IMG/VR virus record: IMGVR_UViG_3300021142_000023
Coordinates: 1 to 64,000 of that record
Source of the DNA: a virus
DNA length: 64,000 bases
Reading direction: 5' to 3' (one strand)
The notes beneath the pieces are model-generated. The model ran no database searches and was not told the DNA's origin. It saw only the letters and a program-made list of their open reading frames with translations. Made by a program: the position numbers and the translations under genes. Each line of letters starts with the position of its first letter. Within the stretch, counting starts at the first letter, position 1. Below, piece by piece: positions 1 to 64,000 of this stretch.

Positions 1-139
1 CGTCAACAAGCTCTCTTACCGGGAGTTCTTCATTACGAATACAATCCCAAAAACAATAATCCCGGATATGAACAGAATTGGCCAGTAAGTGAGGATAGTT
101 TGCATGTACTGAATTAGTTATAGCTTCAAGTGTTGTCAT
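1..139 (-). CDS. Partial unknown protein running off the left edge
   Basis: A minus-strand frame opens with ATG at 139-137 and stays open for 46 codons to the window edge, so only the N-terminus is visible. Its ATG overlaps the TGA of the DpdA-like gene in an ATGA arrangement, which suggests translational coupling and makes it the next gene of the same minus-strand operon. The visible peptide begins MTTLEAITNSVHANYPHLL and has no motif I recognise. The position next to a 7-deazaguanine gene is the only hint about function. Confidence 0.5.
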   Translation of the reverse strand, partial: MTTLEAITNSVHANYPHLLANSVHIRDYCFWDCIRNEELPVRELVD

Positions 140-942
140 CCATTAACATAGTTTCTAAACTGAATTAAGTTACTTGCAATAATTCTTTCCTGTATTTCGT
201 CTGGTACTACATCTAAGAGATCTACAAGTTTAGTAGACTCTTTCTTCCAGTTACCGATAACATCAGAGTACCTCACTCTCTTAATACCGTGTACGATAGG
301 AGATGAAGTATCTAGTGTTTCGATCCAGTGATATTGAGGGCTTTGATAGAAACTAAATTCTCTAGGGTGTGCACAACCTAATAAATGGTGAGGCTTATCT
401 TTATTAATGATACCGTCATTCATTAACTGAGTTAAAGTTATTACTCTACCCATCATATAAGATACCCACTTGTTAGGATGAGGAAATGCTTTAAGGTAAT
501 AAGAATAGTCAAATGAAATAGCTAGTTTATCTACGCCGATCTCTTGATCTAGTGCTACATAACACTTAACTAGTTCACCGTAAGTCTTTCCTTGCACAAC
601 ACCAATAGTTTTAGAGCTACTAACAAAGTCCCAATCTTTCCATAAGCACTTCTTAGCTGAATCAATAGTACCTTGACAATCTTCTAACACGTCTGGTATA
701 ATATATTCTGTAGGGTTAAGCTTTTGTATCCAGTGAGCATAACGTTTAGAGTCAAAAGAGGTACCTAACTCAAATATAGAGTTATCTAATAAAACATGCC
801 TACCACCTTTAACACTGTCTTCAAAGAACTTGTAGTATTGCGGGTGAGTTTCAAAGAGGTGCACGAGTGCATAGCAGTAATCGTTGTATGTACGAGATAT
901 CTCGAGCATACTTAAGGGAGATTCGTGTGATATTTTAATCAT
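136..942 (-). CDS. dpdA: DpdA-like TGT-fold DNA guanine transglycosylase
   Basis: This 268-aa protein resembles the TIM-barrel tRNA-guanine transglycosylase superfamily. Landmarks are LLDNSIFELG (about residues 51-60, the position of the first catalytic Asp region), IIPDVLED (about 81), GVVQGKTYGEL, LAISFDYSYY (about 142), HLLGCAHP (about 188) and ETLDTSSP (about 210, candidate second Asp region). It is shorter than bacterial TGT and lacks an obvious zinc-binding C-terminus, as expected of phage DpdA proteins, which exchange guanine in DNA for a 7-deazaguanine. It overlaps the polymerase gene by 4 nt, so the base-exchange enzyme is translationally coupled to the replicase. QueD, QueE, QueC and an amidotransferase elsewhere in the window supply the matching precursor pathway. 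A tRNA-modifying role is the main alternative. Confidence 0.72.
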   Translation of the reverse strand: MIKISHESPLSMLEISRTYNDYCYALVHLFETHPQYYKFFEDSVKGGRHVLLDNSIFELGTSFDSKRYAHWIQKLNPTEYIIPDVLEDCQGTIDSAKKCLWKDWDFVSSSKTIGVVQGKTYGELVKCYVALDQEIGVDKLAISFDYSYYLKAFPHPNKWVSYMMGRVITLTQLMNDGIINKDKPHHLLGCAHPREFSFYQSPQYHWIETLDTSSPIVHGIKRVRYSDVIGNWKKESTKLVDLLDVVPDEIQERIIASNLIQFRNYVNG

Positions 943-3500
943 GAGAATATGTCAAATAAGTCTGTTGTTACTTCGTTAGTTAAATCTGGTAAACGCCATC
1001 CAATAGCTTCATATACAGCTAATATCGGCGGTTTAATTATTGTATCGAACATTTCAATATAGTCTACTTGAAATTCATTAAATTCTGGTGGAAAGTTGTA
1101 AGGGTAACAAAGAGTATCGATATTATACTTGTTTGGTGCAATATAAATCTTCTTTACTTTGCCACCGGAAGTAATCCGTTCATACTTTGTTTCCAAATGT
1201 AAATGTTTTAGTAGTTGGTTATACCATAATGCACCTTTAACGTGATTAGGTGTGCCGGTACCTATCTTAAAGCCATCTGCTTTTACTTCGTACTTCTCTA
1301 AATCGCTAAGACCACCGCGAATAGCAATTTCATCTACATTCAACGTTTTAAACGTGTCATAAACCTCTTTGTAAAGGCTGTTTGCCTTTATTTGATCCTG
1401 ACCTAACAGAGAGTTCTCAATGACCTTTTTAATCAGTTCTTTTGCTTTCTTTGGCGTTGTAGATCTAGCGATTTCTACCCCAACATACTTAAACTTATTA
1501 ACGTTTGCACCTTCATCGTTTAATACGTGAATAATATAACGTTTCTTTTGCAGGTAAACACCTACATCACAAATCGACTCCCGTTTAAAGAAGTAACGAG
1601 GATCGATAGACTTAAACTCAGAAGCAGACCACTTTTTAATCTCACTATTTAAGTATGTACCAATCTCTTTGTCTATTAAATCTATACCTTCTGGTGTTAC
1701 TTTACCGTCTTTAAATATGTTAAGCTTAATTTTATCAAGGATAGGTCTAATAGTAATATGAGTACTATCAGTATCACCGTAAATGTTAAGGGACGTATTA
1801 ACCCCGTATTTGTCTTTAGCGTATTTATCAAGGATGATACCCGCCTGCTTAACCACTGACTGACCGGTAAGAGTAATACTACCGGCGTGATCACTATCGC
1901 AAATAGGGCTAAACTTATTAGCAAAAACACCATAAATAGAATTAAGAAGAATTTTAATAACGTGCTGGATGGTGTCAGCTCGTTCCATATTAAACTTACA
2001 CGTTTTGTACTCATCTGTATCTGGGGGTAAATTACTTAGTTGTTTTTTGTGTTCAATGTATTGGTTTTTATTTTTTACCCGTTCACTGTAAAGACTGTCA
2101 ATTAATGAAGGTACAACGCCTTTTTTCTTCTGGGTATACAAAACGTTAGCTTTAGATATAGCTAACTTCTCAACCTCCATCAGTTTCTCAAGTTTTTCGT
2201 TAGGTACAGTTTTTTCAGAACCACTAGCTAACAATAACGTAGTCTCTGTATCAGTCTTACGTAAAATCTTACCTATCTTAGTCTCTGGCGATATATTAAG
2301 AGTAATGATAGTATTAGGGTATAGAGAATTAGCATCGTAACTCACTACTGCAGTCTTTAAGCCGCGTTCTGGATCTCTAACATAACCACCTTCGATTTCA
2401 TCTCTAGTAGGGCCAGACACAAACGTAGGTATAACCATACCGTGCTTGTAAGCTTCTAAAGCAACACAACCAGTAACGATTTGTACTTTACCTAGAGCAG
2501 CTTCAAAGCTAGTTAAGCCTTTATACGCTAACATACGAATGATCTTAAAGAACTGTAATTTCTTTTCCATTCGTACTAATAGATCAACGTCTTGAATATT
2601 GTAGTCTACGAAGTTGTTCCAATCGTCTTCAGATAGAGAAGCTAGGTTAGTGGCATTAATAGCTAGCTTACCTTCACCTAATTCATGCTGTGCTACAAAG
2701 TTTAGTGCATATGATTCTAACAAACCACGCGCAAAGCCTTTATAAACTTCGAGATAGTCCATCGCCGATACACCGTGAATATACCAACGATCTAATTCTT
2801 GTCCTTTAACAAAGATACCTTTACGACACCAAAGACTTTTTAACGGAGATAAACGTTTAGCTGCGTTTTCACCTAATAAGTTATTGATACGGTTAATAGT
2901 ATAAGGAAAGTCGAAAAAGTCCGTATTCCACCCAGATAAAATGTCTGGGTAATAATCGTTTTCCCAAAACTCTAAGAACTTATTAAGTAAGTCTACTTCA
3001 CTACTACACTCAGTGTAAACAACGTTTTTACGAGACGGGGTATAAGGCTTACAACCCCAGGTATAAAACGTTTCAGATAAGTTATCATATATCGTTATAA
3101 GGTTGATAGGATGCTTTGCGTCCTTAGCTTCAGGAAACTCATCTGGGGAGTAAACTTCGATATCAAGAAAGCAAACCTTCAACGGGTTAGCAGAAAACTC
3201 AGGCTTTTCGTAATCGTCTTTAAACTTTTCAATGAGAAACTGCTGTTCTACCTGAATATTATGATATAAACGTTTAATGGCGCCATCCTGCGCAGCTTTA
3301 TTACGTTCGAAAGCATTTCTAAATACTTTCTTCTTTAACTTAGTGTTAAAGATAGACAAAGCATCAGCATTCTCCAGATTAGTCTCTACATAAAAGTAAG
3401 GACTATATGGTTCCTTTTTAACCACACGTTTACCGTTTTTATCCCAGGTAAATAGATGTGCTACTGCTTCTCTTGAGTTATAATATACGTTACGATACAC
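939..3500 (-). CDS. gp43: Family B DNA polymerase (T4 gp43-like)
   Basis: This 853-aa replicative polymerase has a 3'-5' exonuclease domain with CFLDIEVYSPDE (about residue 112, Exo I), SGWNTDFFDFPY (Exo II) and YNIQDVDLL (Exo III). The palm motifs follow in order: SYDANSLYPN (about 388), KILLNSIYGVFANK (about 514) and YGDTDSTH (about 573). All catalytic Asp residues are present and the length is close to T4 gp43 (898 aa). No intein is visible. The start is GTG at 3500-3498, because the nearby ATG is out of frame. It should work with the gp44/gp62 clamp loader also encoded here. The DpdA-like gene overlaps its 3' end. Confidence 0.97.
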   Translation of the reverse strand: MYRNVYYNSREAVAHLFTWDKNGKRVVKKEPYSPYFYVETNLENADALSIFNTKLKKKVFRNAFERNKAAQDGAIKRLYHNIQVEQQFLIEKFKDDYEKPEFSANPLKVCFLDIEVYSPDEFPEAKDAKHPINLITIYDNLSETFYTWGCKPYTPSRKNVVYTECSSEVDLLNKFLEFWENDYYPDILSGWNTDFFDFPYTINRINNLLGENAAKRLSPLKSLWCRKGIFVKGQELDRWYIHGVSAMDYLEVYKGFARGLLESYALNFVAQHELGEGKLAINATNLASLSEDDWNNFVDYNIQDVDLLVRMEKKLQFFKIIRMLAYKGLTSFEAALGKVQIVTGCVALEAYKHGMVIPTFVSGPTRDEIEGGYVRDPERGLKTAVVSYDANSLYPNTIITLNISPETKIGKILRKTDTETTLLLASGSEKTVPNEKLEKLMEVEKLAISKANVLYTQKKKGVVPSLIDSLYSERVKNKNQYIEHKKQLSNLPPDTDEYKTCKFNMERADTIQHVIKILLNSIYGVFANKFSPICDSDHAGSITLTGQSVVKQAGIILDKYAKDKYGVNTSLNIYGDTDSTHITIRPILDKIKLNIFKDGKVTPEGIDLIDKEIGTYLNSEIKKWSASEFKSIDPRYFFKRESICDVGVYLQKKRYIIHVLNDEGANVNKFKYVGVEIARSTTPKKAKELIKKVIENSLLGQDQIKANSLYKEVYDTFKTLNVDEIAIRGGLSDLEKYEVKADGFKIGTGTPNHVKGALWYNQLLKHLHLETKYERITSGGKVKKIYIAPNKYNIDTLCYPYNFPPEFNEFQVDYIEMFDTIIKPPILAVYEAIGWRLPDLTNEVTTDLFDIFS

Positions 3501-3531
3501 AAAACATATTATGTACCATCTTACTAACTAA

Positions 3532-4701
3532 TCAAGAAGGAAAGTAAACTTTCATATGCTCATCAATGTGATCTTCTAACCAATACTTAGTTGCAACCTT
3601 ACGAGCATCATCCGATTCATTTAAATACATTCTACGATCTCTTAGTAGCTTCTTAGCTAGATCCATCATTTCATCAGGAGTATTGAACCGTAGAGGTGCT
3701 ACAGGATCTGTATTGTATGGTGGAGCGTCTTGGCATAAACAAGGCACTCCTAATGCACCGGCTTCTAAATACTTAATAGGTGCTTTTGCGTAGTTAAACT
3801 TGTTATTTTGAAGTGGTGCAAAAGCTAGATTGAGATTCAATGAATCAAATGCATATGCATATTCATATAAGCTTTTCCAACCTACGAATTCAACCTCTCC
3901 AGCAGCTACTAGGTCTTGTATAGTATTAGGTACCGCCCCCATGAATACCCACTTGTAATCTTTGTAAGTTTTACGGATAATATCAGTAAATGGCTCGATA
4001 TCATCCATAACGCCTGGTAGTCTTTGTACATTTAAATGAGTTGGACTACCTACATAACCGATACGTGGGCGTTTTTTGTTACGATCGAAATTTTCTACGA
4101 CTTTAGCTTTATTGTAAAAACGATCTATCCAAAACTTTGGCATATAGTTAGGAACTACAATAGCTGGTACTCCAGTCTTTTCTGTATAATAATCTGCCAT
4201 ATACTTTGTAGGACAGGTAATAGCATCACAATGCTTAATAATTTCTATTGCTGTTTTGCTAATAACAGGATCAACAAAAGCTTCTCTAGACTTGTTATAC
4301 AATGGAATGTCTTCTGGGAAGATAACATCATCAATTTCGTAATATATTTTAAACTTGTTGCCTTTATCAGAAGTTTCTCTTAAAAATTTTACAAACTGTA
4401 ATTGTGGTGGTGTTACTTGGCGCTGTATTTTTACGGACTTGATACCTGCATACATACGAGGATCAAGCAACATCATTGTAGAGTTTGTTACAACTCCTTT
4501 ACCTGAGGAATTAATTAATGACTCAGGCCAGTGCATACGCCAGAAACCACAACCACCGTGATCAGCGGCAAAGCTGATAGCCATATTTGCAGGTGCTGCA
4601 CCTGCAGGGCTTGGAGGTGGAGCAGATTGCGCTATAGGAGAACCAAATGCAGGAGCTCCTAATGGAAGTGCCGGTGCGCCGAGTACGAAGGAATTATTCA
4701 T
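3532..4701 (-). CDS. GT-B (GT4-like) glycosyltransferase with Ala/Pro-rich N-terminus
   Basis: This 389-aa protein has a Rossmann-like C-terminal half typical of GT4 enzymes: RIGYVGSPTHL (about residue 213), FVGWKSLYEYAYAFDSLNLNLAFAPL, then YAKAPIKYLEAGALGVPCLC, where E in the KxLEAGALGVP stretch is the usual nucleotide-sugar contact. An EIDDVIF segment lies in the N-terminal half. The first 39 residues are low-complexity Ala/Pro/Gly, and conserved-looking sequence begins at MAISFAADHGGCGF, so a start at Met40 is possible. I kept the upstream ATG because it overlaps the gp46 stop by 8 nt. Acceptor and sugar are unknown. Confidence 0.8.
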   Translation of the reverse strand: MNNSFVLGAPALPLGAPAFGSPIAQSAPPPSPAGAAPANMAISFAADHGGCGFWRMHWPESLINSSGKGVVTNSTMMLLDPRMYAGIKSVKIQRQVTPPQLQFVKFLRETSDKGNKFKIYYEIDDVIFPEDIPLYNKSREAFVDPVISKTAIEIIKHCDAITCPTKYMADYYTEKTGVPAIVVPNYMPKFWIDRFYNKAKVVENFDRNKKRPRIGYVGSPTHLNVQRLPGVMDDIEPFTDIIRKTYKDYKWVFMGAVPNTIQDLVAAGEVEFVGWKSLYEYAYAFDSLNLNLAFAPLQNNKFNYAKAPIKYLEAGALGVPCLCQDAPPYNTDPVAPLRFNTPDEMMDLAKKLLRDRRMYLNESDDARKVATKYWLEDHIDEHMKVYFPS

Positions 4702-6517
4702 TATTAAAATTTGTTGATCTTACTGTTATGCCGTTTTTCTTTTCTAGGAATATAATTTCACCGCTAGTACAGTATTTCATACTTTCTTTACGGTGTGATA
4801 TTATATACACTGCTTCTTGGTATTTTTCCACTCTTTCGCGTATTATATCCAATACCAATTCAATACCTTTCTCATCTAATGATGAGTCTAGTAATTCATC
4901 AAATACTGATAGATTTAACCATACATTAGCTTGTGCTCTACGGATATCTTGAAACGTAAAGATCATTGCAAGGTCTATAGCTTTACGTTCAGCTCCTGAG
5001 AAGTTAAAATAACTACATTCTACACCACGCTCATTAGTAATAGTTTCTTCAAAGAATTCGTTAAATTTAACTGTACTATTACTTTCAAGCTTCTTAAGAT
5101 AAAAAGCAAGTCTAAGATTTAATACTTCAAGTATCTTTTTAACAATATACGACTTTACCCCTTCTTCTGAAGTAATAAACTTTGCAGATTCGATTACATC
5201 AATTTTAGTCTGTAGTTCATTTACCTTGGTTTTAATCTCAGTTAAGCGATCTTCTATTTTCTTAATACTGTCGTTATACGCATGATCATCGTTATTTAAC
5301 GCATCTAAGTCAACTACAAGCTGTGATTGCCAAACGTTAAGCTGATTTAAACGAGAATTAATATTCTCTACCTCTTTACGACGAATATTAAGATCGTTTA
5401 ACTTCTTCTGTGTAGCTGTAATGCCTTTCTCAACTTTGTCTAGGTGTGTTTGTATTTCTACTAAACGAGGTTTCTCTTTAGAAATAGTTTCTGTATATTT
5501 TTGTATTTCTGCTTGGCATTCAGCCTTATCTTTTTCGTATTGAACGTTAGTAGCTTCAGCTAGATCTTTACCGCAATGAGGGCATTTACTATCTACTTTC
5601 TTAAGCTTTTTAATACGATCATTATTAAGCTTAATATGAGTCTCTGCTTCAGTGATAAGTTTATTAACCGCGGCTATTTTTTTATCACAAGTACTTTCTG
5701 CGGTTTTAAGTGCAGTTAAGTTATCCTCTATAGTTTTTTGAGCAGCTGCATCTACTGATTCTAGCTTACCAACTTTTTCATTAATTAATGCAATCTCTTG
5801 TTCATTGTTACGCTGACGGGTAAGTAGTACCTCTCTACGTTTACTTTTTGTTTCTTCGTAAGTTTGCTTTTGTTTAATACTGTCTTGTAAAGCTCTTTCA
5901 GATTCATCTACTTTAGTATGTTCAATGTCTAGATTACGTTTTGTTTCGTTAAAATCAAAACGCGCGATACTCAACATATTACTAAACACTTCTAAACCAA
6001 GAATACCTTCAATAAACTTACGTTTTTCAATCTTTTTCTGCGCCATAAACGGAACTGTATTGTTTATGGTCATTGCTACACTATTCTGAAATACTTCTGG
6101 AGAAGTATCGATTATGTCAATAATGTATTCAGTTGTTTGTGGTACGCCCGAACGCGTCTTATCTTCACCGTCTACATAAAGAAAACACTTAGTAGGGTTA
6201 AGTGTACGAACGATTTTATATTCTGTTTTTACATGGTTAGTATCAACAGTAAACTCTAATTCAACCTCACAAACGTCCTCTGGATAGAGATTATTAACAA
6301 TGTTTTCTTTCTTAAGATCTCTTATAGTAGAACCGTATAAAGCAAAATGTATAGCATCTGCTATTGTAGATTTACCTACACCGTTAGCACGGTCAGCTTT
6401 ATCTAGATTACGACCTGTAATAATGTTTAATCCAGGTTTAAAATCTACAGCAACCGGTCTTTTACCTACAGACAGGAAGTTAGTAATTTTTATATTCTTA
6501 AAGAAGACGTACTGCAT
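4694..6517 (-). CDS. gp46: Recombination nuclease ATPase subunit gp46 (SbcC/Rad50-like)
   Basis: This 607-aa SMC-like ATPase has a Walker A GVGKSTIADAIHF near residue 50, a long coiled coil interrupted by a zinc hook CPHCGK near residue 310, then the ABC signature region FNFSGAERKAIDLAM and Walker B-type VFDELLDSSLDEKG. That is the full Rad50/SbcC order, and the size is close to T4 gp46 (560 aa). With gp47 it should form the nuclease that resects DNA ends for recombination-dependent replication. In T4 genes 46 and 47 lie close together; here five kilobases of glycosyltransferase genes separate them. Confidence 0.95.
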   Translation of the reverse strand: MQYVFFKNIKITNFLSVGKRPVAVDFKPGLNIITGRNLDKADRANGVGKSTIADAIHFALYGSTIRDLKKENIVNNLYPEDVCEVELEFTVDTNHVKTEYKIVRTLNPTKCFLYVDGEDKTRSGVPQTTEYIIDIIDTSPEVFQNSVAMTINNTVPFMAQKKIEKRKFIEGILGLEVFSNMLSIARFDFNETKRNLDIEHTKVDESERALQDSIKQKQTYEETKSKRREVLLTRQRNNEQEIALINEKVGKLESVDAAAQKTIEDNLTALKTAESTCDKKIAAVNKLITEAETHIKLNNDRIKKLKKVDSKCPHCGKDLAEATNVQYEKDKAECQAEIQKYTETISKEKPRLVEIQTHLDKVEKGITATQKKLNDLNIRRKEVENINSRLNQLNVWQSQLVVDLDALNNDDHAYNDSIKKIEDRLTEIKTKVNELQTKIDVIESAKFITSEEGVKSYIVKKILEVLNLRLAFYLKKLESNSTVKFNEFFEETITNERGVECSYFNFSGAERKAIDLAMIFTFQDIRRAQANVWLNLSVFDELLDSSLDEKGIELVLDIIRERVEKYQEAVYIISHRKESMKYCTSGEIIFLEKKNGITVRSTNFNNE

Positions 6518-6536
6518 TAGGTTATGATTATAACCT

Positions 6537-7397
6537 CTAAGCTAAACTATTCAACGTCTCTAACATTCTTTTCGCTACCGCTGTTGTAGTACAATTTTGG
6601 TATAACGCCTGTCTGAATGATTCGATGTGTTTGTCGTAAATGTTTTCGGGTTTCTCTTTGTTAAATATATCTGTTAATACATCTTGACATTCTTTCTTAG
6701 GAAAATGCTTCATTGTTAATTCCGGGCATCTATCGATATTATAGAATACCGGTATACAGCCGTTACCCATAATTTCATAATGTCTTAAACAGTCCCAACC
6801 AGCTTTTTTAACTGTTACACCGAATCTTGACTGGTTATAATCATTGTAGTAGTCTTTTTCGTTCTTATAAATGTAAGTGCTTTTATCTAGTGGTGTGATA
6901 AACGCTTGATTCCTGGTTTTATTTGTGTTAAAATTAACTTTACACATAGGAATCGCAAAGTTTATAGGAAACATTCTGGGTTTATCATAGATAAGCTCTC
7001 GTTTAAAATAAACAATGCCTTTATTGTAAGAAGGATGAATATTGGTTTCGTCTTCTCCGTCTATAGCAACAACTTTATTAGCAGGGTAGTGTTGCAGTAT
7101 TTCATCTAAGTAATCGCTACATCTCCATATAGATCCGTACACTACATAATCAAAGTACTTGTTAACTATCTTCGAAGTAATATCAGTACGATCTACATCT
7201 AAGTCAGGTAATACACGAGTTACAGTCATACCCATACCATAAAGCTTACTTGCTTTTTCAGCATCGTAGGTATCGTAGTTGTGGGCTTGTTTGTTTATAT
7301 CTAAAACATCTGCTCCGTATAATTCTTTAAGACCTATCAATACTGCATCGTTTTGATAGTCTACATGATCTCCTTTAGTTAAATAAAGTATTTTCAT
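6537..7397 (-). CDS. Glycosyltransferase-like protein
   Basis: This 286-aa protein begins MKILYLTKGDHVDYQNDAVL and has a C-terminal stretch AGWDCLRHYEIMGNGCIPVF, resembling the donor-binding helix of CgeB/exostosin-type GT-B enzymes, where a conserved Glu is followed by G-x-IPV. A VVAIDGEDETN segment lies mid-protein. It overlaps the next CgeB-like gene by 4 nt, so the two are probably made together. It is the last member of the cassette before gp46. Substrate and acceptor cannot be told from sequence. Confidence 0.6.
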   Translation of the reverse strand: MKILYLTKGDHVDYQNDAVLIGLKELYGADVLDINKQAHNYDTYDAEKASKLYGMGMTVTRVLPDLDVDRTDITSKIVNKYFDYVVYGSIWRCSDYLDEILQHYPANKVVAIDGEDETNIHPSYNKGIVYFKRELIYDKPRMFPINFAIPMCKVNFNTNKTRNQAFITPLDKSTYIYKNEKDYYNDYNQSRFGVTVKKAGWDCLRHYEIMGNGCIPVFYNIDRCPELTMKHFPKKECQDVLTDIFNKEKPENIYDKHIESFRQALYQNCTTTAVAKRMLETLNSLA

Positions 7398-8284
7398 AGA
7401 AATTTTAATAATGATTTTACTCTAGCTGTAGCTGTATGATATTTTAATACCTTGCTATAACCGGCTTGTGCAATCTTAAGTCTTTCTAATTCGTTATTTG
7501 TATAATAGTTAACTTTGTCAATACAATCATCTAACGAATCAAAATAAACGATCTCTTTACCTTCTTCAAATATTAAATCGATACGGGTATCTTTATCGGG
7601 CCTGTCAGCTATAACCATTCTATTTGCTAACATACCTTCAAATATACGACGTGTAACTTCTTTATATTGGCTATTTTGTAATACTATCTTACCCCTTCTT
7701 AAATAGGATGAATGCTCTAGTGCATGTAAACTACTACGAGTATCAAAACGTTTGCCTAAACGAGCTCTTACACTTTGAAAGAATTTATCTGATACATCTC
7801 TAGTACATACAGCATCTAAATCAGGTATAATATCATAAACTTTATCTGGATACATAGCAGTATCAGCAAAATGAGGAAACCACATAGCATTGTAGCCTTC
7901 CTTGGTGTATTGCTGTACACATCTAATGTCTGGAGATAAAATAATATCAAACTTACCGGTTACCGCTTTTTGATGATTATAACCGAAACTCTGCGGATCG
8001 TCTCCGGACTCCAATACCCATTTAGCTGAAGGAAATTGATCTTTAGTTAGGAGGGGGCTACGAAACATACCGTAATCAAAGTTAATGATTACATCCGGTA
8101 CGAATATACCTGACTTAGCTTCAAAAAGTAGATCTGTTATACCATCTTCAGTATACTGCTCTTGTAAGTTCATTGAAGAGTAGCACTTAGTTTTGTGACC
8201 AGCCGCTTCAAACTCTCTTTGTAGAGCTATAGATGTGTTCCAAACATCTTTAGGTAGTCTTGCATATAGAAACGATATATTCAT
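7394..8284 (-). CDS. CgeB-like GT-B glycosyltransferase
   Basis: This 296-aa protein begins MNISFLYARLPKDVW. It contains WVLESGDDPQSFGYN, then FDIILSPDIRCVQQYTKEG and MWFPHFADTAMYP, the usual sequence of elements in CgeB-like (Glyco_trans_1_2-type) glycosyltransferases. Its C-terminal half has RRGKIVLQNSQYKEVTRRIFEGMLANRMVI-type sequence in which ...RRIFEGMLA corresponds to the conserved donor-site helix. It lies 1 nt from the start of its downstream partner's coding frame in the cassette and is probably co-translated. The acceptor is unknown. Confidence 0.75.
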   Translation of the reverse strand: MNISFLYARLPKDVWNTSIALQREFEAAGHKTKCYSSMNLQEQYTEDGITDLLFEAKSGIFVPDVIINFDYGMFRSPLLTKDQFPSAKWVLESGDDPQSFGYNHQKAVTGKFDIILSPDIRCVQQYTKEGYNAMWFPHFADTAMYPDKVYDIIPDLDAVCTRDVSDKFFQSVRARLGKRFDTRSSLHALEHSSYLRRGKIVLQNSQYKEVTRRIFEGMLANRMVIADRPDKDTRIDLIFEEGKEIVYFDSLDDCIDKVNYYTNNELERLKIAQAGYSKVLKYHTATARVKSLLKFL

Positions 8285-9034
8285 TTATAAAGTATAGTCT
8301 TTAAATTTTTTAAATCCACCAGAACGATAAGGTTCTTCTTCATGCCATTTTTTGCCAAGAATGTTTCCTTGAGCATTCATATTTTCCGGTATGTACTGAC
8401 AGCGCAAAGGTCCACGATTAGCTTTAGCGGTGTCGCCACTCTTATGACTAACCCGTGCACTAGTTAATACTCCATGTACCAAGCCGTTACGTTGTAAGCT
8501 TAATATGTAGTCATTATCTTGGTAAAAGAAATAAAACCTTTCATCTAGATAACCAATCTTTTCAAATACACTTCTACGCGCGCAAAAACATGCACCGAAC
8601 ATATGTAATGCTATTTCCCAACCGTAGTATAACTTATTATCGTTAGGAAAATATTGCTTAGTATGACGATGCCACTCTCTATCAATAGGACTGATTGAAC
8701 TTACTATTGAGTTTGTTTCAAACTCTTTGACAATATTCTGTATGCAGTCTTTTTGAATAGTTAAATCATTGTTAGGTCCCATAACATATTCAGCTTTACA
8801 ATGACTTAAACCTATATTAAAGAACTGGTTATAGTTAAACTCAAAAGAAGGTATAATCACCTCTACTTTAGACTGATTATAATCTCTATTAAAGTTTTTA
8901 TACGACTCTATTACATATATTTTTCTGATTAACTCATCAGCTGTAGCTATATATGAATCAATACAGTTTTTAGTAGTTTGAAAGCTCTTGTCATCTTCTG
9001 CAAGAGATAAAATTATTACATCAACTTTGCTCAT
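8285..9034 (-). CDS. GT2-type glycosyltransferase
   Basis: This 249-aa protein has a GT-A fold signature. An N-terminal VDVIILSLAEDDKSF strand is followed by VMGPNNDLTIQKDC, where GPNNDL takes the position of the DxD region. Next come FCARRSVFEKIGYLDERFYF and YQDNDYILSLQRNGL, the acceptor-loop E/D motif common in rhamnosyltransferase-like GT2 proteins. It overlaps its upstream neighbour by 14 nt. The likely role is adding a hexose or deoxyhexose to an unknown acceptor. Confidence 0.8.
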   Translation of the reverse strand: MSKVDVIILSLAEDDKSFQTTKNCIDSYIATADELIRKIYVIESYKNFNRDYNQSKVEVIIPSFEFNYNQFFNIGLSHCKAEYVMGPNNDLTIQKDCIQNIVKEFETNSIVSSISPIDREWHRHTKQYFPNDNKLYYGWEIALHMFGACFCARRSVFEKIGYLDERFYFFYQDNDYILSLQRNGLVHGVLTSARVSHKSGDTAKANRGPLRCQYIPENMNAQGNILGKKWHEEEPYRSGGFKKFKDYTL

Positions 9035-9806
9035 TTATAAATCTTTCTACTTCTTTGTTAACATCGTATTGGTGTACTACAGCAGGTATAATATTATTGT
9101 CTATAATAATTTTATTGTTTTTTATAGATACAGAACGTTTTACATTTACGTAAGCCATATTAGCTACCTTGTCGTAACCGAATATATTATATCTAAGATA
9201 ATCAAAACGTACAACCTTATTAAGTACAGCTTGGTCAATGTTAGGGTAATTACCTATACGTCCGATAATCATTGATATGTCTGTACACATTTCCTTCAAC
9301 AGTTCAGCGCATCTTTCTCTATGACCTAAAATAGCACCACCATTAATAATTTCGTAACCACGGGTAAGATTAAAAATATCAGTACCGTAACACAGGTTCA
9401 TCCAAGTTGTATTAGTTTTACAGTTTAATATGAGTTCTATTTCATGAAATACTGTAGGTTTACCTTGAGTTTTGTAAAAGTCTTTAAAAATATCATCTTG
9501 AAAGTAAACATCAGTAAAATCGCACAAGAATACACTTTCTGATGTAGAGATTTTACTGCAATACAAATAAAAGAAAATAACCTTAAGTGTGTATGGGGAT
9601 AAACTTAGATCTACATTATATTTCGTAGCAATAGCACGAGCATTTACATAGTTAACATTATTGTTTTCAAAGTACTCAATAACATCGTTCTTTAAGTCAC
9701 AACCAATAACTGTTATCTTATTACCAGTCTTAATAGCTGATTGTACAAATACCTTTATACCTTTATTAAGGCTATAGTTTTGTCCGTATGTAATAATTTC
9801 GTTCAT
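9021..9806 (-). CDS. GT8-like glycosyltransferase
   Basis: This 261-aa protein has an N-terminal Rossmann-like segment (ITVIGCDLKNDVIEYF), LSPYTLKVIFFYLY, then VFLCDFTDVYFQDD near residue 94, where DFTD is a candidate DxD metal site. A later NGGAILGHRERC segment resembles the NSGVLL region of GT8 and related enzymes, and NIDQAVLN matches the usual D-Q-dxlN element. It overlaps the neighbouring glycosyltransferase genes on both sides, so it is part of the same transcriptional unit. Substrate unknown. Confidence 0.65.
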   Translation of the reverse strand: MNEIITYGQNYSLNKGIKVFVQSAIKTGNKITVIGCDLKNDVIEYFENNNVNYVNARAIATKYNVDLSLSPYTLKVIFFYLYCSKISTSESVFLCDFTDVYFQDDIFKDFYKTQGKPTVFHEIELILNCKTNTTWMNLCYGTDIFNLTRGYEIINGGAILGHRERCAELLKEMCTDISMIIGRIGNYPNIDQAVLNKVVRFDYLRYNIFGYDKVANMAYVNVKRSVSIKNNKIIIDNNIIPAVVHQYDVNKEVERFINEQS

Positions 9807-10627
9807 TTTTTCTTCTTAATTTGTTTAAGTACCTGTAGTACTTCATTCTGTTCATATATTTTAGGCTCATTAGGGTAATGACCATGTTTCTTTTTGTACA
9901 ACTCTCGGCCACCATATACATTCTTGTGCCATTGCTCTTTTTTATCCGCAATAGATGAATTATCGATTGCACCAGGCGCTTCTTCGAGATACTTTTCACT
10001 ATCAGCTATATCAGCAAACCACCAAAACGGAGGATGGTAACCAGCTAATGCAATACGATATGTATGATCTACGTGTTCCCAAGCATTGTAGAACTGTTCG
10101 TCAATATAGCCTACTTTTTCGAGTACTTCTCTAGTAAAGAATGAAAACATTGCTACTGTATGAGTATATAATGCAATTTTAACATTATTAGGATACTCAA
10201 CAATAATACGAGGGTTAACAGGACTCTTTTGATCGAGTAAATGTCTGTTATGAAGATCAAACTCTATGCTTTGTTTACGGTTAAATGGTGAACCTGGACC
10301 GTAATTAAAATGCTGTATACCTGATTCTTTATATGCTTCAATATACTTGTAAAATACAGTCTTATCTTTAATAAGCATATCATCTTCAATAATAAAAATA
10401 TAATCACAATTAGCATCATAAAGATGCTTCATTGCTTTATTTTTAGATTTACCTACCCCTAAATTTACTTCATTCTGTAACCAAGTACCGGGTACATCTA
10501 TTTGATTTTCGGCTTTACCATCATTAACCACCACAAGTTCATTTACAACATCCATGGGAAGTGTTGCGATTAAAGCCTTGAGGTAATCGTTTCTATTACA
10601 GGTAATTATACCTACGCCGATTTTCAT
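9803..10627 (-). CDS. GT2-type glycosyltransferase
   Basis: This 274-aa GT-A protein starts MKIGVGIITCNRNDYLKALI, the classic GT2 opening. YIFIIEDDMLI near residue 81 holds the DxD-like acidic pair. VLEKVGYIDEQFYNAWEHVD is the acceptor and catalytic-base region. Overlaps of 4 nt on both sides (9803-9806 and 10624-10627) show tight coupling inside the cassette. The closing lysine run (QIKKKK) suggests a charged tail. Acceptor unknown. Confidence 0.82.
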   Translation of the reverse strand: MKIGVGIITCNRNDYLKALIATLPMDVVNELVVVNDGKAENQIDVPGTWLQNEVNLGVGKSKNKAMKHLYDANCDYIFIIEDDMLIKDKTVFYKYIEAYKESGIQHFNYGPGSPFNRKQSIEFDLHNRHLLDQKSPVNPRIIVEYPNNVKIALYTHTVAMFSFFTREVLEKVGYIDEQFYNAWEHVDHTYRIALAGYHPPFWWFADIADSEKYLEEAPGAIDNSSIADKKEQWHKNVYGGRELYKKKHGHYPNEPKIYEQNEVLQVLKQIKKKK

Positions 10628-11601
10628 GTTAAGAATACATCCTTATACTGAGTAATTACTGACTTTGGGCTAAATTTCTCTGTAAACATGTCCCAGTTTT
10701 GACTACGTAAATGCTGTACATCCAGCCCCTTCATAATATTAACTAAACCATCATAATCATGATAAACTATAGCTTTACTACCTAAATGATCTAGGTGAGC
10801 TGTATCATATCCTGGATAATTTTTACCACTCCATGTTATAACAGGTTTATTGCAAGAAGAGAATTCTCCTACCGATAATCCGAACGTTTCTCCAATTTGT
10901 CTTGCATGTAACATACCATCGCATGCATGGATAAAATTAAAGATACCTTTTTCATTACCTACCCATGGAAAGAAAATCGCTCTTTCATGATTAATAAATT
11001 GATTTGTAGATAAAAACAAGAAATATACATCTTTTCTCGTGTTAAGTATAGTTTGTACGGCTTGTTTTACGAATGGTAAGTCAAAAGACTCTTTACCACC
11101 ATGCCTTCCAATAACTAAAGCATCTTTAGGTATATTTAACGCAGCTCTAATATCTTTAGTGGGTTCTATACCCTGTATAATATGAGGCACATATGCAGTA
11201 AGATTAAACTTACGAGCTAATGCATTAGATACTGCAGCAAATACGTTACCGTGAGGTTGTGAGCCGTCAAATATATAATGTGTACCTGTTTTACAGTTTT
11301 CCGGGTTAATGTTATCATTAGCACCAGATTTCATCATCTGTACAAAGTCTATTTTTTGTTCTGATACTATCTTCTCTATTTGACGTTTAACATCTATAGC
11401 AGGAGCTTTATTAGCATTACCGTTATATTGAAATACTTGAAACTCTTTCTGTATTCTCGGTAATCCCTCATTAGGATCGTCGTGAGTAGTAATATACACT
11501 ACTTCATGCCCGAGTATATCTCGAAGTGCTAAACCATAATCGTACGGAGTCTTACCAGTTCCTCTACCATCAAATTGATTTGAATGTATACCTATTTTCA
11601 T
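10624..11601 (-). CDS. GT-B (GT4-like) glycosyltransferase
   Basis: This 325-aa protein starts MKIGIHSNQFDGRGTGKTPY and has a two-domain GT-B layout. The C-terminal domain begins near residue 147 (ALVIGRHGGKESFDLPFVKQ). The donor-site helix is ARQIGETFGLSVGEFSSCNK, followed by PVITWSGKNYPGY, the usual E-x7-E type arrangement of GT4. It is the first glycosyltransferase after gp47, separated by a single nucleotide, so transcription almost certainly continues from the recombination genes into the cassette. Confidence 0.75.
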   Translation of the reverse strand: MKIGIHSNQFDGRGTGKTPYDYGLALRDILGHEVVYITTHDDPNEGLPRIQKEFQVFQYNGNANKAPAIDVKRQIEKIVSEQKIDFVQMMKSGANDNINPENCKTGTHYIFDGSQPHGNVFAAVSNALARKFNLTAYVPHIIQGIEPTKDIRAALNIPKDALVIGRHGGKESFDLPFVKQAVQTILNTRKDVYFLFLSTNQFINHERAIFFPWVGNEKGIFNFIHACDGMLHARQIGETFGLSVGEFSSCNKPVITWSGKNYPGYDTAHLDHLGSKAIVYHDYDGLVNIMKGLDVQHLRSQNWDMFTEKFSPKSVITQYKDVFLT

Positions 11602-11602
11602 A

Positions 11603-12655
11603 TTACATTTTAATAGCTCTACTATAAAGATCTACCACATAAGCTTTAGCTGCATCTTTATTTTTAATATCCATAAGTTCAATAAACTCTTCTATAGACT
11701 TTTCCACACTGATATTAAACTCTTTATTAGCAGCTTCTTCTATATTGACCTTACTCTGTTCAGTAACGTCATGTTCCATGGTAAACTCTACTGGTTTTAT
11801 AGCTACTAACTTACGTACTATAGTTTCTAGAGTAATAGGATCTACTACTTTGTCTACAATAAATTTAACTATATTACCTTCAATAGCAGCTTTAAGTGTT
11901 TCTGGTGTATAAACACTACTAGACAATTCTGTGTAACGTAAACGTCTGTATTGAGGAGAAATATTGTTTTCTATAAATTTATAGCTTAAATCTGCAAGAT
12001 CTAATATGTATAAACCTTTAGTAGTACCGAAATCGCCCCAATCTTCTTGATAAGGAGAACCTACATAAAGAATAGTACCGTCTTTATATTTGCGTTCTTC
12101 TCTATGATGAAAATGCCCGGTAATAGTTAAAGGTGCTCTATCAGTTAAATCTGATGATTTTAACCCGTTAGTACATACTTTAAATGAGTTCATTTTAAAG
12201 CTATTAATCTCAAAATGACCTACAATTAAATCACATTTAGGTACTTCATTAATATCTTGACCCCACGGACAGAAAGCTATTTTCTTTCCTTGGAACGTCT
12301 CGACGGTAAGAGTGTCAACAACAGTAATATTACTCCAGCCACGAAGAATGGATACGGAATTAACAGAAGAATTATCCCGGTAGTAAGCATCGTGATTACC
12401 CACGGTAATAATGATATTAAAATCACGCAATACATCAAAAATGTCAGTAACCACGTGAAGAGTATTAACAGCAATGTCATTACGATCATGAAATATGTCT
12501 CCAGGAATTATGATGTCTTGTATACCGTTCTTTTTGAACTGTTCAGCAGCCCACTTTGCATGGTCTAAGGCAATTTTGTGCCATGTAGCACTATTGCGAT
12601 GTACCCCGTAATGTGGATCTGAAAATATACCGACTTCTGTTCCTTTAATCTGCAT
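11603..12655 (-). CDS. gp47: Recombination nuclease subunit gp47 (SbcD/Mre11-like)
   Basis: This 350-aa calcineurin-like phosphoesterase carries the full Mre11/SbcD metal-site series: GIFSDPHYGVH (residues 9-19), IIPGDIFHDRND (about 49-60), VGNHDAYY (about 81), VGHFE (about 142) and TGHFHHRE (about 174). It is close in size to T4 gp47 (339 aa) and should pair with gp46 encoded at 4694-6517. Its start overlaps the end of the gp55-like gene by 11 nt. Confidence 0.95.
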   Translation of the reverse strand: MQIKGTEVGIFSDPHYGVHRNSATWHKIALDHAKWAAEQFKKNGIQDIIIPGDIFHDRNDIAVNTLHVVTDIFDVLRDFNIIITVGNHDAYYRDNSSVNSVSILRGWSNITVVDTLTVETFQGKKIAFCPWGQDINEVPKCDLIVGHFEINSFKMNSFKVCTNGLKSSDLTDRAPLTITGHFHHREERKYKDGTILYVGSPYQEDWGDFGTTKGLYILDLADLSYKFIENNISPQYRRLRYTELSSSVYTPETLKAAIEGNIVKFIVDKVVDPITLETIVRKLVAIKPVEFTMEHDVTEQSKVNIEEAANKEFNISVEKSIEEFIELMDIKNKDAAKAYVVDLYSRAIKM

Positions 12656-13217
12656 GTTTGTTTAATGGATTAACTGGATCATCAACACCTACATTAGGTC
12701 CAATGACACTATATACTTCTTCTTGATAAGCTGCTAATGTATCTCTCATACGTTTTTCTTTCTTAATACGAGAACGCCAGCAGTTAAAAGCTATAGAATT
12801 AAAATATGAAAACGGGTTAAAACCTTTGTCAAAGTTATACTTCTTATCTTTTAATGCATTAAACATATTAATAAGAGAGTCTCCGATAGCTTCTTCTTTA
12901 AATGTATAGTTAATAAAGTTAGATGCATGTGCTAACCCATAAGCAATATTGCGTATCATAATGGCGAGATTATCACTCATTACATTAGTTTCATAATACT
13001 TTCTAAGTTCAGCAGTAAACTCGGCCGGACTTACATAGTAAATCTTTTTAGCTTTGGCAGATTCACTTAAAGGTTTTTTAGGTTTATCTGCTTTAGCTAT
13101 TTTAGTAATTTTTACAGTTGACGGTACTTCAGGCGGTTTCTGTAATTGTTTTTTCGGTAATTTTGATTTTTTCAAGGTCATAAAATTCTTTTCGTTTGTC
13201 GTAGTGCTTAATACCAT
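12645..13217 (-). CDS. gp55: Late-transcription sigma factor (T4 gp55-like)
   Basis: This 190-aa protein has a lysine-rich N-terminal tail and then a sigma-70 region 2-like core: LAIMIRNIAYGLAHASNFINYTF, KEEAIGDSLINMFNALKDKKYNFD and PFSYFNSIAFNCWRSRIKKEKR, which match T4 gp55 (185 aa) in order and spacing. It should direct host RNA polymerase to TATAAATA-type late promoters, of which candidates occur in this window. The frame starts inside the uvsW gene; an alternative ATG at 13181 gives a 178-aa protein and has a slightly better purine-rich upstream stretch. It does not encode a full sigma region 4, as expected for gp55. Confidence 0.85.
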   Translation of the reverse strand: MVLSTTTNEKNFMTLKKSKLPKKQLQKPPEVPSTVKITKIAKADKPKKPLSESAKAKKIYYVSPAEFTAELRKYYETNVMSDNLAIMIRNIAYGLAHASNFINYTFKEEAIGDSLINMFNALKDKKYNFDKGFNPFSYFNSIAFNCWRSRIKKEKRMRDTLAAYQEEVYSVIGPNVGVDDPVNPLNKHAD

Positions 13218-14583
13218 AAATTAAATCATCGACAATATCGACTAATGTCAATATGTCTTTGTTTTCGTGAACGCGTAATCCACGACCAATAGACTGTAGA
13301 GTTTTAATTTTTGATTTACCGCCTGCAGCAAACACTATATAATGTATGTTTTTTATAGAAATGCCAGTAGAAAAGATCTTACTAATGGCAATACATACAA
13401 CATTATTATGTTGTTCCATAATTTCCTGTACTCTGCGGCGTTCTTCCACCTCTACACTACCCTGTATGAAATATACTTGCTTATCCGTTAATGTGGATAG
13501 TTCTCTATAAAGATTATCTCCGTGAGCTATATGATCAATAAGAATAAGACAATTATTTTTAAAATTATGAGCTAGTTGTCTGATTACTTTGTTTCTAAAC
13601 TTGCTATTGTGTATGTAATCTAGTTCTAACAAATACCTCTGAGCTGAAGCAACCGCGGTATAGTCTGGTTTAAAATCATAATCGATTTTAATAGCTAAGC
13701 ATTGTGCATTAGCAATATACTCTCCACCAGCTGCTTCTCTTAACTCGGTAGTTGTTTTTTTAAATATAACCGGACCAATAAAGTTGTTAATATTCCATGT
13801 ATCAATGTTGTTTTCTGGTAACGTACCTGTAAAACCGATACGTCTTAATGTCGGTACCTTGTCAAGTAGTTTACAAACCTTATTACCTCTACGTAGTTTA
13901 TGGCACTCATCTACAACTAGTAAGCCTACTTTACTAAACCAGCTAATATCTGAGTTTTTACTCTGTAATATACCCATATTAGCAATAATAACCCGTGCAT
14001 TAGGGTCTAGCTCGGTATTACCTGTCCATTTACTCACTATTTCCATAGGAAAATTGTAAGAAGTAAAGTCTTTATGAGTTTGTGACACTAACCCTAAATC
14101 TGGAACAACTATTAGTATCTTTTCAGTAGGTTCAATTTGATGTAATGCAGCATATACTAAATTAGCTATAATTATTGTCTTACCACCACCGGTCGCTAGT
14201 TCCACTACCCCGTAACCATTGTCTAACGCTTTACTAACTGCTGTTTCTTGATAATCTCTAAGCTTAAATTCACTATTTAAAGTTTTAAATCTATCAGGAT
14301 CCAGTATATGAGTCTTTTGTACAATGTCTTTATACTCCTGATTAACCTTAATTTCAAAAGGTATATTCTGATTGTTTAAAAACTCTATAATACCTGGTAC
14401 TAACCCGACCCCACAGTACCCGGCTGGGGTAATAGCATAAATGCGTTGAGGCATGAACCGTTGAAAGCGATTAAAACGAGCAGCTGGACTCTTAACACTA
14501 AAGTGCTCTTTAATATTAGGAAGGTAATCTGAAACGATTCTTACTTCCTTACGCTTCGGGTCATATTGGAACTCAACTACCAT
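13129..14583 (-). CDS. uvsW: UvsW-like superfamily 2 helicase
   Basis: This 484-aa protein has a small N-terminal domain and then SF2 motifs in order: LRDYQETAVSKAL (Q-type motif, about residue 128), ATGGGKT (Walker A), VVDECHKL (DExH), GFTGTLP (motif III), a LILIDHIAHGDNLY strand and QSIGRGLRVHENK (motif VI). T4 UvsW remodels stalled forks and R-loops and controls the switch to recombination-dependent replication. Its ATG shares one nucleotide with the UvsY stop, and its 3' end contains the beginning of the gp55-like gene. Confidence 0.93.
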   Translation of the reverse strand: MVVEFQYDPKRKEVRIVSDYLPNIKEHFSVKSPAARFNRFQRFMPQRIYAITPAGYCGVGLVPGIIEFLNNQNIPFEIKVNQEYKDIVQKTHILDPDRFKTLNSEFKLRDYQETAVSKALDNGYGVVELATGGGKTIIIANLVYAALHQIEPTEKILIVVPDLGLVSQTHKDFTSYNFPMEIVSKWTGNTELDPNARVIIANMGILQSKNSDISWFSKVGLLVVDECHKLRRGNKVCKLLDKVPTLRRIGFTGTLPENNIDTWNINNFIGPVIFKKTTTELREAAGGEYIANAQCLAIKIDYDFKPDYTAVASAQRYLLELDYIHNSKFRNKVIRQLAHNFKNNCLILIDHIAHGDNLYRELSTLTDKQVYFIQGSVEVEERRRVQEIMEQHNNVVCIAISKIFSTGISIKNIHYIVFAAGGKSKIKTLQSIGRGLRVHENKDILTLVDIVDDLIYGIKHYDKRKEFYDLEKIKITEKTITETA

Positions 14584-14984
14584 TATGTTGTTTCAAGTTT
14601 TTGTAGGTCTATTACGTTTTTGTAGTCGTACGTTAACGAACCGGTTAGTTTTTCTATTTTTTCAAGATACTCTAAGATTACTTTTACTTGATCAATACAA
14701 GCATTAATTGATGTGACTTCATCGTCGTTGTATACAATTTCGTCCTTAGCTACTTTAGATAGAGCAACAGGAGAGTTGACTATCTTTGCTTTTATCTTTT
14801 GTTTCTTAGTATGTTCTAGCTTTAAAAGCGTACTTTTGTATTGAGTGGTTCTTGCAACCCATTTATGTTTAGTGGTAGGTGCAAGCATGGCTTTTTCCTT
14901 GATAGTGAGTTCATCCATTTTAATATCACTAACAAGTTCAGCCTGAAAGTTACTAATAATTTTATCTACATCTAGTAAGTCCAT
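14583..14984 (-). CDS. uvsY: UvsY-like recombination mediator
   Basis: This 133-aa protein (T4 UvsY is 137 aa) has a central basic helix region YKSTLLKLEHTKKQKIKAKI followed by an acidic stretch and a C-terminal helix EYLEKIEKLTGSLTYDYKNV, matching the layout of UvsY, which loads UvsX recombinase on ssDNA. Adjacency to uvsW, with a 1-nt stop/start overlap, is the same pairing as in T4 and strongly supports the call. It is the first gene of the long leftward operon, and its start faces a plus-strand gene across a 40-bp AT-rich region. Confidence 0.78.
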   Translation of the reverse strand: MDLLDVDKIISNFQAELVSDIKMDELTIKEKAMLAPTTKHKWVARTTQYKSTLLKLEHTKKQKIKAKIVNSPVALSKVAKDEIVYNDDEVTSINACIDQVKVILEYLEKIEKLTGSLTYDYKNVIDLQKLETT

Positions 14985-14993
14985 AAGTCTTAC

Positions 14994-15012
14994 TAAGTAT
15001 ATAGTATAAATT
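14994..15012 (+). promoter_or_regulatory. Candidate late promoter element
   Basis: TAAGTATAT at 14994-15002 and TATAAATT at 15005-15012 lie in the 40-bp gap between the divergent uvsY and the 82-aa protein. The second resembles the T4 late octamer TATAAATA and precedes the GTG start at 15025 by 12 nt. Confidence 0.45.
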
Positions 15013-15024
15013 TAATAAATCTAC

Positions 15025-15273
15025 GTGAAAAACTTTAATATTTTGTATACTAAGCTTTTAGAAGACATGACAACTGGTAGCACTTTTGGTGCAGGTCAAG
15101 CTCATGCCCCTGTAACTGGACAATCAAGCGATTTTTACGCCCCAGGAGATGCAAGAAACATATGGGGTAGTGCTAACAGTAAGAAACCTAAGAAAAATAA
15201 AAAGAAAAAGATGAATGGCGAGGCTCAGCCGTTGCTTCCGTTACAACGTAGAACATTTCCAAAAGGGATGTAA
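15025..15273 (+). CDS. Small putative packaged protein with capsid-arm-like sequence
   Basis: This 82-aa protein starts with GTG; the next ATG is codon 15. The GTG start is preferred because it adds an N-terminal peptide MKNFNILYTKLLED like those on other proteins here, ending in L-L-E, a T4 prohead-protease type site. The middle reads GQSSDFYAPGDARNIWG, and the major capsid protein has LQSSDFYASQDARLPKI; both also contain RRTFP further on. A lysine-rich KKPKKNKKKKMNG segment separates the two parts. Function unknown; a head or core-associated role is inferred. Confidence 0.7.
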   Translation: MKNFNILYTKLLEDMTTGSTFGAGQAHAPVTGQSSDFYAPGDARNIWGSANSKKPKKNKKKKMNGEAQPLLPLQRRTFPKGM

Positions 15274-15282
15274 GTAGGGTGC

Positions 15283-15774
15283 ATGGACTTAGGTCACTGG
15301 ACAACAAATGAAGCTTTCAACAACAATATTTTGCCTTACGGTTTTATTTATCGTATTACAAACATGGTCAGTGGTAAGGTCTATTTCGGTAAAAAGCAGA
15401 TTAAAAGCGTTAAAAAGCTTAAACCTCTCAAAGGAAGAAAAAACAAAAGACATTTCGACATAGAAACAGATTGGAAGACATACACGTCATCTTCTAATGA
15501 TGTCAACAAAGATATTGAAACGCTCGGTAAAGATAAGTTTGCGTTTGAAATATTAAAGTTTTGCGATAGTAAGTTTGAACTGGCATATTATGAAGCTAAA
15601 ATACAGTTTGATCACGATGTATTGCTTAAAGAAGGTTATTACAACGGCATTATAAACTGTCGCATTGGAAGAGCTCCAGACGCTTTGTTAAAAAAGCTTG
15701 CATTAGAGAGTAAAAACAGTACAATAACTAATAATGCAGCTCAAAGAACTCAAATACAATCTTTATCTAGCTGA
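15283..15774 (+). CDS. GIY-YIG endonuclease-like phage protein
   Basis: This 163-aa protein has an N-terminal GFIYRITNMVSGKVYFGKK (residues 20-38), a form of the GIY-YIG motif (G-x-Y-x(10-11)-Y-x-G). Downstream, DWKTYTSSSNDVNKDIETLG and FAFEILKFCDSKFELAYYEA fit the family's later helices, with the usual Glu in the YYEAKIQ segment. Many T4-like phages carry a protein of this pattern. Whether it is an active nuclease, a degenerate homing enzyme or a host-DNA nuclease is not settled. It overlaps the next gene by 41 nt. Confidence 0.65.
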   Translation: MDLGHWTTNEAFNNNILPYGFIYRITNMVSGKVYFGKKQIKSVKKLKPLKGRKNKRHFDIETDWKTYTSSSNDVNKDIETLGKDKFAFEILKFCDSKFELAYYEAKIQFDHDVLLKEGYYNGIINCRIGRAPDALLKKLALESKNSTITNNAAQRTQIQSLSS

Positions 15775-16216
15775 TTTCAATCAGATTGAATCAGAAGCTC
15801 AAACATTGTTTAAAGCTGAATTATTAAAATATAATATTATAACGTATGATAGTTTACCCAAACAAGACTATCTTAAACTTGTACACTATTTTACGTTATC
15901 TACATTATTAAAAGAATATTCCAAACTAGAGCATAAGAAGAACACTATATTTTGGATAAATAAAAATACTTGCAATACGGATATTTTAAACTTTACGAAA
16001 GAAGTTAGGAAGTGTTTCCCAATACTACTTTATATTACCGATAAACCATATAATACTGCATTAGTAGACAAAAATACTGCGGAATACACAGAAGTAACTA
16101 CCGAGCTCAAGGAGTTTCGCTATTCCATCGATTATAGCAAGTATAGTTTTAATAAAATTAAACGGTTTTGCACAAAATTCGGGCTGGAAGCACTAACAGC
16201 CACATTTAAGCCATGA
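15734..16216 (+). CDS. Unknown protein
   Basis: This 160-aa protein starts MQLKELKYNLYLADFNQIES and is rich in Lys, Tyr and Leu with mixed helix and strand character. No domain is recognised. It begins inside the GIY-YIG-like gene (41-nt overlap) and is followed by the hairpin-containing region at 16217-16433. The overlap and lack of an independent promoter suggest co-expression with the GIY-YIG-like protein. Confidence 0.6.
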   Translation: MQLKELKYNLYLADFNQIESEAQTLFKAELLKYNIITYDSLPKQDYLKLVHYFTLSTLLKEYSKLEHKKNTIFWINKNTCNTDILNFTKEVRKCFPILLYITDKPYNTALVDKNTAEYTEVTTELKEFRYSIDYSKYSFNKIKRFCTKFGLEALTATFKP

Positions 16217-16433
16217 GCGGATTTCTCACTATATATTAAATATATAGTGAGCGCAGCGAACTGTGTAAAAGGTCTGCAAGACGAGACGAAGGAGCTCTGC
16301 TCCTGAGTCCACAAACATTAACATATAATTTCTATTGTATGTGGTATACTCCTTAAACCGACGACACTTTATATTACTTTATTGCCAAATAAAATCAAGT
16401 GCAAATATGCAAAAAAGTCGTAAATATATTGAA
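16217..16433 (+). other. Structured 217-bp intergenic region
   Basis: No convincing gene lies here. A perfect 12-bp AT-rich hairpin spans 16225-16251 (arms CTCACTATATAT and its complement, loop TAA) right after a stop codon. It is followed by a patch (about 16251-16310) that is more GC-rich than its surroundings and contains a second hairpin with a 6-bp stem at 16290-16304. There is no T-run, so a standard terminator is not shown. No tRNA cloverleaf is evident. A TAAATATA octamer at 16421-16428 leads to the next start. Confidence 0.5.
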
Positions 16434-16730
16434 ATGAAGCCAAAAAGTAAGTTTTTAACATTATTAAATCAGATCTCTGAAGATGTAAACCCTCAAGATC
16501 TTGCTCAAGGTGTTGCACAAGGGGTAAGCGGTATTAATACAGCTAAGACCAACTATGACACGCAACTTTACGGAGCATTAATGGCGCACCCTGATGGTCC
16601 TGACGCTTTAAAAGATCCTACTAAGCTTCAAACTTTACTGCAGAAGATTGCACAAGCTGGCACAGCTGCTGGTGGTGTAAGTGGTACTTCTGGTGTTAGT
16701 GTTCCTTCAGGCGTAACACCTGCTACATAA
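16434..16730 (+). CDS. Small putative packaged protein
   Basis: This 98-aa protein is read from ATG 16434. Longer in-frame starts exist upstream, but this one is preceded at 5 nt by TAAATATA and gives the N-terminus MKPKSKFLTLLNQISEDVN, a basic/hydrophobic peptide ending in I-S-E that resembles a T4 capsid-targeting sequence. The rest is Ala/Gly/Thr/Ser-rich with a GVSGTSGVSVPSG tail. It sits 1 nt from another protein with the same type of N-terminus. Function unknown. Confidence 0.62.
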   Translation: MKPKSKFLTLLNQISEDVNPQDLAQGVAQGVSGINTAKTNYDTQLYGALMAHPDGPDALKDPTKLQTLLQKIAQAGTAAGGVSGTSGVSVPSGVTPAT

Positions 16731-16731
16731 T

Positions 16732-17091
16732 ATGAAAAAATTTGATAAAATAGCAGAGGGTATATTTCGTAAACTTTTAGAAGCAGATGTAGCACCTGCA
16801 CCTGCTACAGCTCAACCTCAAGCACCTGCTGCTGGGTTACCTCAAGACGGTGGTCCTGTTCAAGCTGCACCAGGCAACGACACTGCTGCAGATCGTTCTC
16901 CTACTGAAATTAAGAACTGGGAAACCGAATTATTAGATATAGCTAAAGATGCTATTATGAATGTTCGTAATAACCCAAACTCGGTAGATGAAAACGATGT
17001 TAAAGTATTAACCATGCCTGTCACCATGGAAAATAAAGATAAACCAGGTGGTATTATGGACGTACTTAACAAACTAGCGGGTAAAGCTTAA
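16732..17091 (+). CDS. Small putative packaged protein
   Basis: This 119-aa protein begins MKKFDKIAEGIFRKLLEADV, again a short basic/hydrophobic leader ending in L-L-E before an Ala/Pro-rich spacer (APAPATAQPQAPAAG). The C-terminal half is acidic with NWETELLDIAKDAIMNVRNN. The stop overlaps the end of the convergent endolysin gene by 4 nt. No known domain. By analogy with T4 internal proteins the leader may be removed in the prohead. Confidence 0.62.
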   Translation: MKKFDKIAEGIFRKLLEADVAPAPATAQPQAPAAGLPQDGGPVQAAPGNDTAADRSPTEIKNWETELLDIAKDAIMNVRNNPNSVDENDVKVLTMPVTMENKDKPGGIMDVLNKLAGKA

Positions 17092-17675
17092 TTTAAGTAT
17101 CTGTTAGCAAAAGCTTGGTTACGGCCTGTTAGTTCTTTGCCATTGACATGGCGTATGTACTGTGCTTTTACTTCATTATCATTACCTGTTACAACCCCGT
17201 CTAGAAACTTTGGGAACTTTGCTAACACACCGTTAAAAGCGAAATCAGTTAACATCTCTTTTTTAGTATTATCAAGACGCTCCCAAGCACCTTGACCGAA
17301 TCTGAAATTAGTAATCTGTTTCGCTCTGTCTGCTGCAGCTGTAATATCTTTCTTTAGTAGTTCTGTTGCTTGAGCATCGGTTATACCACGTGAATAGTTA
17401 TCTCCTGGGTGAAGTTTATGACCATATGCAATAGTATCTGTACCACCCTCTACACTTTTATGAGGATGCCACATACCGTGTTTAAAACCTGCTTTAACTC
17501 CGTTCTCTACGCTTTTAATGTAGTTGATAAAATCTGGAGTTAGTTGAAACTGACTATTGTGATACTGCTGGTAAGATACCATAGCAGGTGGTTGTTGCAC
17601 GTTAAAACGGATTGGTGGGGGAGGGGGTAAATCCACAGCTTCTTTAATATTTATAATATTTTTACGTGCAGCCAT
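17088..17675 (-). CDS. Endolysin, T4-lysozyme (GH24)-type
   Basis: The C-terminal 150 residues match the phage lysozyme fold: YIKSVENG with the catalytic Glu, then SVEGGTDTIAYGHKL (the D/T-x-GxGH-like region), GITDAQATELLKKDI and EMLTDFAFNGVLAKFP, the usual GH24 order. The start is taken at ATG 17675 (195 aa) because TAAATAAT lies 3 nt upstream; a longer frame to 17729 would run into the divergent gene. The N-terminus contains a Pro-rich stretch and no signal peptide, so release would need a holin. A virion-associated lysozyme is the alternative. Confidence 0.8.
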   Translation of the reverse strand: MAARKNIINIKEAVDLPPPPPIRFNVQQPPAMVSYQQYHNSQFQLTPDFINYIKSVENGVKAGFKHGMWHPHKSVEGGTDTIAYGHKLHPGDNYSRGITDAQATELLKKDITAAADRAKQITNFRFGQGAWERLDNTKKEMLTDFAFNGVLAKFPKFLDGVVTGNDNEVKAQYIRHVNGKELTGRNQAFANRYLN

Positions 17676-17691
17676 ATTATTATTTACAAAG
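17676..17691. promoter_or_regulatory. 16-bp divergent start region
   Basis: Only 16 bp separate the ATG of the endolysin (minus) and the ATG of the next plus-strand gene. The minus strand reads TAAATAAT (17686-17679) ending 3 nt before the endolysin start. No Shine-Dalgarno sequence fits in the gap for either gene. Confidence 0.5.
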
Positions 17692-18060
17692 ATGGTAAAT
17701 ATTTGCGTGGTATTAAAATACAAAAACAAATGTTATAACAGCGATGATGTTCCATTATTTTTGTATTTTAAATCTGTTAAAAACAAAGAAGAGTTTATCG
17801 ATTTGTTAGCAAATTACGATATTGTCAATGAATATGTGTTAGTTAACTGTGTAGATATAGCTTTAGCTGGTAATACTGTAGTAAAAGGTAAAAGAGCAAA
17901 ACTTTATATTAATATACCAAGTAAGGAAGAAAAAAGAGAAATACAAAGATATTTGTTTGATTCAAACGATGAAAGTAATGCGGTTATTTCAACCCCACCA
18001 GATATAAAACCATCAATCCTGGAAAAGTGGATTGGCAAGCACACAAAAGATTTAATTTAG
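17692..18060 (+). CDS. Unknown protein
   Basis: This 122-aa protein starts MVNICVVLKYKNKCYNSDDV and has alternating strands and charged helices, ending DIKPSILEKWIGKHTKDLI. No recognised domain. It starts 16 bp from the divergent endolysin and precedes queD by 34 bp, where AT-rich promoter-like sequence (TTTTATACCATACTATAAGG) occurs. Small phage regulators often have this size, but nothing here shows DNA binding. Confidence 0.6.
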   Translation: MVNICVVLKYKNKCYNSDDVPLFLYFKSVKNKEEFIDLLANYDIVNEYVLVNCVDIALAGNTVVKGKRAKLYINIPSKEEKREIQRYLFDSNDESNAVISTPPDIKPSILEKWIGKHTKDLI

Positions 18061-18094
18061 CTTGAGTTTTTTATTTTATACCATACTATAAGGT

Positions 18095-18535
18095 ATGGGT
18101 AAATTTACATCAACTAAAGTCATACCGCTAGGTAGCGCAGCCTTTCGTCAACCCTACGCGAAAAGTCACTGCAAACTTGTTCATGGGTATCGTTTATCAG
18201 CTAAGTTCTGGTTTACATGCGAGCATCTCGATAATAATAATTGGGTAGTAGATTTCGGTTCTCTTAAAGACCTTAAAATACGCCTCGAAGAGCTCTTCGA
18301 TCATAAAACCGTTGTATGGGCTAAAGATCCTGAAATCGATACGTTTAAAGACTTAGAGAAGCGTAGAATGATTGATCTAGTAGTACTTGAAGATGGTGTT
18401 GGTATTGAGCGTTTTGCTGAATTGTGTCACAACTTAGCTAATGAGTACGTTGATGACCTTACTGATGGTCGTTGCTGGTGTACTCGAGTAGAAGTCTGGG
18501 AACATGAAGGTAATAGTGCAATTTACGAAGTTTAA
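18095..18535 (+). CDS. queD: QueD-like 6-carboxytetrahydropterin synthase
   Basis: This 146-aa T-fold protein matches the QueD family: AAFRQPYAKSHCKLVHGYRL near residues 15-34, NNWVVDFGSLKDLK, FDH (the Asp/His pair), and a closing VEVWEHEGNSAIYEV carrying the substrate-binding Glu. QueD makes 6-carboxytetrahydropterin from dihydroneopterin triphosphate, the first committed step toward preQ0. Cys26 (nucleophile) is present, but the two positions that are zinc-binding His in E. coli QueD (A-A-H and H-G-H) are Phe17 and Tyr32. A branch with AFRQ and HGY occurs in other bacteria as far as I recall. It lies 14 bp before queE. Confidence 0.85.
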   Translation: MGKFTSTKVIPLGSAAFRQPYAKSHCKLVHGYRLSAKFWFTCEHLDNNNWVVDFGSLKDLKIRLEELFDHKTVVWAKDPEIDTFKDLEKRRMIDLVVLEDGVGIERFAELCHNLANEYVDDLTDGRCWCTRVEVWEHEGNSAIYEV

Positions 18536-18549
18536 TATATAATAGTTTT

Positions 18550-19356
18550 ATGTCTAATATTGATCCTAATACAACTTTATTCATTTCAGATGATTTTGTG
18601 TTCTACACATTAGAAGGCGAAGGCCGTTATATCGGTTACCCTTCAGTGTTTATGAGAATGGCTATGTGTAACTTAACCTGTATTGGTTTTAAGAGCGAAG
18701 ACTCACCAAACGGTTGTGATAGTTATGTTAGCTGGTCTAAGAAGAATAAAATGACGTTTGAGGAAGTGGCTCAGTTGTTTGAGAAGAATGACTACCACGA
18801 GCGTCTAAAAGAAGGTGCATTACTTAAGTTAACTGGTGGAGAGCCTTTTATTCAGCAGAAGAACTTATTACTATTTGTTAAGTTTATTAGAGATCGTTGG
18901 GGTTTTGCTAACTATAGCAGAACTCTTACTACTGATGATATTGGTAAACCTAGATTGCATATCGACTTTGAAACTAACGGTACCATTATGCCGGGTGAAG
19001 AATGGTCTCGTCTAGGTGTACACGTAACATACACTACTTCACCTAAACTATCTAGTAACGGAGATCCTGCTGATAAACGTTATAAACCAGAAGTATTACG
19101 TTATTTGGCTATACATGATGCTTGTTTTAAGTTTGTAGCTAAACAAGAGTCAGACCTGAATGAAGTATTAGAAAACTATCTTAATAACCCTGAAGTAGCT
19201 GTACGTTCAGATCAAGTATGGATTATGCCTTGCTGTGGTAGCCGTAAAGAACTACTAGAAGTTGGGCCTGCTGTGGCTGAACTATGTAAGAAATATAATT
19301 TTAAGTTCTCGAACAGAATGCACTTGCAAGTTTGGGACAAAGCCCTTAAAGTATAA
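18550..19356 (+). CDS. queE: QueE-like 7-carboxy-7-deazaguanine synthase (radical SAM)
   Basis: This 268-aa protein has the QueE opening FYTLEGEGRYIGYPSVFMR, the radical SAM cluster region MCNLTCIGF...GCDSYVSW, then LLKLTGGEPFIQQ (SAM-binding GGEP) and HIDFETNGT. QueE converts 6-carboxytetrahydropterin to 7-carboxy-7-deazaguanine. The cysteines are C40, C44 and C56, giving C-x3-C-x11-C instead of the canonical C-x3-C-x2-C. Variant QueE clusters with a long insert are known. It follows queD directly and precedes a small membrane protein by 3 nt. Confidence 0.92.
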   Translation: MSNIDPNTTLFISDDFVFYTLEGEGRYIGYPSVFMRMAMCNLTCIGFKSEDSPNGCDSYVSWSKKNKMTFEEVAQLFEKNDYHERLKEGALLKLTGGEPFIQQKNLLLFVKFIRDRWGFANYSRTLTTDDIGKPRLHIDFETNGTIMPGEEWSRLGVHVTYTTSPKLSSNGDPADKRYKPEVLRYLAIHDACFKFVAKQESDLNEVLENYLNNPEVAVRSDQVWIMPCCGSRKELLEVGPAVAELCKKYNFKFSNRMHLQVWDKALKV

Positions 19357-19359
19357 TAT

Positions 19360-19521
19360 ATGAACGATATTCCTGATCCTAAAAAACATAAAAATATTAG
19401 CATTATTAAAAGCATTATCCGCATTATTGCGGGTACATGCCTTTGCTTCGGTGCCTTCTGGGTTACTGGTATATTGCTAATCGTAGCAGAAATACTCGGT
19501 ATTGTTGAAGAAATGGTATAA
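19360..19521 (+). CDS. Small membrane protein
   Basis: A 53-aa frame opens at ATG 19360, 3 nt after the queE stop, and ends at 19521, 3 nt before the next gene. The N-terminus is charged (MNDIPDPKKHKNISIIKS) and residues about 20-50 form one or two hydrophobic segments (IIAGTCLCFGAFWVTGILLI). The tight spacing on both sides supports it as a real gene. Function unknown; it could be a holin-like or superinfection-type membrane peptide. Confidence 0.6.
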   Translation: MNDIPDPKKHKNISIIKSIIRIIAGTCLCFGAFWVTGILLIVAEILGIVEEMV

Positions 19522-19524
19522 CAT

Positions 19525-19788
19525 ATGAAACAAGAAATAAAATTCACATATACGTTAGAGCATACTAATGACTATATTAACGTCGGTACACCTCGTAAAG
19601 TTGAAATCACTTTTGATGGTCAAGCAAGCTTAGAAGAACTATCAGAAGAGTTTAATGCTTTTGTTAAAGCTATAGGTTACAACCCGCCCGACAATTGCGT
19701 TCTTGATTGGGTAGACGTGGAAACCGGTCAACCACCTGAAGATGATGAGGTTGCCAATATCAGTATAAAGCGTAAATTTAAAAAATGA
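19525..19788 (+). CDS. Unknown acidic protein
   Basis: This 87-aa protein starts MKQEIKFTYTLEHTNDYINV and appears to be mostly beta strands followed by an acidic region (VETGQPPEDDEVAN) and a basic end (IKRKFKK). It overlaps the P-loop kinase gene by 4 nt and is 3 nt from the small membrane protein, so it belongs to the queD-queE transcription unit. No domain recognised. Confidence 0.6.
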   Translation: MKQEIKFTYTLEHTNDYINVGTPRKVEITFDGQASLEELSEEFNAFVKAIGYNPPDNCVLDWVDVETGQPPEDDEVANISIKRKFKK

Positions 19789-20501
19789 GTCACTCTAAAC
19801 TTAGTAAAATAGGCGTTATTGGTACACAATGTGTCGGCAAGTCTACACTTGTTGATGATATGATATTACAGTGGCCTCAGCTTACTCGACCTGAAAAGTC
19901 GTACCGCGATCTTATTAAGAGTAAAAAACTTAAGATCAACAAAGAGGGTAATAAAAAATCTCAAGAAACTATACTCAATTTTCTTGTAGATGAAGCGATG
20001 GCTAACTACGGTAAGAAGAAAATGATATTTGACCGTACGCCTATTGATAACTTAGTTTATTCTTTATGGCTTTTTGAAAAAGGCTTAGGAGACATTGACG
20101 AAGCATTCATTGATAGATGTGTTAAGCAAGTACGTGAAGCGGTTAAGTTTTATTCTGTTATATTCTATATACCTTTAACTAAAGAAAACGACGTACTCCT
20201 TCAGACTAAAGAGAATAGAGATATTGATCCTGTTTATCGCGGGGAAATCGCTTTAATACTTGATGGCTTATTTAAGGCTTGGGAAAGTGGTAAGTCTGGG
20301 TTCTTTGATGCAGATGATTGTCCGCCTATCATACCTGTATACGGTACACCATTAGAGCGTATCGCAATGATTAATCTTTATATTAACGATAAATGCGAGT
20401 TTTTCGGTGAAGAGGATTCCTTAATACAAAAAGATATAGTAGAACAGCAAATGCTTGCTGATCAACTAGGTATTACGGATAAGAAACAGTTCAAATTATA
20501 G
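19785..20501 (+). CDS. P-loop nucleotide kinase-like (AAA_28-type) protein
   Basis: This 238-aa protein has an N-terminal Walker A GVIGTQCVGKSTL (residues 10-22), a central MIFDRTPIDNLVYSLW strand-loop typical of nucleoside and nucleotide kinases (D-R-xP, where the Asp is the base), and VIFYIPLTKEND. This is the NadR/AAA_28-like kinase pattern. It may phosphorylate a nucleotide or nucleoside. Because it sits directly after the queD-queE genes, a role in the modified-base supply is possible but only inferred. Confidence 0.7.
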   Translation: MSHSKLSKIGVIGTQCVGKSTLVDDMILQWPQLTRPEKSYRDLIKSKKLKINKEGNKKSQETILNFLVDEAMANYGKKKMIFDRTPIDNLVYSLWLFEKGLGDIDEAFIDRCVKQVREAVKFYSVIFYIPLTKENDVLLQTKENRDIDPVYRGEIALILDGLFKAWESGKSGFFDADDCPPIIPVYGTPLERIAMINLYINDKCEFFGEEDSLIQKDIVEQQMLADQLGITDKKQFKL

Positions 20502-20509
20502 TAAGTATT
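20502..20509 (+). promoter_or_regulatory. Candidate late promoter octamer TAAGTATT
   Basis: TAAGTATT ends 7 nt before the ATG at 20517 of a putative packaged protein and starts right after the kinase gene stop. Confidence 0.4.
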
Positions 20510-20516
20510 ATATCCT

Positions 20517-21137
20517 ATGAAATTTGATGATGCTATTAACTATATTGCTGAAAACACTCTCGATTTAGAGATGGCTAAGCCAAAGAACCCTGAAATTGAA
20601 GAGCTCGTTAAAAAAGGTATACCTTACTGGAGAGCACGTCAGGACGTGCTAGCACGTCAGACGGTCAATAAGAGTGGGGCTAGTGCAGCACCTCAAGCAG
20701 CTCCTACTACTGAACCAGCTGGTATGAAGTATAAAGAGTTACCAGACACACTTAGGACTAAAGATGCAGTAGCAACTTATTTACAACACAACCCGGGTGC
20801 TACACCTGAAGAAGTGATGGCTGCTATTGGTTCTCAAAATTCAGAAGAAACACCTCTTAACCTAGATCCAGAAGTTGTTAAAGCAGCAATTGCTGATGTA
20901 CAAACCGGTGGTGGGGATGAGCAAGAGCCTGATCCAGAAGCTTTACGTAAAGCAGAACTTCAAGCAAAGTACGATAGAGTGCGTCAAGCACTATACAAGA
21001 TGCATGGTTTCAAAACTAAAGGACGTCCAGGTAGAAAAGTAACTGCTGACGAGCCTGAAGAAGAACCAGGCGAGATTGATTACAATGAACCTAAGATCAA
21101 TATGCGCGACGAGCCAGTTGACCCTACTGAGCTATAA
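20517..21137 (+). CDS. Putative packaged protein
   Basis: This 206-aa protein begins MKFDDAINYIAENTLDLEMA, a short leader containing I-A-E that resembles the capsid-targeting leaders on other proteins here. The body is hydrophilic, Ala/Pro/Glu-rich, with RARQDVLARQTVNKSG and a basic GFKTKGRPGRKVTADE segment that looks like an AT-hook-type RGRP motif (here KGRPGRK). The C-terminus overlaps the convergent gp4 gene by 14 nt. Function unknown; DNA association in the capsid is an inference. Confidence 0.6.
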   Translation: MKFDDAINYIAENTLDLEMAKPKNPEIEELVKKGIPYWRARQDVLARQTVNKSGASAAPQAAPTTEPAGMKYKELPDTLRTKDAVATYLQHNPGATPEEVMAAIGSQNSEETPLNLDPEVVKAAIADVQTGGGDEQEPDPEALRKAELQAKYDRVRQALYKMHGFKTKGRPGRKVTADEPEEEPGEIDYNEPKINMRDEPVDPTEL

Positions 21138-21582
21138 GATATTTTTCGGTAAGTACAATAAATTTCATACCTTTTTTAGCCGCGTAATCGCTCGCGGCTT
21201 TCCATTTGCACTGATTCTTGTGGTACATTAAGTGTTCGTACAAGACAGTGCTTTTTTTCTTTTTGTTTGATTGTACCGGTGGTAAAGTCTGGGAATGTGG
21301 TTTCAACTCTATCAAATATTTTTGTACAGTGCCATCTTTCTGCTTGATAGCTGCTATCAAATCTACATAATAGTTATGTACTTTATGGTCAACATCATTA
21401 TAATAAGGCACTACTATACCTTCACTTGCCCAAGCAGTGACATTAGGGTTTTGATCAAAAAACAAAAAGAAATCTCTTTCTAATGCAGATCTGTATACAG
21501 GATTACTTGAACCCATATATTTATTTTTATTTATAGGTGAATAAATTCCCTGAATATACTTGTTATTTTTTGAAACACCCAT
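21124..21582 (-). CDS. gp4: Head completion protein gp4-like (TnsA/PD-(D/E)xK fold)
   Basis: This 152-aa protein equals T4 gp4 in size (150 aa). It has YRSALERDFFLFFDQNP, WASEGIVVPYYN, NYYVDLIAAI and YLIELKPHSQ, an E...D...ExK arrangement seen in the gp4/TnsA N-terminal nuclease-like family. In T4 the protein acts after DNA packaging, at the head-tail connector. Its ATG is 16 bp from the divergent primase start and is preceded at 4 nt by TAAATATA on the minus strand. Confidence 0.87.
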   Translation of the reverse strand: MGVSKNNKYIQGIYSPINKNKYMGSSNPVYRSALERDFFLFFDQNPNVTAWASEGIVVPYYNDVDHKVHNYYVDLIAAIKQKDGTVQKYLIELKPHSQTLPPVQSNKKKKSTVLYEHLMYHKNQCKWKAASDYAAKKGMKFIVLTEKYLIAQ

Positions 21583-21598
21583 ATACTATATTTACTTT
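21583..21598. promoter_or_regulatory. 16-bp divergent start region
   Basis: The start codons of gp4 (minus) and primase (plus) are separated by 16 bp. The minus strand reads TAAATATA (21594-21587), ending 4 nt before the gp4 ATG. The same 16-bp spacing separates the divergent pair at 17675/17692. Confidence 0.5.
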
Positions 21599-22615
21599 AT
21601 GATTATTCCTCAAAACTTTATAATACAGACCTTCTTCCAATATGCGAAGAGACCTGTATTTAGAAAGAATACTAACACGTATGCTGGGGAATGTCCATAC
21701 TGTCATGAAGGTAAGAGTGCGGGTAAAAAACGTAGATTTTACTATATAGCAGAAGATGACCATTTGTTTTGTCATAACTGTAGTGAAAGCAAAAACGGAT
21801 TAGAGTTTGTAAAAGATATGACTGGTTTATCTGTTAGTGAAATACTAGCAGAGTCTGGTAGTCATGCTGATACAGTTGAAGAGCTTATTAAGAAGTCAGA
21901 TTTTTATAAGAAAGCTAATCCTAACCCTTTACCCTACGATAGTATTAACTTATTTGACGGTAATCAGGTATCGTTTTATAAAGAGAACCAGGTAGTTAAG
22001 GATGCTCTTGAGTTTATTAACAAGAGACGCTTAAACACCGCTATTAATAAGCCTAAATCGCTTTGGATCAGCTTGACTGATATGACCCATAAAAATAGAG
22101 TGGTGTTTCCGTTTTATAATACAGAAGGTAAAATTATAACTTATCAATCGAGAGCTTTATACAAAGAAGACGAAGATAAAGCAAAGTACCTATCTAAGGT
22201 TAATAGTGATAAGGGAGTGTTTAACTTAGATAAAGTATCTTCTGATATAGAATATATATTCCTACAGGAAGGACCTATTGATGCTATGTTTTTGCGTAAT
22301 AGTGTAGCATTAGCTGGTATACACCCTACTCAAGAGCAGTTAGAATTGATACGTAAGTCGTACCCTATGCACGAACTAGTTTATGTGCTAGATAATCAGT
22401 GGGCAGATAAGACTTCTTACAAAGTAACTAAAGAGCTCTTAGATAAAGGAGAGTCTGTATTTATTTGGCCTAAAGAATGTAGTCAATATAAAGATTTAAA
22501 CGAACTCTGTACTAAACAAAAACAAGACGAAATACAATATACTAATATTGTACAAAACACGTATAAAGGTATGAGAGGATTAATACAATACTCTCAGATC
22601 AAAAGGCCTGCTTAG
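21599..22615 (+). CDS. gp61: DNA primase (T4 gp61 / DnaG-like)
   Basis: Read from ATG 21599 (338 aa), because upstream codons would lie in the gp4 gene. The N-terminal zinc-binding domain has CPYC and CHNC about 30 residues apart (GECPYCHEGKSAG, LFCHNCSESK). The TOPRIM-like region has YIFLQEGPIDAMF (acidic Glu) and ELVYVLDNQWAD. RVVFPFYNTEGKI and YQSRAL are typical primase core segments. It would make RNA primers for the lagging strand with the replicative helicase, which I did not see in this window. The stop overlaps the convergent gene by 4 nt. Confidence 0.92.
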   Translation: MIIPQNFIIQTFFQYAKRPVFRKNTNTYAGECPYCHEGKSAGKKRRFYYIAEDDHLFCHNCSESKNGLEFVKDMTGLSVSEILAESGSHADTVEELIKKSDFYKKANPNPLPYDSINLFDGNQVSFYKENQVVKDALEFINKRRLNTAINKPKSLWISLTDMTHKNRVVFPFYNTEGKIITYQSRALYKEDEDKAKYLSKVNSDKGVFNLDKVSSDIEYIFLQEGPIDAMFLRNSVALAGIHPTQEQLELIRKSYPMHELVYVLDNQWADKTSYKVTKELLDKGESVFIWPKECSQYKDLNELCTKQKQDEIQYTNIVQNTYKGMRGLIQYSQIKRPA

Positions 22616-23484
22616 CGAGTCGTAATCTTGCTAGTAGCGTCGTGAATCTTTTTACTAGAACTTGTAACAACTGTTTTAAATAGTTCTGCTAAGCCACGTA
22701 AGTTTTCAGCTAACTTAGTAATACGTTTTTCTTCACGGCGAACAATACCCTTAAAAGGAATAGAGTTGCGCATTTCTAATGCATTAATTTGAGCATTTAA
22801 ACTATGCTCATCAGCACCATTAATGAATGTTGCCATGTCGTCAAGCTTCTTGATCCACTCACGTGCTTTAGCAACGCCTTCTGTATCAAGCTTGAGAGCT
22901 GGGTTTGATGCTCCATCAAAAGCCTTAGGATCGGTTTTTGGGTCCAAGGATTTAGCCCAGCCAGCGTGGTCGTCGCCGCCTGCTTGAGCAGGGGCTGCCG
23001 GCGCCGGTGCTGGGGTTGGAGCTGGTTTAGCTTCTTGAAAATTTTCTTCTAATGCCTCTTGAACGTTCTTTGCAAATTGTGCCATGTGACGGGTATGAGG
23101 ATTCTTACTGTGTACAGCTTTGTTTAACTTTGCAGCAGGAATCTTTTCGCCTTGCGGCACGTGTAAAGCTTTATGTAAACCGCCTTTTTTAACATGTGCG
23201 TGTTGAATCCATTTCGGGTCGTTTTCTTTAACAGGAAATTCCTCGCCACCTAACTCAAAAGTATCTTTACCAGCTTCTTTAGCTTTTTGATCTTTAAAAT
23301 GTAAAACCCCGGCACCTTCTTTGTCTAAGACTTTACCTTTTTCCTTGACTGGAAATGTTTCATCGCCTAACTTAAATGAGTCTTTACCAGCTTTTTTAGC
23401 CTCTACATCCTTTAAATGCATAATACCAGCGTTACTCTCTTTGCCCAAGGATTCATTAAAAGCGGTTATAAACTGATTCTTCAT
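22612..23484 (-). CDS. Putative packaged protein with internal repeat
   Basis: Read from ATG 23484 (290 aa): TAAATAAT ends 4 nt upstream, and the leader MKNQFITAFNESLGKESN resembles the capsid-targeting leaders seen elsewhere, although its cleavage site is less clear. An ATG two codons upstream is possible. Residues about 20-85 contain two copies of a roughly 30-aa unit with AGKDxFxLGxExFPVKE. A His-rich basic stretch (LHVPQGEK, SKNPHTRHMAQF) and an Ala/Pro linker (PAPTPAPAPAAPAQAG) follow, then a helical C-terminus. Function unknown. Confidence 0.62.
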   Translation of the reverse strand: MKNQFITAFNESLGKESNAGIMHLKDVEAKKAGKDSFKLGDETFPVKEKGKVLDKEGAGVLHFKDQKAKEAGKDTFELGGEEFPVKENDPKWIQHAHVKKGGLHKALHVPQGEKIPAAKLNKAVHSKNPHTRHMAQFAKNVQEALEENFQEAKPAPTPAPAPAAPAQAGGDDHAGWAKSLDPKTDPKAFDGASNPALKLDTEGVAKAREWIKKLDDMATFINGADEHSLNAQINALEMRNSIPFKGIVRREEKRITKLAENLRGLAELFKTVVTSSSKKIHDATSKITTR

Positions 23485-23541
23485 ATACATTATTTACTAC
23501 TTTTCTATTGAATTTCTATTGATCTATATTATTATAACCAT

Positions 23542-24285
23542 ATGTCAAAAGCATTAGTCATATTATCAGGTGGAATGGACAGCTCTATATTACTTCACTA
23601 TGTAACTAAGAAGCTTAATTACGATGAAGTATATGCTATTACGTTTAACTACGGGCAACGGATTATTCGAGAAATCGACTGTGCAAAGTATCAGGTAGAT
23701 GCTTGCAAAGTTAAAGAACATAAGATAGTAGATATGGATTTCTTTAGAAGTATATCCACTATGTCTGCTTTAACCAATACCAATCTAAATATTCCAAAAG
23801 CTAAAGATGATATTGGTAATGCACAGCCTTTAAGCTATGTTCCTTTTAGAAATTTACTTCTACTTACAACGGCTGCTGGTTGGGCTGAATCTATTGGGGC
23901 TTCAGACCTGTTTTACGGTGCAGTACAAACTGACGACTTCTCGGGTTACTGGGACTGCACGTCGTTATTCCTTAATAAGGTTAACGAACTATACAGTCTT
24001 AACCGTAAAAACGTTATTAAAGTTAATGCACCTTTTATGCAGTTCTCTAAAGAAGAGGTTGTCACAACAGGTATTGAACTAGGTATTAACTTTAAGCAAA
24101 CCCATACATGTTACGAGGGTAAAGAAGTAGCATGCGGAGAGTGTGTATCATGTTCAGCAAGATTAAAAGCTTTTATAGATAATAAAATAATAGACCCAAT
24201 ACCTTATGCAAAAGAAGTACCTTGGTCTAAATACGATTGTAAACCTTATACTAAATCAACATATGTGCGGAATAGCGGGCAGTAA
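23542..24285 (+). CDS. queC: QueC-like 7-cyano-7-deazaguanine synthase
   Basis: This 247-aa protein has the PP-loop SGGMDSS (residues 9-15), YAITFNYGQR, FVPFRNLLLL-type sequence (YVPFRNLLLLTTAAGWAES), GAVQTDDFSGYWDC and a zinc site of four cysteines near residues 190-204 (C-x7-C-x2-C-x2-C). These are the complete QueC hallmarks. QueC converts 7-carboxy-7-deazaguanine to preQ0 using ATP and ammonia. Its last 23 nt overlap the start of a glutamine amidotransferase gene, a split form of the fused Gat-QueC seen in some archaea and phages. Confidence 0.94.
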   Translation: MSKALVILSGGMDSSILLHYVTKKLNYDEVYAITFNYGQRIIREIDCAKYQVDACKVKEHKIVDMDFFRSISTMSALTNTNLNIPKAKDDIGNAQPLSYVPFRNLLLLTTAAGWAESIGASDLFYGAVQTDDFSGYWDCTSLFLNKVNELYSLNRKNVIKVNAPFMQFSKEEVVTTGIELGINFKQTHTCYEGKEVACGECVSCSARLKAFIDNKIIDPIPYAKEVPWSKYDCKPYTKSTYVRNSGQ

Positions 24286-24919
24286 ATACAGAACACAAGC
24301 GTTTGAGCATTACAAAGATAATCTCAATAGAGGTTATTATAGCTCTGGTGCGTTAGTAATAGACACTAACGGTCAGTATACTACTAAAAAAATATTAGGC
24401 ACGTTTAAGGAACCTATAGACTGTTTTAATTCACCAGGTATACACACACGCGGTCAATATTTTTTGTACCATTCTCGCGGACCCACTGTTGAAACAAGAG
24501 AGTTTGAGACAGAAAACAATCATCCGTTTTTTTACGGTGATTGGGTAGTTGCACATAACGGTATTATTAGCAATTTTGAGAGTTTATGTAGAGAGTACTT
24601 TCCAGACGAAGATTTTACCGGCAGAACCGATAGCTGTATTATTCCTCGTATGCTAGAAATTAAACCGCAAGTATCAGATGCTATTGAAGCACTTAAAGGT
24701 ACGTATGCAATCTGGGCTTTTAATACAAAATATAAAAAGACTTGGTTAGCTAAGAGTGGTAGTACTTTATTTGCAAATACTAAAACAGGGGATTTTTCAT
24801 CTACAGAATTTGACGAAAGTACACCTTTAAATGAAGGTATTATATATGCTGTACAGGATTATAATAGTATAGTGCCGGCTGGAAGATTTAAGCACAAATC
24901 TCCATACTTCATATTCTAA
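24263..24919 (+). CDS. Class II glutamine amidotransferase (Gat of a Gat-QueC pair)
   Basis: The true start is ATG 24263, inside queC, because it yields MCGIAGS with the catalytic Cys at position 2 after Met removal. The 218-aa protein contains HTRGQYFLYHSRGPTVE, NHPFFYGDWVVAHNGIISN and RTDSCIIPRML, the glutamine-binding elements of GATase_6/7 domains. With QueC next door it probably supplies ammonia to preQ0, as Gat-QueC does when forming archaeosine (G+). This would make the phage DNA base a formamidine-type 7-deazaguanine rather than plain preQ0. Asparagine or glucosamine synthesis is excluded by the lack of a synthetase or isomerase domain. Confidence 0.88.
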   Translation: MCGIAGSKYRTQAFEHYKDNLNRGYYSSGALVIDTNGQYTTKKILGTFKEPIDCFNSPGIHTRGQYFLYHSRGPTVETREFETENNHPFFYGDWVVAHNGIISNFESLCREYFPDEDFTGRTDSCIIPRMLEIKPQVSDAIEALKGTYAIWAFNTKYKKTWLAKSGSTLFANTKTGDFSSTEFDESTPLNEGIIYAVQDYNSIVPAGRFKHKSPYFIF

Positions 24920-24924
24920 ATATA
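24917..24924 (+). promoter_or_regulatory. Candidate late promoter octamer TAAATATA
   Basis: TAAATATA begins at the stop codon of the amidotransferase and ends 3 nt before the ATG at 24928. Confidence 0.4.
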
Positions 24925-24927
24925 TGC

Positions 24928-25296
24928 ATGCCCTCACGCAAAGCACCCGAAAGAAATACCGCTATAGACTATATCAATAGGGATATAGTTAACGTTAAAG
25001 AAGATCTAGCCAATATAAGCAAGATTGTTCGAGACGGTAATGGTCACCCGAGTTTAATGCAACAAGTTGCAACACTTAACAATGACTTGACGCATTTAAG
25101 AACAGAAATGGATAGTCGTTTTAATGAAACTCGAGACCTAATGGAAGTATACCATAACGAAATGTACTCCGCTATTAATAAGTGTGATGCAAAACACCAA
25201 AAACAGCAAGGCTTACATTGGCATATGCAAACAGCTATTTGGGTTGCTTTAATAAGCAGTGTAACTGATTTATTAATTCATTTTTTCGGGAAATAG
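24928..25296 (+). CDS. Coiled-coil protein with C-terminal membrane segment
   Basis: This 122-aa protein has a helical, charged body (VKEDLANISKIVRDG, LNNDLTHLRTEMDSRFNE) and one hydrophobic C-terminal segment (WVALISSVTDLLIHFF). The layout resembles XhlA/hemolysin-like phage membrane accessory proteins and some holins. Its start is preceded by TAAATATA at 3 nt. A lysis role is possible but it lies far from the endolysin, so confidence in function is low. Confidence 0.6.
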   Translation: MPSRKAPERNTAIDYINRDIVNVKEDLANISKIVRDGNGHPSLMQQVATLNNDLTHLRTEMDSRFNETRDLMEVYHNEMYSAINKCDAKHQKQQGLHWHMQTAIWVALISSVTDLLIHFFGK

Positions 25297-25338
25297 TAGT
25301 AGATTTATTTTTATAAACCTTTATAATGTAAGCACTAT

Positions 25339-25599
25339 ATGAAAGGCTTACAGTTAAATACAGAAGAGAAACAACTACTTGTAGAATCACTACTGTTTAC
25401 GGCTAGTTGTGATGTGTGTTCAGATCACACCGCAGCACATCGTAAGCGTATACTCGATCTTGCAGAAAAAATAAATGACAAGAATATAAAGCTGCATAAT
25501 ATTTTTATCTATAAAACTGGTATTAGTGATGACGTAACACTAGACGAGATTGCTAAGAAGTTTCCTAACGTTCCTCGCGAAACTATCATACAAGACTAA
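25339..25599 (+). CDS. Unknown small protein
   Basis: This 86-aa protein starts MKGLQLNTEEKQLLVESLLF and contains CDVCSDHTAAHRKR, a possible small metal-binding C-x2-C...H site, then a helix-loop-helix-like C-terminus (VTLDEIAKKFPNVPRETII). A TATAAT-like sequence about 15 nt upstream (25321-25326) may be a promoter. It touches the next glycosyltransferase by 1 nt. No family recognised. Confidence 0.6.
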   Translation: MKGLQLNTEEKQLLVESLLFTASCDVCSDHTAAHRKRILDLAEKINDKNIKLHNIFIYKTGISDDVTLDEIAKKFPNVPRETIIQD

Positions 25600-26285
25600 T
25601 GAACGTTTATATTGGTTTTTGTTCTACTGCTACCTCCTACTCTAATCTCAAGGAGAGAAGTAAATTCACTATCGTTAATAGTGAAGGCTTAGAAAATGTT
25701 AAAATCGCAAATGGGGCTTTTAATAATAAGACTGCTATTGCTAAGGTTTATAACTCTTTTATTAACTCCCTTAAAGACGAAGACTGTATATTAGTACTAG
25801 CACATGATGATGTTGTTATTACTGATGAAAAATGGATAGAAAAACTAAAACAAGCCTTAAAACAATATGACGTGGTGGGTTTAGCAGGCGGGGTTAACCC
25901 TAAAATACAAGCACCTGCATTGTGGCACTTAATGTGTGCTAAGGAAGACTTAAAAGGCGGTGTTAACCATGTAGATATGGGTAAAAACAGTGTATTTAAC
26001 ACCACATTTGGTAAAAATGGTAGAGTGGCTCTTTTAGATGGTTTGTTCTTAGCATTTAACCCTAAAAAAATATCTGAAGTTGGTGTTAACTTTGATGAAA
26101 CATGTCCATCTAAATTCCACTTCTACGACCTAGACTTTAGTTTACAATGTAATAAAGCTAAACTTAAACTTGGTACCACTAACATTGGTGTTACACATGC
26201 TTCCCCAGGTCTACAAAACTATTCAGACGAATTTAGACTTGGACAAGACTGGTTTATTAACAAAGCAAGAACTGGACAATATTAA
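25599..26285 (+). CDS. GT2-like glycosyltransferase
   Basis: This 228-aa protein has a GT-A-like layout: a first strand MNVYIGFCSTATSY, then CILVLAHDDVVITDEKW (H-D-D at the DxD position), VVGLAGGVNP, LLDGLFLAFNPKKISEVGVNFDE and FHFYDLDFSLQC, the acidic acceptor-loop motif common in this family. It stands alone between a small unknown gene and the DUF366-like gene, away from the main cassette. Acceptor unknown. Confidence 0.7.
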   Translation: MNVYIGFCSTATSYSNLKERSKFTIVNSEGLENVKIANGAFNNKTAIAKVYNSFINSLKDEDCILVLAHDDVVITDEKWIEKLKQALKQYDVVGLAGGVNPKIQAPALWHLMCAKEDLKGGVNHVDMGKNSVFNTTFGKNGRVALLDGLFLAFNPKKISEVGVNFDETCPSKFHFYDLDFSLQCNKAKLKLGTTNIGVTHASPGLQNYSDEFRLGQDWFINKARTGQY

Positions 26286-26306
26286 TTTTTATAATACAAT
26301 ACTACT

Positions 26307-26888
26307 ATGATTATCAAAGACCAAACTATCTATAACGGCGATTTTATTCACAAGCGTTTTGCTTACAAGTATTTTAGAGATAAGACTCTAGCTGTGGGTA
26401 ATATTGTTAGCTATGTTGCACCCGTAGAAGTTACATTAAATCTTATCGATTTAGAAGATTCTTTAGAAAAAGACTATATCTATAGTGAATCTATGATTAA
26501 CTTCTGTTGGGAAATACCTAACTTAGATCCATTCGGTGCAGTTTGTTTTCAGCGTTTGTTTAATACAGCAATTGCTAATACTTTACATACGTATATTAAG
26601 AAGCCTATCGAAATGAAGGGCGACGACTTGATTGTTCACGGGGAATTTACACAAGGCGGTGTAGTACAACAAAAAGGTAAAGCTTCGGTTAGTATTACGT
26701 ACTCTAAAGACAACGTAGCTATTGGGCATACCGGTATTAATATTACTGCTGGTAAACAAGCACCTGCTTTTGCGTATAGCACAAACTTAACACCTGAGCA
26801 AGCAGAGAAGTTTCAGTTACAAGTGCATCAGCAATTTTACCAGATGGTAGATAACATCTTTGTTGCTACTTCTAAGGTGATTGTTTGA
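26307..26888 (+). CDS. DUF366-like protein
   Basis: This 193-aa protein matches the pattern I recall for the DUF366 family, which is mostly archaeal: YNGDFIHKRFAYKYF, VTLNLIDLEDSLEKDYIYSE, MINFCWEIPNLDPF, VCFQRLFNTAIANTL, MKGDDLIVHGEF and ASVSITYSKDNVAIGHTGIN. The QRL and GDDL elements and the LEDxxE stretch are the most distinctive. The biochemical function of that family is not known to me. It lies in the same block as QueC and the amidotransferase and overlaps the gp62-like gene by 8 nt. A TATAAT sequence at about 26290 may drive it. Confidence 0.62.
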   Translation: MIIKDQTIYNGDFIHKRFAYKYFRDKTLAVGNIVSYVAPVEVTLNLIDLEDSLEKDYIYSESMINFCWEIPNLDPFGAVCFQRLFNTAIANTLHTYIKKPIEMKGDDLIVHGEFTQGGVVQQKGKASVSITYSKDNVAIGHTGINITAGKQAPAFAYSTNLTPEQAEKFQLQVHQQFYQMVDNIFVATSKVIV

Positions 26889-27285
26889 TATGTTTACACA
26901 TTTAAACAACATATTATACAAAAAACATCCTGATAAAGAGCTGACTAGCATTAACGAGGATAAGGAATTTCAACCATTCCTTATCCAGCGTTGGTGTACT
27001 ATGTATTCTACGTCTATTACGTCATTAGTTAATGATACTACTAATAGATACTGGAAAATCCTTGAGAACAATAAAGATTGGTACGCTGCACTAGACACAG
27101 TTATACCGACTTGTAGATTCAAAAAGATTTCATATATTAAAAAGACTAAAAAAGAAGCAGTTAAGAAGTCTAATGAAACATTATTAAAGATTGCAAGTAA
27201 TCTTGAAATTTCCAGTAGAGAAGTAAGTCAATACATAGAACAGTTTAATTTAAAAATTCCAAATGAAGAAAAATCTAACCTATAA
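26881..27285 (+). CDS. gp62: Clamp loader small subunit gp62-like
   Basis: This 134-aa protein starts MFDMFTHLNNILYKKHPDKEL and contains FQPFLIQRWCTMYSTSITSLVNDTTNR-type sequence and IPTCRFKKISYIKKTKKE. That arrangement matches the short gp62 proteins of environmental T4-like phages, which are smaller than T4 gp62 (187 aa). With gp44 (52576-53520) it would load the sliding clamp; the clamp itself is not in the window. A gp59-type loader is a less likely alternative. It overlaps neighbours on both sides. Confidence 0.65.
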   Translation: MFDMFTHLNNILYKKHPDKELTSINEDKEFQPFLIQRWCTMYSTSITSLVNDTTNRYWKILENNKDWYAALDTVIPTCRFKKISYIKKTKKEAVKKSNETLLKIASNLEISSREVSQYIEQFNLKIPNEEKSNL

Positions 27286-27721
27286 AGTCGAAAAAGATCT
27301 AAAAGCTCAAGGCATTAATGCTGAAGACCGGGAAAAAGCTTTGAGAGCTAATGAAGACGTACAAACAGATAATGTCAAAGGTCTTGTACAGCTTGACAAT
27401 TACATGGGTTCTGATATTAATCTTAGTGATTGGAAACTTGAATCACTTTTAGATGATATCATGATGTGTCAATTTGCAGATTGTAATGAAGATAACACTC
27501 AAATTATGAGAGACGGTATTTTTGTACCGGTTAACATGGTTCAATCTGCTTGGCGTGTAGCTAAAGTTATTATTGCAGGACCGCGTTGTAAGACTAAGGT
27601 TGGAGAACACGTAATATTTCCAAGTAACTTCGGTATTAAATGCGCAAAGATGAATGGATTAAAAAACATTGTATTTCTTAATGAAGAACGCATCTTTGGC
27701 CGTGCAACCCCTGCTAAGTAA
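27263..27721 (+). CDS. GroES-like co-chaperonin (gp31-type candidate)
   Basis: This 152-aa protein has a C-terminal GroES-like barrel: IFVPVNMVQSAWRVAKVIIAGP, KVGEHVIFPSNFGIKC and NIVFLNEERIFG correspond to the G-x-V, VGD-x-V-x-F and xxLxEEDIL elements of GroES. The N-terminal 50 residues are polar and acidic. T4 gp31 replaces GroES so that GroEL can fold the capsid protein gp23, and a homologue would suit this phage's gp23. Sequence identity to canonical GroES is low, so this is a fold-level call. Confidence 0.55.
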   Translation: MKKNLTYKVEKDLKAQGINAEDREKALRANEDVQTDNVKGLVQLDNYMGSDINLSDWKLESLLDDIMMCQFADCNEDNTQIMRDGIFVPVNMVQSAWRVAKVIIAGPRCKTKVGEHVIFPSNFGIKCAKMNGLKNIVFLNEERIFGRATPAK

Positions 27722-27726
27722 TATGT

Positions 27727-28101
27727 ATGTCTCCAGGAGCACTAGAACAAATTTTAAACGGCCATGCGGTCGAATTAAGATTTGATAGACGGAGACCTTT
27801 ACCTGGTAATACAGTAAGAAGAATGCTTGCGACTAACGATACAAACCTACTTAATAGTATGCCAGGTCGTATGGCATTGAACTTTCATGGTGCGCCTGGA
27901 AGATTAAAGTTTAGCCCTGAACAAAGAGGTTTAGTTATGACTTGGGACATCCTTATGCAGGATTTTAGGTTAATCCCTGCAGAAAACGTTCAAGTAGTAA
28001 GAGCAATAAAGACTACACCACCAGACGAATTTTGGGATTTTTTTAATAGAGTACTATCTAAAATGTCAGAGGGACAAAAAGTCTCATTCATGCACACATG
28101 A
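27727..28101 (+). CDS. Unknown phage protein
   Basis: This 124-aa protein begins MSPGALEQILNGHAVELRFD and contains RRRPLPGNTVRRMLATND, RMALNFHGAPGRLKFSPEQR and a C-terminal FWDFFNRVLSKMSEG. It has mixed basic loops and strands, perhaps a small SH3-like or nucleic-acid-binding fold. It overlaps the next gene by 4 nt. No family is recognised. Confidence 0.6.
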   Translation: MSPGALEQILNGHAVELRFDRRRPLPGNTVRRMLATNDTNLLNSMPGRMALNFHGAPGRLKFSPEQRGLVMTWDILMQDFRLIPAENVQVVRAIKTTPPDEFWDFFNRVLSKMSEGQKVSFMHT

Positions 28102-28430
28102 CCGATAAAATTGATACATTATTAAAGCCATTATTGCAAAGAGATGTTGTTTTTAGTTTTAAACAAAAAAACTACAAAAGCGGCAAGCTACTGCTATACA
28201 AGCTTTCCGGGAATTACCTATCTTTTATTCTAGTTAACGAAAAGAAAAGAGAAACATTCGAAATACCGTTTCCTTATTCAGCATATTTTGAAAAAAACAA
28301 GGTATACTTTGATTACAAGCTTGAAACACTTGCTGAAAACGACTTTGACTTATTAATAACATTAAAAGGTGTTAATAAGATTAAAAATAGTCGGTTTTAT
28401 GATAGCGTTATGACCATTTCGTCCTTGTAA
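28098..28430 (+). CDS. Unknown small protein
   Basis: This 110-aa protein starts MTDKIDTLLKPLLQRDVVFS and is rich in Lys, Phe and Tyr, with alternating strands (YKSGKLLLYKLSGNYLSFIL). It overlaps its upstream neighbour by 4 nt and precedes the helicase by 36 bp. No domain recognised. Confidence 0.58.
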   Translation: MTDKIDTLLKPLLQRDVVFSFKQKNYKSGKLLLYKLSGNYLSFILVNEKKRETFEIPFPYSAYFEKNKVYFDYKLETLAENDFDLLITLKGVNKIKNSRFYDSVMTISSL

Positions 28431-28466
28431 TTTTTATATTTTACTGTATACTCTATCTTTTAATTA

Positions 28467-30083
28467 ATGAAGATAGAAAAACCAATACTCAGCTATTTTC
28501 CTGCTCCGCACACGCCTAGAGAGCACCAAATTCAAGGCTTGCAACAGATAGAAGAAGCTATAAACTCTGGTACGAAGTTTATTATAGTACAAGCACCTAC
28601 CGGTTCTGGTAAATCTTTCTTCAGCAAGACCCTTTCTAATACTACTAATAGTGCAGATTCTGAATATGAAAAACTAGTCAATAACTATCAAGCGTTTGAT
28701 AAAGATTTTCCACCAGTTTTTAATAGATTCCCTAATCACGGGTTATTTGCTTTAACCACCACCAAAGCTTTACAGGATCAGTATGGAGAGTTGTTCGAAG
28801 ATAGTACCATATTTAAAGGCAAATCTAACTATCAATGTGAAGTTGATGATAGTTTTGCTGTCGATCAGGCGCCTTGTGTGATTTCGCCTAATCAAAAGAA
28901 AAAATGCTGGAACGATTGTACTTGTCCGTACTATGAAATGCGTAATGAAGCATTAATTGATAGGTTTACTGTTCTTAACTACGCTTCTTTCTTTAATTTA
29001 CCTGATCATGTAAAAAGACGTCAGATTATTGTATGTGACGAGGCGTCAGAAGTAGAAGATGAAATAGTTAAAAACTTTTCAGTAGTAGTAAACTATAAAT
29101 CTTTAACGTATCTTGATGTAAAGGCAGAAAAATTAACTAGCGAGTCACAGCCGAAAGTGCTCGGGTGGTTATTAGATGTACAGAGTGCTATAGAAGATAC
29201 TATTGATAGCTTTAATGAACGTTCTCGTTTTGAAAAAAACAAAATTGAACTATCAAAACAAAGACAACGTAAAGATCTTTGTGATGCTATTAAGCACACA
29301 ATCAATCATTGGGACGATGCACAGTATATTGTCGAAAAAGACGCTGAAAAGGTAGTGGTTACCCCGTTAAAAATCGATCGGTTAACACACTGCTTGTTTG
29401 ATTTTGCAGAAGTAGTTGTATTAATGAGTGCAACTATCGTAGACCGCGATATTTTTGCGAGGAATTTAGGTATCACTGACTACAAATATATAGAAGTACC
29501 CTCGACTTTTGACCCTAAAAAGAGCCCTATCATATTAGGGGATAAACTTCCATTAAATCATGCATTAATGGATAAAAACCTACCAGGGGTATTAGCAGAA
29601 GCTGTAAACATTGCTAACTATCACAAAGATGAAAAGGGTATTATACATACTCACACGTTTAAAATTACACAAGAACTACAAAGAAAGCTAAATGGCAGAA
29701 GATTTTTGTATAGAGAAGAGGGAACCACTAATGAAAACATTATAAAAGAGCATAGTATGCGTACAGACCCTACGGTCATAGTAAGTCCTTCATTGACTAT
29801 GGGGTTAGATCTTAAGGGAGACCTCGGAAAATGGCAAATTATTATAAAGTTACCATACCTTCCGCTAGGAAATAAGCGTATTAAGATGTTATCTGAAAAA
29901 GATAAGGATTGGTATCGTATGAAAATGCTTATTACTTTAATCCAAGCTGCTGGAAGATGTACGAGAACTAAAGACGATGAGAGTTGCACCTATATTTTAG
30001 ACGGATTAGCTAGTAAAATCATAAATGACTGTAGAGACAAATTACCGAAGCACTTTCTAGACAGAATATATAGAAGTGCGTAA
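28467..30083 (+). CDS. DinG/XPD-like superfamily 2 helicase with Fe-S cysteines
   Basis: This 538-aa protein has the helicase motifs REHQIQGLQQIEEAI, QAPTGSGKSFFSK (Walker A), IVCDEASEVEDEI (Walker B with DEAS instead of DEAH), VLMSATIVDRDIF (motif III-like) and LIQAAGRCTRTKDD (motif VI). Between Walker A and B sit cysteines in YQCEVDD, APCVIS, KKCWNDCTCPYY, consistent with the 4Fe-4S cluster of XPD/DinG helicases. It is probably a 5'-3' DNA helicase in phage replication or repair. It ends at the TAA that also begins a late-promoter-like octamer. Confidence 0.88.
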   Translation: MKIEKPILSYFPAPHTPREHQIQGLQQIEEAINSGTKFIIVQAPTGSGKSFFSKTLSNTTNSADSEYEKLVNNYQAFDKDFPPVFNRFPNHGLFALTTTKALQDQYGELFEDSTIFKGKSNYQCEVDDSFAVDQAPCVISPNQKKKCWNDCTCPYYEMRNEALIDRFTVLNYASFFNLPDHVKRRQIIVCDEASEVEDEIVKNFSVVVNYKSLTYLDVKAEKLTSESQPKVLGWLLDVQSAIEDTIDSFNERSRFEKNKIELSKQRQRKDLCDAIKHTINHWDDAQYIVEKDAEKVVVTPLKIDRLTHCLFDFAEVVVLMSATIVDRDIFARNLGITDYKYIEVPSTFDPKKSPIILGDKLPLNHALMDKNLPGVLAEAVNIANYHKDEKGIIHTHTFKITQELQRKLNGRRFLYREEGTTNENIIKEHSMRTDPTVIVSPSLTMGLDLKGDLGKWQIIIKLPYLPLGNKRIKMLSEKDKDWYRMKMLITLIQAAGRCTRTKDDESCTYILDGLASKIINDCRDKLPKHFLDRIYRSA

Positions 30084-30088
30084 GTATA
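30081..30088 (+). promoter_or_regulatory. Candidate late promoter octamer TAAGTATA
   Basis: TAAGTATA starts at the helicase stop codon and ends 4 nt before the GTG start of the gp15-like gene at 30093. Confidence 0.5.
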
Positions 30089-30092
30089 TTTT

Positions 30093-31316
30093 GTGCAACA
30101 ATATAATTATCATTGGGAGATCAAGGATTTATTAACGCAATTCTTGCAGGCTTTCGATGGCGCTGTAGTAAAACGTTTTGATAATCAAAGAAACCCTGGG
30201 GCTTCGGTAGCAGTTCGTTATGTTTACTCTGCAAAACAGAGAGTATTACACGATTTAGTAGACAAAGCGCAGACATTAACACTTCCTGTTGTAGCTTTTA
30301 GTATAGCTTCAATATCTCGTGATGTTAATAGAGTATTTAATAAACTTGGTGGTTCTTATTATAACTCAAGTTCTACTGATGTATCCAGTATTCATACATT
30401 ACAACCAGTACCGGTTAACATTGCTGTTAACATTAATATTGTAACTCGGTTTCAAACCGATATGGATCAAATTCTTAGTAATTTTGTTCCTTGGAGCGAC
30501 CCTTATTTTATAATTTCAACTACTAATGACTCTTTACCGAATCAAGAAATAAGAACAGAAGTATTGTGGGATGGGGCTTTAAAGATGGGCTACCCAATGG
30601 ACTTAACTGATTTACAACGTACAAGAGTCACTTGTGACACTGTTTTTACTATTAAAGGATGGTTGTTTAAGTCCACTCAAAGCCCTGTTGGTAGAATATT
30701 TAAGATTGATAGCAACTTTTACGCAGTTTCTGCTATACCTCAAGATGAATCTGCATATGGTTCAATATATAACATATTAAATGAACTAAACGGTACACCT
30801 TATAATGAGACTGTTACAGTTTCTGCACGCCCTGTAACAAGATACACAGATAGGTGGATTACACCTACAAGTCTTTCCGGTACTTGTACTCTACTAGGAG
30901 ATTCTTATAACCATACAAACGGTGTTTATTTAAGTGCTTCTGTACCTGGTATGTTTGGGTATAACAATAATGTTACTCTTTCCGCATTTTCCGGTATACC
31001 TTCCCTGTCTGCATATTATCCTGATATCCAGAACGTGGTACCTGTACTAAATTACTGGATTGTTAACAATAATAAAATGGTTGTTAACTATCAAGCCCCT
31101 GCAGATGCTGCAGACGGGGGATATTTTGATATTATTGTAACTAACCCAGCCGGATATTCTATTTTATCTAAAGATTCGTATCAACCTGGAATGCCGGTAC
31201 AACAACCCTACGCTTTAAGCGGTATTAAAGTTATAACTGTTAACCCGGTAGATATTAACTGGATGAACGCAACATTTACATGGGATGGTAACACATATAC
31301 TTGGCTAACAGTGTAA
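30093..31316 (+). CDS. gp15: Tail sheath stabiliser/completion protein gp15-like with extra C-terminal domain
   Basis: The N-terminal 240 residues follow T4 gp15 (272 aa): FDGAVVKRFDNQRNPGASVA, VYSAKQRVLHDLVDKAQTLT, LPVVAFSIASISRDVNRVFN, QPVPVNIAVNINIVTRFQTD, MDQILSNFVPWSDPYFI and VFTIKGWLF. gp15 caps the contracted or extended sheath and joins tail to head. An extension of about 165 residues follows, with an Ig-like run (GGYFDIIVTNPAGYSIL) that T4 gp15 lacks. The start is GTG at 30093; the purely AT-rich upstream has no Shine-Dalgarno sequence. Confidence 0.75.
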   Translation: MQQYNYHWEIKDLLTQFLQAFDGAVVKRFDNQRNPGASVAVRYVYSAKQRVLHDLVDKAQTLTLPVVAFSIASISRDVNRVFNKLGGSYYNSSSTDVSSIHTLQPVPVNIAVNINIVTRFQTDMDQILSNFVPWSDPYFIISTTNDSLPNQEIRTEVLWDGALKMGYPMDLTDLQRTRVTCDTVFTIKGWLFKSTQSPVGRIFKIDSNFYAVSAIPQDESAYGSIYNILNELNGTPYNETVTVSARPVTRYTDRWITPTSLSGTCTLLGDSYNHTNGVYLSASVPGMFGYNNNVTLSAFSGIPSLSAYYPDIQNVVPVLNYWIVNNNKMVVNYQAPADAADGGYFDIIVTNPAGYSILSKDSYQPGMPVQQPYALSGIKVITVNPVDINWMNATFTWDGNTYTWLTV

Positions 31317-31353
31317 ACATCTATGTGTTTATACTAAATAATAAAGACCTATC

Positions 31354-33993
31354 ATGGCCCAGATTACCACCATACAGCCTCTAGATTTTCTTAAGAACAG
31401 TCGTTCTATAATAAATCAAAATTTTGTTAACTTAAATAATGGGCTTTCTGCTTTAAGTTTATCTTTATCGGCTTTAAGCGCTAACGGTACAGGCACGTCT
31501 TATCCTACTCGTAACTTAGAGGTAAACAACTACGGAATGACCCAGTATGGCTTAAATGACAAAATTACCCTAGGAGCGGCTAATGTAGTAATACAAACCT
31601 TAAGTCCGTTATTAAACGGAGATATTGTTGTTAACGCTAATAATGGTATTATTAAACATGTTAGTGAAGGACCTGGTACTCAATTGGTAGATAACTGCCA
31701 CGACACAGAATATGGTGGCAGTTGGTTAGAGTTTTATAGAACCAACACTTTAAGTGGTTTAAATATTTTAAACGGTACTGCTTATAATATAAGAAACTTA
31801 CCGTATTTAGAGTCAGTCGGTCCATTATCTTCAACAACAGTACCAATGGACGCACTTGTTTTCGGTGGTACAGATAATGATACAAGCTTATATTTTTCTT
31901 CTAGTTTTGGCAACCCGTACACTGTTCCAGGCATATATGTACCATCAGTAAATAATGCTGCGCTAGGTCGCAAGCTTGAACTAAATGGGCCCGGAGTGGT
32001 TGCACAAGAACTTACTATCGGTGGCCAGTTAAGATTTAATCCTGACAACTTTGACGGTTTTTATACAAGTACTAATAGTAACCTTCACATAAAGACGGAC
32101 TTAAATCATGCGTTATTAAGTGCTGATAGCGCTAGTGGTATTAATATAGTAGCAGATGTTATTAACATTAGCACCGCTCACACATTAAAAAATGGTAATA
32201 TTGTTATCTCTGCCAATAATGGTATTATACAGCATTATAGTTGGGGGCCTGGTACACAACTAATAGACGATTTACACGATACCCAATATGGTGGTACATG
32301 GTTAGAGTTTTATAGAGTAAACAGTACAGGCAGTGTTAATATATTAAACGGTACTGCTTATAATATAAGAAACTTACCGTATTTAAACACCACTGGGCCA
32401 CTATCTTCGATCACATCTCCAATAGATGCGTTGGTTTTCGGGGGTACAGATAATAATACAAGTTTGTATTTTTCTTCTAGTTTTGGAGATCCATACACTG
32501 TTCCGGGTATATACATACCATCAGTAAATAATGCTTCCCAAGGACGTAAGCTTGAACTGAACGGGCCCGGCGTGGTAATGCAAGAACTTACAGTTGGGGG
32601 CCAGTTAAGATTTAACCCTGACAACTTTGACGGTTTTTATACAAGTACTAATAGTAACTTTTATATTAAAACAGATTCAATTAATACAACTTTAAGTGCA
32701 GATAGCGCTAGTGGTATTAATGTTTATGGAGATGTTATTAATATTACTACAACCAACCCGCTTAAAAACGGTAATATTACATTAAACCCGAACAATGGTT
32801 TTGTTATTGTTGACACAGAAGGACCCGGTCTACAAATTAAAGATAACTGTCATAACACCTTGTATGGTGGTACTTGGGTAGAATTTTATAGAACAAATGC
32901 TAACAATCCTGTTTTTAACGGAACCGCATATACAATAAGAGATTTACCTAATTTCCCTGTTCAAAATAATGCTAATGATACTTTAGCATTGGCAGGCATG
33001 ACACATGATACTAGTATATTAATAGCCGGTTATTTAGATTATAATAGATACAACCCTGGTATTTATATTCCTTCTTATAATAATAGCTCGTTAAGTAGTG
33101 CTAGAGTTGAAATTACAGGACATGGTGGTTTAATAGCAAACTCTCTTTTAGTAGGTGGTCAAACGCTATATGGGGATATATACACAACCCCAAACTCTTC
33201 TATCAACTTTTTTATTGGCTGTCAGCATTCAACAAGTAGTTCAATATTAAGCGCTGAACAAAATGCAGTACTTTACGCTAACGATATTACAATAAGTACA
33301 GTTAACCCGCTATTAAATGGTAATATTACATTAGCTTCAAACAACGGTTATGTTATCGTTGATAGTGGTGGTCCAGGTTTACAGATTAAAGACAACCTTC
33401 GTGGAAATACTAACGGTGGAAGTTGGATAGAATTTTATAGAACTAATGCAGCTTCCGGAATATTTGAAGGCACCGCGTACGCAATAAAAGACATTTCAAG
33501 CTTTACAACGTTGGGTATTGACACGTTAGGTATAATGGGTACTAATAGTGATGCTAATATATACCTAGCCGCTAATACAGATTATCATGACGATACACCT
33601 GCTATTTTAATAACCTCTACTAATAATGCTGCATCGAGTGGTACTGGTGTTTCAGTTTTAGGTACTAACGGTTTGTTTGCCCGGGCTTTAACAGTTGGCA
33701 ATACCCCTTATATTGGTACTACAGCTCCTTCAGCTAATACTAACTTTGAAATTTCGTATAACGATTTTACACATACAGTTTACTTAAGTGCTCTAGAAGC
33801 TACTACTACTCTACAAATCGGTTCAGTAAGTACAATTAATTTTGCTGACAACTCTACACAAACAACAGCGTATACAGGGGCATATACACCCGCTGTACCT
33901 TCAAACTGGAATGGAGCTGCCCCTACAACAATACAAGGCGCGTTAGATAGAATAGCTGCTGCTATTAAAGCCTTGAACGGAGTAGGACCATAA
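31354..33993 (+). CDS. Large repetitive tail fibre-like protein
   Basis: This 879-aa protein begins MAQITTIQPLDFLKNSRSII, typical of phage fibre or baseplate attachment N-termini. It then holds four tandem units of about 185-190 residues, each with NGNIxxxxNNGxI, GPGxQxxDxxH, GGxWxEFYR, FxGTAYxIR and SxNNxS segments. The C-terminus (NWNGAAPTTIQGALDRIAAA) is a common fibre-end helix preceded by FADNSTQTTAYTG. The first two units are nearly identical in DNA. No enzyme motif is visible. It is likely a trimeric fibre or whisker protein exposed on the virion. Confidence 0.72.
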   Translation: MAQITTIQPLDFLKNSRSIINQNFVNLNNGLSALSLSLSALSANGTGTSYPTRNLEVNNYGMTQYGLNDKITLGAANVVIQTLSPLLNGDIVVNANNGIIKHVSEGPGTQLVDNCHDTEYGGSWLEFYRTNTLSGLNILNGTAYNIRNLPYLESVGPLSSTTVPMDALVFGGTDNDTSLYFSSSFGNPYTVPGIYVPSVNNAALGRKLELNGPGVVAQELTIGGQLRFNPDNFDGFYTSTNSNLHIKTDLNHALLSADSASGINIVADVINISTAHTLKNGNIVISANNGIIQHYSWGPGTQLIDDLHDTQYGGTWLEFYRVNSTGSVNILNGTAYNIRNLPYLNTTGPLSSITSPIDALVFGGTDNNTSLYFSSSFGDPYTVPGIYIPSVNNASQGRKLELNGPGVVMQELTVGGQLRFNPDNFDGFYTSTNSNFYIKTDSINTTLSADSASGINVYGDVINITTTNPLKNGNITLNPNNGFVIVDTEGPGLQIKDNCHNTLYGGTWVEFYRTNANNPVFNGTAYTIRDLPNFPVQNNANDTLALAGMTHDTSILIAGYLDYNRYNPGIYIPSYNNSSLSSARVEITGHGGLIANSLLVGGQTLYGDIYTTPNSSINFFIGCQHSTSSSILSAEQNAVLYANDITISTVNPLLNGNITLASNNGYVIVDSGGPGLQIKDNLRGNTNGGSWIEFYRTNAASGIFEGTAYAIKDISSFTTLGIDTLGIMGTNSDANIYLAANTDYHDDTPAILITSTNNAASSGTGVSVLGTNGLFARALTVGNTPYIGTTAPSANTNFEISYNDFTHTVYLSALEATTTLQIGSVSTINFADNSTQTTAYTGAYTPAVPSNWNGAAPTTIQGALDRIAAAIKALNGVGP
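31606..33850 (+). repeat. Four tandem ~550-580 bp coding repeats
   Basis: Repeat starts near 31611, 32187, 32761 and 33313 inside the fibre gene (periods about 576, 573 and 552 bp). Units 1 and 2 share exact stretches of about 40-45 bp, for example around 31768 and 32345 and around 32041 and 32621. Units 3 and 4 are more diverged. Confidence 0.8.
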
Positions 33994-33996
33994 TTT

Positions 33997-36750
33997 ATGT
34001 ATTGGAATAGAAACTTATTTCCTGGTTTATCGGGTGGTGGTAGTGGTGGTCCTACAGACCAACTTATAAACGGTTCAAATACAGTTACATTATCTACAGA
34101 TGGTAATCTGTACTTTAATAACGGTACTGCGATAGCTTTTAGCGATAAATCAGCAATAAGTTCAGGAGAAATTATTGCACCACCAGGTGGTTCAGCAGGT
34201 ATATATAGTAATAGCTTTAATCAAATAGTTTTTGCTCAAGACGACGGTGCCTGGATACAAACTAGTGTAGATAACGGTGGATCCCTGTTTAATAATTGGA
34301 ATTTTGATTTAAGTGGCCGGTTAATATTACCTTCAGCTGCAATAGACCCGCAATCTCAAGCTGGTACTAGTATAGGGTTAAGCGGTACAATAGTATTTCC
34401 AGACGGTTCAATACAAACTACAGCTTACATTAGTGGTAGTAGTGGCGGTGGTACAGGCAACATATCATTTAGTGCTTCTACTTTAACAGGACCAGGTTAC
34501 AGTGTTGACGGTGGTCGTATCAACATACAGCCTACTGTTGATTCACCTAATACATTAGCTCTTTACCCTACGGTAGATAACGACATACATATATTTGAAA
34601 ATAGTGCTCTACAAGGTGGTGTTACATTAGGTAACTATGGTAAGAGCTATGTTAGTGTGTGGGGTAACGGTGGAACAAACCCAACAGTAGATAATATTGC
34701 TATAGGTACAGTTAACGCTGGTGTTATTACATTAGCTACAAACACACCAGGGGCAGGTTCAAGTGGTGGTAGTAGCAAGACTTGGACATATGGTACTGAT
34801 GGTGTATTAACAACTCCAGATAATAGCTCTATTAAATCTAATAGTGGCAGTTTAGGGTTACTTAACAGCGATGGCAATAGTTATATCGACATTCAGGCAG
34901 GTGGAATCTACTTATACACTGACTATGAGAACAATGAGTACGAATGGCACTTTGGCACAGATGGTAGTTTAACATTACCTGGTATTATAACATTACCAAG
35001 TGGTCAAGGACAAATCGGAGTTAATAGTAATGCTGGCTTAGATATTATTAATAACACCTCTTCCTACGGCTATGTAACATTAAACTACAACAATCAGTCT
35101 TATGTTACAGCTAATTCAACCGGGGTACAAATTACTACTGTCAATAGTCCAGCAATTACTTGGACATATAGTAGTACTAACGGTGGTACGTTTACCCTAC
35201 CTACAGGTGGAACTATTACAGAAGGTACAAGCCCTGCAGGTATAGGCAATGCTATAACACTTACCCCAGCTGGTGGTAGTGATCCTAACCAACAGTTATT
35301 ACTATACCCAACAGTAGCAGAAGGTAATCATTTACATTTAACTACTGGAGCATTAAGTGCAACAAGTCTATTTTTAGGTAATGATTCTCAATACGCAAGA
35401 ACTCGCGCCGATGGTGCTATGGTTATTGGTACAGGAGATTCATATCCTGATGTGGCTGGGTACGGCTCGCGGTGGACATTTGATACAAGCGGTGCATTAA
35501 CCTTACCTAACAGTACTTTAAGTGGTACGTTAGTATTTCCTGATGGTTCAATACAGACAACAGCTTACACAGGTGGCGGTGGTGGTTCAGGCGCTTCTGG
35601 TTACAGCGGTATTTCAGGCTATTCTGGCGCAGCAGGTGCACAAGGTGCGCAAGGAGCTATCGGTAATAACGGACCAATGGGTGCTTCTGGCTATTCAGGG
35701 GCAAATGGAGCCCAGGGTACTCAAGGCGCACAAGGTACCACTGGTGCTCAAGGTGCTGCTGGTACTTCTGGTTATAGCGGTCCTACAGGTCCTGCAGGTA
35801 ATCCTGCTCCAGTACCTTATTTAAGAGGTAGTAGAAACACCAGACAGGCAATAGCATTAAGCGGTGCTGTAGTGTTTAATACTGCTGACGCCGATCTTGG
35901 TCAAGGTTATATCTCGCTCAACACTTCTACCGGTGTTATTACATTATCTGCTGGTTACACATATTCATTAAGAGCTGAGGTACCTGCTGTTTCTGCTAGT
36001 GCTGGTGGTGGTCAAGTTGCTTTTGGTTGGGTTAATAATACAACAGGAGCACAAATAGGCAGTGTAAGTCCGATATATGGTTCTACAAGTAATGCTGCGT
36101 ATTTAGCACTTGGTGGTGTTGCTGCAGCTATTATTACTCCAGGTACAACCACTAATGTATCTTTACAGCTATTAAACAATAGTGCTGGTAACGTGGGTAT
36201 TAATGGTAATACAGATTTCCCTGTAAATACTAACCCTTGGTTCGAAATACAGGTAGCTGGTCAAGGTGGTATATCTGGTTTTTCTGGTTTTAGTGGCCCA
36301 GGCGCCAACCAAACGCTTAATACAACTAGTAATGTAACACATCAAAGTTTGTCTGCCTATTCTGTGTCCTCTGTTAACTTAATTACAACCGGTGATATTA
36401 GTGTTGGTGGTAATTTAACAGCAATTGGTGGTATTCGCAAAAGTGCTAGAGTGCTTACTACAACCGCTACATTGACAGTGGCAGATGCTAGCGGATTTAT
36501 TGAATTTGCTGGTTCAGGGGCATATACTGTCACACTACCAGACCCAACACAGGCTGCTAACTCAGGTATAGGTTATAGATTCTGGCAAAATACCGCACAG
36601 AATATTACATTAAGCACACCGGCAGGCAACTTCTATGGACCAAATGGTAATAGCACAAACACAAAAGTTTTGGCACAGGCCACCACACAATATTGGGATG
36701 TATGGAGTGATGGTTACAACTGGGCAGTATTTGGAATTAAAACGGTATGA
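33997..36750 (+). CDS. Collagen-like tail fibre protein
   Basis: This 917-aa protein starts MYWNRNLFPGLSGGGSGG and is Gly/Ser/Thr-rich. It has two copies of VFPDGSIQTTAY followed by Gly runs, at about residues 130-145 and 510-525. A collagen-like Gly-x-y block (GASGYSGISGYSG, then GAQGAQGAIG, ending GYSGPTGPAGNPAP) spans about residues 527-605. A C1q/TNF-like beta region follows (YLRGSRNTRQAIALSG...FNTADADLG), then a second short GFSGFSG segment and a C-terminal domain. This is a trimeric adhesin design. It lies 3 nt after the repeat-fibre gene. Confidence 0.72.
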   Translation: MYWNRNLFPGLSGGGSGGPTDQLINGSNTVTLSTDGNLYFNNGTAIAFSDKSAISSGEIIAPPGGSAGIYSNSFNQIVFAQDDGAWIQTSVDNGGSLFNNWNFDLSGRLILPSAAIDPQSQAGTSIGLSGTIVFPDGSIQTTAYISGSSGGGTGNISFSASTLTGPGYSVDGGRINIQPTVDSPNTLALYPTVDNDIHIFENSALQGGVTLGNYGKSYVSVWGNGGTNPTVDNIAIGTVNAGVITLATNTPGAGSSGGSSKTWTYGTDGVLTTPDNSSIKSNSGSLGLLNSDGNSYIDIQAGGIYLYTDYENNEYEWHFGTDGSLTLPGIITLPSGQGQIGVNSNAGLDIINNTSSYGYVTLNYNNQSYVTANSTGVQITTVNSPAITWTYSSTNGGTFTLPTGGTITEGTSPAGIGNAITLTPAGGSDPNQQLLLYPTVAEGNHLHLTTGALSATSLFLGNDSQYARTRADGAMVIGTGDSYPDVAGYGSRWTFDTSGALTLPNSTLSGTLVFPDGSIQTTAYTGGGGGSGASGYSGISGYSGAAGAQGAQGAIGNNGPMGASGYSGANGAQGTQGAQGTTGAQGAAGTSGYSGPTGPAGNPAPVPYLRGSRNTRQAIALSGAVVFNTADADLGQGYISLNTSTGVITLSAGYTYSLRAEVPAVSASAGGGQVAFGWVNNTTGAQIGSVSPIYGSTSNAAYLALGGVAAAIITPGTTTNVSLQLLNNSAGNVGINGNTDFPVNTNPWFEIQVAGQGGISGFSGFSGPGANQTLNTTSNVTHQSLSAYSVSSVNLITTGDISVGGNLTAIGGIRKSARVLTTTATLTVADASGFIEFAGSGAYTVTLPDPTQAANSGIGYRFWQNTAQNITLSTPAGNFYGPNGNSTNTKVLAQATTQYWDVWSDGYNWAVFGIKTV

Positions 36751-36905
36751 CAATCGTTATAATAAACAATAACACAGCATTTATATTCTATTGTTAATTA
36801 TATCCGGGTCAAATAAAAAATAATAAAAAAAAATATTAGTATTTTATATAATAGTATACAAAACATACTTAAATACTATAAATAATTTGTAACTACTAAA
36901 ATTTT
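36751..36905 (+). other. AT-rich gap after fibre genes
   Basis: This 155-bp stretch holds no gene. It is strongly A/T-rich, with an A-run around 36825-36835, several TATA-like words and an exact TATAAATA at 36877-36884. It separates the long fibre gene from the small broken fibre frame at 36906. Confidence 0.6.
36877..36884 (+). promoter_or_regulatory. Exact T4-type late promoter TATAAATA
   Basis: An exact match to the T4 late promoter octamer lies 21 nt before ATG 36906, the start of MAFYNVYNPIGVSG. Its presence supports that ATG as a real gene start. Confidence 0.55.
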
Positions 36906-37215
36906 ATGGCATTCTACAACGTATATAACCCAATTGGTGTTTCAGGTCTGGTGGCGTGCTGCTTCTCCTGCCAATGCTTGGGGTCAGAATAACCTACAAA
37001 TTAGAAAGAGCGGTTCCACACAAACCATAACACAAACAAACCCACTATCGGGTAACGGTTACAGTCAGATTACATCAAAAGTTATATACTTAAACGGCTC
37101 CGGAGATTATTTAGATTTTACCGCTTATAGTAATCAATCTGGTGGACAAGGTATACAGTATGGTAGCGGTGTGGGTCTAGGCACATACTTTAGTGTGTTC
37201 TTAATAAGTAGATAA
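36906..37215 (+). pseudogene. Broken or frameshifted C1q-like fibre fragment
   Basis: ATG 36906 opens MAFYNVYNPIGVSG but stops after 28 codons. The adjacent +1 frame (best read from about 36934) encodes about 90 aa with QVWWRAASPANAWGQNN, LQIRKSGSTQTITQTNP and GLGTYFSVFLISR, resembling the beta-strand end of C1q/fibre-tip domains. That longer frame has only a TTG start and no upstream signal of its own. A single +1 shift between 36930 and 36950 would join the two into a protein of about 103 aa. Either a disrupted gene, programmed shifting or a sequence error would explain it. Confidence 0.5.
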
Positions 37216-37263
37216 TATTACTGGCATTTTAGTAAATCCAGTATATAATAACAACCTACAGTG

Positions 37264-37271
37264 TAAATATT
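37264..37271 (+). promoter_or_regulatory. Candidate late promoter octamer TAAATATT
   Basis: TAAATATT ends 4 nt before the portal ATG at 37276. Confidence 0.4.
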
Positions 37272-37275
37272 AACA

Positions 37276-39111
37276 ATGGCTCAACCACAGCAAAACTTTT
37301 TTCAGAAATCTTTTAACAATTTTGTTAATAAACTGCCATACACTGGTAACTCTACGGTTATAGATAATATTGCTGAGTTAAATCCGAAGTTTGAGACATT
37401 TTATAAAATAGGTAGTTCTCAACAAGAAAGAAACCTAAGACAAGCTGTTTCAGTTGTACAAGATCCTAATAATCCTCAAAGTAACCTAAACGGGGTTATC
37501 ATTGACAAAGGTTATCATGATTATCTTTATGCTTTAATCGATACAGATAAAGCAAAGAGAGTGGCTGATTACCGTGTTATGGCTTCTTATGCAGAAATCA
37601 GCCATGCATTAGATGAAATTTGCGATGAAGCTCTAGTTAAAGACGATAAAGGTAAATACGCCCAGTTACATTTAAGCGAAAAACTAGAAGAGAATCAAAA
37701 GAAAGAAATTCAAAAGAGCTTTGATTACGTAATGGACCTGTTCAACCTTAATAACAGAGGTTGGGAATACTTTAGAACACTTTTAATCGATGCTGAAGTA
37801 TTCTTTGAAAACGTAATCAACGAAGAGAATAAAGAAGCTGGTATTATTAGTTTAGTACAAATACCTACAGAGCATATTAATCCTATTTTTGATAATGTTC
37901 AGAATATGATCATTAAAGGTTACTTGCTTCGTAAGCCAGTACCTAAAGATGATAAGACGGGCGGTTTTAATGTTAATAACAGAGGTCCTTCTGGTGGTCC
38001 AAAGAAAGACGGTATGGAACTTATACCTCTTGAACGCCACCAAGTAACTTATTTCCATTCTCACACTTGGAACGAAAACAAAACGATTCGTTTACCGTAT
38101 TTAGAAGTAGCCCGCCGTGCATATAAACAACTGAGCTTGATTGAAGATAGTATTGTTGTTTATCGTTTAGTTCGTGCACCAGAGCGTTTAGCATTCTATG
38201 TTGATGTTGGTAATATGCCTGCAGCAAAAGCAGAAGCTTATTTAAAACGTCTGATGCAGAACTACTGGTCAAAACGTACATATGATAGTAGCCAAGGTGG
38301 TAATGTAAACGTGTATGACCCTCAATCAATGTTAGATAGTTATTGGTTTGCTCGTCGTAACGGTCAAGATGGTACTGATGTTAAAGTGCTTAACGGTGGT
38401 CAGAACTTAGGTAAACTAGAAGACTTAAATTACTTTGTTAATAAGCTGTATAAAGCATTACGAGTACCTTCAAGTAGGTTAAACCCAGATACAAAATTTG
38501 CTGATGGCGGTGAAATTTTACGTGAAGAGTTAAAGTTTGCTAAGCTTATTATTAGATTACAAACACACTTTGCATCTACTATTAAAGATACATTCGTAAC
38601 TCACCTTAAGCTTAAAGGCTTATGGGGCGAATATAAGCTAAGAGAAAACGACATAGCAGTCACGCTTAATCCACCTTCACACTTTGCCGCAGTAAGAGAT
38701 CAACAGTTACTACAGATTAGATGGGATAACTTAAAGAGCGCTACACAAACAGAAAACTTAGTAGCTAAGTCTTATGCTCTTAAGAAGTATCTAGGTTGGA
38801 ACGATGATGAACTTATCGCTAATAGGGAATGGCAGCGTAAAGATGCTGCTTTACAATTTGAACTAGAAAAGATAGCTACACTCGGTAAGAACTGGGAAGA
38901 AGCAATGACCGGTGGTGCACCTGGGCAACCAGGTGTAGGTGGTGGTGGCGCTGCTCCAGGAGCTAATAGCGCTCCAGCATTCGGCCCTGGACCAGGCGGT
39001 CCTGAAGCTGGTGCTGAACCAGGTGCAGAAGGTGAACCAGGTGCTCCAGGTGCTGCTCCAGCTCCACGTGGTGCTCCAGCAGCTGCTCCAGGTAGCGCTT
39101 TACCAACTTAA
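37276..39111 (+). CDS. gp20: Portal vertex protein gp20
   Basis: This 611-aa protein matches T4 gp20: RVADYRVMASYAEISHALDE, FDYVMDLFNLNNRGWEYFRT, LIDAEVFFENVINEENKEAG, IPTEHINPIF, YFVNKLYKALRVPSSRLNPD and GGEILREELKFAKLIIRLQ. The dodecameric portal is the packaging channel and the starting point of head assembly. The last 65 residues are a Gly/Ala/Pro-rich tail (GGGGAAPGANSAPAFGPGPG, then more of the same) that T4 gp20 lacks. Its end overlaps the convergent gp13-like gene by 4 nt. Confidence 0.94.
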   Translation: MAQPQQNFFQKSFNNFVNKLPYTGNSTVIDNIAELNPKFETFYKIGSSQQERNLRQAVSVVQDPNNPQSNLNGVIIDKGYHDYLYALIDTDKAKRVADYRVMASYAEISHALDEICDEALVKDDKGKYAQLHLSEKLEENQKKEIQKSFDYVMDLFNLNNRGWEYFRTLLIDAEVFFENVINEENKEAGIISLVQIPTEHINPIFDNVQNMIIKGYLLRKPVPKDDKTGGFNVNNRGPSGGPKKDGMELIPLERHQVTYFHSHTWNENKTIRLPYLEVARRAYKQLSLIEDSIVVYRLVRAPERLAFYVDVGNMPAAKAEAYLKRLMQNYWSKRTYDSSQGGNVNVYDPQSMLDSYWFARRNGQDGTDVKVLNGGQNLGKLEDLNYFVNKLYKALRVPSSRLNPDTKFADGGEILREELKFAKLIIRLQTHFASTIKDTFVTHLKLKGLWGEYKLRENDIAVTLNPPSHFAAVRDQQLLQIRWDNLKSATQTENLVAKSYALKKYLGWNDDELIANREWQRKDAALQFELEKIATLGKNWEEAMTGGAPGQPGVGGGGAAPGANSAPAFGPGPGGPEAGAEPGAEGEPGAPGAAPAPRGAPAAAPGSALPT

Positions 39112-40292
39112 CCTAAGAAGAACATTGGAGGTTCTTGAACCTCTGAGTGACCACCTTTTAGCTCATCTTCAAGAGCTTTCTTTTCTTCTGTACCTTGTCT
39201 CATTAGTTCTTGATACTGTAATGTACCACTACCAAAGAGTTGTGTGTTACCAAATTTACCACGGGTATTAGCAATGGAAATTTTCATTAACGCCTTAGCG
39301 TATTCCATTACCCAACGCTCTTTTACTAAGTCTTTAATAGGTCTTTCTAAATATACACCAATACAAGCAAAATAACGGGCATTATTATTCGAAGAAATAG
39401 TTGGATCTGGTGTTATACGCAACACTTGTGTACGCGGGTCAAATCTGCAATATTGCTTCATTGCAAACAGTTTTTCGCGAGTCTTTAACCAGTCTTTCAA
39501 TACATGCCAGGTAATTAAGTCAAATGCTTTACTACCTAAAGAGTAAGCAAAGTGCATTTGTTGTGCTAATGATTGTTCAATAGTAAATAATGTATTAACA
39601 CCTTCATTTGAACCTTCTTGAAAGTTATAAATGTCTATTACTTTTCTGTAAGAGTTTAAATCGTAATCCCAACCAGATTGAAATGTACTGTCCCAACCAG
39701 ATAGTTCAGGGGTATAGTTAATAAGAGTGTCTAACTTAATACCCTTACCGCCTGTGTATAGGTTTGAGTCAAATATTAATAGCTCTTCCGTACCCGGTGT
39801 AAAACGTGTAAATACCTCAATTGCATATGCAATCATGTCATAAGCTGCTGTACAAGCTAACTCTAAATTAATTAAAGGTGCGCCTAGCTGAAAGAAAATA
39901 CGTTCAGCTAACAAATCGTAACTTATAATTCTACTATTTAAATTAGTGGAAAGAAATGCAGCAGGTCCAACTGTTGAAACAGTAGTAACAGGGGCTCTAT
40001 ATTCTAAAGCAGAAAATGTATAAGGGCCGCCTGGCTTGGTATTGGGTTGGTCTATTTGTACTTGTATATAGCCGCTATTTTGACCGGTTAAACCTTGCAC
40101 AATACTATTTGTAACACCATTACCATTTGTAAACCACCCTACCTGTACATCATTAATACTTGGTGTCGGGTTTATAGGAAAAGCAGCACCCGAAGCAGGA
40201 AACCCTGTTGTACTGTAAAAAGCTAGAGAGCCACCGCTTACACTATTTACATTAGTATAAGCTGGTGTTGGATAGTATTCATATGCCGCCAT
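39108..40292 (-). CDS. gp13: Neck protein gp13-like
   Basis: This 394-aa protein has FFQLGAPLINLELACTAAYD, then AIEVFTRFTPG, KVIDIYNFQEGSN, MKQYCRFDPRTQVLRITPDP, ERWVMEYAKALMKISIANTR, GKFGNTQLFGSGTLQYQEL and a closing EPPMFFLG. That chain matches gp13-type neck proteins of environmental T4-like phages, which complete the head and bind the tail. The first 125 residues are an extra Gly/Thr/Asn-rich segment. It is on the opposite strand to the other head genes. TAAGTATA ends 3 nt before its ATG. Confidence 0.68.
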   Translation of the reverse strand: MAAYEYYPTPAYTNVNSVSGGSLAFYSTTGFPASGAAFPINPTPSINDVQVGWFTNGNGVTNSIVQGLTGQNSGYIQVQIDQPNTKPGGPYTFSALEYRAPVTTVSTVGPAAFLSTNLNSRIISYDLLAERIFFQLGAPLINLELACTAAYDMIAYAIEVFTRFTPGTEELLIFDSNLYTGGKGIKLDTLINYTPELSGWDSTFQSGWDYDLNSYRKVIDIYNFQEGSNEGVNTLFTIEQSLAQQMHFAYSLGSKAFDLITWHVLKDWLKTREKLFAMKQYCRFDPRTQVLRITPDPTISSNNNARYFACIGVYLERPIKDLVKERWVMEYAKALMKISIANTRGKFGNTQLFGSGTLQYQELMRQGTEEKKALEDELKGGHSEVQEPPMFFLG

Positions 40293-40295
40293 ACC

Positions 40296-40303
40296 TATAC
40301 TTA
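40296..40303 (-). promoter_or_regulatory. Candidate late promoter octamer TAAGTATA (minus strand)
   Basis: On the minus strand TAAGTATA ends 3 nt before the gp13-like ATG (40292) and overlaps the stop codon of the upstream glycosyltransferase. Confidence 0.5.
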
Positions 40304-40798
40304 GGAGGCCATAAGCTTAGGTAGTACTATCTTTACCACTTCTTCCGCACTAAGAAACGCCTCTTCTACAAACAATCTATCCCACCAAAATCCGAATTGA
40401 TCTGGTCGTAAATACTTGCGATCCTTAAGAATATTAGTATTTTGCTTATATCCGTATATGTTTGGATCTGATTGCCCGAATATTACAAAACCATTACGTG
40501 TCTTATAGTATGTAGCAAAATGCTGAAAAAAGTTATCTACTGAAAACCAACCATCACAATCTTTAATAAGATCTAATAACTCTTGTGGTCCTAAATTATG
40601 TTTAATAGCAGATACTCCCTTAAGTACAGTCTCTCCTACAACCCCAATTTGAATAACTTCAAGATTTGGTATCTGTTGTTTTAATATTTCAATTACCTGT
40701 TCCCAGTAAGGATAGTTTTTTGGGTTTATACCGTTATGACCCTTGCATAGTTTTTCTTTAGGTAGTTTTTGAGAGTACGGACTAATTACGATTTTCAT
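40301..40798 (-). CDS. GT9-like glycosyltransferase domain protein
   Basis: This 165-aa protein starts MKIVISPYSQKLPKEKLCKG and resembles the C-terminal half of GT9 heptosyltransferase-like proteins: NLEVIQIGVVGE, LGPQELLDLIKDCDGWFSVD and GFVIFGQSDPNIYGY. GT9 enzymes use a two-domain fold; only one domain is present, so it may be a standalone variant or a partial enzyme. It overlaps its upstream GT2 neighbour by 4 nt, forming a two-gene unit upstream of gp13. Confidence 0.6.
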   Translation of the reverse strand: MKIVISPYSQKLPKEKLCKGHNGINPKNYPYWEQVIEILKQQIPNLEVIQIGVVGETVLKGVSAIKHNLGPQELLDLIKDCDGWFSVDNFFQHFATYYKTRNGFVIFGQSDPNIYGYKQNTNILKDRKYLRPDQFGFWWDRLFVEEAFLSAEEVVKIVLPKLMAS

Positions 40799-41850
40799 AG
40801 ATATACCTTTCTCATTGCATCAACTAAATTGCCTTTCCAGTTATTTTCAAACATAAATTTGTATGTATTTTGCTTTTCAGCGTTGACAAACGGTGCAGCA
40901 TCGGCTAGCGAACAAAAAGTAACATTTTCTTCATTTATGTCCCAAAAACAATCAGCATAGCAACACCCTATTACTATTTTAAAATCTCTATAACGCTTTA
41001 ATATGTCAGGCAATATCTGTTTAAATGCATAATGATCTCCACGGCCGCTATCTAGATAATAAAACTTATAGCTGTTTGCCGCCACCCCCCACTCGCGCAT
41101 TTTATTACGGAATACCATTTCATCTGATTGGAGCATTCTATCATCTTTTTCACTACGAATACCGCCAGTTTGGTAATGAAAATGCCAGGTTATTAATCCT
41201 AAAACCGCGATCAGTTTCCACCCAGCTTTAAACATTTCATATGTAAAAATAGTTTCTTCTCTATGACCCTTTCTGGATAGACTCATTTCATAACCATGGG
41301 TAGCAGCTGTCACTCTATATATAAACGTGCTACCCTGTAAGTGCTCTACTTCCTTGAGGGTAGGCTTACCTGTTGTATAAACCCATTGTTCATTTAAGCC
41401 CAAATAAATGTCATCCATTTTGTTAGATGCAAGTTTACTAAACATCGGGCTTTTCGGGTCTACTATAGAAGGACCCACAGCACCTATTTTGTCATCAGAA
41501 GTAATAGTATTATAGAGTACCTCAAGATTATTAGGTAGAAGCATATTATCATCATCAATACGCCATATAAAAGCTGTGTCACACGTCTTTCGAGCATTTT
41601 CATGATTGGTAACTTGACCGGTTTTAGCTCCAGGTATCCAATACCATTGAATCCCGGCTAATGTAAAGGCGGCTAGTATATTGTTAATAACATCATTAGT
41701 ACGTGGATCTGCAAATGTGTCATTATCATCAAACACAATAACTTTGCAAGGCTTAACGGTTTGACTCAACAGGGATGATAAAACTAATGGCAAAGTCGTA
41801 TTAGTTCTACCCCTTGTAGAGATTGTTGCAGTAACGTCCTTTAAAATCAT
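40795..41850 (-). CDS. GT2-type glycosyltransferase
   Basis: This 351-aa GT-A protein has TATISTRGRTNTTLPLVLSS, VIVFDDNDTFAD, AKTGQVTNHENARKTCDTAF and WRIDDDNMLLPNNLEVL with the DDD metal site near residue 118. A late EMSLSRKGHREETIFTYEMF segment is the catalytic-base region. Its start is separated from the divergent gp21 gene by 77 bp containing late-promoter-like words. With the GT9-like gene it is an insertion in the head gene cluster. Acceptor unknown; a virion protein is plausible. Confidence 0.8.
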   Translation of the reverse strand: MILKDVTATISTRGRTNTTLPLVLSSLLSQTVKPCKVIVFDDNDTFADPRTNDVINNILAAFTLAGIQWYWIPGAKTGQVTNHENARKTCDTAFIWRIDDDNMLLPNNLEVLYNTITSDDKIGAVGPSIVDPKSPMFSKLASNKMDDIYLGLNEQWVYTTGKPTLKEVEHLQGSTFIYRVTAATHGYEMSLSRKGHREETIFTYEMFKAGWKLIAVLGLITWHFHYQTGGIRSEKDDRMLQSDEMVFRNKMREWGVAANSYKFYYLDSGRGDHYAFKQILPDILKRYRDFKIVIGCCYADCFWDINEENVTFCSLADAAPFVNAEKQNTYKFMFENNWKGNLVDAMRKVYL

Positions 41851-41915
41851 TACTATATTTTATGCTAACCTATTAAAAATACAAGAGATTATATAGTTTT
41901 ATTGGTATATTAGCA

Positions 41916-41923
41916 TAAGTATA
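41916..41923 (+). promoter_or_regulatory. Candidate late promoter octamer TAAGTATA
   Basis: TAAGTATA ends 4 nt before the ATG of the prohead protease gene at 41928. Confidence 0.5.
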
Positions 41924-41927
41924 CGCA

Positions 41928-42587
41928 ATGGTTTACAAACTCATAACTCAAACCCCTATCTGCGAGGGACTTGATTATCTAATCGAAGAAGGCAACAAAG
42001 ACAAGCCAGCCAATATTTATGTATCTGGTGTTTATATGGTAGCAGAAGAAAAGAACCGTAATAACCGCATTTACAGCCGTGAAGAAATGGCCCGTGAAGT
42101 AGAACGCTACAATGAAGAATTTGTTAGAACAAACAGAGCTTTAGGTGAACTTGAACACCCAAACAGCGCTAATGTTAGCAGCGAAAGAGCATGCCATCTA
42201 ATTACTGAACTTAGAATGGACGGTAATGTGGTAAAAGGTAAAAGCAAGATACTACGCACCCCACTAGGAGAAATCATGAGATCTCTAGTCATGGATGGTG
42301 TTAAGATGGGTATGAGCTCAAGAGCTTTAGGTACAGTAGAGGATAAAGGTGGTACCAACTACGTAACCAACATGAAACTCATTACAGTTGACGCCGTAGC
42401 TGATCCTTCTGCTCCTGGTGCATTTGTTAACGGTATTTTAGAATCTAAAAACTTTATTATCAAGCAAGACGGTCGTTACGAAGAAATATACGACGTTTTA
42501 GAATCTAAACTTAGCTCCTTGCCTAAAAAGGACGTCGACCTATATCTTAGAGAGCACATCATTCGCTTTATCAACAACCTTAAATAA
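41928..42587 (+). CDS. gp21: Prohead core protease gp21
   Basis: This 219-aa protein follows the T4 gp21 family: KNRNNRIYSREEMAREVERY, GELEHPNSANVSSERACHLI with the catalytic His, MGMSSRALGTVED with the catalytic Ser, and ITVDAVADPSAPGAFVNGI. gp21 is a herpesvirus-protease-like serine enzyme that cuts scaffold, core and capsid proteins at I/L-x-E sites during maturation. Candidate leader substrates with such sites are scattered through this window. It is followed at 1 nt by a small core gene. Confidence 0.93.
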   Translation: MVYKLITQTPICEGLDYLIEEGNKDKPANIYVSGVYMVAEEKNRNNRIYSREEMAREVERYNEEFVRTNRALGELEHPNSANVSSERACHLITELRMDGNVVKGKSKILRTPLGEIMRSLVMDGVKMGMSSRALGTVEDKGGTNYVTNMKLITVDAVADPSAPGAFVNGILESKNFIIKQDGRYEEIYDVLESKLSSLPKKDVDLYLREHIIRFINNLK

Positions 42588-42588
42588 T

Positions 42589-42750
42589 ATGAATCATAAA
42601 AATCAAATTGCAAGCTTTATTAAGCACGTAGTTGATAAAAACTACTCAACTGCTAATTCAACGTTACAAGCAGTAATCAATGAGAAACTCAAGCAACGTA
42701 TCCAAAAAGCGGATTCAGTAATTGCAAACAAAACTGCAAAAAAATCCTGA
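42589..42750 (+). CDS. Small putative prohead core protein
   Basis: A 53-aa frame opens with ATG 42589, sharing the TAAT-ATG junction with the gp21 stop, and ends at 42750. It encodes MNHKNQIASFIKHVVDKNYS followed by a basic helical tail with INEKLKQRIQKADS. The size, charge and position between protease and scaffold fit a gp67/gp68-type core component. It contains no clear I/L-x-E site beyond VINEKL. A TAAATATA octamer lies after its end, before the scaffold gene. Confidence 0.6.
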   Translation: MNHKNQIASFIKHVVDKNYSTANSTLQAVINEKLKQRIQKADSVIANKTAKKS

Positions 42751-42768
42751 TAATAACACACATTTTAC

Positions 42769-42776
42769 TAAATATA
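42769..42776 (+). promoter_or_regulatory. Candidate late promoter octamer TAAATATA
   Basis: TAAATATA ends 9 nt before the scaffold ATG at 42786. Confidence 0.4.
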
Positions 42777-42785
42777 TAATACGAT

Positions 42786-43724
42786 ATGAGCCAAGACATT
42801 TCCACAATTCTTAAAGAGGCAACAAAAGACCTCCTTTCCGAGGAATCGCTAAAAGCAGTTTCTGAAGCTGTTGAAGCAAAGGTTAACCTCGCAGTTGAAG
42901 CTGCTCTTGTACAACAAGACGAAGAGTACTCAGCTAAGCTTGAAAAAGTTTTAGAAGCTATTGACGCTGATCATACAGCTAAGCTTGAAAAGATTGTTAC
43001 TCGTATCGACGACTTACATGCAAAGCAATTTGCTGAAGCTATACAAAAGCTTGACGAAGACCGCGCTACAAAGCTCGCTCACGTTGTAAAGCTCTATGAA
43101 AATGCTTCAAAGGTAGAAGCAAAAGAATTTACAAAGAACATTGTAGAGAATGTTTCATCTTATCTCGATCTTTATCTTGATAAAGCAATTCCTTCACAGC
43201 AACTTCAAGAAGCTACACAAAATGCCCGTAATACTAAGATCGTTGAAGAAATTAAACGCTTAGTAAGCCTTGATGAAACTTTCGTAAATGAAAGCGTAAA
43301 AGAAGCTTTATTAGACGGTAAGAAACAAATTGATGAAGCTAATGCACGTGCTGCAGCAGCTGCAAAACAATCACAACTTTTAAACGAAAAAGTTCAATCA
43401 TTAGAGTCAAATCTTTTATTAGAAAGAAAAGTATCAACACTTCCTGCTAACAAAAAGAGTTATGCTCTTCGTGTACTAGCTGAAAAAGATGCAAAGTACA
43501 TTAACGAAAACTTTAATTACGTTTTAGAAATGTTTGACAAGCGTGAAGATGAAAAACTTCAAGAGCTTAAAGAATCCACAGCACCAAAATCTAGAGGTGT
43601 TGATGTATTAGTTACAGAAGACAAGAAACAAGTTTCGAAATCATTTACATCTGCTTCAGATGACGATGGTGAAAAGTTTGTAGCTGAGTCTTACGTATCA
43701 CTACTTAAGAATAAGCTTGCTTAA
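42786..43724 (+). CDS. gp22: Prohead scaffold protein gp22-like
   Basis: This 312-aa protein is almost entirely charged helix, with three similar heptad-like stretches near the N-terminus (YSAKLEKVLEAIDADHTAKL, EKIVTRIDDLHAKQFAEAI, DEDRATKLAHVVKLYENAS). Toward the end are KKSYALRVLAEKDAKYINEN and KQVSKSFTSASDDDGEKFVA, as in gp22-type scaffolds. Length, composition and position between gp21 and the capsid gene agree with T4 gp22 (269 aa). It should form the prohead core and be digested by gp21. A strong terminator follows. Confidence 0.88.
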   Translation: MSQDISTILKEATKDLLSEESLKAVSEAVEAKVNLAVEAALVQQDEEYSAKLEKVLEAIDADHTAKLEKIVTRIDDLHAKQFAEAIQKLDEDRATKLAHVVKLYENASKVEAKEFTKNIVENVSSYLDLYLDKAIPSQQLQEATQNARNTKIVEEIKRLVSLDETFVNESVKEALLDGKKQIDEANARAAAAAKQSQLLNEKVQSLESNLLLERKVSTLPANKKSYALRVLAEKDAKYINENFNYVLEMFDKREDEKLQELKESTAPKSRGVDVLVTEDKKQVSKSFTSASDDDGEKFVAESYVSLLKNKLA

Positions 43725-43747
43725 TAAATAAATCAGATTTTTTACAC

Positions 43748-43775
43748 AAAAGCCCGAGAAATCGGGCTTTTTTTT
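43748..43775 (+). terminator. Rho-independent terminator after scaffold gene
   Basis: Stem AAAGCCCGA/TCGGGCTTT around a GAAA loop (43758-43761), followed by a T-run ending at 43775. It separates scaffold from capsid transcription. Confidence 0.9.
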
Positions 43776-43776
43776 G

Positions 43777-43785
43777 TAAGTATAT
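43777..43785 (+). promoter_or_regulatory. Candidate late promoter TAAGTATAT
   Basis: TAAGTATAT follows the terminator T-run immediately and lies about 60 nt before the capsid start. Confidence 0.35.
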
Positions 43786-43828
43786 CTACACGTTGAAGTA
43801 CTGTTAAGTACTTGAGGTAATGTTAGTT

Positions 43829-43836
43829 TATAAAAT
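43829..43836 (+). promoter_or_regulatory. Candidate late promoter TATAAAAT for capsid gene
   Basis: TATAAAAT, one mismatch region from the T4 late octamer, ends 8 nt before the capsid ATG at 43845. It would give the capsid gene its own transcript after the terminator. Confidence 0.4.
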
Positions 43837-43844
43837 TATTAGAT

Positions 43845-45281
43845 ATGAAACAAATTAAACCTTCACAGTCATACATCGATCGTGATCGCGCAGGCCAACT
43901 TTTAAAGAAGTGGGCACCATTGCTTAATCACTCCGATGATAACACTCCAGAAATCGTAAACGAACACACTCGTTTGAACACAGCTATCCTTCTTGAAAAT
44001 CAAGAGAAGTGGTGCTTTGAGTCCGCTAACGCAGCAGGTAATGCAGGCGTTTTCGGTACACTTCAAGGTAACCCTGGTCAAGGCGGCTTACAATCAAGCG
44101 ACTTCTATGCATCACAAGATGCTCGTTTACCAAAGATCCTCATTCCGATGATCCGCCGTACTTTCCCAGAATTGATCACAAACGAAATCGTTGGTGTTCA
44201 ACCTATGAGCGGTCCAGTTGGTCTCGCTTTTGCACTTCGTTATAAATACGAAGCAGACCCACTCGGTGGTACACAACTAGACAATGGTTTCGGTACACCA
44301 GGCGGTAATGCTAACGGGGTACAAGGATGGACAAACGCTTCAGACGGTACTGAAGTAGGTTGGAACTACCTCAATACTCGCTTCACGGGTATTTCTTCAA
44401 CGTTCCTTTCCGGTAACGCTGATTTCAACATCCTCCCAACAGATAGCGGTATTGCTCAATTCTTAAGCAATTTTGAATTAACAAGCAATATTCCTCAGAT
44501 GGTCGTTTCCTTCGAAAAGACCGCTGTTGAAGCTGGTACACGTCGTCTAGCTGCTCGTTGGTCAGTTGAACTTGAGCAAGATCTCAAGAACATGAACGGT
44601 ATCGACATTGACAATGAATTAACGAACGCTATGTCGTACGAAATTCAAGCTGAAATCGACCGTGAAATGGTAATCCGTATGTGCCAAGTTGCTCTCAACG
44701 CTGGTGCAGGCCAAGGTTATTCATTCTGGAACGCAGCTTCAGCTGATGGTCGTTGGTTAGGTGAACGTAACCGTGACTTCTTTGCACGTGTTATTGTTGA
44801 AGCTAACCGTGTTGCTATCCGCAATCGCCGTGGCGCAGCAAACTTCATCATTGCAACACCTCGTGTTTGCGCAATGTTTGAAATGCTTCCTGAGTTCCAA
44901 TGGTTCTCAGTTAACGGTAACGTAAACACACAACCAGTTGGTATTGCTAAAGTTGGTACAGTCGGTGGTCGTTTCACGATCTACCGTGATACACGTACAG
45001 AAGCACAATATCAGACAAATCAACGTGGTACAATACTTGAGTACGCTTTATTAGGCTACAAGGGTGCTGAATACTATGATACTGGTATCGTTTACTGCCC
45101 ATACATTCCTGTATTAGTACAGCGTACAGTTGGTCCTAATGATTTCAGCCCACGTGTTGGTTTAATGACCCGTTATGGTGTTATTGATCATATCTTTGGT
45201 GCTGCTCTTTATTACCACCTCATTATCGTATCTGGTCTTGGCAACGCTTTCGTTCCAGGCACAGCTGCTACAATGCTATAA
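43845..45281 (+). CDS. gp23: Major capsid protein gp23
   Basis: This 478-aa protein aligns with T4 gp23 landmarks: AGQLLKKWAPLLN at the N-terminus, LENQEKW, RLPKILIPMIRRTFPELI, NEIVGVQPMSGPVGLAFALR, RWSVELEQDLKNMNGID, NFIIATPRVCAMFEML and VQRTVGPNDFSPRVGLMTRY. AILLEN offers an L-L-E site for gp21 cleavage of the N-terminal propeptide. It is flanked by terminators on both sides, so it is a separate highly expressed unit. Its QSSDFYASQDAR segment reappears in the 82-aa protein at 15025. Confidence 0.97.
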   Translation: MKQIKPSQSYIDRDRAGQLLKKWAPLLNHSDDNTPEIVNEHTRLNTAILLENQEKWCFESANAAGNAGVFGTLQGNPGQGGLQSSDFYASQDARLPKILIPMIRRTFPELITNEIVGVQPMSGPVGLAFALRYKYEADPLGGTQLDNGFGTPGGNANGVQGWTNASDGTEVGWNYLNTRFTGISSTFLSGNADFNILPTDSGIAQFLSNFELTSNIPQMVVSFEKTAVEAGTRRLAARWSVELEQDLKNMNGIDIDNELTNAMSYEIQAEIDREMVIRMCQVALNAGAGQGYSFWNAASADGRWLGERNRDFFARVIVEANRVAIRNRRGAANFIIATPRVCAMFEMLPEFQWFSVNGNVNTQPVGIAKVGTVGGRFTIYRDTRTEAQYQTNQRGTILEYALLGYKGAEYYDTGIVYCPYIPVLVQRTVGPNDFSPRVGLMTRYGVIDHIFGAALYYHLIIVSGLGNAFVPGTAATML

Positions 45282-45317
45282 TAAGCATAGTACAAACGAT
45301 AAAACGTTTAATCAAAG

Positions 45318-45350
45318 AACCCGTCGAGAATTCTCGACGGGTTTCTTTTT
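45318..45350 (+). terminator. Rho-independent terminator after capsid gene
   Basis: Stem AACCCGTCGAG/CTCGACGGGTT with an AATT loop, followed by TTCTTTTT. It ends the capsid transcript. Confidence 0.9.
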
Positions 45351-45383
45351 GGTTGCAGACCTGTATTAACTTTGTTTCAGGAG

Positions 45384-45391
45384 TAAATAAT
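45384..45391 (+). promoter_or_regulatory. Candidate promoter octamer TAAATAAT
   Basis: TAAATAAT ends 5 nt before the phoH ATG at 45397. A GGAG lies 13 nt before the ATG, an unusually long distance for a Shine-Dalgarno sequence. Confidence 0.35.
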
Positions 45392-45396
45392 AACAG

Positions 45397-46176
45397 ATGA
45401 GTAAGAAAAAACGCCTGCAAAAACAGAAGTTAGCTCAAAACATTCAAAATAACGCACCTGCTACTAAAGACAAAAGTCTTTTAGTACATCAGGCTGATAA
45501 ACTGGAAAGACCGGTGATGATACGACAAAGGCCGGATTTGACAAACAGGCAAAAAGAGTTTCTTAAAATAGCTTTAGATAATCATACAAAGGTTGTCTTT
45601 GTTACAGGGCCATCTGGTAGTAGTAAGAGTTTTCTAGCAACATTAGTTGCTTTGGAATTATTAAACCTAAAAAAGGTTTCTGACTTAATATATATTCGTA
45701 GTATAGTTGAGAGTTCAGATAATAAAATGGGATATCTTCCTGGGGATGCAGCTGAAAAGTTATCCCCATATCTAGAACCTTTAATGGAAAAGCTCGATGA
45801 GCTATTATGTAAAGCAGATATTACTACATTAATGAAAGAAGGCCGTATAGAAGGTAAACCGACAGGATATCTTCGTGGTCTTTCTTGGAATGCTAAAGCT
45901 ATTATTATGGACGAAGCTCAGAACAGTACATTTAGAGAGCTCACAACTTTATTAACCCGTGTAGGTCAGTTCAGTAAACTATTTATTTGCGGAGACCCGA
46001 TGCAATCCGATATTAACGGTAAGTCTGGGTTTGAAAAAATGTGCAACGTATTTAACGATGCTGAAAGCCGCGACAAAGGTATACACGTATTTACATTAAC
46101 CGAAGCAGACATAGTACGTAGTGAAATCGTGCGCTACATAGTAAAAAAGCTAGAATTGTATAACAAGAAAAACTAA
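45397..46176 (+). CDS. phoH: PhoH-family P-loop ATPase
   Basis: This 259-aa protein has a basic N-terminus, then VVFVTGPSGSSKSFLATLVA (P-loop with S in place of the usual G before Lys), YLPGDAAEKLSPYLEPLMEK, GYLRGLSWNAKAIIMDEAQN (Walker B) and LFICGDPMQSDING. PhoH proteins are RNA-helicase-like ATPases, widely found in environmental T4-like phages; their role in infection is not settled. It precedes the ribonucleotide reductase genes and follows the capsid terminator. Confidence 0.92.
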   Translation: MSKKKRLQKQKLAQNIQNNAPATKDKSLLVHQADKLERPVMIRQRPDLTNRQKEFLKIALDNHTKVVFVTGPSGSSKSFLATLVALELLNLKKVSDLIYIRSIVESSDNKMGYLPGDAAEKLSPYLEPLMEKLDELLCKADITTLMKEGRIEGKPTGYLRGLSWNAKAIIMDEAQNSTFRELTTLLTRVGQFSKLFICGDPMQSDINGKSGFEKMCNVFNDAESRDKGIHVFTLTEADIVRSEIVRYIVKKLELYNKKN

Positions 46177-46284
46177 CTTTTATAACTCAGTCAAGCGCAC
46201 TGGCGAGAAAAAAATATTTTTTTCTTAGAGATAAAAATGTAAAAACATTTACAATACGTAAATAATATTCCCTGTACTAAAACT

Positions 46285-47256
46285 ATGATATTCGACGAAC
46301 AGATCTCCCGCAAACCTAATCACTATCCTTGGACAGAGGAATTTATCGAATCCATGCATAATGGCTTTTGGACCCATAAAGAGTTTAGTTTTAAGTCAGA
46401 TGTACAACAGTTTAAAGTTAAGTTAAATGATCAAGAAAGAGAGATTATTATCCGTACTTTATCCGCTATTGGTCAGATTGAAGTGGCTGTAAAAACGTTC
46501 TGGGCTAAGCTCGGGGAAAACCTACCACACCCATCTTTACAGGATCTTGGCTACGTAATGGCTAATACAGAGGTAATTCATAACAATGCTTATGAAAGGC
46601 TATTAACTGTACTCGGCCTTGAAGATGTATTTGAAGAGAATCTCAAGTTAGAATGGATACAAGGCCGTGTAAAGTATCTTAAGAAATATACACACCGTTA
46701 CTATAAAGACAAGAAAAAACAATATCTTTACGCTATTATACTCTTTACCCTATTCGTAGAGAATGTATCACTTATGAGCCAGTTCTATATTATTAACTGG
46801 TTTGCTCGTAATAAAAATCTACTTAAGGATACTGATCAGCAAGTTAAGTACACTCGTAATGAAGAGCATATACATGCATTAGTTGGTATGAAGATTATTA
46901 ACACTATCAGAGAAGAGCATCCAGAACTATTCGATGATGAGCTTGTAGAAAGGATCCTTGCTGAAGCTAAGGAAGCTTATGAAAGTGAAGCAAAAATTAT
47001 TGATTGGATGGTTAACGGTATTAATGAAGACGGATTGACTGCAGCACATCTTAAAGAGTTTGTAAAAGACCGTATTAACGAATCTCTCAGAGGTATCGGC
47101 TTCTCAGAGGTGTATGAAACGGATTCTAAGCTTCTCAAAGATATTTCCTGGTTTAACGAAGAATTACTCGGTAATAATATGACCGACTTCTTTCATTCTC
47201 GTCCTGTAGAGTATTCTAAAAAGTCACAAAGCTTTTCAGAAGACGATTTATTTTAA
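46285..47256 (+). CDS. nrdB: Class I ribonucleotide reductase small subunit
   Basis: This 323-aa protein has the di-metal ligands in order: GQIEVAVKTFW (Glu), NTEVIHNNAY (Glu-x2-His), FTLFVENVSLMSQF (Glu) and RNEEHIHALVG (Glu-x2-His). The radical-bearing Tyr position and C-terminal acidic FSEDDLF tail are consistent with an R2 that docks to NrdA by its tail. It makes deoxynucleotides with NrdA, 26 bp downstream. The order nrdB-nrdA is the reverse of the E. coli operon. Confidence 0.95.
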   Translation: MIFDEQISRKPNHYPWTEEFIESMHNGFWTHKEFSFKSDVQQFKVKLNDQEREIIIRTLSAIGQIEVAVKTFWAKLGENLPHPSLQDLGYVMANTEVIHNNAYERLLTVLGLEDVFEENLKLEWIQGRVKYLKKYTHRYYKDKKKQYLYAIILFTLFVENVSLMSQFYIINWFARNKNLLKDTDQQVKYTRNEEHIHALVGMKIINTIREEHPELFDDELVERILAEAKEAYESEAKIIDWMVNGINEDGLTAAHLKEFVKDRINESLRGIGFSEVYETDSKLLKDISWFNEELLGNNMTDFFHSRPVEYSKKSQSFSEDDLF

Positions 47257-47282
47257 TAAAAAGTATAGTATAATATATAAAA

Positions 47283-48935
47283 ATGAGTAACAAGAACATT
47301 TACTGGCTGAATAGCGACTCTCGCAAGTTCCTTGAACGTGGTTATCTCCTGGACGGAGAAACTGCCGAAAAGCGTATCAGGGATATAGCTGAAAAAGCTG
47401 AAGAATACCTCAAATTAAAAGGCTTTGCAGATAAGTTTGAAAGTTATATGCACCAAGGTTTTTATTCCTTGGCTTCTCCTATTTGGTCAAACTTTGGTCG
47501 TAGTCGTGGTTTACCTATCTCGTGCTTTGGTTCGTACATCGACGATGATATGGATGCTATTCTGTACAAGATTTCAGAAATAGGTACTATGTCAAAGGCA
47601 GGTGGCGGTACATCAGCTTACTTTGGTAAAATTCGTCCACGCGGTGCACCTATTTCATCTGGTGGAGAATCTACTGGTGTACATCATCAGTTAACTGTAT
47701 TTGAAACGTTAACAGACTATATCTCACAAGGTAATGTGCGTAGAGGTTCATTTGCAGCGTACCTACCTATTGACCATAAGGATGTAGAAGAGTTTTTAAA
47801 GATTAAAAGCGAAGGTGATGACATTCAAAACCTTTCTATCGGTGTATGTGTAACTGATGAGTGGTTAAAGTCTATGCTTGATGGCGATAAAGAAAAACGT
47901 CGCATCTGGGGCTTAGTTATTAAGAAGCGCTTTGAATCTGGTTATCCTTATATCTTTTTTACTGATAACGCTAACAATCAAGCACCACAAGTATACAAAG
48001 ACAAGAACATTAAGATTAATCAAAGTAATCTCTGTACAGAGATTATGCTATCAAACGATAACGAAGAATCGTTTGTTTGTGATTTATCTTCTCTTAACTT
48101 TGAACAATGGGACAACTGGAAGAATACCGATGCAGTAGAAACACTTGTATACTTCCTTGATGCTGTGATGACTGAGTTTATTAATAAAACTGAAAAGATG
48201 AAGTTTATGGTACACCCAAGAAACTTCGCTATTAATCAGCGCGCGCTTGGTATCGGTGCACTCGGTTGGCATACATACCTTCAGTCTAAGATGATCGGGT
48301 TTGAAACGATGGAAGCAAAGCTACTCAATACTCAAATATGGAGCTTTGTTCGTAAAAAAGCAGATTCTGCTACCGCACAAATGGCTGTAGAGTACGGTGA
48401 ACCACCCTTACTTAAAGGTTACGGTCGTCGTAATGTAACTACATTAGCTGTAGCACCTACCACCTCTAGTTCGTTTATTCTCGGTCAAGCTTCACCTTCA
48501 GTTGAGCCTCTTAACTCTAACTACTTTGTTAAAGATTTAGCTAAAGGTAAATTTACCTATAAGAACCCCTATCTCGAGGCTTTACTGGAAACCAAGAAAA
48601 AGAATACAGAAGGTGTTTGGAAGTCTATTCTTGTAAAAGGCGGCTCGGTGCAACATCTCGAGTTCCTCACACCAGAAGAAAAGGCAGTGTTTAAGACATT
48701 CGGCGAAATCAGCCAAAAAGAAATAGTTATACAGGCAGCTGCTCGTCAGAAGTATATTGATCAAGGTCAGTCATTAAACTTAATGATTCCACCTAACACT
48801 AAGCCAAAAGACGTTAACGAGTTAATAGTATTTGCTTGGGAAAACGGTATTAAGAGTCTTTATTATCAGCGTTCTGCTAACCCAGCACAAGAACTTGCTC
48901 GTTCAATATTAACCTGTTCAACTTGTGAGTCGTAA
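47283..48935 (+). CDS. nrdA: Class I ribonucleotide reductase large subunit (short form)
   Basis: This 550-aa R1 protein is about 200 residues shorter than E. coli NrdA (761 aa) because the N-terminal ATP-cone is absent. The catalytic set is complete: LPISCFGSY (first redox Cys), NLCTEIMLS (thiyl Cys with Asn and Glu), FVCDLSSLN (second redox Cys), SLYYQRS (radical-path Tyr pair) and the C-terminal CSTCES relay cysteines. Loss of the ATP cone would remove dATP shut-off, useful to a phage that needs dNTPs. Together with nrdB it forms one unit. Confidence 0.95.
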   Translation: MSNKNIYWLNSDSRKFLERGYLLDGETAEKRIRDIAEKAEEYLKLKGFADKFESYMHQGFYSLASPIWSNFGRSRGLPISCFGSYIDDDMDAILYKISEIGTMSKAGGGTSAYFGKIRPRGAPISSGGESTGVHHQLTVFETLTDYISQGNVRRGSFAAYLPIDHKDVEEFLKIKSEGDDIQNLSIGVCVTDEWLKSMLDGDKEKRRIWGLVIKKRFESGYPYIFFTDNANNQAPQVYKDKNIKINQSNLCTEIMLSNDNEESFVCDLSSLNFEQWDNWKNTDAVETLVYFLDAVMTEFINKTEKMKFMVHPRNFAINQRALGIGALGWHTYLQSKMIGFETMEAKLLNTQIWSFVRKKADSATAQMAVEYGEPPLLKGYGRRNVTTLAVAPTTSSSFILGQASPSVEPLNSNYFVKDLAKGKFTYKNPYLEALLETKKKNTEGVWKSILVKGGSVQHLEFLTPEEKAVFKTFGEISQKEIVIQAAARQKYIDQGQSLNLMIPPNTKPKDVNELIVFAWENGIKSLYYQRSANPAQELARSILTCSTCES

Positions 48936-48959
48936 TATATTGATTATTATTAGTACTTT

Positions 48960-49934
48960 ATGAGAACACAAGATGATCTAGCTATAATACTATGCCACTT
49001 TAATTGGTGTGGTTATAAAAGACCAGATCAAAATTTGAATCGTTTCTTACGACAAATGAAAGCTATAGACGTACCTGTTTACGGAGTCGAAGCTTCTCTT
49101 ACCGACACTTTTATTACAAAAGATATGCCTGGCTGGATTCAGATCGGGGCAAGAGAAGAAAATATATGTTTTCAAAAAGAAGCATTACTTAATGCTGTAG
49201 AAAAAACAGTTCCTGAAAAATATACTAAACTTGCATGGATTGATCACGATATATTTTTTGAAAGTCAAACTTGGTATGATGATACTTCTATAGCTTTAGA
49301 TAAACTAAACATAGTACAGCTGTATGAAACAGCTTACTGGACAGATAGTAGAGGTAATATAGAGCGTATAGCAAAATCGACACTATCATTACCTGAGCTT
49401 AACGAAATAAATGTACAATCCCCGTTTTGGTCTGTAGTACCATCTCATCACTGTGGTTTTGGTTTTGCAGCAAAACGAGATTTATGGAAAACAGGTCCCA
49501 AGCTATACCCATATAACTTTTTAGGTGGTGGTGATATGGTATTAGTATTTGGTATTATGAGCGGGGAACTTTCTCCTGCTGCGTGCCGTAGAGGCTATTT
49601 TAAACCTGGCAACGCGTCTGGGGTATATAAAGAGTGGTTACAAGCTTTTAACAAATATGTTGATAACAAATATGGTTATATAAAAGGTAATATATATCAT
49701 GAATATCACGGCCCTAGACAAAACCGTAAGTACGGTTCAAGAGAAAAACTTATTGATGGGTATGAGTACGATTTTAGTAAAAATATATTTGTTAACTATC
49801 GTGGTTTACTAGAGTTCAAAGACTCACCTTACGGTTTTAGAGAAGCTATAAAACAATATTTTATTGAACGACGAGAAGATGATGTGGAAGAAATAAAAAT
49901 AGCCGGAGTTAGTATATATATGCCTCCTCATTAA
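48960..49934 (+). CDS. GT-A-like glycosyltransferase
   Basis: This 324-aa protein has AIILCHFNWCGYKRPDQNLN, an acidic LAWIDHDIFFESQTWYDD with DHD in place of DxD near residue 95, HHCGFGFAAKRDLWKTGPKL and FLGGGDMVLVFGIMSG, elements seen in phage proteins of the GT-A superfamily. The last 100 residues form a basic tail with HGPRQNRKYGSREKLIDGYE. It is isolated between nrdA and hsp20. Substrate unknown. Confidence 0.62.
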   Translation: MRTQDDLAIILCHFNWCGYKRPDQNLNRFLRQMKAIDVPVYGVEASLTDTFITKDMPGWIQIGAREENICFQKEALLNAVEKTVPEKYTKLAWIDHDIFFESQTWYDDTSIALDKLNIVQLYETAYWTDSRGNIERIAKSTLSLPELNEINVQSPFWSVVPSHHCGFGFAAKRDLWKTGPKLYPYNFLGGGDMVLVFGIMSGELSPAACRRGYFKPGNASGVYKEWLQAFNKYVDNKYGYIKGNIYHEYHGPRQNRKYGSREKLIDGYEYDFSKNIFVNYRGLLEFKDSPYGFREAIKQYFIERREDDVEEIKIAGVSIYMPPH

Positions 49935-49979
49935 GTAGTTACAAAAGTTTATATAAAAAATATTTGATTTAGTTAGTTT

Positions 49980-49993
49980 TAAGTATATAAATA
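49980..49993 (+). promoter_or_regulatory. Late promoter element TAAGTATATAAATA
   Basis: The stretch contains both the TAAGTATA word and an exact TATAAATA (49986-49993), ending 8 nt before the hsp20 ATG at 50002. Confidence 0.6.
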
Positions 49994-50001
49994 TTATTGC
50001 T

Positions 50002-50415
50002 ATGACAAAACTAACTAACTATAATCCTAGCACATATCGTAATCCATTCTCACTCTTAGATACTGTCTTAGAGAGGGAATTTAACCATCCTTTCTTTTGG
50101 GGGGATGTTAGCCGTACAGGAGACACTGTTCGGTTTAAAGAAGGGGATGAACTCACCGTAGAGGTGGATCTTCCTGGTGTATCCAAAGATAAAACAAACG
50201 TAACTGTTGAAGGTAGAGTAGTAACGATTGAAGGTACTCGTAAAGTGATCCATAAAGGTGGCACACAAGAAGAGACATTCAGCCGTAGCTTTACCGTTGG
50301 CAACTCGTTTAACTTGGATAAAGCTAAAGCCGTACAACAAGACGGCGTTCTTACCTTAACCTTTCCAAAAAATAAGGTAGAGAACGGCGGCAAGAAAGTT
50401 ATTGATATTAACTGA
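50002..50415 (+). CDS. Small heat shock protein (Hsp20/alpha-crystallin)
   Basis: This 137-aa protein has an alpha-crystallin domain: ELTVEVDLPGVSKDKTNVTV, VVTIEGTRKV, EETFSRSFTVGNSFNLDKAK, QQDGVLTLTFPK (G-x-L and L-x-F strand) and KKVIDIN at the end. Hsp20 chaperones are frequent in environmental T4-like phages. It may protect or help assemble virion proteins. A late-promoter-like element precedes it and a strong terminator follows it, so it is a single-gene unit. Confidence 0.95.
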   Translation: MTKLTNYNPSTYRNPFSLLDTVLEREFNHPFFWGDVSRTGDTVRFKEGDELTVEVDLPGVSKDKTNVTVEGRVVTIEGTRKVIHKGGTQEETFSRSFTVGNSFNLDKAKAVQQDGVLTLTFPKNKVENGGKKVIDIN

Positions 50416-50434
50416 TTGCTGTTGGCAAGGACAC

Positions 50435-50462
50435 GGGGAGAGAGAAATCTCTCCCCTTTTTT
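50435..50462 (+). terminator. Rho-independent terminator after hsp20
   Basis: Perfect 9-bp stem GGGGAGAGA/TCTCTCCCC with a GAAA loop, followed by six T's (50457-50462). Confidence 0.95.
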
Positions 50463-50465
50463 ATG

Positions 50466-50474
50466 TAAGTATAT
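50466..50474 (+). promoter_or_regulatory. Candidate late promoter TAAGTATAT
   Basis: TAAGTATAT lies immediately after the hsp20 terminator; the TAAGTATA octamer ends 3 nt before the lipoprotein ATG at 50477. Confidence 0.5.
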
Positions 50475-50476
50475 GT

Positions 50477-51421
50477 ATGAAAAAGTTTGCATTATTATCT
50501 CTTCTATTCTTAACTAGTTGTACACTTGGTATAAAAGCACCAGACGCGTTTAGCAATAGCCCTACCACAGAAATAGGTAAGAAAGCAGTTGCTGTAGTTA
50601 AAGCTGAAGACAGTCAAAAACAAGTCGATCAGTTAGCTGAGGCTAATAAGAAGGTTGAAGCTGCTCGTCAAGAAATGGAATTAAAATACAATGCAGCTAG
50701 AGAACAACTACAAAAGTCATATGACGACTTAAAGAAAAAGGATGATGAAAACTTTGCAAAAATTGATGAACTGAATTACGGTATCTATATGGTTACTCAA
50801 GAGAAAAAGAAACAAGACATGAATACTCTTGTTGCACATTTACGCGCTAAAGAGATAATGAATCGTACCGATAAGTTAACACCAGAACAAAAAGCTGTTA
50901 TTACAACAGAGATTAATAAAGAGAAAGCTTTAACTATTGATCAACTTTACACCAAATATAATGGTGCGGTTGAGTTAGCTATTGTACAAAAACAAGCTTT
51001 AGATAATGCTCAAACAGTAATCGATCAACAAGAAAGAGAAAAGGCAGCTTTAAGAGAAGCTGAAAAAGTAACACTTAATAAACTACAAGCTGAAAGAAAT
51101 GCTGAAATAGAACAGATTAAAAAACAAGCTGCTGATCAGTTAGCACTAGCTAAAGCTGCTCAAAAAGCAGAACTCATTGCTTTAATGGTGAAGGCGTTAA
51201 TCGGTGTCGGGATACTATTCTTAGTACTTGCTATACTTTTAAAGAATATTACAATGGGTATTGGTTCAATACTATCTCTTGGTCTAGCCTATGTTGCTGC
51301 TACTATTGAAATGTGGATAGTAGGTGCTTCTTTAGGTGGTATTGTACTAATAGCTATATTAATAGAAGTACTTAAGTCGAAGAAGAAGGCGGCTGCAGCT
51401 GCGAATCAGAAATCTCAATAA
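50477..51421 (+). CDS. Coiled-coil lipoprotein with C-terminal membrane segments
   Basis: Starting at ATG 50477 (314 aa) gives MKKFALLSLLFLTSCTLG, a lipoprotein signal peptide with lipobox L-T-S-C (Cys15); longer in-frame starts would destroy this. The middle is a long charged coiled coil (KKVEAARQEMELKYNAAREQ and following), then three hydrophobic segments near the end (KALIGVGILFLVLAILLK, MGIGSILSLGLAYVAATI, IVGASLGGIVLIAILIEVL). A protein anchored in the membrane at both ends suggests a periplasm-facing role in lysis or superinfection exclusion. The function is unknown. Confidence 0.75.
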   Translation: MKKFALLSLLFLTSCTLGIKAPDAFSNSPTTEIGKKAVAVVKAEDSQKQVDQLAEANKKVEAARQEMELKYNAAREQLQKSYDDLKKKDDENFAKIDELNYGIYMVTQEKKKQDMNTLVAHLRAKEIMNRTDKLTPEQKAVITTEINKEKALTIDQLYTKYNGAVELAIVQKQALDNAQTVIDQQEREKAALREAEKVTLNKLQAERNAEIEQIKKQAADQLALAKAAQKAELIALMVKALIGVGILFLVLAILLKNITMGIGSILSLGLAYVAATIEMWIVGASLGGIVLIAILIEVLKSKKKAAAAANQKSQ

Positions 51422-51962
51422 CTTCATTAGTTACATTAGCGGTCTTGTTCTTAACTTTGCCGGTTAACTGTGCTATCATTTCTTCTCTGGTAGCAACTAG
51501 TATATTGGTGTTACCAGCTGGCAAGTTAAGGTAACCGTCATTCTTGAGGCGTTGTATTTCTTTTTTACCTTCTATTTCTAGTTTTTTAAGCTCTCTTGCA
51601 GTTTCAGCTTTTTGATTTTGTAAATGCATTTTGTTTACTGTTTCAATAGCTCCGGTACTAGCGGCTATTAAACTTGCTAAACTAGCCATCATTTCTGGGT
51701 CTCCGGTGGCAACAGTTAGCTTTTGTAGTTCCATTATGCTCTTTACACTATTTTGCACAAGCTCAGCTGAATGCTTTGCTACAAACTCTTTCATCTCTTC
51801 ATTAGTCTTTGGGATAGTTACTTTTACTTCTTCAACCTGTGCAGAGTTCTTACTAACTAGTTCCTTATCTTCATTATTCAATCCTTCAAGAAACGAATCG
51901 ATTTTATTTAATACGTCTTGATTGTTATCTGCAGTGTTATCCGGTAAAGGTGGTTGATTCAC
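51372..51962 (-). CDS. gp16: Small terminase subunit gp16-like
   Basis: This 196-aa protein has a helical centre, ELVQNSVKSIMELQKLTVAT followed by GDPEMMASLASLIAASTGAI, matching the T4 gp16 core in which a helical hairpin precedes an N-x-x-x-hydrophobic strand; here NTNILVATREEMIAQL mirrors the gp16 segment before its C-terminal helix. T4 gp16 is 164 aa and forms the ring that regulates packaging. The start is GTG (51962-51960), with TAAATATT ending 3 nt upstream on the minus strand. The large terminase is not in the window. It overlaps the convergent lipoprotein end by 50 nt. Confidence 0.6.
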   Translation of the reverse strand: MNQPPLPDNTADNNQDVLNKIDSFLEGLNNEDKELVSKNSAQVEEVKVTIPKTNEEMKEFVAKHSAELVQNSVKSIMELQKLTVATGDPEMMASLASLIAASTGAIETVNKMHLQNQKAETARELKKLEIEGKKEIQRLKNDGYLNLPAGNTNILVATREEMIAQLTGKVKNKTANVTNEVIEISDSQLQPPSSST

Positions 51963-51965
51963 TAT

Positions 51966-51973
51966 AATATTTA
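51966..51973 (-). promoter_or_regulatory. Candidate late promoter octamer TAAATATT (minus strand)
   Basis: On the minus strand TAAATATT ends 3 nt before the GTG start of the gp16-like gene. Confidence 0.4.
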
Positions 51974-52018
51974 TGGCAAGCGTTGATTTATCAATATTAT
52001 ACGTTATACTACCTCATT

Positions 52019-52576
52019 ATGTTTCCTGTTACTATTAAATTTGTTAAAACACATGAACTAGCTGTGTTACCGAAGTTTAATCATGCTGACCCTTATACAG
52101 GGGATTCCGGTATTGATCTTACAGCTGTAGAGCAAGTCACTGTACCTGCTAAAGGTTATGCTGTAGTGCCTGTAGGTCTTAAGTTAGGTTACTTAACACC
52201 AGGCTATTGGATCCGGGTAGAGGGCCGTTCTGGTGTAGGTTTTAAGAAGCATATCTTTCCTCATTTCGGTATTATTGATAACCCTTATAGAGGAGATATG
52301 GGTATCAAGCTTTATAACTTCGGTACAGAAGACCAAACGTTTAAGGCTGGTGACAAGATTGCACAGCTTATTGTTTACCCTCTTATACAAGCCGATATTG
52401 AGTGGACAGACCAAGTAAGTGAAACTACACGTGGTGAAAAAGGTTTCGGTTCATCAGATAAATCAGCCAAAGCTGATGAAGTGTATAATAAGAAAATGGG
52501 TAGTGTTACACCAACTGAAGTTGAAATAGTAGCAGATCCAGATGGCGGCTTTTCAGTAAAACCAAAAAAGAAATAA
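52019..52576 (+). CDS. dut: dUTPase
   Basis: Read from ATG 52019 (185 aa). The five dUTPase motifs are in order: DSGIDLTA (I), EGRSGVGFKK (II), GIIDNPYRGDMGI (III), GDKIAQLIVYP (IV) and RGEKGFGSSDK (V). It hydrolyses dUTP to dUMP, preventing uracil incorporation and supplying the thymidylate route, consistent with the phage RNR genes. A C-terminal extension of about 40 residues follows motif V. It shares one nucleotide with the gp44 gene start. Confidence 0.95.
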   Translation: MFPVTIKFVKTHELAVLPKFNHADPYTGDSGIDLTAVEQVTVPAKGYAVVPVGLKLGYLTPGYWIRVEGRSGVGFKKHIFPHFGIIDNPYRGDMGIKLYNFGTEDQTFKAGDKIAQLIVYPLIQADIEWTDQVSETTRGEKGFGSSDKSAKADEVYNKKMGSVTPTEVEIVADPDGGFSVKPKKK

Positions 52577-53520
52577 TGTCAATCAACGAACAGTTAATGA
52601 ATATATGGGTAGAAAAGTATCGGCCAACTAAACTGGCCGATATGGTTTTATCTGAGTCTTTGCGTGCGTACATAGAAGAATGTAAACGTAAAGACGAAAT
52701 ACCTAATATGTTGCTAGTAGGTAATGCTGGTACTGGAAAGACCACATTAGCGAAAGTAATTATAAATGAAATACTAGATGCACAGTACCTTTACATTAAC
52801 GCAAGCGAAAAGAACGGTATCGACGAAGTCCGTACCTCTATTCTTACATTTGCTCAAACTAAAAGCTTGGATGGCAAAATTAAGGTTATCTTTCTCGACG
52901 AGTTTGACAACTTTACTGATGCGGGTCAAAGAGCTCTGCGTAATGTTATGGAAGAGTACGCTGGTAATACCCGTTTTATCCTCACTGGCAACTATCTACA
53001 TCGTATTATCCAACCAATTCAGTCTCGATGCCAAGTTTTCACTGATTTTACTCCTCCTATTGGAGAATATGCTAAACGAATAGGTTTTATTCTTCGTCAG
53101 GAAAAGACACAAGTAGAGAAAGAACAAATAGAGAAGATTAAAGAGGTTATTCGTTATCACTACCCGGATTTACGAAGAATCATTAACTATATTCAACGTA
53201 GCGTTGTTGATGGTGTATTGTCTATTAGTAGTACGATTAATAACGAGGGATTCGCACAAGAGATCCTGGATAAAACTGTGAACAAAGAAGACCTTACGTC
53301 TATACGTAAATTCGTTATAGAGTCGGAACAAACCTTTGGAAACGACTATCCTAAGTTAATGAAAGATCTGTTTAATGCAGTATACAAGAGCTCTATTTCA
53401 GAAGATAAAAAAAGACTTGCATTGCTGCAAGTCTCTGAATATCTCTATCGAAGCGCTTTAGTAATGGATCAAGAAATTAACTTTTTTTCTTGTCTTATTG
53501 CCTTAGCTTCCGTGGTGTGA
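52576..53520 (+). CDS. gp44: Clamp loader large subunit gp44
   Basis: This 314-aa AAA+ protein has IWVEKYRPTKLADMVLSESL (RFC box), LLVGNAGTGKTTLAKVI (Walker A), VIFLDEFDNF (Walker B), FILTGNYLHRIIQPIQSRCQ (sensor 1 and SRC) and a C-terminal lid. It equals T4 gp44 in size (319 aa). With gp62 it loads the sliding clamp for the DNA polymerase. The last 18 nt overlap the convergent packaged-type protein gene. Confidence 0.96.
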   Translation: MSINEQLMNIWVEKYRPTKLADMVLSESLRAYIEECKRKDEIPNMLLVGNAGTGKTTLAKVIINEILDAQYLYINASEKNGIDEVRTSILTFAQTKSLDGKIKVIFLDEFDNFTDAGQRALRNVMEEYAGNTRFILTGNYLHRIIQPIQSRCQVFTDFTPPIGEYAKRIGFILRQEKTQVEKEQIEKIKEVIRYHYPDLRRIINYIQRSVVDGVLSISSTINNEGFAQEILDKTVNKEDLTSIRKFVIESEQTFGNDYPKLMKDLFNAVYKSSISEDKKRLALLQVSEYLYRSALVMDQEINFFSCLIALASVV

Positions 53521-54861
53521 GTGTTTAGCTTTAATTTGCTCTTTTTTCTTAGCATCATGCTCTCTACCAGCTTGTTGTAAAGCTTTGAAATCATCTGCTC
53601 CGTATTTCTTTTTACCGAGGTAAGCTTGAAGTCCGGATTCATCTTTCATTTTCATTTTAGCTTCTTTCATTGTATCACATTTGCAAATATCTTTACCGCA
53701 GATAGGACATACTTCTTCTGCAATAGTACCGGTAGTATTAATTACTTCTTCTTCTTTATCTCCTACTTTGCCTTTTTGTCCTTCTTTAGTTTTATGTAAA
53801 AAACCAGTGAAAGCATTGCCTTCTTTTTCTGTGGATTGACTACCAGGGAAATGACCGAATACTGCTTTGTAATCCTGCCCTGCTTCGGCTGGAAACTCTC
53901 CGTCATCCATATACCACATTTTATTGTCCGTTGCGGTTTTTGCTCTACGGGGATCATTATTATACTGTTTTAAATTATGAGCATAAAGATTGTGCCAGAG
54001 CTTATCTTGAAACTCTTCCCAAGACAATCCTGGTTTCATTCCAGTTAAGCAATCTTTGAAAAACGGTTTATTATAATTTGCTGGTAAAGAATTTACAAAT
54101 GCATCAATCTTAGCTTCGTCATCATTTGCTACATTTTCTTCCTCAGATTGAATTGGAGGATTACCTGCTGATTGATCCCCACCATTTTGGGAACCAACAC
54201 CACCGCTCATTACACCTACGTCTTCAGTAAGAATATTAAAATAAAGATCTTCTAAGAGAGCTTGTGACTCGTTAATATTTTTGGCTTTTTGCATGCCTTT
54301 TACTTTTGGTGGTTGCATATCGTTATGTTTGTTAGAGTGTGCAAGCTTTGTATTTTTTGTAGCTAACTCGTAATCACCTTTTTCAGCATGAGTTTGCTTT
54401 TTCATCACTTTTGTTTGTTCGTTAGTTGCTTTGCTTTTAAATTCTTTTTCACCTTCAGCTGTACGATCTCTTGTATCTTTTTGACCTTCTGGTACTGGAG
54501 CTAGGTTAGCACCTGTATCAACTTCTTCTAAACATTCGACTGGAAGAGTGATTAAATTAGCAACCATACCTGGTGCATATTCTTCATATACATCAGCTAA
54601 TTCAGCCGGTACTTGATCTGCACCTTCAGCACTATAACGTGAACCAGCGCTGTAATTATGTAATTTACCGACGCGTAGATTGTTACCTGCTTTAACAGCT
54701 TCTTTAATACGCTGCTTAACATTTTCGCCTAACTTTTTAAAACCGTCCATATTTTCGTAACCGGATTTTAATTTTACAACATCCCCTACAAGAAAACCGT
54801 TACCTTGTGCATAACGACCGTAGGCTGCTTCAAATAAAGAGTTAAACTTACTGTTTTTCAT
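53503..54861 (-). CDS. Putative packaged protein with zinc-binding motif
   Basis: This 452-aa protein starts MKNSKFNSLFEAAYG, a leader with L-F-E before Ala, like the other capsid-targeting-type leaders. Residues about 23-70 include FLVGDVVKLKSGYENMDGF, resembling a KOW/SH3-like strand pair. Further I/L-x-E sites lie around SQALLEDLYFNILTEDVG, so it may be cut more than once. Near the C-terminus CPICGKDICKC is a likely zinc site. TAAGTAAT ends 8 nt before its ATG on the minus strand. The function is unknown; a multi-part capsid interior protein is inferred. Confidence 0.62.
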   Translation of the reverse strand: MKNSKFNSLFEAAYGRYAQGNGFLVGDVVKLKSGYENMDGFKKLGENVKQRIKEAVKAGNNLRVGKLHNYSAGSRYSAEGADQVPAELADVYEEYAPGMVANLITLPVECLEEVDTGANLAPVPEGQKDTRDRTAEGEKEFKSKATNEQTKVMKKQTHAEKGDYELATKNTKLAHSNKHNDMQPPKVKGMQKAKNINESQALLEDLYFNILTEDVGVMSGGVGSQNGGDQSAGNPPIQSEEENVANDDEAKIDAFVNSLPANYNKPFFKDCLTGMKPGLSWEEFQDKLWHNLYAHNLKQYNNDPRRAKTATDNKMWYMDDGEFPAEAGQDYKAVFGHFPGSQSTEKEGNAFTGFLHKTKEGQKGKVGDKEEEVINTTGTIAEEVCPICGKDICKCDTMKEAKMKMKDESGLQAYLGKKKYGADDFKALQQAGREHDAKKKEQIKAKHSHHGS

Positions 54862-54869
54862 ATGATGAT

Positions 54870-54877
54870 ATTACTTA
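54870..54877 (-). promoter_or_regulatory. Candidate late promoter octamer TAAGTAAT (minus strand)
   Basis: TAAGTAAT on the minus strand ends 8 nt before the ATG at 54861. Confidence 0.35.
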
Positions 54878-54886
54878 CTACCTCCC

Positions 54887-54894
54887 TAAGTATT
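54887..54894 (+). promoter_or_regulatory. Candidate late promoter octamer TAAGTATT
   Basis: TAAGTATT ends 5 nt before the gp25 ATG at 54900. The divergent 54861 gene has its own octamer in the same 38-bp gap. Confidence 0.45.
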
Positions 54895-54899
54895 TTACA

Positions 54900-55340
54900 A
54901 TGCCATCCATAAGTTTTAACGGTCTACAAAAGGTTATAGTAACCAATACTTATACATATTCGGATTTACATCTAGATTTTAGTAATCCTATAAGCAAAGA
55001 CTTGCAAGCAGATTATGATGCTGCAGCTATTAAAAATTCTATTTACTCTTTGTTTAATACCATGCCCGGGCAAAGTTTATTAAATCCATTATATGGATTA
55101 GACTTAACCCAATATTTGTTTGAACCGGTAAATGAAACAAATGCACGAAACATTGGCAATGCTATAGTTAACGGATTGTCTTTGTATGAACCAAGAGTAA
55201 CTGTCTCTAACGTCAACATAACTCTAAACCTAGACGAGCAAACCTATTACATTGACTTAAATATAATAATGCCATATCTTAACAATCAAGCTGTTAATAT
55301 ACCAGGCACTTTAAGCAAAACAGGATATACAATTTTATAA
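54900..55340 (+). CDS. gp25: Baseplate wedge protein gp25
   Basis: This 146-aa protein is close to T4 gp25 (132 aa). Features are DLHLDFSNPISKDLQADYDA, AIKNSIYSLFNTMPGQSLLN, PLYGLDLTQYLFEPVNETNA and a C-terminal strand pair. gp25 forms the inner baseplate with gp6 and gp53 and nucleates the sheath. It is the first gene of a rightward baseplate operon; gp6 follows after 1 nt. Confidence 0.92.
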   Translation: MPSISFNGLQKVIVTNTYTYSDLHLDFSNPISKDLQADYDAAAIKNSIYSLFNTMPGQSLLNPLYGLDLTQYLFEPVNETNARNIGNAIVNGLSLYEPRVTVSNVNITLNLDEQTYYIDLNIIMPYLNNQAVNIPGTLSKTGYTIL

Positions 55341-55341
55341 G

Positions 55342-57183
55342 ATGTCGACAACATACACAGATGCATCAGCTCTAAACATTCAACCAAACGAATACATCGC
55401 GTTTGATGCTACAAATCTTAGAGACTTCATGCGTACCCGCTTAACACAAAGCGGCTTATTTACAGATCAATACGTTGAAGGTTCAAATCTGAATGCGGTT
55501 AACAGTGTTATTGCATATGCTTTTCATACTTTTATGTACTACCTAAACAAGACTTCTTCGGAGTCTATGTTTAGTGATGCTCAAATTTACGAAAACATTA
55601 ATAAAGTAGTTAGGATTATTAACTATTCCCCTATTGGGGTACAAACCTCAACTGTAACGTTTACCTGCTCCGCTACAGCAGACTTACCTATAGGTTCATA
55701 TACAATACCTCGTTATTCGTTTATTCGTGTTAATAACGCTCCTTATACATTTAACACTGATGTAACTTTTACAAAAACTTTATCTACAAATCAGTATATC
55801 GAAAGTGTTGGTAGTCAGACCTTATTGTACCAAGGTAAGTGGACAGAGTATCCAGCCTATACTGCTCAAGGAGCTACTAATGAAACTGTTTTTGTTGCAC
55901 CAGGTAGCGCAGTACAGATAGATCATTTTAATATTGATGTTTATGTAAAGAGCGCTGCAACCGGTAAATGGTCGCAATGGACTCGTACAGAATCTCTTTA
56001 CTTGGAAACTGCTACATCAACCACATTTGAAGCTCGTTACAATGAAAGTCGTAACTATGAGTTAAAGTTTGGTAACGGTGTTAACGGAGCACAACTTAAC
56101 ACAGGCGATATAGTTGCAGTCTACTACTTACAATCTTTAGGTGTTAACGGTCAAATTGGTTCAGGAGATTTAAGCTCTTTACCTGCTGTACTTTATAATA
56201 CAGCTCAGTTTAATCAAATACAGGCTGACGTATTCAGCACTGATCTACAGTACTTGGATGATTCCGGTATCACTTATTTAAGCTTTGATAACGCTAATAC
56301 ATCTACAGCATTTACCAATGCAGAAAATGCAGATAGTATTCGCGCTAATGCTCCAGCTGCTTACAAATCTCAATACAGGCTAGTAACAGCAAATGATTAC
56401 AACAACTTTGTTAAGAGTACGTTTAATAATATTGTACAAGACGTTTTAGTATATAGTAATAACGATTACGTAAACAATCATTTACGTTATTTATATAATA
56501 TTGGTTTAACTAACCCTAATCAAGATAATAGAGTATTATATAATCAGTTAGCATTTTCTACTTCCTGTAACTTTAATAACATTTACATTTACGCTTTACC
56601 GAGAGCTTCTCAGGGTAGCACAGTTAACTCAGTAAGTTATCTAACACCAACACAAAAAACTTTAATAACCAATACAGCTATTAGCAAAAAGACTTTAACG
56701 TCTGATATTATTGTAATGGATCCAGTATATAAGACAGTTACAATAGGTTATAGTAGTACAACCGGAGAAGATGTTAATACTATTATTAATCAAACAAGAT
56801 TAGTAATAATGTTAGAGCGTACAGCAAAAGTATCTGCACAACTTATACAAAACAAAGTAACCGGTATTATTACTTCTTTCTTTGATCCGACTAAAATGAC
56901 TTTAGGCTATAATATAGACCTAATCACTTTAACAGCTCAAATTGAAAGCATACCTGGTGTATATATGGTATATACTCAACGTCAAGATACAGGAGAGACG
57001 GTACAAGGGGTTAACTTAGTATTGTGGAATCCATCTTATCCAACTAACGACATTAGTATATTAACTAAAAACACTCAACTTGCACCTTTCCAAGCGCTTT
57101 ACTTAAACGATACAACCAATATTACGCCTCGTATTATTGTTTCAACAGATGTATCTCAAGACACTTCAGTTATTAACATTTAA
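55342..57183 (+). CDS. gp6: Baseplate wedge protein gp6
   Basis: This 613-aa protein matches the gp6/baseplate-J family (T4 gp6 is 660 aa). Features are FDATNLRDFMRTRLTQSGLF, AYAFHTFMYYLNKTSSESMF, VVRIINYSPIGVQTSTVTF, ELKFGNGVNGAQLNTGDIVA and YRLVTANDYNNFVKSTFNNI. gp6 dimers form the ring of the baseplate wedge together with gp25. The neighbours confirm a baseplate operon. Confidence 0.92.
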   Translation: MSTTYTDASALNIQPNEYIAFDATNLRDFMRTRLTQSGLFTDQYVEGSNLNAVNSVIAYAFHTFMYYLNKTSSESMFSDAQIYENINKVVRIINYSPIGVQTSTVTFTCSATADLPIGSYTIPRYSFIRVNNAPYTFNTDVTFTKTLSTNQYIESVGSQTLLYQGKWTEYPAYTAQGATNETVFVAPGSAVQIDHFNIDVYVKSAATGKWSQWTRTESLYLETATSTTFEARYNESRNYELKFGNGVNGAQLNTGDIVAVYYLQSLGVNGQIGSGDLSSLPAVLYNTAQFNQIQADVFSTDLQYLDDSGITYLSFDNANTSTAFTNAENADSIRANAPAAYKSQYRLVTANDYNNFVKSTFNNIVQDVLVYSNNDYVNNHLRYLYNIGLTNPNQDNRVLYNQLAFSTSCNFNNIYIYALPRASQGSTVNSVSYLTPTQKTLITNTAISKKTLTSDIIVMDPVYKTVTIGYSSTTGEDVNTIINQTRLVIMLERTAKVSAQLIQNKVTGIITSFFDPTKMTLGYNIDLITLTAQIESIPGVYMVYTQRQDTGETVQGVNLVLWNPSYPTNDISILTKNTQLAPFQALYLNDTTNITPRIIVSTDVSQDTSVINI

Positions 57184-57194
57184 CATTTACTCAT

Positions 57195-58733
57195 ATGGCC
57201 GATATTAAAATCTCAGCATTACCTACATTAGGCTCAGCAGGCGCTCAAGGCTCTGACGTTATTCCAGTAGTAGACAATTCATCTCCTGGTGCACAAGTAA
57301 CTAAAAAAATTACTTTAACTGATTTAACCAATTACATTACCGGGCAGATACCACCTTCTACTCCCTCCACACCACCCACTTATAATCTTCCACCTGGTTC
57401 TGGATTAGGTTACTACCAAAAAGAAATCTTTCAACGTTCTAGTATAGTACCAGCTACCCCGCCTAATCAAGTCAGTCCAGCTGGTTGGTATATAAGCGAT
57501 CCAGGTAGTAGTGGTAATGATGTATTATGGTCTTGTACAGCTCTTATTGACCCATCTGAAGGTGGTTCGCTAGTTAATCCTCCTGGTGCTTGGTCAGCGC
57601 CTATTAGAAAGGGTGCAGGTCAAGTTATATTTTACTCTCCTACACAACCTACTGCTGGTTATATACAGGACGGAGATTTATGGTACAATACAGCAAATAA
57701 CAATGTACTTAAAATTTATCAGAGCGGTGCTTGGGTACTAACAACAGTACCGTTCCCGTACGTTGATGCTAACGGTAATATGACCGGTATTGTGCAAGTC
57801 AACGGAAACAATAATGGCAATGTTACTTTAGTTGCTGAGCAATTTCAGATCGTTTCAACAGAAGATTTAGCGGGTTCGACTTATAAGACTGCTCCATTTA
57901 AAATATTAAACATTACTGCACCTGCAGGTACTACATTTGCTGATGGTACTACTAATAAGCATGAAATCTTTATGGATGGTACTCATGTTACCAATCTAGA
58001 TGCAGGTTCTATTATTGGCGGCACTATTCAAGCCGGTGTAAAGATGCAAACTCCTTTACTTGAAGCAGGCGCAATAAACAATAATTTTGGTGTGTATAAT
58101 GACGGATGTACAAGATATAGTAATACTGCTACATCAACTAATGGCATATCAATAGCTGGTAGACCATACTATACGATGCCTACAACCGGTTATGTTACAT
58201 TAACCGATGGTGGTACGTACCCTATTACGCAAGGCGGAGCTCCTTTACCTCAAAATTCTGCAGGCACTGAACAATGGTGGAATGGTTCTTATCAAGGTGC
58301 TTCTAATATTTCTCCTCTTACTTTTTGGGGATGGAATACAGGGCCTACCGGGTATATAGCAAATCGTTTTGGTTGTCCAGGTAACGGTGAGCAGTTATTT
58401 TTATATAACTGGCAAGCTTATACAGATGGAACCGACCCGTTAATGAACGGTAATTTAGTTTATAGAATAGTAACTAGCTATTCAAATAACGTGGTAGGAT
58501 GGGGTCCGACTTGTCAAGTACAATTCCAACAAGCCGATCTTGCTGGTGGTGGTAGGGTTTTACAACAGCACGGGGCGCTCTGTTTTAGAGGTAACAATAG
58601 TGAAACCCCTACCCCTGATGGTACTGGTTATCTTAATGGTATTTGTCTCATACAGTTTGGTTGGCGAGTAGCATCTGTCGGTACCGGATCAATAATATGG
58701 TCTAGTATAAATGTTACTGCAGTTAATATATAA
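57195..58733 (+). CDS. Tail fibre or baseplate structural protein
   Basis: This 512-aa protein starts MADIKISALPTLGSAGAQGS and continues VIPVVDNSSPGAQVTKKITL, an N-terminus common to phage fibres and baseplate appendages. A PTQPTAGYIQDGDLWYNT segment (about residue 152) is a repeated fibre motif. The C-terminal half is Gly/Asn/Thr-rich with strands and ends in a compact domain. It lies between gp6 and the TIG-domain protein in the baseplate operon. Receptor binding is plausible but unproven. Confidence 0.65.
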   Translation: MADIKISALPTLGSAGAQGSDVIPVVDNSSPGAQVTKKITLTDLTNYITGQIPPSTPSTPPTYNLPPGSGLGYYQKEIFQRSSIVPATPPNQVSPAGWYISDPGSSGNDVLWSCTALIDPSEGGSLVNPPGAWSAPIRKGAGQVIFYSPTQPTAGYIQDGDLWYNTANNNVLKIYQSGAWVLTTVPFPYVDANGNMTGIVQVNGNNNGNVTLVAEQFQIVSTEDLAGSTYKTAPFKILNITAPAGTTFADGTTNKHEIFMDGTHVTNLDAGSIIGGTIQAGVKMQTPLLEAGAINNNFGVYNDGCTRYSNTATSTNGISIAGRPYYTMPTTGYVTLTDGGTYPITQGGAPLPQNSAGTEQWWNGSYQGASNISPLTFWGWNTGPTGYIANRFGCPGNGEQLFLYNWQAYTDGTDPLMNGNLVYRIVTSYSNNVVGWGPTCQVQFQQADLAGGGRVLQQHGALCFRGNNSETPTPDGTGYLNGICLIQFGWRVASVGTGSIIWSSINVTAVNI

Positions 58734-58736
58734 TGT

Positions 58737-61424
58737 ATGTCAACATACATCAATACAGAAGATAGTAACGTATTAAATACGCAAGACAGTAATCAAATAG
58801 TTACTGAAAGCTCTACTTCTTCATCTCCTTCGACTTCAGCACCAACAGTTACCAGTATTAGTCCTACAAGCGGTTCTACAGCCGGTGGTACTATAGTTAC
58901 TATTAACGGTACTGGTTTTACAAATGCTCTTGGAGTATCTTTCGGTACTACAGCAGCTACTACTTTTACAGTTAATACTGATACATCTATTACTGCTACT
59001 TCTCCAGCTGGTGCAGCAGGGGTGGTTGATGTAACTGTAACAACGTCATTAGGTACAAGCACTACAAGTACAAATGATCAGTTTACATATGTTGCACCTA
59101 CCATACCTTTCTGTTCCCAACATGAAAATTTAGTTTCAACATATATCAATTCTGGCGGGTTTTCAGTAAAAAGTTCTTATATTGGTGCTTCTCCTAGTGT
59201 AATTTTTACGTATGCAACACCTGTATATGTAGATATTAATATTGCTACTGGTGCACAAACAACTACGATATTAAACTTATTCTCTATTTTTATACAATAT
59301 GGAGATGGAGTAGAAGAAGAAATTACACAAGTTACAGATAGTGTAATGCGTGGTTCGGATCACGTATACAAATGGCCTGGTGAGTTTGAAGTTAAAGTTT
59401 CGGTTATACCTAAGAACGGTTGCCCGCCTTCAATATTCCGTTCTTCAATAACAGTACAAAATTATACAACCGATTATTTACAATGGGATTATTCTCGTTG
59501 GCCAGAACTTACCCCACAGAACCTTTCTTTAGGTGGTTTATTTCATGGTTATCAGTCTAACCCGCCTGGTTCGTTCAACTCTCCTACACCTTTAACATTT
59601 TCATTCTCTGCTTCTAATCAATTAAGCGGCAACTTAGTATTTGACTTATACTCGCAGGGATCCTTATCTCAGCCTTGGGAAACAACCACTCCAGATAATA
59701 AATTTGCTCAGTTAAGACCACGCTGGAGATATACAGACTTAAACGGTAATTTTATTACTTCCCTAACCGCGACTAATATTACCCCGGTATATGCTATGCC
59801 AGATGGTATTGGTACTGTTCCTGGAAGTGGTACTTTAGTTGGTTATTACGGTTCAGTAGACTTTTATTATATAGACGATATACCCTCATTAGTATACAAT
59901 AACGGGTTTACGGTTACCACACCAAGAGTTTGGGTAACATATAATACAAGCAATATACCTAACTTACAGGATAATAATGATGGTAGTACGCCTTCTTATT
60001 CTAATAGTAATGTTACTTTATCTGCATTATTTTATGTAAAAAACTTATCTGCAGATCATTTTAACATAACTGTTGACGGTGATACAATACTGTTACCTAC
60101 CACTATTTGGCCAGATACAGACAATCAGTTTATAGTAACTGTTAATAGTGCATCTGCAAGTACAGTATACTATAATAACAATACACTACTTAATTATCCG
60201 CTTTTAGGAGCAACTTACACTAACGTTACAGCCACCGTAACACCCGCTTCTGCAGCAACCGTATATGTACCTTCTTTTAAGTTTAACAGATATGATAATC
60301 TAGGTAGAGATATAGGCGGTTTTTATAAAAACATTTTAAGTACATTACCACTCTCTGCTTTATCAAGTCCTATATTAAATACAAACCTGTTACTAAGTGC
60401 TAAGACATTTACAACTATAGTAGAACCTGCACCATACGGTTCTCCTGGTTACTACACAGTAGCTAATGCCCTTGCAAATGCTTCTTTAACTACAACTAGC
60501 TTGACTGGAGCGTTTAATTTTAATATTACAGATTTTTATAAAAAGTATTTTGTACGTAAAGTAAATGAAAACTTTAATTACGGTAATTTACTTAAGTCTT
60601 ATTTATTACAACCATTCCTACAGGAAGATACTAACTTAATTACGTATCTATCTGCGGTAGGTGGAGATAATGTACACCCTACAGAAAACTTCGGAACAGT
60701 AGCATATGAAAAAACTGCTAACTTTGTAGGTAATAACGCTGACCCTCTCACAAGTGGTGTTAATCAGTTATACTCTTTAGCAAGTCTAGTTGATACTGAG
60801 TTTGATGATTACAATCTAAATGCACCACCTGTACTCAAGAGACAGTTTGATCTTTATAGTACACCGCATGAGCGTTTATGGGGTACAAGAGAAAAATACA
60901 ATACAAACTTTGATGCTACTACAGATCATACGAATTTAGGAGCTGCCTTAACAGCTTATCCAGCTAACGCAACAGTTAATGCAGGAGACAAAATAGTTGT
61001 AAACGATATTTTTAATGCAACATTTTACGAACTTTTAGAAGTGCCTCGTATTAATTCTTACGCTAGTATATCTGCAAATAATATGCAGGCTTACTTCCCA
61101 CCAGCTAATACGTTAACATTCCCATTAACCTCTTATCCGCTAAGTTCGTTCTTTGGTTGGGGATTAAAGACTCCAGTTAATAGCTATTATCGGTTCTTTG
61201 TTTACAATAATGTTTATACAAACACCCCAGTAAATGCTCTTATTGATTGGAATACTCGTACAGATGGGTTATCAACTACTTTAGCCGAATCTGCTTCTTC
61301 TGTAAAAGCTTGGTACGCAGATGGTGGTATATTAGAAAATATATATAGCTATTATATTACACAGGGACTAAACTTGATAGGCAGTAAATATTATCAGTTA
61401 ACTGGTACTATACCTCAATCATGA
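58737..61424 (+). CDS. TIG- and PKD-domain baseplate/tail protein
   Basis: This 895-aa protein has a Ser/Thr-rich N-terminus, an IPT/TIG domain at about residues 36-120 (VTSISPTSGSTAGGTIVTIN, FGTTAATTFTVN), then a PKD-like domain at about 180-235 (IQYGDGVEEE, DHVYKWPGEFEVKVSVI). The remaining 650 residues are a large structural region, ending GLNLIGSKYYQLTG. Its place after gp25-gp6 suggests a gp7-like wedge part with surface-exposed Ig-like decorations, but T4 gp7 identity is not established. Its stop overlaps the next ATG in an ATGA. Confidence 0.65.
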   Translation: MSTYINTEDSNVLNTQDSNQIVTESSTSSSPSTSAPTVTSISPTSGSTAGGTIVTINGTGFTNALGVSFGTTAATTFTVNTDTSITATSPAGAAGVVDVTVTTSLGTSTTSTNDQFTYVAPTIPFCSQHENLVSTYINSGGFSVKSSYIGASPSVIFTYATPVYVDINIATGAQTTTILNLFSIFIQYGDGVEEEITQVTDSVMRGSDHVYKWPGEFEVKVSVIPKNGCPPSIFRSSITVQNYTTDYLQWDYSRWPELTPQNLSLGGLFHGYQSNPPGSFNSPTPLTFSFSASNQLSGNLVFDLYSQGSLSQPWETTTPDNKFAQLRPRWRYTDLNGNFITSLTATNITPVYAMPDGIGTVPGSGTLVGYYGSVDFYYIDDIPSLVYNNGFTVTTPRVWVTYNTSNIPNLQDNNDGSTPSYSNSNVTLSALFYVKNLSADHFNITVDGDTILLPTTIWPDTDNQFIVTVNSASASTVYYNNNTLLNYPLLGATYTNVTATVTPASAATVYVPSFKFNRYDNLGRDIGGFYKNILSTLPLSALSSPILNTNLLLSAKTFTTIVEPAPYGSPGYYTVANALANASLTTTSLTGAFNFNITDFYKKYFVRKVNENFNYGNLLKSYLLQPFLQEDTNLITYLSAVGGDNVHPTENFGTVAYEKTANFVGNNADPLTSGVNQLYSLASLVDTEFDDYNLNAPPVLKRQFDLYSTPHERLWGTREKYNTNFDATTDHTNLGAALTAYPANATVNAGDKIVVNDIFNATFYELLEVPRINSYASISANNMQAYFPPANTLTFPLTSYPLSSFFGWGLKTPVNSYYRFFVYNNVYTNTPVNALIDWNTRTDGLSTTLAESASSVKAWYADGGILENIYSYYITQGLNLIGSKYYQLTGTIPQS

Positions 61425-63301
61425 TAAGCTTTAAAAATTATTTTAACGAAAGAATACTAGAGGAATCTACAGTAGATAGCACTCTTAAGAATCACTTATC
61501 ACATTTAGAAGACCTTGCTATTGAAGAAGGTAAAAGAGGTTTTGCTAAGTTTGTTGAACAGGTAGAAAACTTTACAACCTATTTAGAAGGCTTTAATAGT
61601 AAGACGTCCGTTAACTTAAAGGTAGATGGATCACCTGCTATATTCTGGGGCATTGATCCAAGAGAGCAGTTTGATAATCAATTCTTTATTGCTACCAAGA
61701 CAGTGTTTAGTAAAGTACCTAACTTGGTGCACAGCGAACAAGAAGTAGACCAGTTATATGCTCAAGCACCTCAAGGCTTAAAAGACGTACTTAAAACAAT
61801 ATTTCCTTATTTAAAGAAGGGCTATGACAACTCTGGTTTAATGTATCAAGGTGATTTATTATTTTCGCCTTCGAGACCACCAGAAGCAAAAACTATAGAA
61901 GGTAAACAATACATTACTTTCCGTCCTAACTTAATCTCTTACGCAATACCAGCTGATCCTCAATCACCTCTTTACCAACAAGTTTCAAAGGCACCCGTGG
62001 GTATTGTAGTACATGCTGCGTTTAATATTAATGCAAATGGAGATGCTATTACCTCGAGTATGGCTGGTAGAGATACCACTCGTGTTGTTAGTAGCTTAAA
62101 GAAAGCAGGGGTATTTGCAGAAGGTTCTAACTATAAGACTTTAAACTTAAACATTGATCCTACTTTAAAGAATACTATACACGGTTTATTACAAGATGCT
62201 AAAGTAAAGATCAGTAGTATTAATAATCAGTTTGATGCTGAATATACAGGCGGTGCTTTATCTACAAGCTTAAGAGAATATACTAACTTTATGGTAAGAA
62301 AGGGCGGCGGTATATTTAAAGCTGCTCTAAACGGTGAAGCATTCGATATTAACAAATACCTAAACGGTTTCGCTATATTTTATAAAGACAAAGTATTAAA
62401 GAAAGCAGCAGATGGTTCAGATAAAGTAAAGGCTAACGCTCAAAAGAAAGTAGATAACTTAATAGCTCATTTACAGCAAAACAAAAGCTCTCTTAACGGT
62501 TTAATAGGCGCCACATACGATATGATTCGTATTAAGTTATTATTCCAAAATCTATTAGCTAATGTAGAAGGTAAACTGAGTGGTATGTATTCATTTATAC
62601 CTGTAGGAGATAGTTATATATCTGCTCCAGGAGAAGGTCACGTACTATACATCGGAGACACCCCTAACCAAGTTAAGATAGTAGACCGGTTAAACTTTAG
62701 TGCTAATAACTTTTTATATGCAGGCGAACGTGGTAGAAAACCAGCAGATCAGCCTGTAACAGAAGATGCACCAGCTGTAGAACGTAGATATAGTATTGGG
62801 TTCTTTGGTGGTGGGTTTAACCCTCCACATATCGGACATTTCGAAGCAGCTAAAATGGCGGCTAAAGAAAACGATGATGTTTATATTATTGTTTCTAAAA
62901 CAGAAAGAGACAATGCTAACATTACCATTGATAAAAAACTAGCTGTATGGAATCTTTTTAAACCATTATTAGAACAATACAGAGCTAAAATAAACATTAT
63001 AGAAGCAGAAATATCTCCAGTAGCTACTGTATACCAATATGTAGCTACATTAAATGAATCTCCAGATGCTGGTCAAATCGAAGTTAAATTATACACAGAC
63101 GCCGACGATGCCGGTCGTTATGATAGGATCAAGACATATGGAGAACATCTTGCAGGTATAGACATCAGACCAACACCTCGTATGGGCTCTGGTACTGAGT
63201 TCAGAACATATCTACAGAACGGAGACATGCGTAGAGCGTGGGAGCTAATGCCCCAAGGTGTAGATAAAAATATGATTTGGAATATATTAACGGCTCAATA
63301 A
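61421..63301 (+). CDS. Ligase-like nucleotidyltransferase fused to NMNAT-like domain
   Basis: This 626-aa protein begins MISFKNYFNERILEESTVD, a capsid-targeting-type leader with I-L-E. Residues about 60-330 resemble an adenylating ligase-like domain: VNLKVDGSPAIFWG carries a KxDG-type motif I (Lys67), NSGLMYQGDLLFSP and KAPVGIVVHAAF sit where later ligase motifs would be. Residues about 455-620 are a cytidylyltransferase/NMNAT-like domain: SIGFFGGGFNPPHIGHFEAA, then SPVATVYQYVATLN and RMGSGTEFRTYLQNGD. Two nucleotidyltransferases in one probably packaged protein is unusual. Substrates unknown. Confidence 0.65.
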   Translation: MISFKNYFNERILEESTVDSTLKNHLSHLEDLAIEEGKRGFAKFVEQVENFTTYLEGFNSKTSVNLKVDGSPAIFWGIDPREQFDNQFFIATKTVFSKVPNLVHSEQEVDQLYAQAPQGLKDVLKTIFPYLKKGYDNSGLMYQGDLLFSPSRPPEAKTIEGKQYITFRPNLISYAIPADPQSPLYQQVSKAPVGIVVHAAFNINANGDAITSSMAGRDTTRVVSSLKKAGVFAEGSNYKTLNLNIDPTLKNTIHGLLQDAKVKISSINNQFDAEYTGGALSTSLREYTNFMVRKGGGIFKAALNGEAFDINKYLNGFAIFYKDKVLKKAADGSDKVKANAQKKVDNLIAHLQQNKSSLNGLIGATYDMIRIKLLFQNLLANVEGKLSGMYSFIPVGDSYISAPGEGHVLYIGDTPNQVKIVDRLNFSANNFLYAGERGRKPADQPVTEDAPAVERRYSIGFFGGGFNPPHIGHFEAAKMAAKENDDVYIIVSKTERDNANITIDKKLAVWNLFKPLLEQYRAKINIIEAEISPVATVYQYVATLNESPDAGQIEVKLYTDADDAGRYDRIKTYGEHLAGIDIRPTPRMGSGTEFRTYLQNGDMRRAWELMPQGVDKNMIWNILTAQ

Positions 63302-63741
63302 GAGCATTCGTTAATAAACTCTTTCAAACGCTGTACAGCTTCTAGGGCCATTGGAGCAGCTTCATGTCCAGAAGCACACCAACCATTACAACACTCTTCT
63401 GCTAATTGCATACACTCTTTTAATTTAGCAACATGATCTGTTGTTTCACCTAAACTGTCTCCGCCTTGTGAGCCAGCATAACCAGGTTGAGATTCAATGT
63501 TGCCAGCTACACCACCATCTATACCGTCAGTGTTTTCAGGTACTGCTGGTTGTACGTAATCTTTCATACATTCTTTTCTTAATGTACCGTCTTCTTCAAA
63601 ACAATACACCTTAGGATGATTAAGATTTTCATCCCAATGTTCAGGGTTAATTTGTTCTTTTTTAATTTCCTGAAAGTAACTCTCAGTTAGTACTTGATAC
63701 TTGTCTACTAAATTACTTTTTGTATAGTTGTACTTTTTCAT
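63295..63741 (-). CDS. Putative packaged protein
   Basis: This 148-aa protein starts MKKYNYTKSNLVDKYQVLTE, a leader with L-T-E like the others. The body contains VYCFEEDGTLRKECMKDYVQ, an acidic Gly-rich stretch and a Cys-rich helical end (CMQLAEECCNGWCASGHEAA). Its stop overlaps the convergent fusion gene end by 7 nt. No known domain; the Cys/His content near the end could bind a metal. Confidence 0.6.
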   Translation of the reverse strand: MKKYNYTKSNLVDKYQVLTESYFQEIKKEQINPEHWDENLNHPKVYCFEEDGTLRKECMKDYVQPAVPENTDGIDGGVAGNIESQPGYAGSQGGDSLGETTDHVAKLKECMQLAEECCNGWCASGHEAAPMALEAVQRLKEFINECSY

Positions 63742-63746
63742 AAAAA

Positions 63747-64000
63747 TTATCCTTGTTGACCAGTCATTGTTTCTGTACGGTCAATATCTTCTCCAGCACC
63801 ATCTGATGGTTCATAGCTTGCTTCATCCTTTACTGGCTCCATTTCTGGACTATCAACTTCTTCTTTTAATTTAGCTAACACATCTTGTAGCATGTCAGCT
63901 GATTGAGTTACATGAGTAACCATCCAAGCCATAATAGGATGCTCTGCAGGAATCTTTTCTAAAAGTTCGTGTAGCTCTGCAGCTACTTCAGCTGCTTGAC
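63747..64000 (-). CDS. Partial protein continuing off the right edge
   Basis: The minus-strand frame ending at 63747 remains open through the window boundary. Although an ATG occurs at 63932, sequence upstream of it (QAAEVAAELHELLEKIPAEH) is coding-like and in frame, so the gene probably starts beyond 64000. The visible 84 residues are acidic, with PIMAWMVTHVTQSADMLQDV and a closing EDIDRTETMTGQQG. It lies 5 nt before the 148-aa protein gene and is probably co-transcribed with it. Confidence 0.6.
   Translation of the reverse strand, partial: QAAEVAAELHELLEKIPAEHPIMAWMVTHVTQSADMLQDVLAKLKEEVDSPEMEPVKDEASYEPSDGAGEDIDRTETMTGQQG

Follow-up and report, generated by a model that had tools for sequence, protein, structure and literature searches.

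In phage T4, propeptides of 10-20 residues are removed by gp21 (PMC5694885), and foreign proteins can be packed by means of the 10-residue leader (PMC10229621). From related phages, packaging of an NMNAT-like protein is already known: T4-GC190 was detected in virions of S-SM1 (PMC3037559), an NMNAT in virions of S-SCSM1 and S-CBWM1 (PMC9602691) and a cytidylyltransferase in S-CREM2 virions (PMC10665884); the authors of such virion proteomes cautioned that co-purification may occur for proteins that infected cells contain in large amounts. The T4-GC190-type gene usually lies just downstream of a gene encoding DUF6267 (PF19782; T4-GC71 of cyanophages), a domain that is widespread in Kyanoviridae-type phages and has no assigned function. 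No paper naming this family was found in the literature that we searched, which leaves out most subscription journals.

Here we describe a protein in which these two domains are fused. It is encoded in a window of 64,000 nucleotides, taken from a 76,452-base virus record that carries a T4-type portal, major head protein and prohead protease, together with T4-type DNA polymerase, clamp loader and baseplate genes. The source phage is T4-like, of the Kyanoviridae type. The ORF (61421-63301, + strand) encodes 626 amino acids, and its ATG overlaps the preceding stop codon as ATGA. The protein consists of an N-terminal leader, DUF6267 (residues 24-432) and an NMNAT/cytidylyltransferase-like domain (residues 456-626). 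The features are as follows:

61421..63301, + strand: whole ORF, DUF6267 and NMNAT-like fusion (PF19782, E 4.4e-57; PF01467, E 3.1e-5; low dN/dS in both halves)
61421..61465, + strand: leader, residues 1-15 (MISFKNYFNERILEE, followed by S), predicted capsid-targeting propeptide (pattern controls in T4 and S-CREM2; L-x-E-S kept)
61490..62716, + strand: DUF6267 domain, residues 24-432, predicted ligase-like nucleotidyltransferase (PF19782; AlphaFold2 pLDDT 84.8, pTM 0.83)
61619..61630, + strand: motif I, K67-V-D-G70, with Lys67 predicted to be adenylylated (K67, D69 and G70 invariant, n=89, and kept in divergent short forms)
61847..61855, + strand: Q143-G144-D145 at the motif III position, Asp for the usual Glu (invariant, n=89; Q and D invariant in short forms)
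62159..62560, + strand: all-helical insert, about residues 247-380 (DSSP of the model and alignment with short forms; shortened in forms of ~300 aa)
62633..62644, + strand: motif IV, E405-G-H-V408 (E405, G406 and V408 invariant, n=89)
62675..62689, + strand: motif V region, K419-I-V-D-R423, a single Lys and no KxK (K419 and R423 invariant, n=89)
62786..63298, + strand: NMNAT/cytidylyltransferase-like domain of the HIGH superfamily, residues 456-626 (PF01467; phrog_3462; fold matches to PPAT, FAD synthetase and USP; low model confidence)
62810..62842, + strand: nucleotide-binding motif GGFNPPHIGHF, residues 464-474 (from the sequence; invariant in the window family)
63188..63205, + strand: SGTEFR, second NMNAT-type motif, residues 590-595 (aligns with SGTEIR of M. 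jannaschii NMNAT 1f9a)
41928..42587, + strand: prohead core protease of the T4 gp21 type, the predicted leader cleaver (PF03420, E 8.3e-33)
43845..45281, + strand: major head protein of the T4 gp23 type (phrog_138, E 4.6e-83)

The ORF is a genuine gene with full-length homologues elsewhere. The fusion occurs in nine contigs of the viral collection, as independent, full-length homologues with 75-100% identity, and the window family comprises 10 sequences in the DUF6267 tree. In pairwise comparisons against the window, dN/dS was about 0.03-0.10 for the DUF6267 half and about 0.03-0.12 for the NMNAT half, and because it is low in each, both halves are under purifying selection. The features of the ORF lie beyond chance level, except for the bare KxDG, which alone is a common motif. 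Relatives found by tblastn were almost only phages of Synechococcus, Prochlorococcus, Pelagibacter, Methylophilales and similar hosts. The relatives' genomes that we fetched belong to Kyanoviridae, with the exception of one Flavobacterium phage that matches the NMNAT part only. We also considered a bacterial origin of the protein and rejected it: nearly all matches among genome contigs came from metagenome bins and resemble phage contigs that were binned. The upstream neighbour (58737-61424) encodes 895 aa with a TIG domain (E 1.5e-14); its product is probably a structural protein associated with the tail or baseplate.

The N-terminus compares directly with the internal proteins IPII and IPIII of T4. 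Both start with a 10-residue leader (MKTYQEFIAE in T4, MISFKNYFNE here) and both phages encode a gp21-type protease, but the T4 proteins are small internal proteins, whereas the cargo here is an enzyme fusion. As in capsid-targeted internal proteins of the T4 type, the leader is aromatic/hydrophobic with a Glu and is combined with an L/I-x-E cleavage site; cleavage is predicted after Glu15 (LEE↓S) or Glu10. All close relatives retain the L-x-E↓S site (residues 13-16), while the rest of the leader drifts. We searched with the strict pattern M..[FYLW]..[FY][ILFMV].E, and MISFKNYFNE was its sole match across the 76-kb contig. When the pattern was applied to every start of the T4 genome, only ipII and ipIII were recovered. 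In S-CREM2 it matched six gene starts. Five of the products (gp6, gp13, gp14, gp136 and gp154) belong to the published virion proteome (Table 3 of PMC10665884), whereas gp175 is missing from it. Given that 52 of the 219 proteins are virion proteins, a hand calculation gave a hypergeometric p of about 0.003. Among the five, gp154 is itself the NMNAT-like protein. The leader with a cleavage-type site that had been noted in the original prediction is supported by these searches and by the gp21-type protease. Given the T4 and S-CREM2 controls and the presence of this protease in the same contig, packaging of the window protein in the head is a well-supported prediction.

Among the relatives, a near-identical leader pattern was found in 29/83 unfused DUF6267 genes and 20/59 NMNAT-like genes, compared to 26/617 other ORFs. 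The leader is therefore enriched in both gene types, and a strict match is missing from about two thirds of the unfused DUF6267 genes at the relatives' loci. Melnitz and C48C1 are examples of isolates with a leader-bearing DUF6267. DUF6267 has no known virion detection; the DUF6267 protein of S-CREM2 is a short form and is absent from Table 3 of PMC10665884.

Several other proteins of these phages start in a similar way. In S-CREM2 (L218, 1-18000), the virion-detected SAM hydrolase gp6 begins with the leader MKDFDSFLEE, the kinase gp14 begins with MKRFDAFLTE and gp13 is likewise leader-bearing, the latter two also being virion-detected; in the Cas9-like gp12, a comparable stretch (LRFASFMAEA) lies about 17 residues from the start. 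A kinase-like protein of S-CRM01 (L013:6658-9123; protein kinase profile E 4.3e-6, below the cut-off) has the same leader, with the start MISFDQFLSE. Furthermore, a different N-terminal stretch, [FY]KLLAEKY (GRNTFKLLAEKYSLVQE, MNPYKLLAEKYTQVEA), occurs on the minus strand of the contig at 64118 and 68765 (L216:3747-4193 and L216:8082-8774), with a weaker match at 16741 (+). This stretch is possibly a second leader class of the window phage.

The C-terminal half passes the PF01467 (CTP_transf_like) cut-off from residue 461 (24.6 versus 21 bits), contains the GxFxPxHxGH motif of HIGH-type nucleotidyltransferases and matches phrog_3462 (nicotinamide-nucleotide adenylyltransferase) with an E of 2.3e-8. 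The cut-offs of the NMNAT equivalogs NadM, NadR and NadD were missed by far (best 29.1 versus 210 bits). In the full-length model this half was poor (pLDDT about 30-70), and its fold matches were to HUP-type folds only, PPAT, FAD synthetase and USP among them. An NMNAT-type assignment of the GGFNPPHIGHF domain, as originally predicted, is thus supported by fold and family, and NAD synthesis by it is suggested by fold and motif only. The domain is of the same HIGH type as the T4-GC190 cytidylyltransferase/NMNAT-like virion protein of S-SM1, S-SCSM1 and S-CREM2; that is a separate protein, whereas here it forms the C-terminal half of one chain and is closer to NMNAT profiles (phrog_3462). It also shares an NMNAT-type catalytic domain with the NAD salvage systems of phages, in which NadM or NadR is combined with NadV. 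However, no NadV (PF04095) was found in the 76-kb fragment, which is incomplete, or in nine complete relatives, and no Nudix or kinase partner was found either; the partner is the ligase-like domain instead.

The N-terminal domain is a clear member of DUF6267 (194.6 versus a 27-bit cut-off for residues 24-432; E 4.4e-57); it differs from the Pfam family and T4-GC71 by its capsid-targeting leader and the NMNAT-like fusion. In PHROGs, the fusion protein matched phrog_455, to which no function is assigned. The KVDGSPAIFWG stretch (residues 67-77) contains KxDG, motif I of the covalent nucleotidyltransferase (ligase/capping) superfamily, and motif IV (EGxV) is present as well. Across 89 sequences, K67, D69, G70, Q143, G144, D145, E405, G406, V408, K419 and R423 are invariant, and their order is that of ligase motifs I-III-IV-V. 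In the short forms of about 300 aa, which include syn9 gp183 and T4-GC71 of S-SM1, the helical region is much shorter and the motifs are kept, apart from a variable middle residue in QGD and, in one case, a T in place of the V of EGxV. The signature KxDG...EGxV...K is found in 97/98 members, in all 33 Rnl1 and in 76/81 Rnl2 sequences, compared to 20/326 other ORFs, and none of 18 decoy families has it as a conserved feature. This motif order is shared with T4 Rnl1 and Rnl2 (KIHG in Rnl2). In contrast to these, DUF6267 has a helical insert between the motifs, the invariant Asp145 at motif III, where ligases usually have Glu, and a single invariant Lys419 at motif V, where the second position of KxK is V421.

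DUF6267 was well modelled by AlphaFold2. When the model was searched against the PDB, no match had an E below 0.001. A Rad50 coiled coil was ranked first with a probability of only 0.15, and the highest probability was obtained for the RNA editing ligase TbREL1 (0.60, E 0.035; not significant), followed by a Palaeococcus RNA ligase (0.30); a T. gammatolerans DNA ligase was also among the weak matches. In BFVD, DUF6267 members came first, followed by several unnamed or uncharacterised phage proteins. Among the matches with a named function, the Yasminevirus RNA ligase 2 came first (0.84, E 0.011), and further RNA ligases followed at lower probability. RNA ligases therefore lead the functionally interpretable fold matches, below significance. 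At the sequence level, hhalign of DUF6267 (long, short and combined alignments) against T4 Rnl1 and Rnl2 profiles gave probabilities of about 0-1%, no better than decoys; the top local match of the combined alignment to Rnl1 was the motif IV-V stretch, also not significant. A PDB sequence search with the protein and two alignment profiles (A1 and A5) returned short NMNAT matches or chance matches only. A transitive link via a PA5oct fold match was tried as well and was dropped, as there was no sequence match to alignment A5 or PF09414.

Because the fold matches remained below significance and the Rnl1/Rnl2 profile comparison was negative, the ligase assignment falls short of proof. We consider it a probable prediction, with a ligase-superfamily fold being somewhat favoured, and the label 'ligase-like' moderately supported. 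In the structural check foreseen in the original prediction, modelling of both domains, the DUF6267 half gave ligase matches below significance and the NMNAT half was modelled poorly. The prediction's claim of a ligase-like KxDG domain gained from the invariant motifs in the right order and from the RNA ligases at the head of the interpretable matches, but neither the E-values nor the profile alignments backed it.

DUF6267 and NMNAT-like genes are normally separate. An NMNAT-like gene lies within 3.5 kb downstream of DUF6267 on the same strand at 75/96 scorable loci, three of the 75 being fused; scorable loci were those with at least 3.5 kb downstream or with a link found, which biases the count slightly upwards. 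In the DUF6267 tree, the window family of 10 and a second fused family of three (L074, L082 and L092) form two separate supported clades, and the fusion therefore most likely arose at least twice. The downstream linkage and the repeated fusion together argue for a functional link between the two domains. A fused 'Cytidyltransferase-like domain-containing protein' of S-PM2 (A0A0M6VVW4, 591 aa) resembles the window protein in length class and annotation and is the best fold match of the DUF6267 model; however, it is only about 26% identical, and the S-PM2 genome record has two ORFs there. The 'new type of phage entry factor' proposed at first was too strong a claim, since DUF6267 and NMNAT-like genes commonly sit side by side in T4-like cyanophages and earlier studies had detected the NMNAT-like partner in virions (PMC3037559, PMC9602691, PMC10665884). 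The literature searched (most subscription journals lie outside it) contained neither the ligase-like reading of DUF6267 nor its frequent capsid leader nor the fusion.

Other domain combinations were also observed. Downstream of DUF6267 at L026:5187-7169 and L045:5658-7904, the NMNAT-like domain carries an N-terminal Pol-beta-type nucleotidyltransferase (GSILTKRYRNDADLDINV), and at L043:5405-8542, again downstream of DUF6267, a protein of 1045 aa combines NMNAT-like, RimK-type ATP-grasp and zinc protease domains. In Flavobacterium phage immuto (L099:5119-7842), a protein of 907 aa has an NMNAT-like domain, a Pol-beta-like motif seen by eye at the N-terminus of the protein (GSVKAGSKADFGDLDIIVW) and a weak Peptidase_M91 match near the C-terminus.

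We tentatively propose that the window protein is a head-packaged two-domain nucleotidyl-transfer enzyme, for which RNA-end repair with NAD support is the most likely role, although we hold this with somewhat less than even confidence. The leader would carry the protein into the prohead core, where the gp21-type protease would cut at one of the two predicted sites, and the protein would enter the cell together with the DNA. DUF6267 would then form a Lys67-AMP adduct and pass the AMP to a 5′-phosphate end, most likely of damaged RNA, for example host tRNA cleaved as part of an antiviral defence. In the same setting, the NMNAT-like domain may make NAD+ from NMN and ATP or perform a related adenylyl transfer. 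An RNA-end role is favoured by the RNA ligases leading the fold matches, by the Pol-beta fusions at L026 and L045 and by the lack of Rnl1 and Rnl2 in the nine relatives' genomes searched, an absence that is confounded with phylogeny and therefore weak as support. The support for RNA repair by the fusion protein is indirect.

Alternatively, the protein might provide NAD support only, its NMNAT-like domain restoring NAD+ after a host NADase defence or aiding phage metabolism, and DUF6267 being a carrier, nucleotide-binding or regulatory, that does not act as a ligase. This would agree with an NMNAT-like domain that is above the family cut-off and repeatedly reported in virions, and with a ligase fold below significance. 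We nevertheless consider it unlikely, as K67-D69-G70, E405-G406 and K419 are strictly invariant across deep divergence, short forms included, and look catalytic, and as NadV is absent from the fragment and the nine relatives, unlike in phage NadM systems, which pair with it (PMC9503650). The DNA ligase among the weak fold matches raises a different option, that DUF6267 is a divergent phage DNA ligase, injected or made during replication, that replaces the gp30 ligase of T4. Eight of nine DUF6267-bearing Kyanoviridae genomes indeed lack a match to ATP-dependent DNA ligase (PF01068), of which T4 has one. However, S-CRM01 encodes a DNA ligase besides DUF6267, the frequent capsid leaders point to use at entry, DNA ligases ranked below RNA ligases among the fold matches and a host ligase is available; taken together, we regard DNA end-joining as quite improbable.

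Slightly less probable still is a modifying role, in which host proteins or RNA would receive AMP or an NAD-derived group from the ligase-like domain at an early stage of infection. T4 Alt modifies by ADP-ribosylation, and other leader-bearing or virion-detected proteins of related phages are modifying enzymes, for instance the kinases of S-CRM01 and S-CREM2, but the motif order fits polynucleotide ligases. As a long shot, the fusion could be a self-recycling ligase, in which DUF6267 takes AMP from NAD+ and releases NMN, from which the NMNAT-like half of the same chain would regenerate NAD+ with ATP. The N-terminal helix (HLxHLED...G) is conserved and might bind the leaving NMN; in NAD-dependent ligases, NMN is bound by domain Ia. 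If true, very little NAD would be enough for end sealing by an injected enzyme.

In hundreds of genomes of T4-like marine and freshwater phages, DUF6267 occurs together with the NMNAT-like virion protein. Reading it as a ligase-like and often head-tagged enzyme makes this widespread domain directly testable via adenylylation of Lys67. Moreover, the leader pattern, which was compared with a virion proteome in this work, is a cheap predictor of the proteins that such phages inject.
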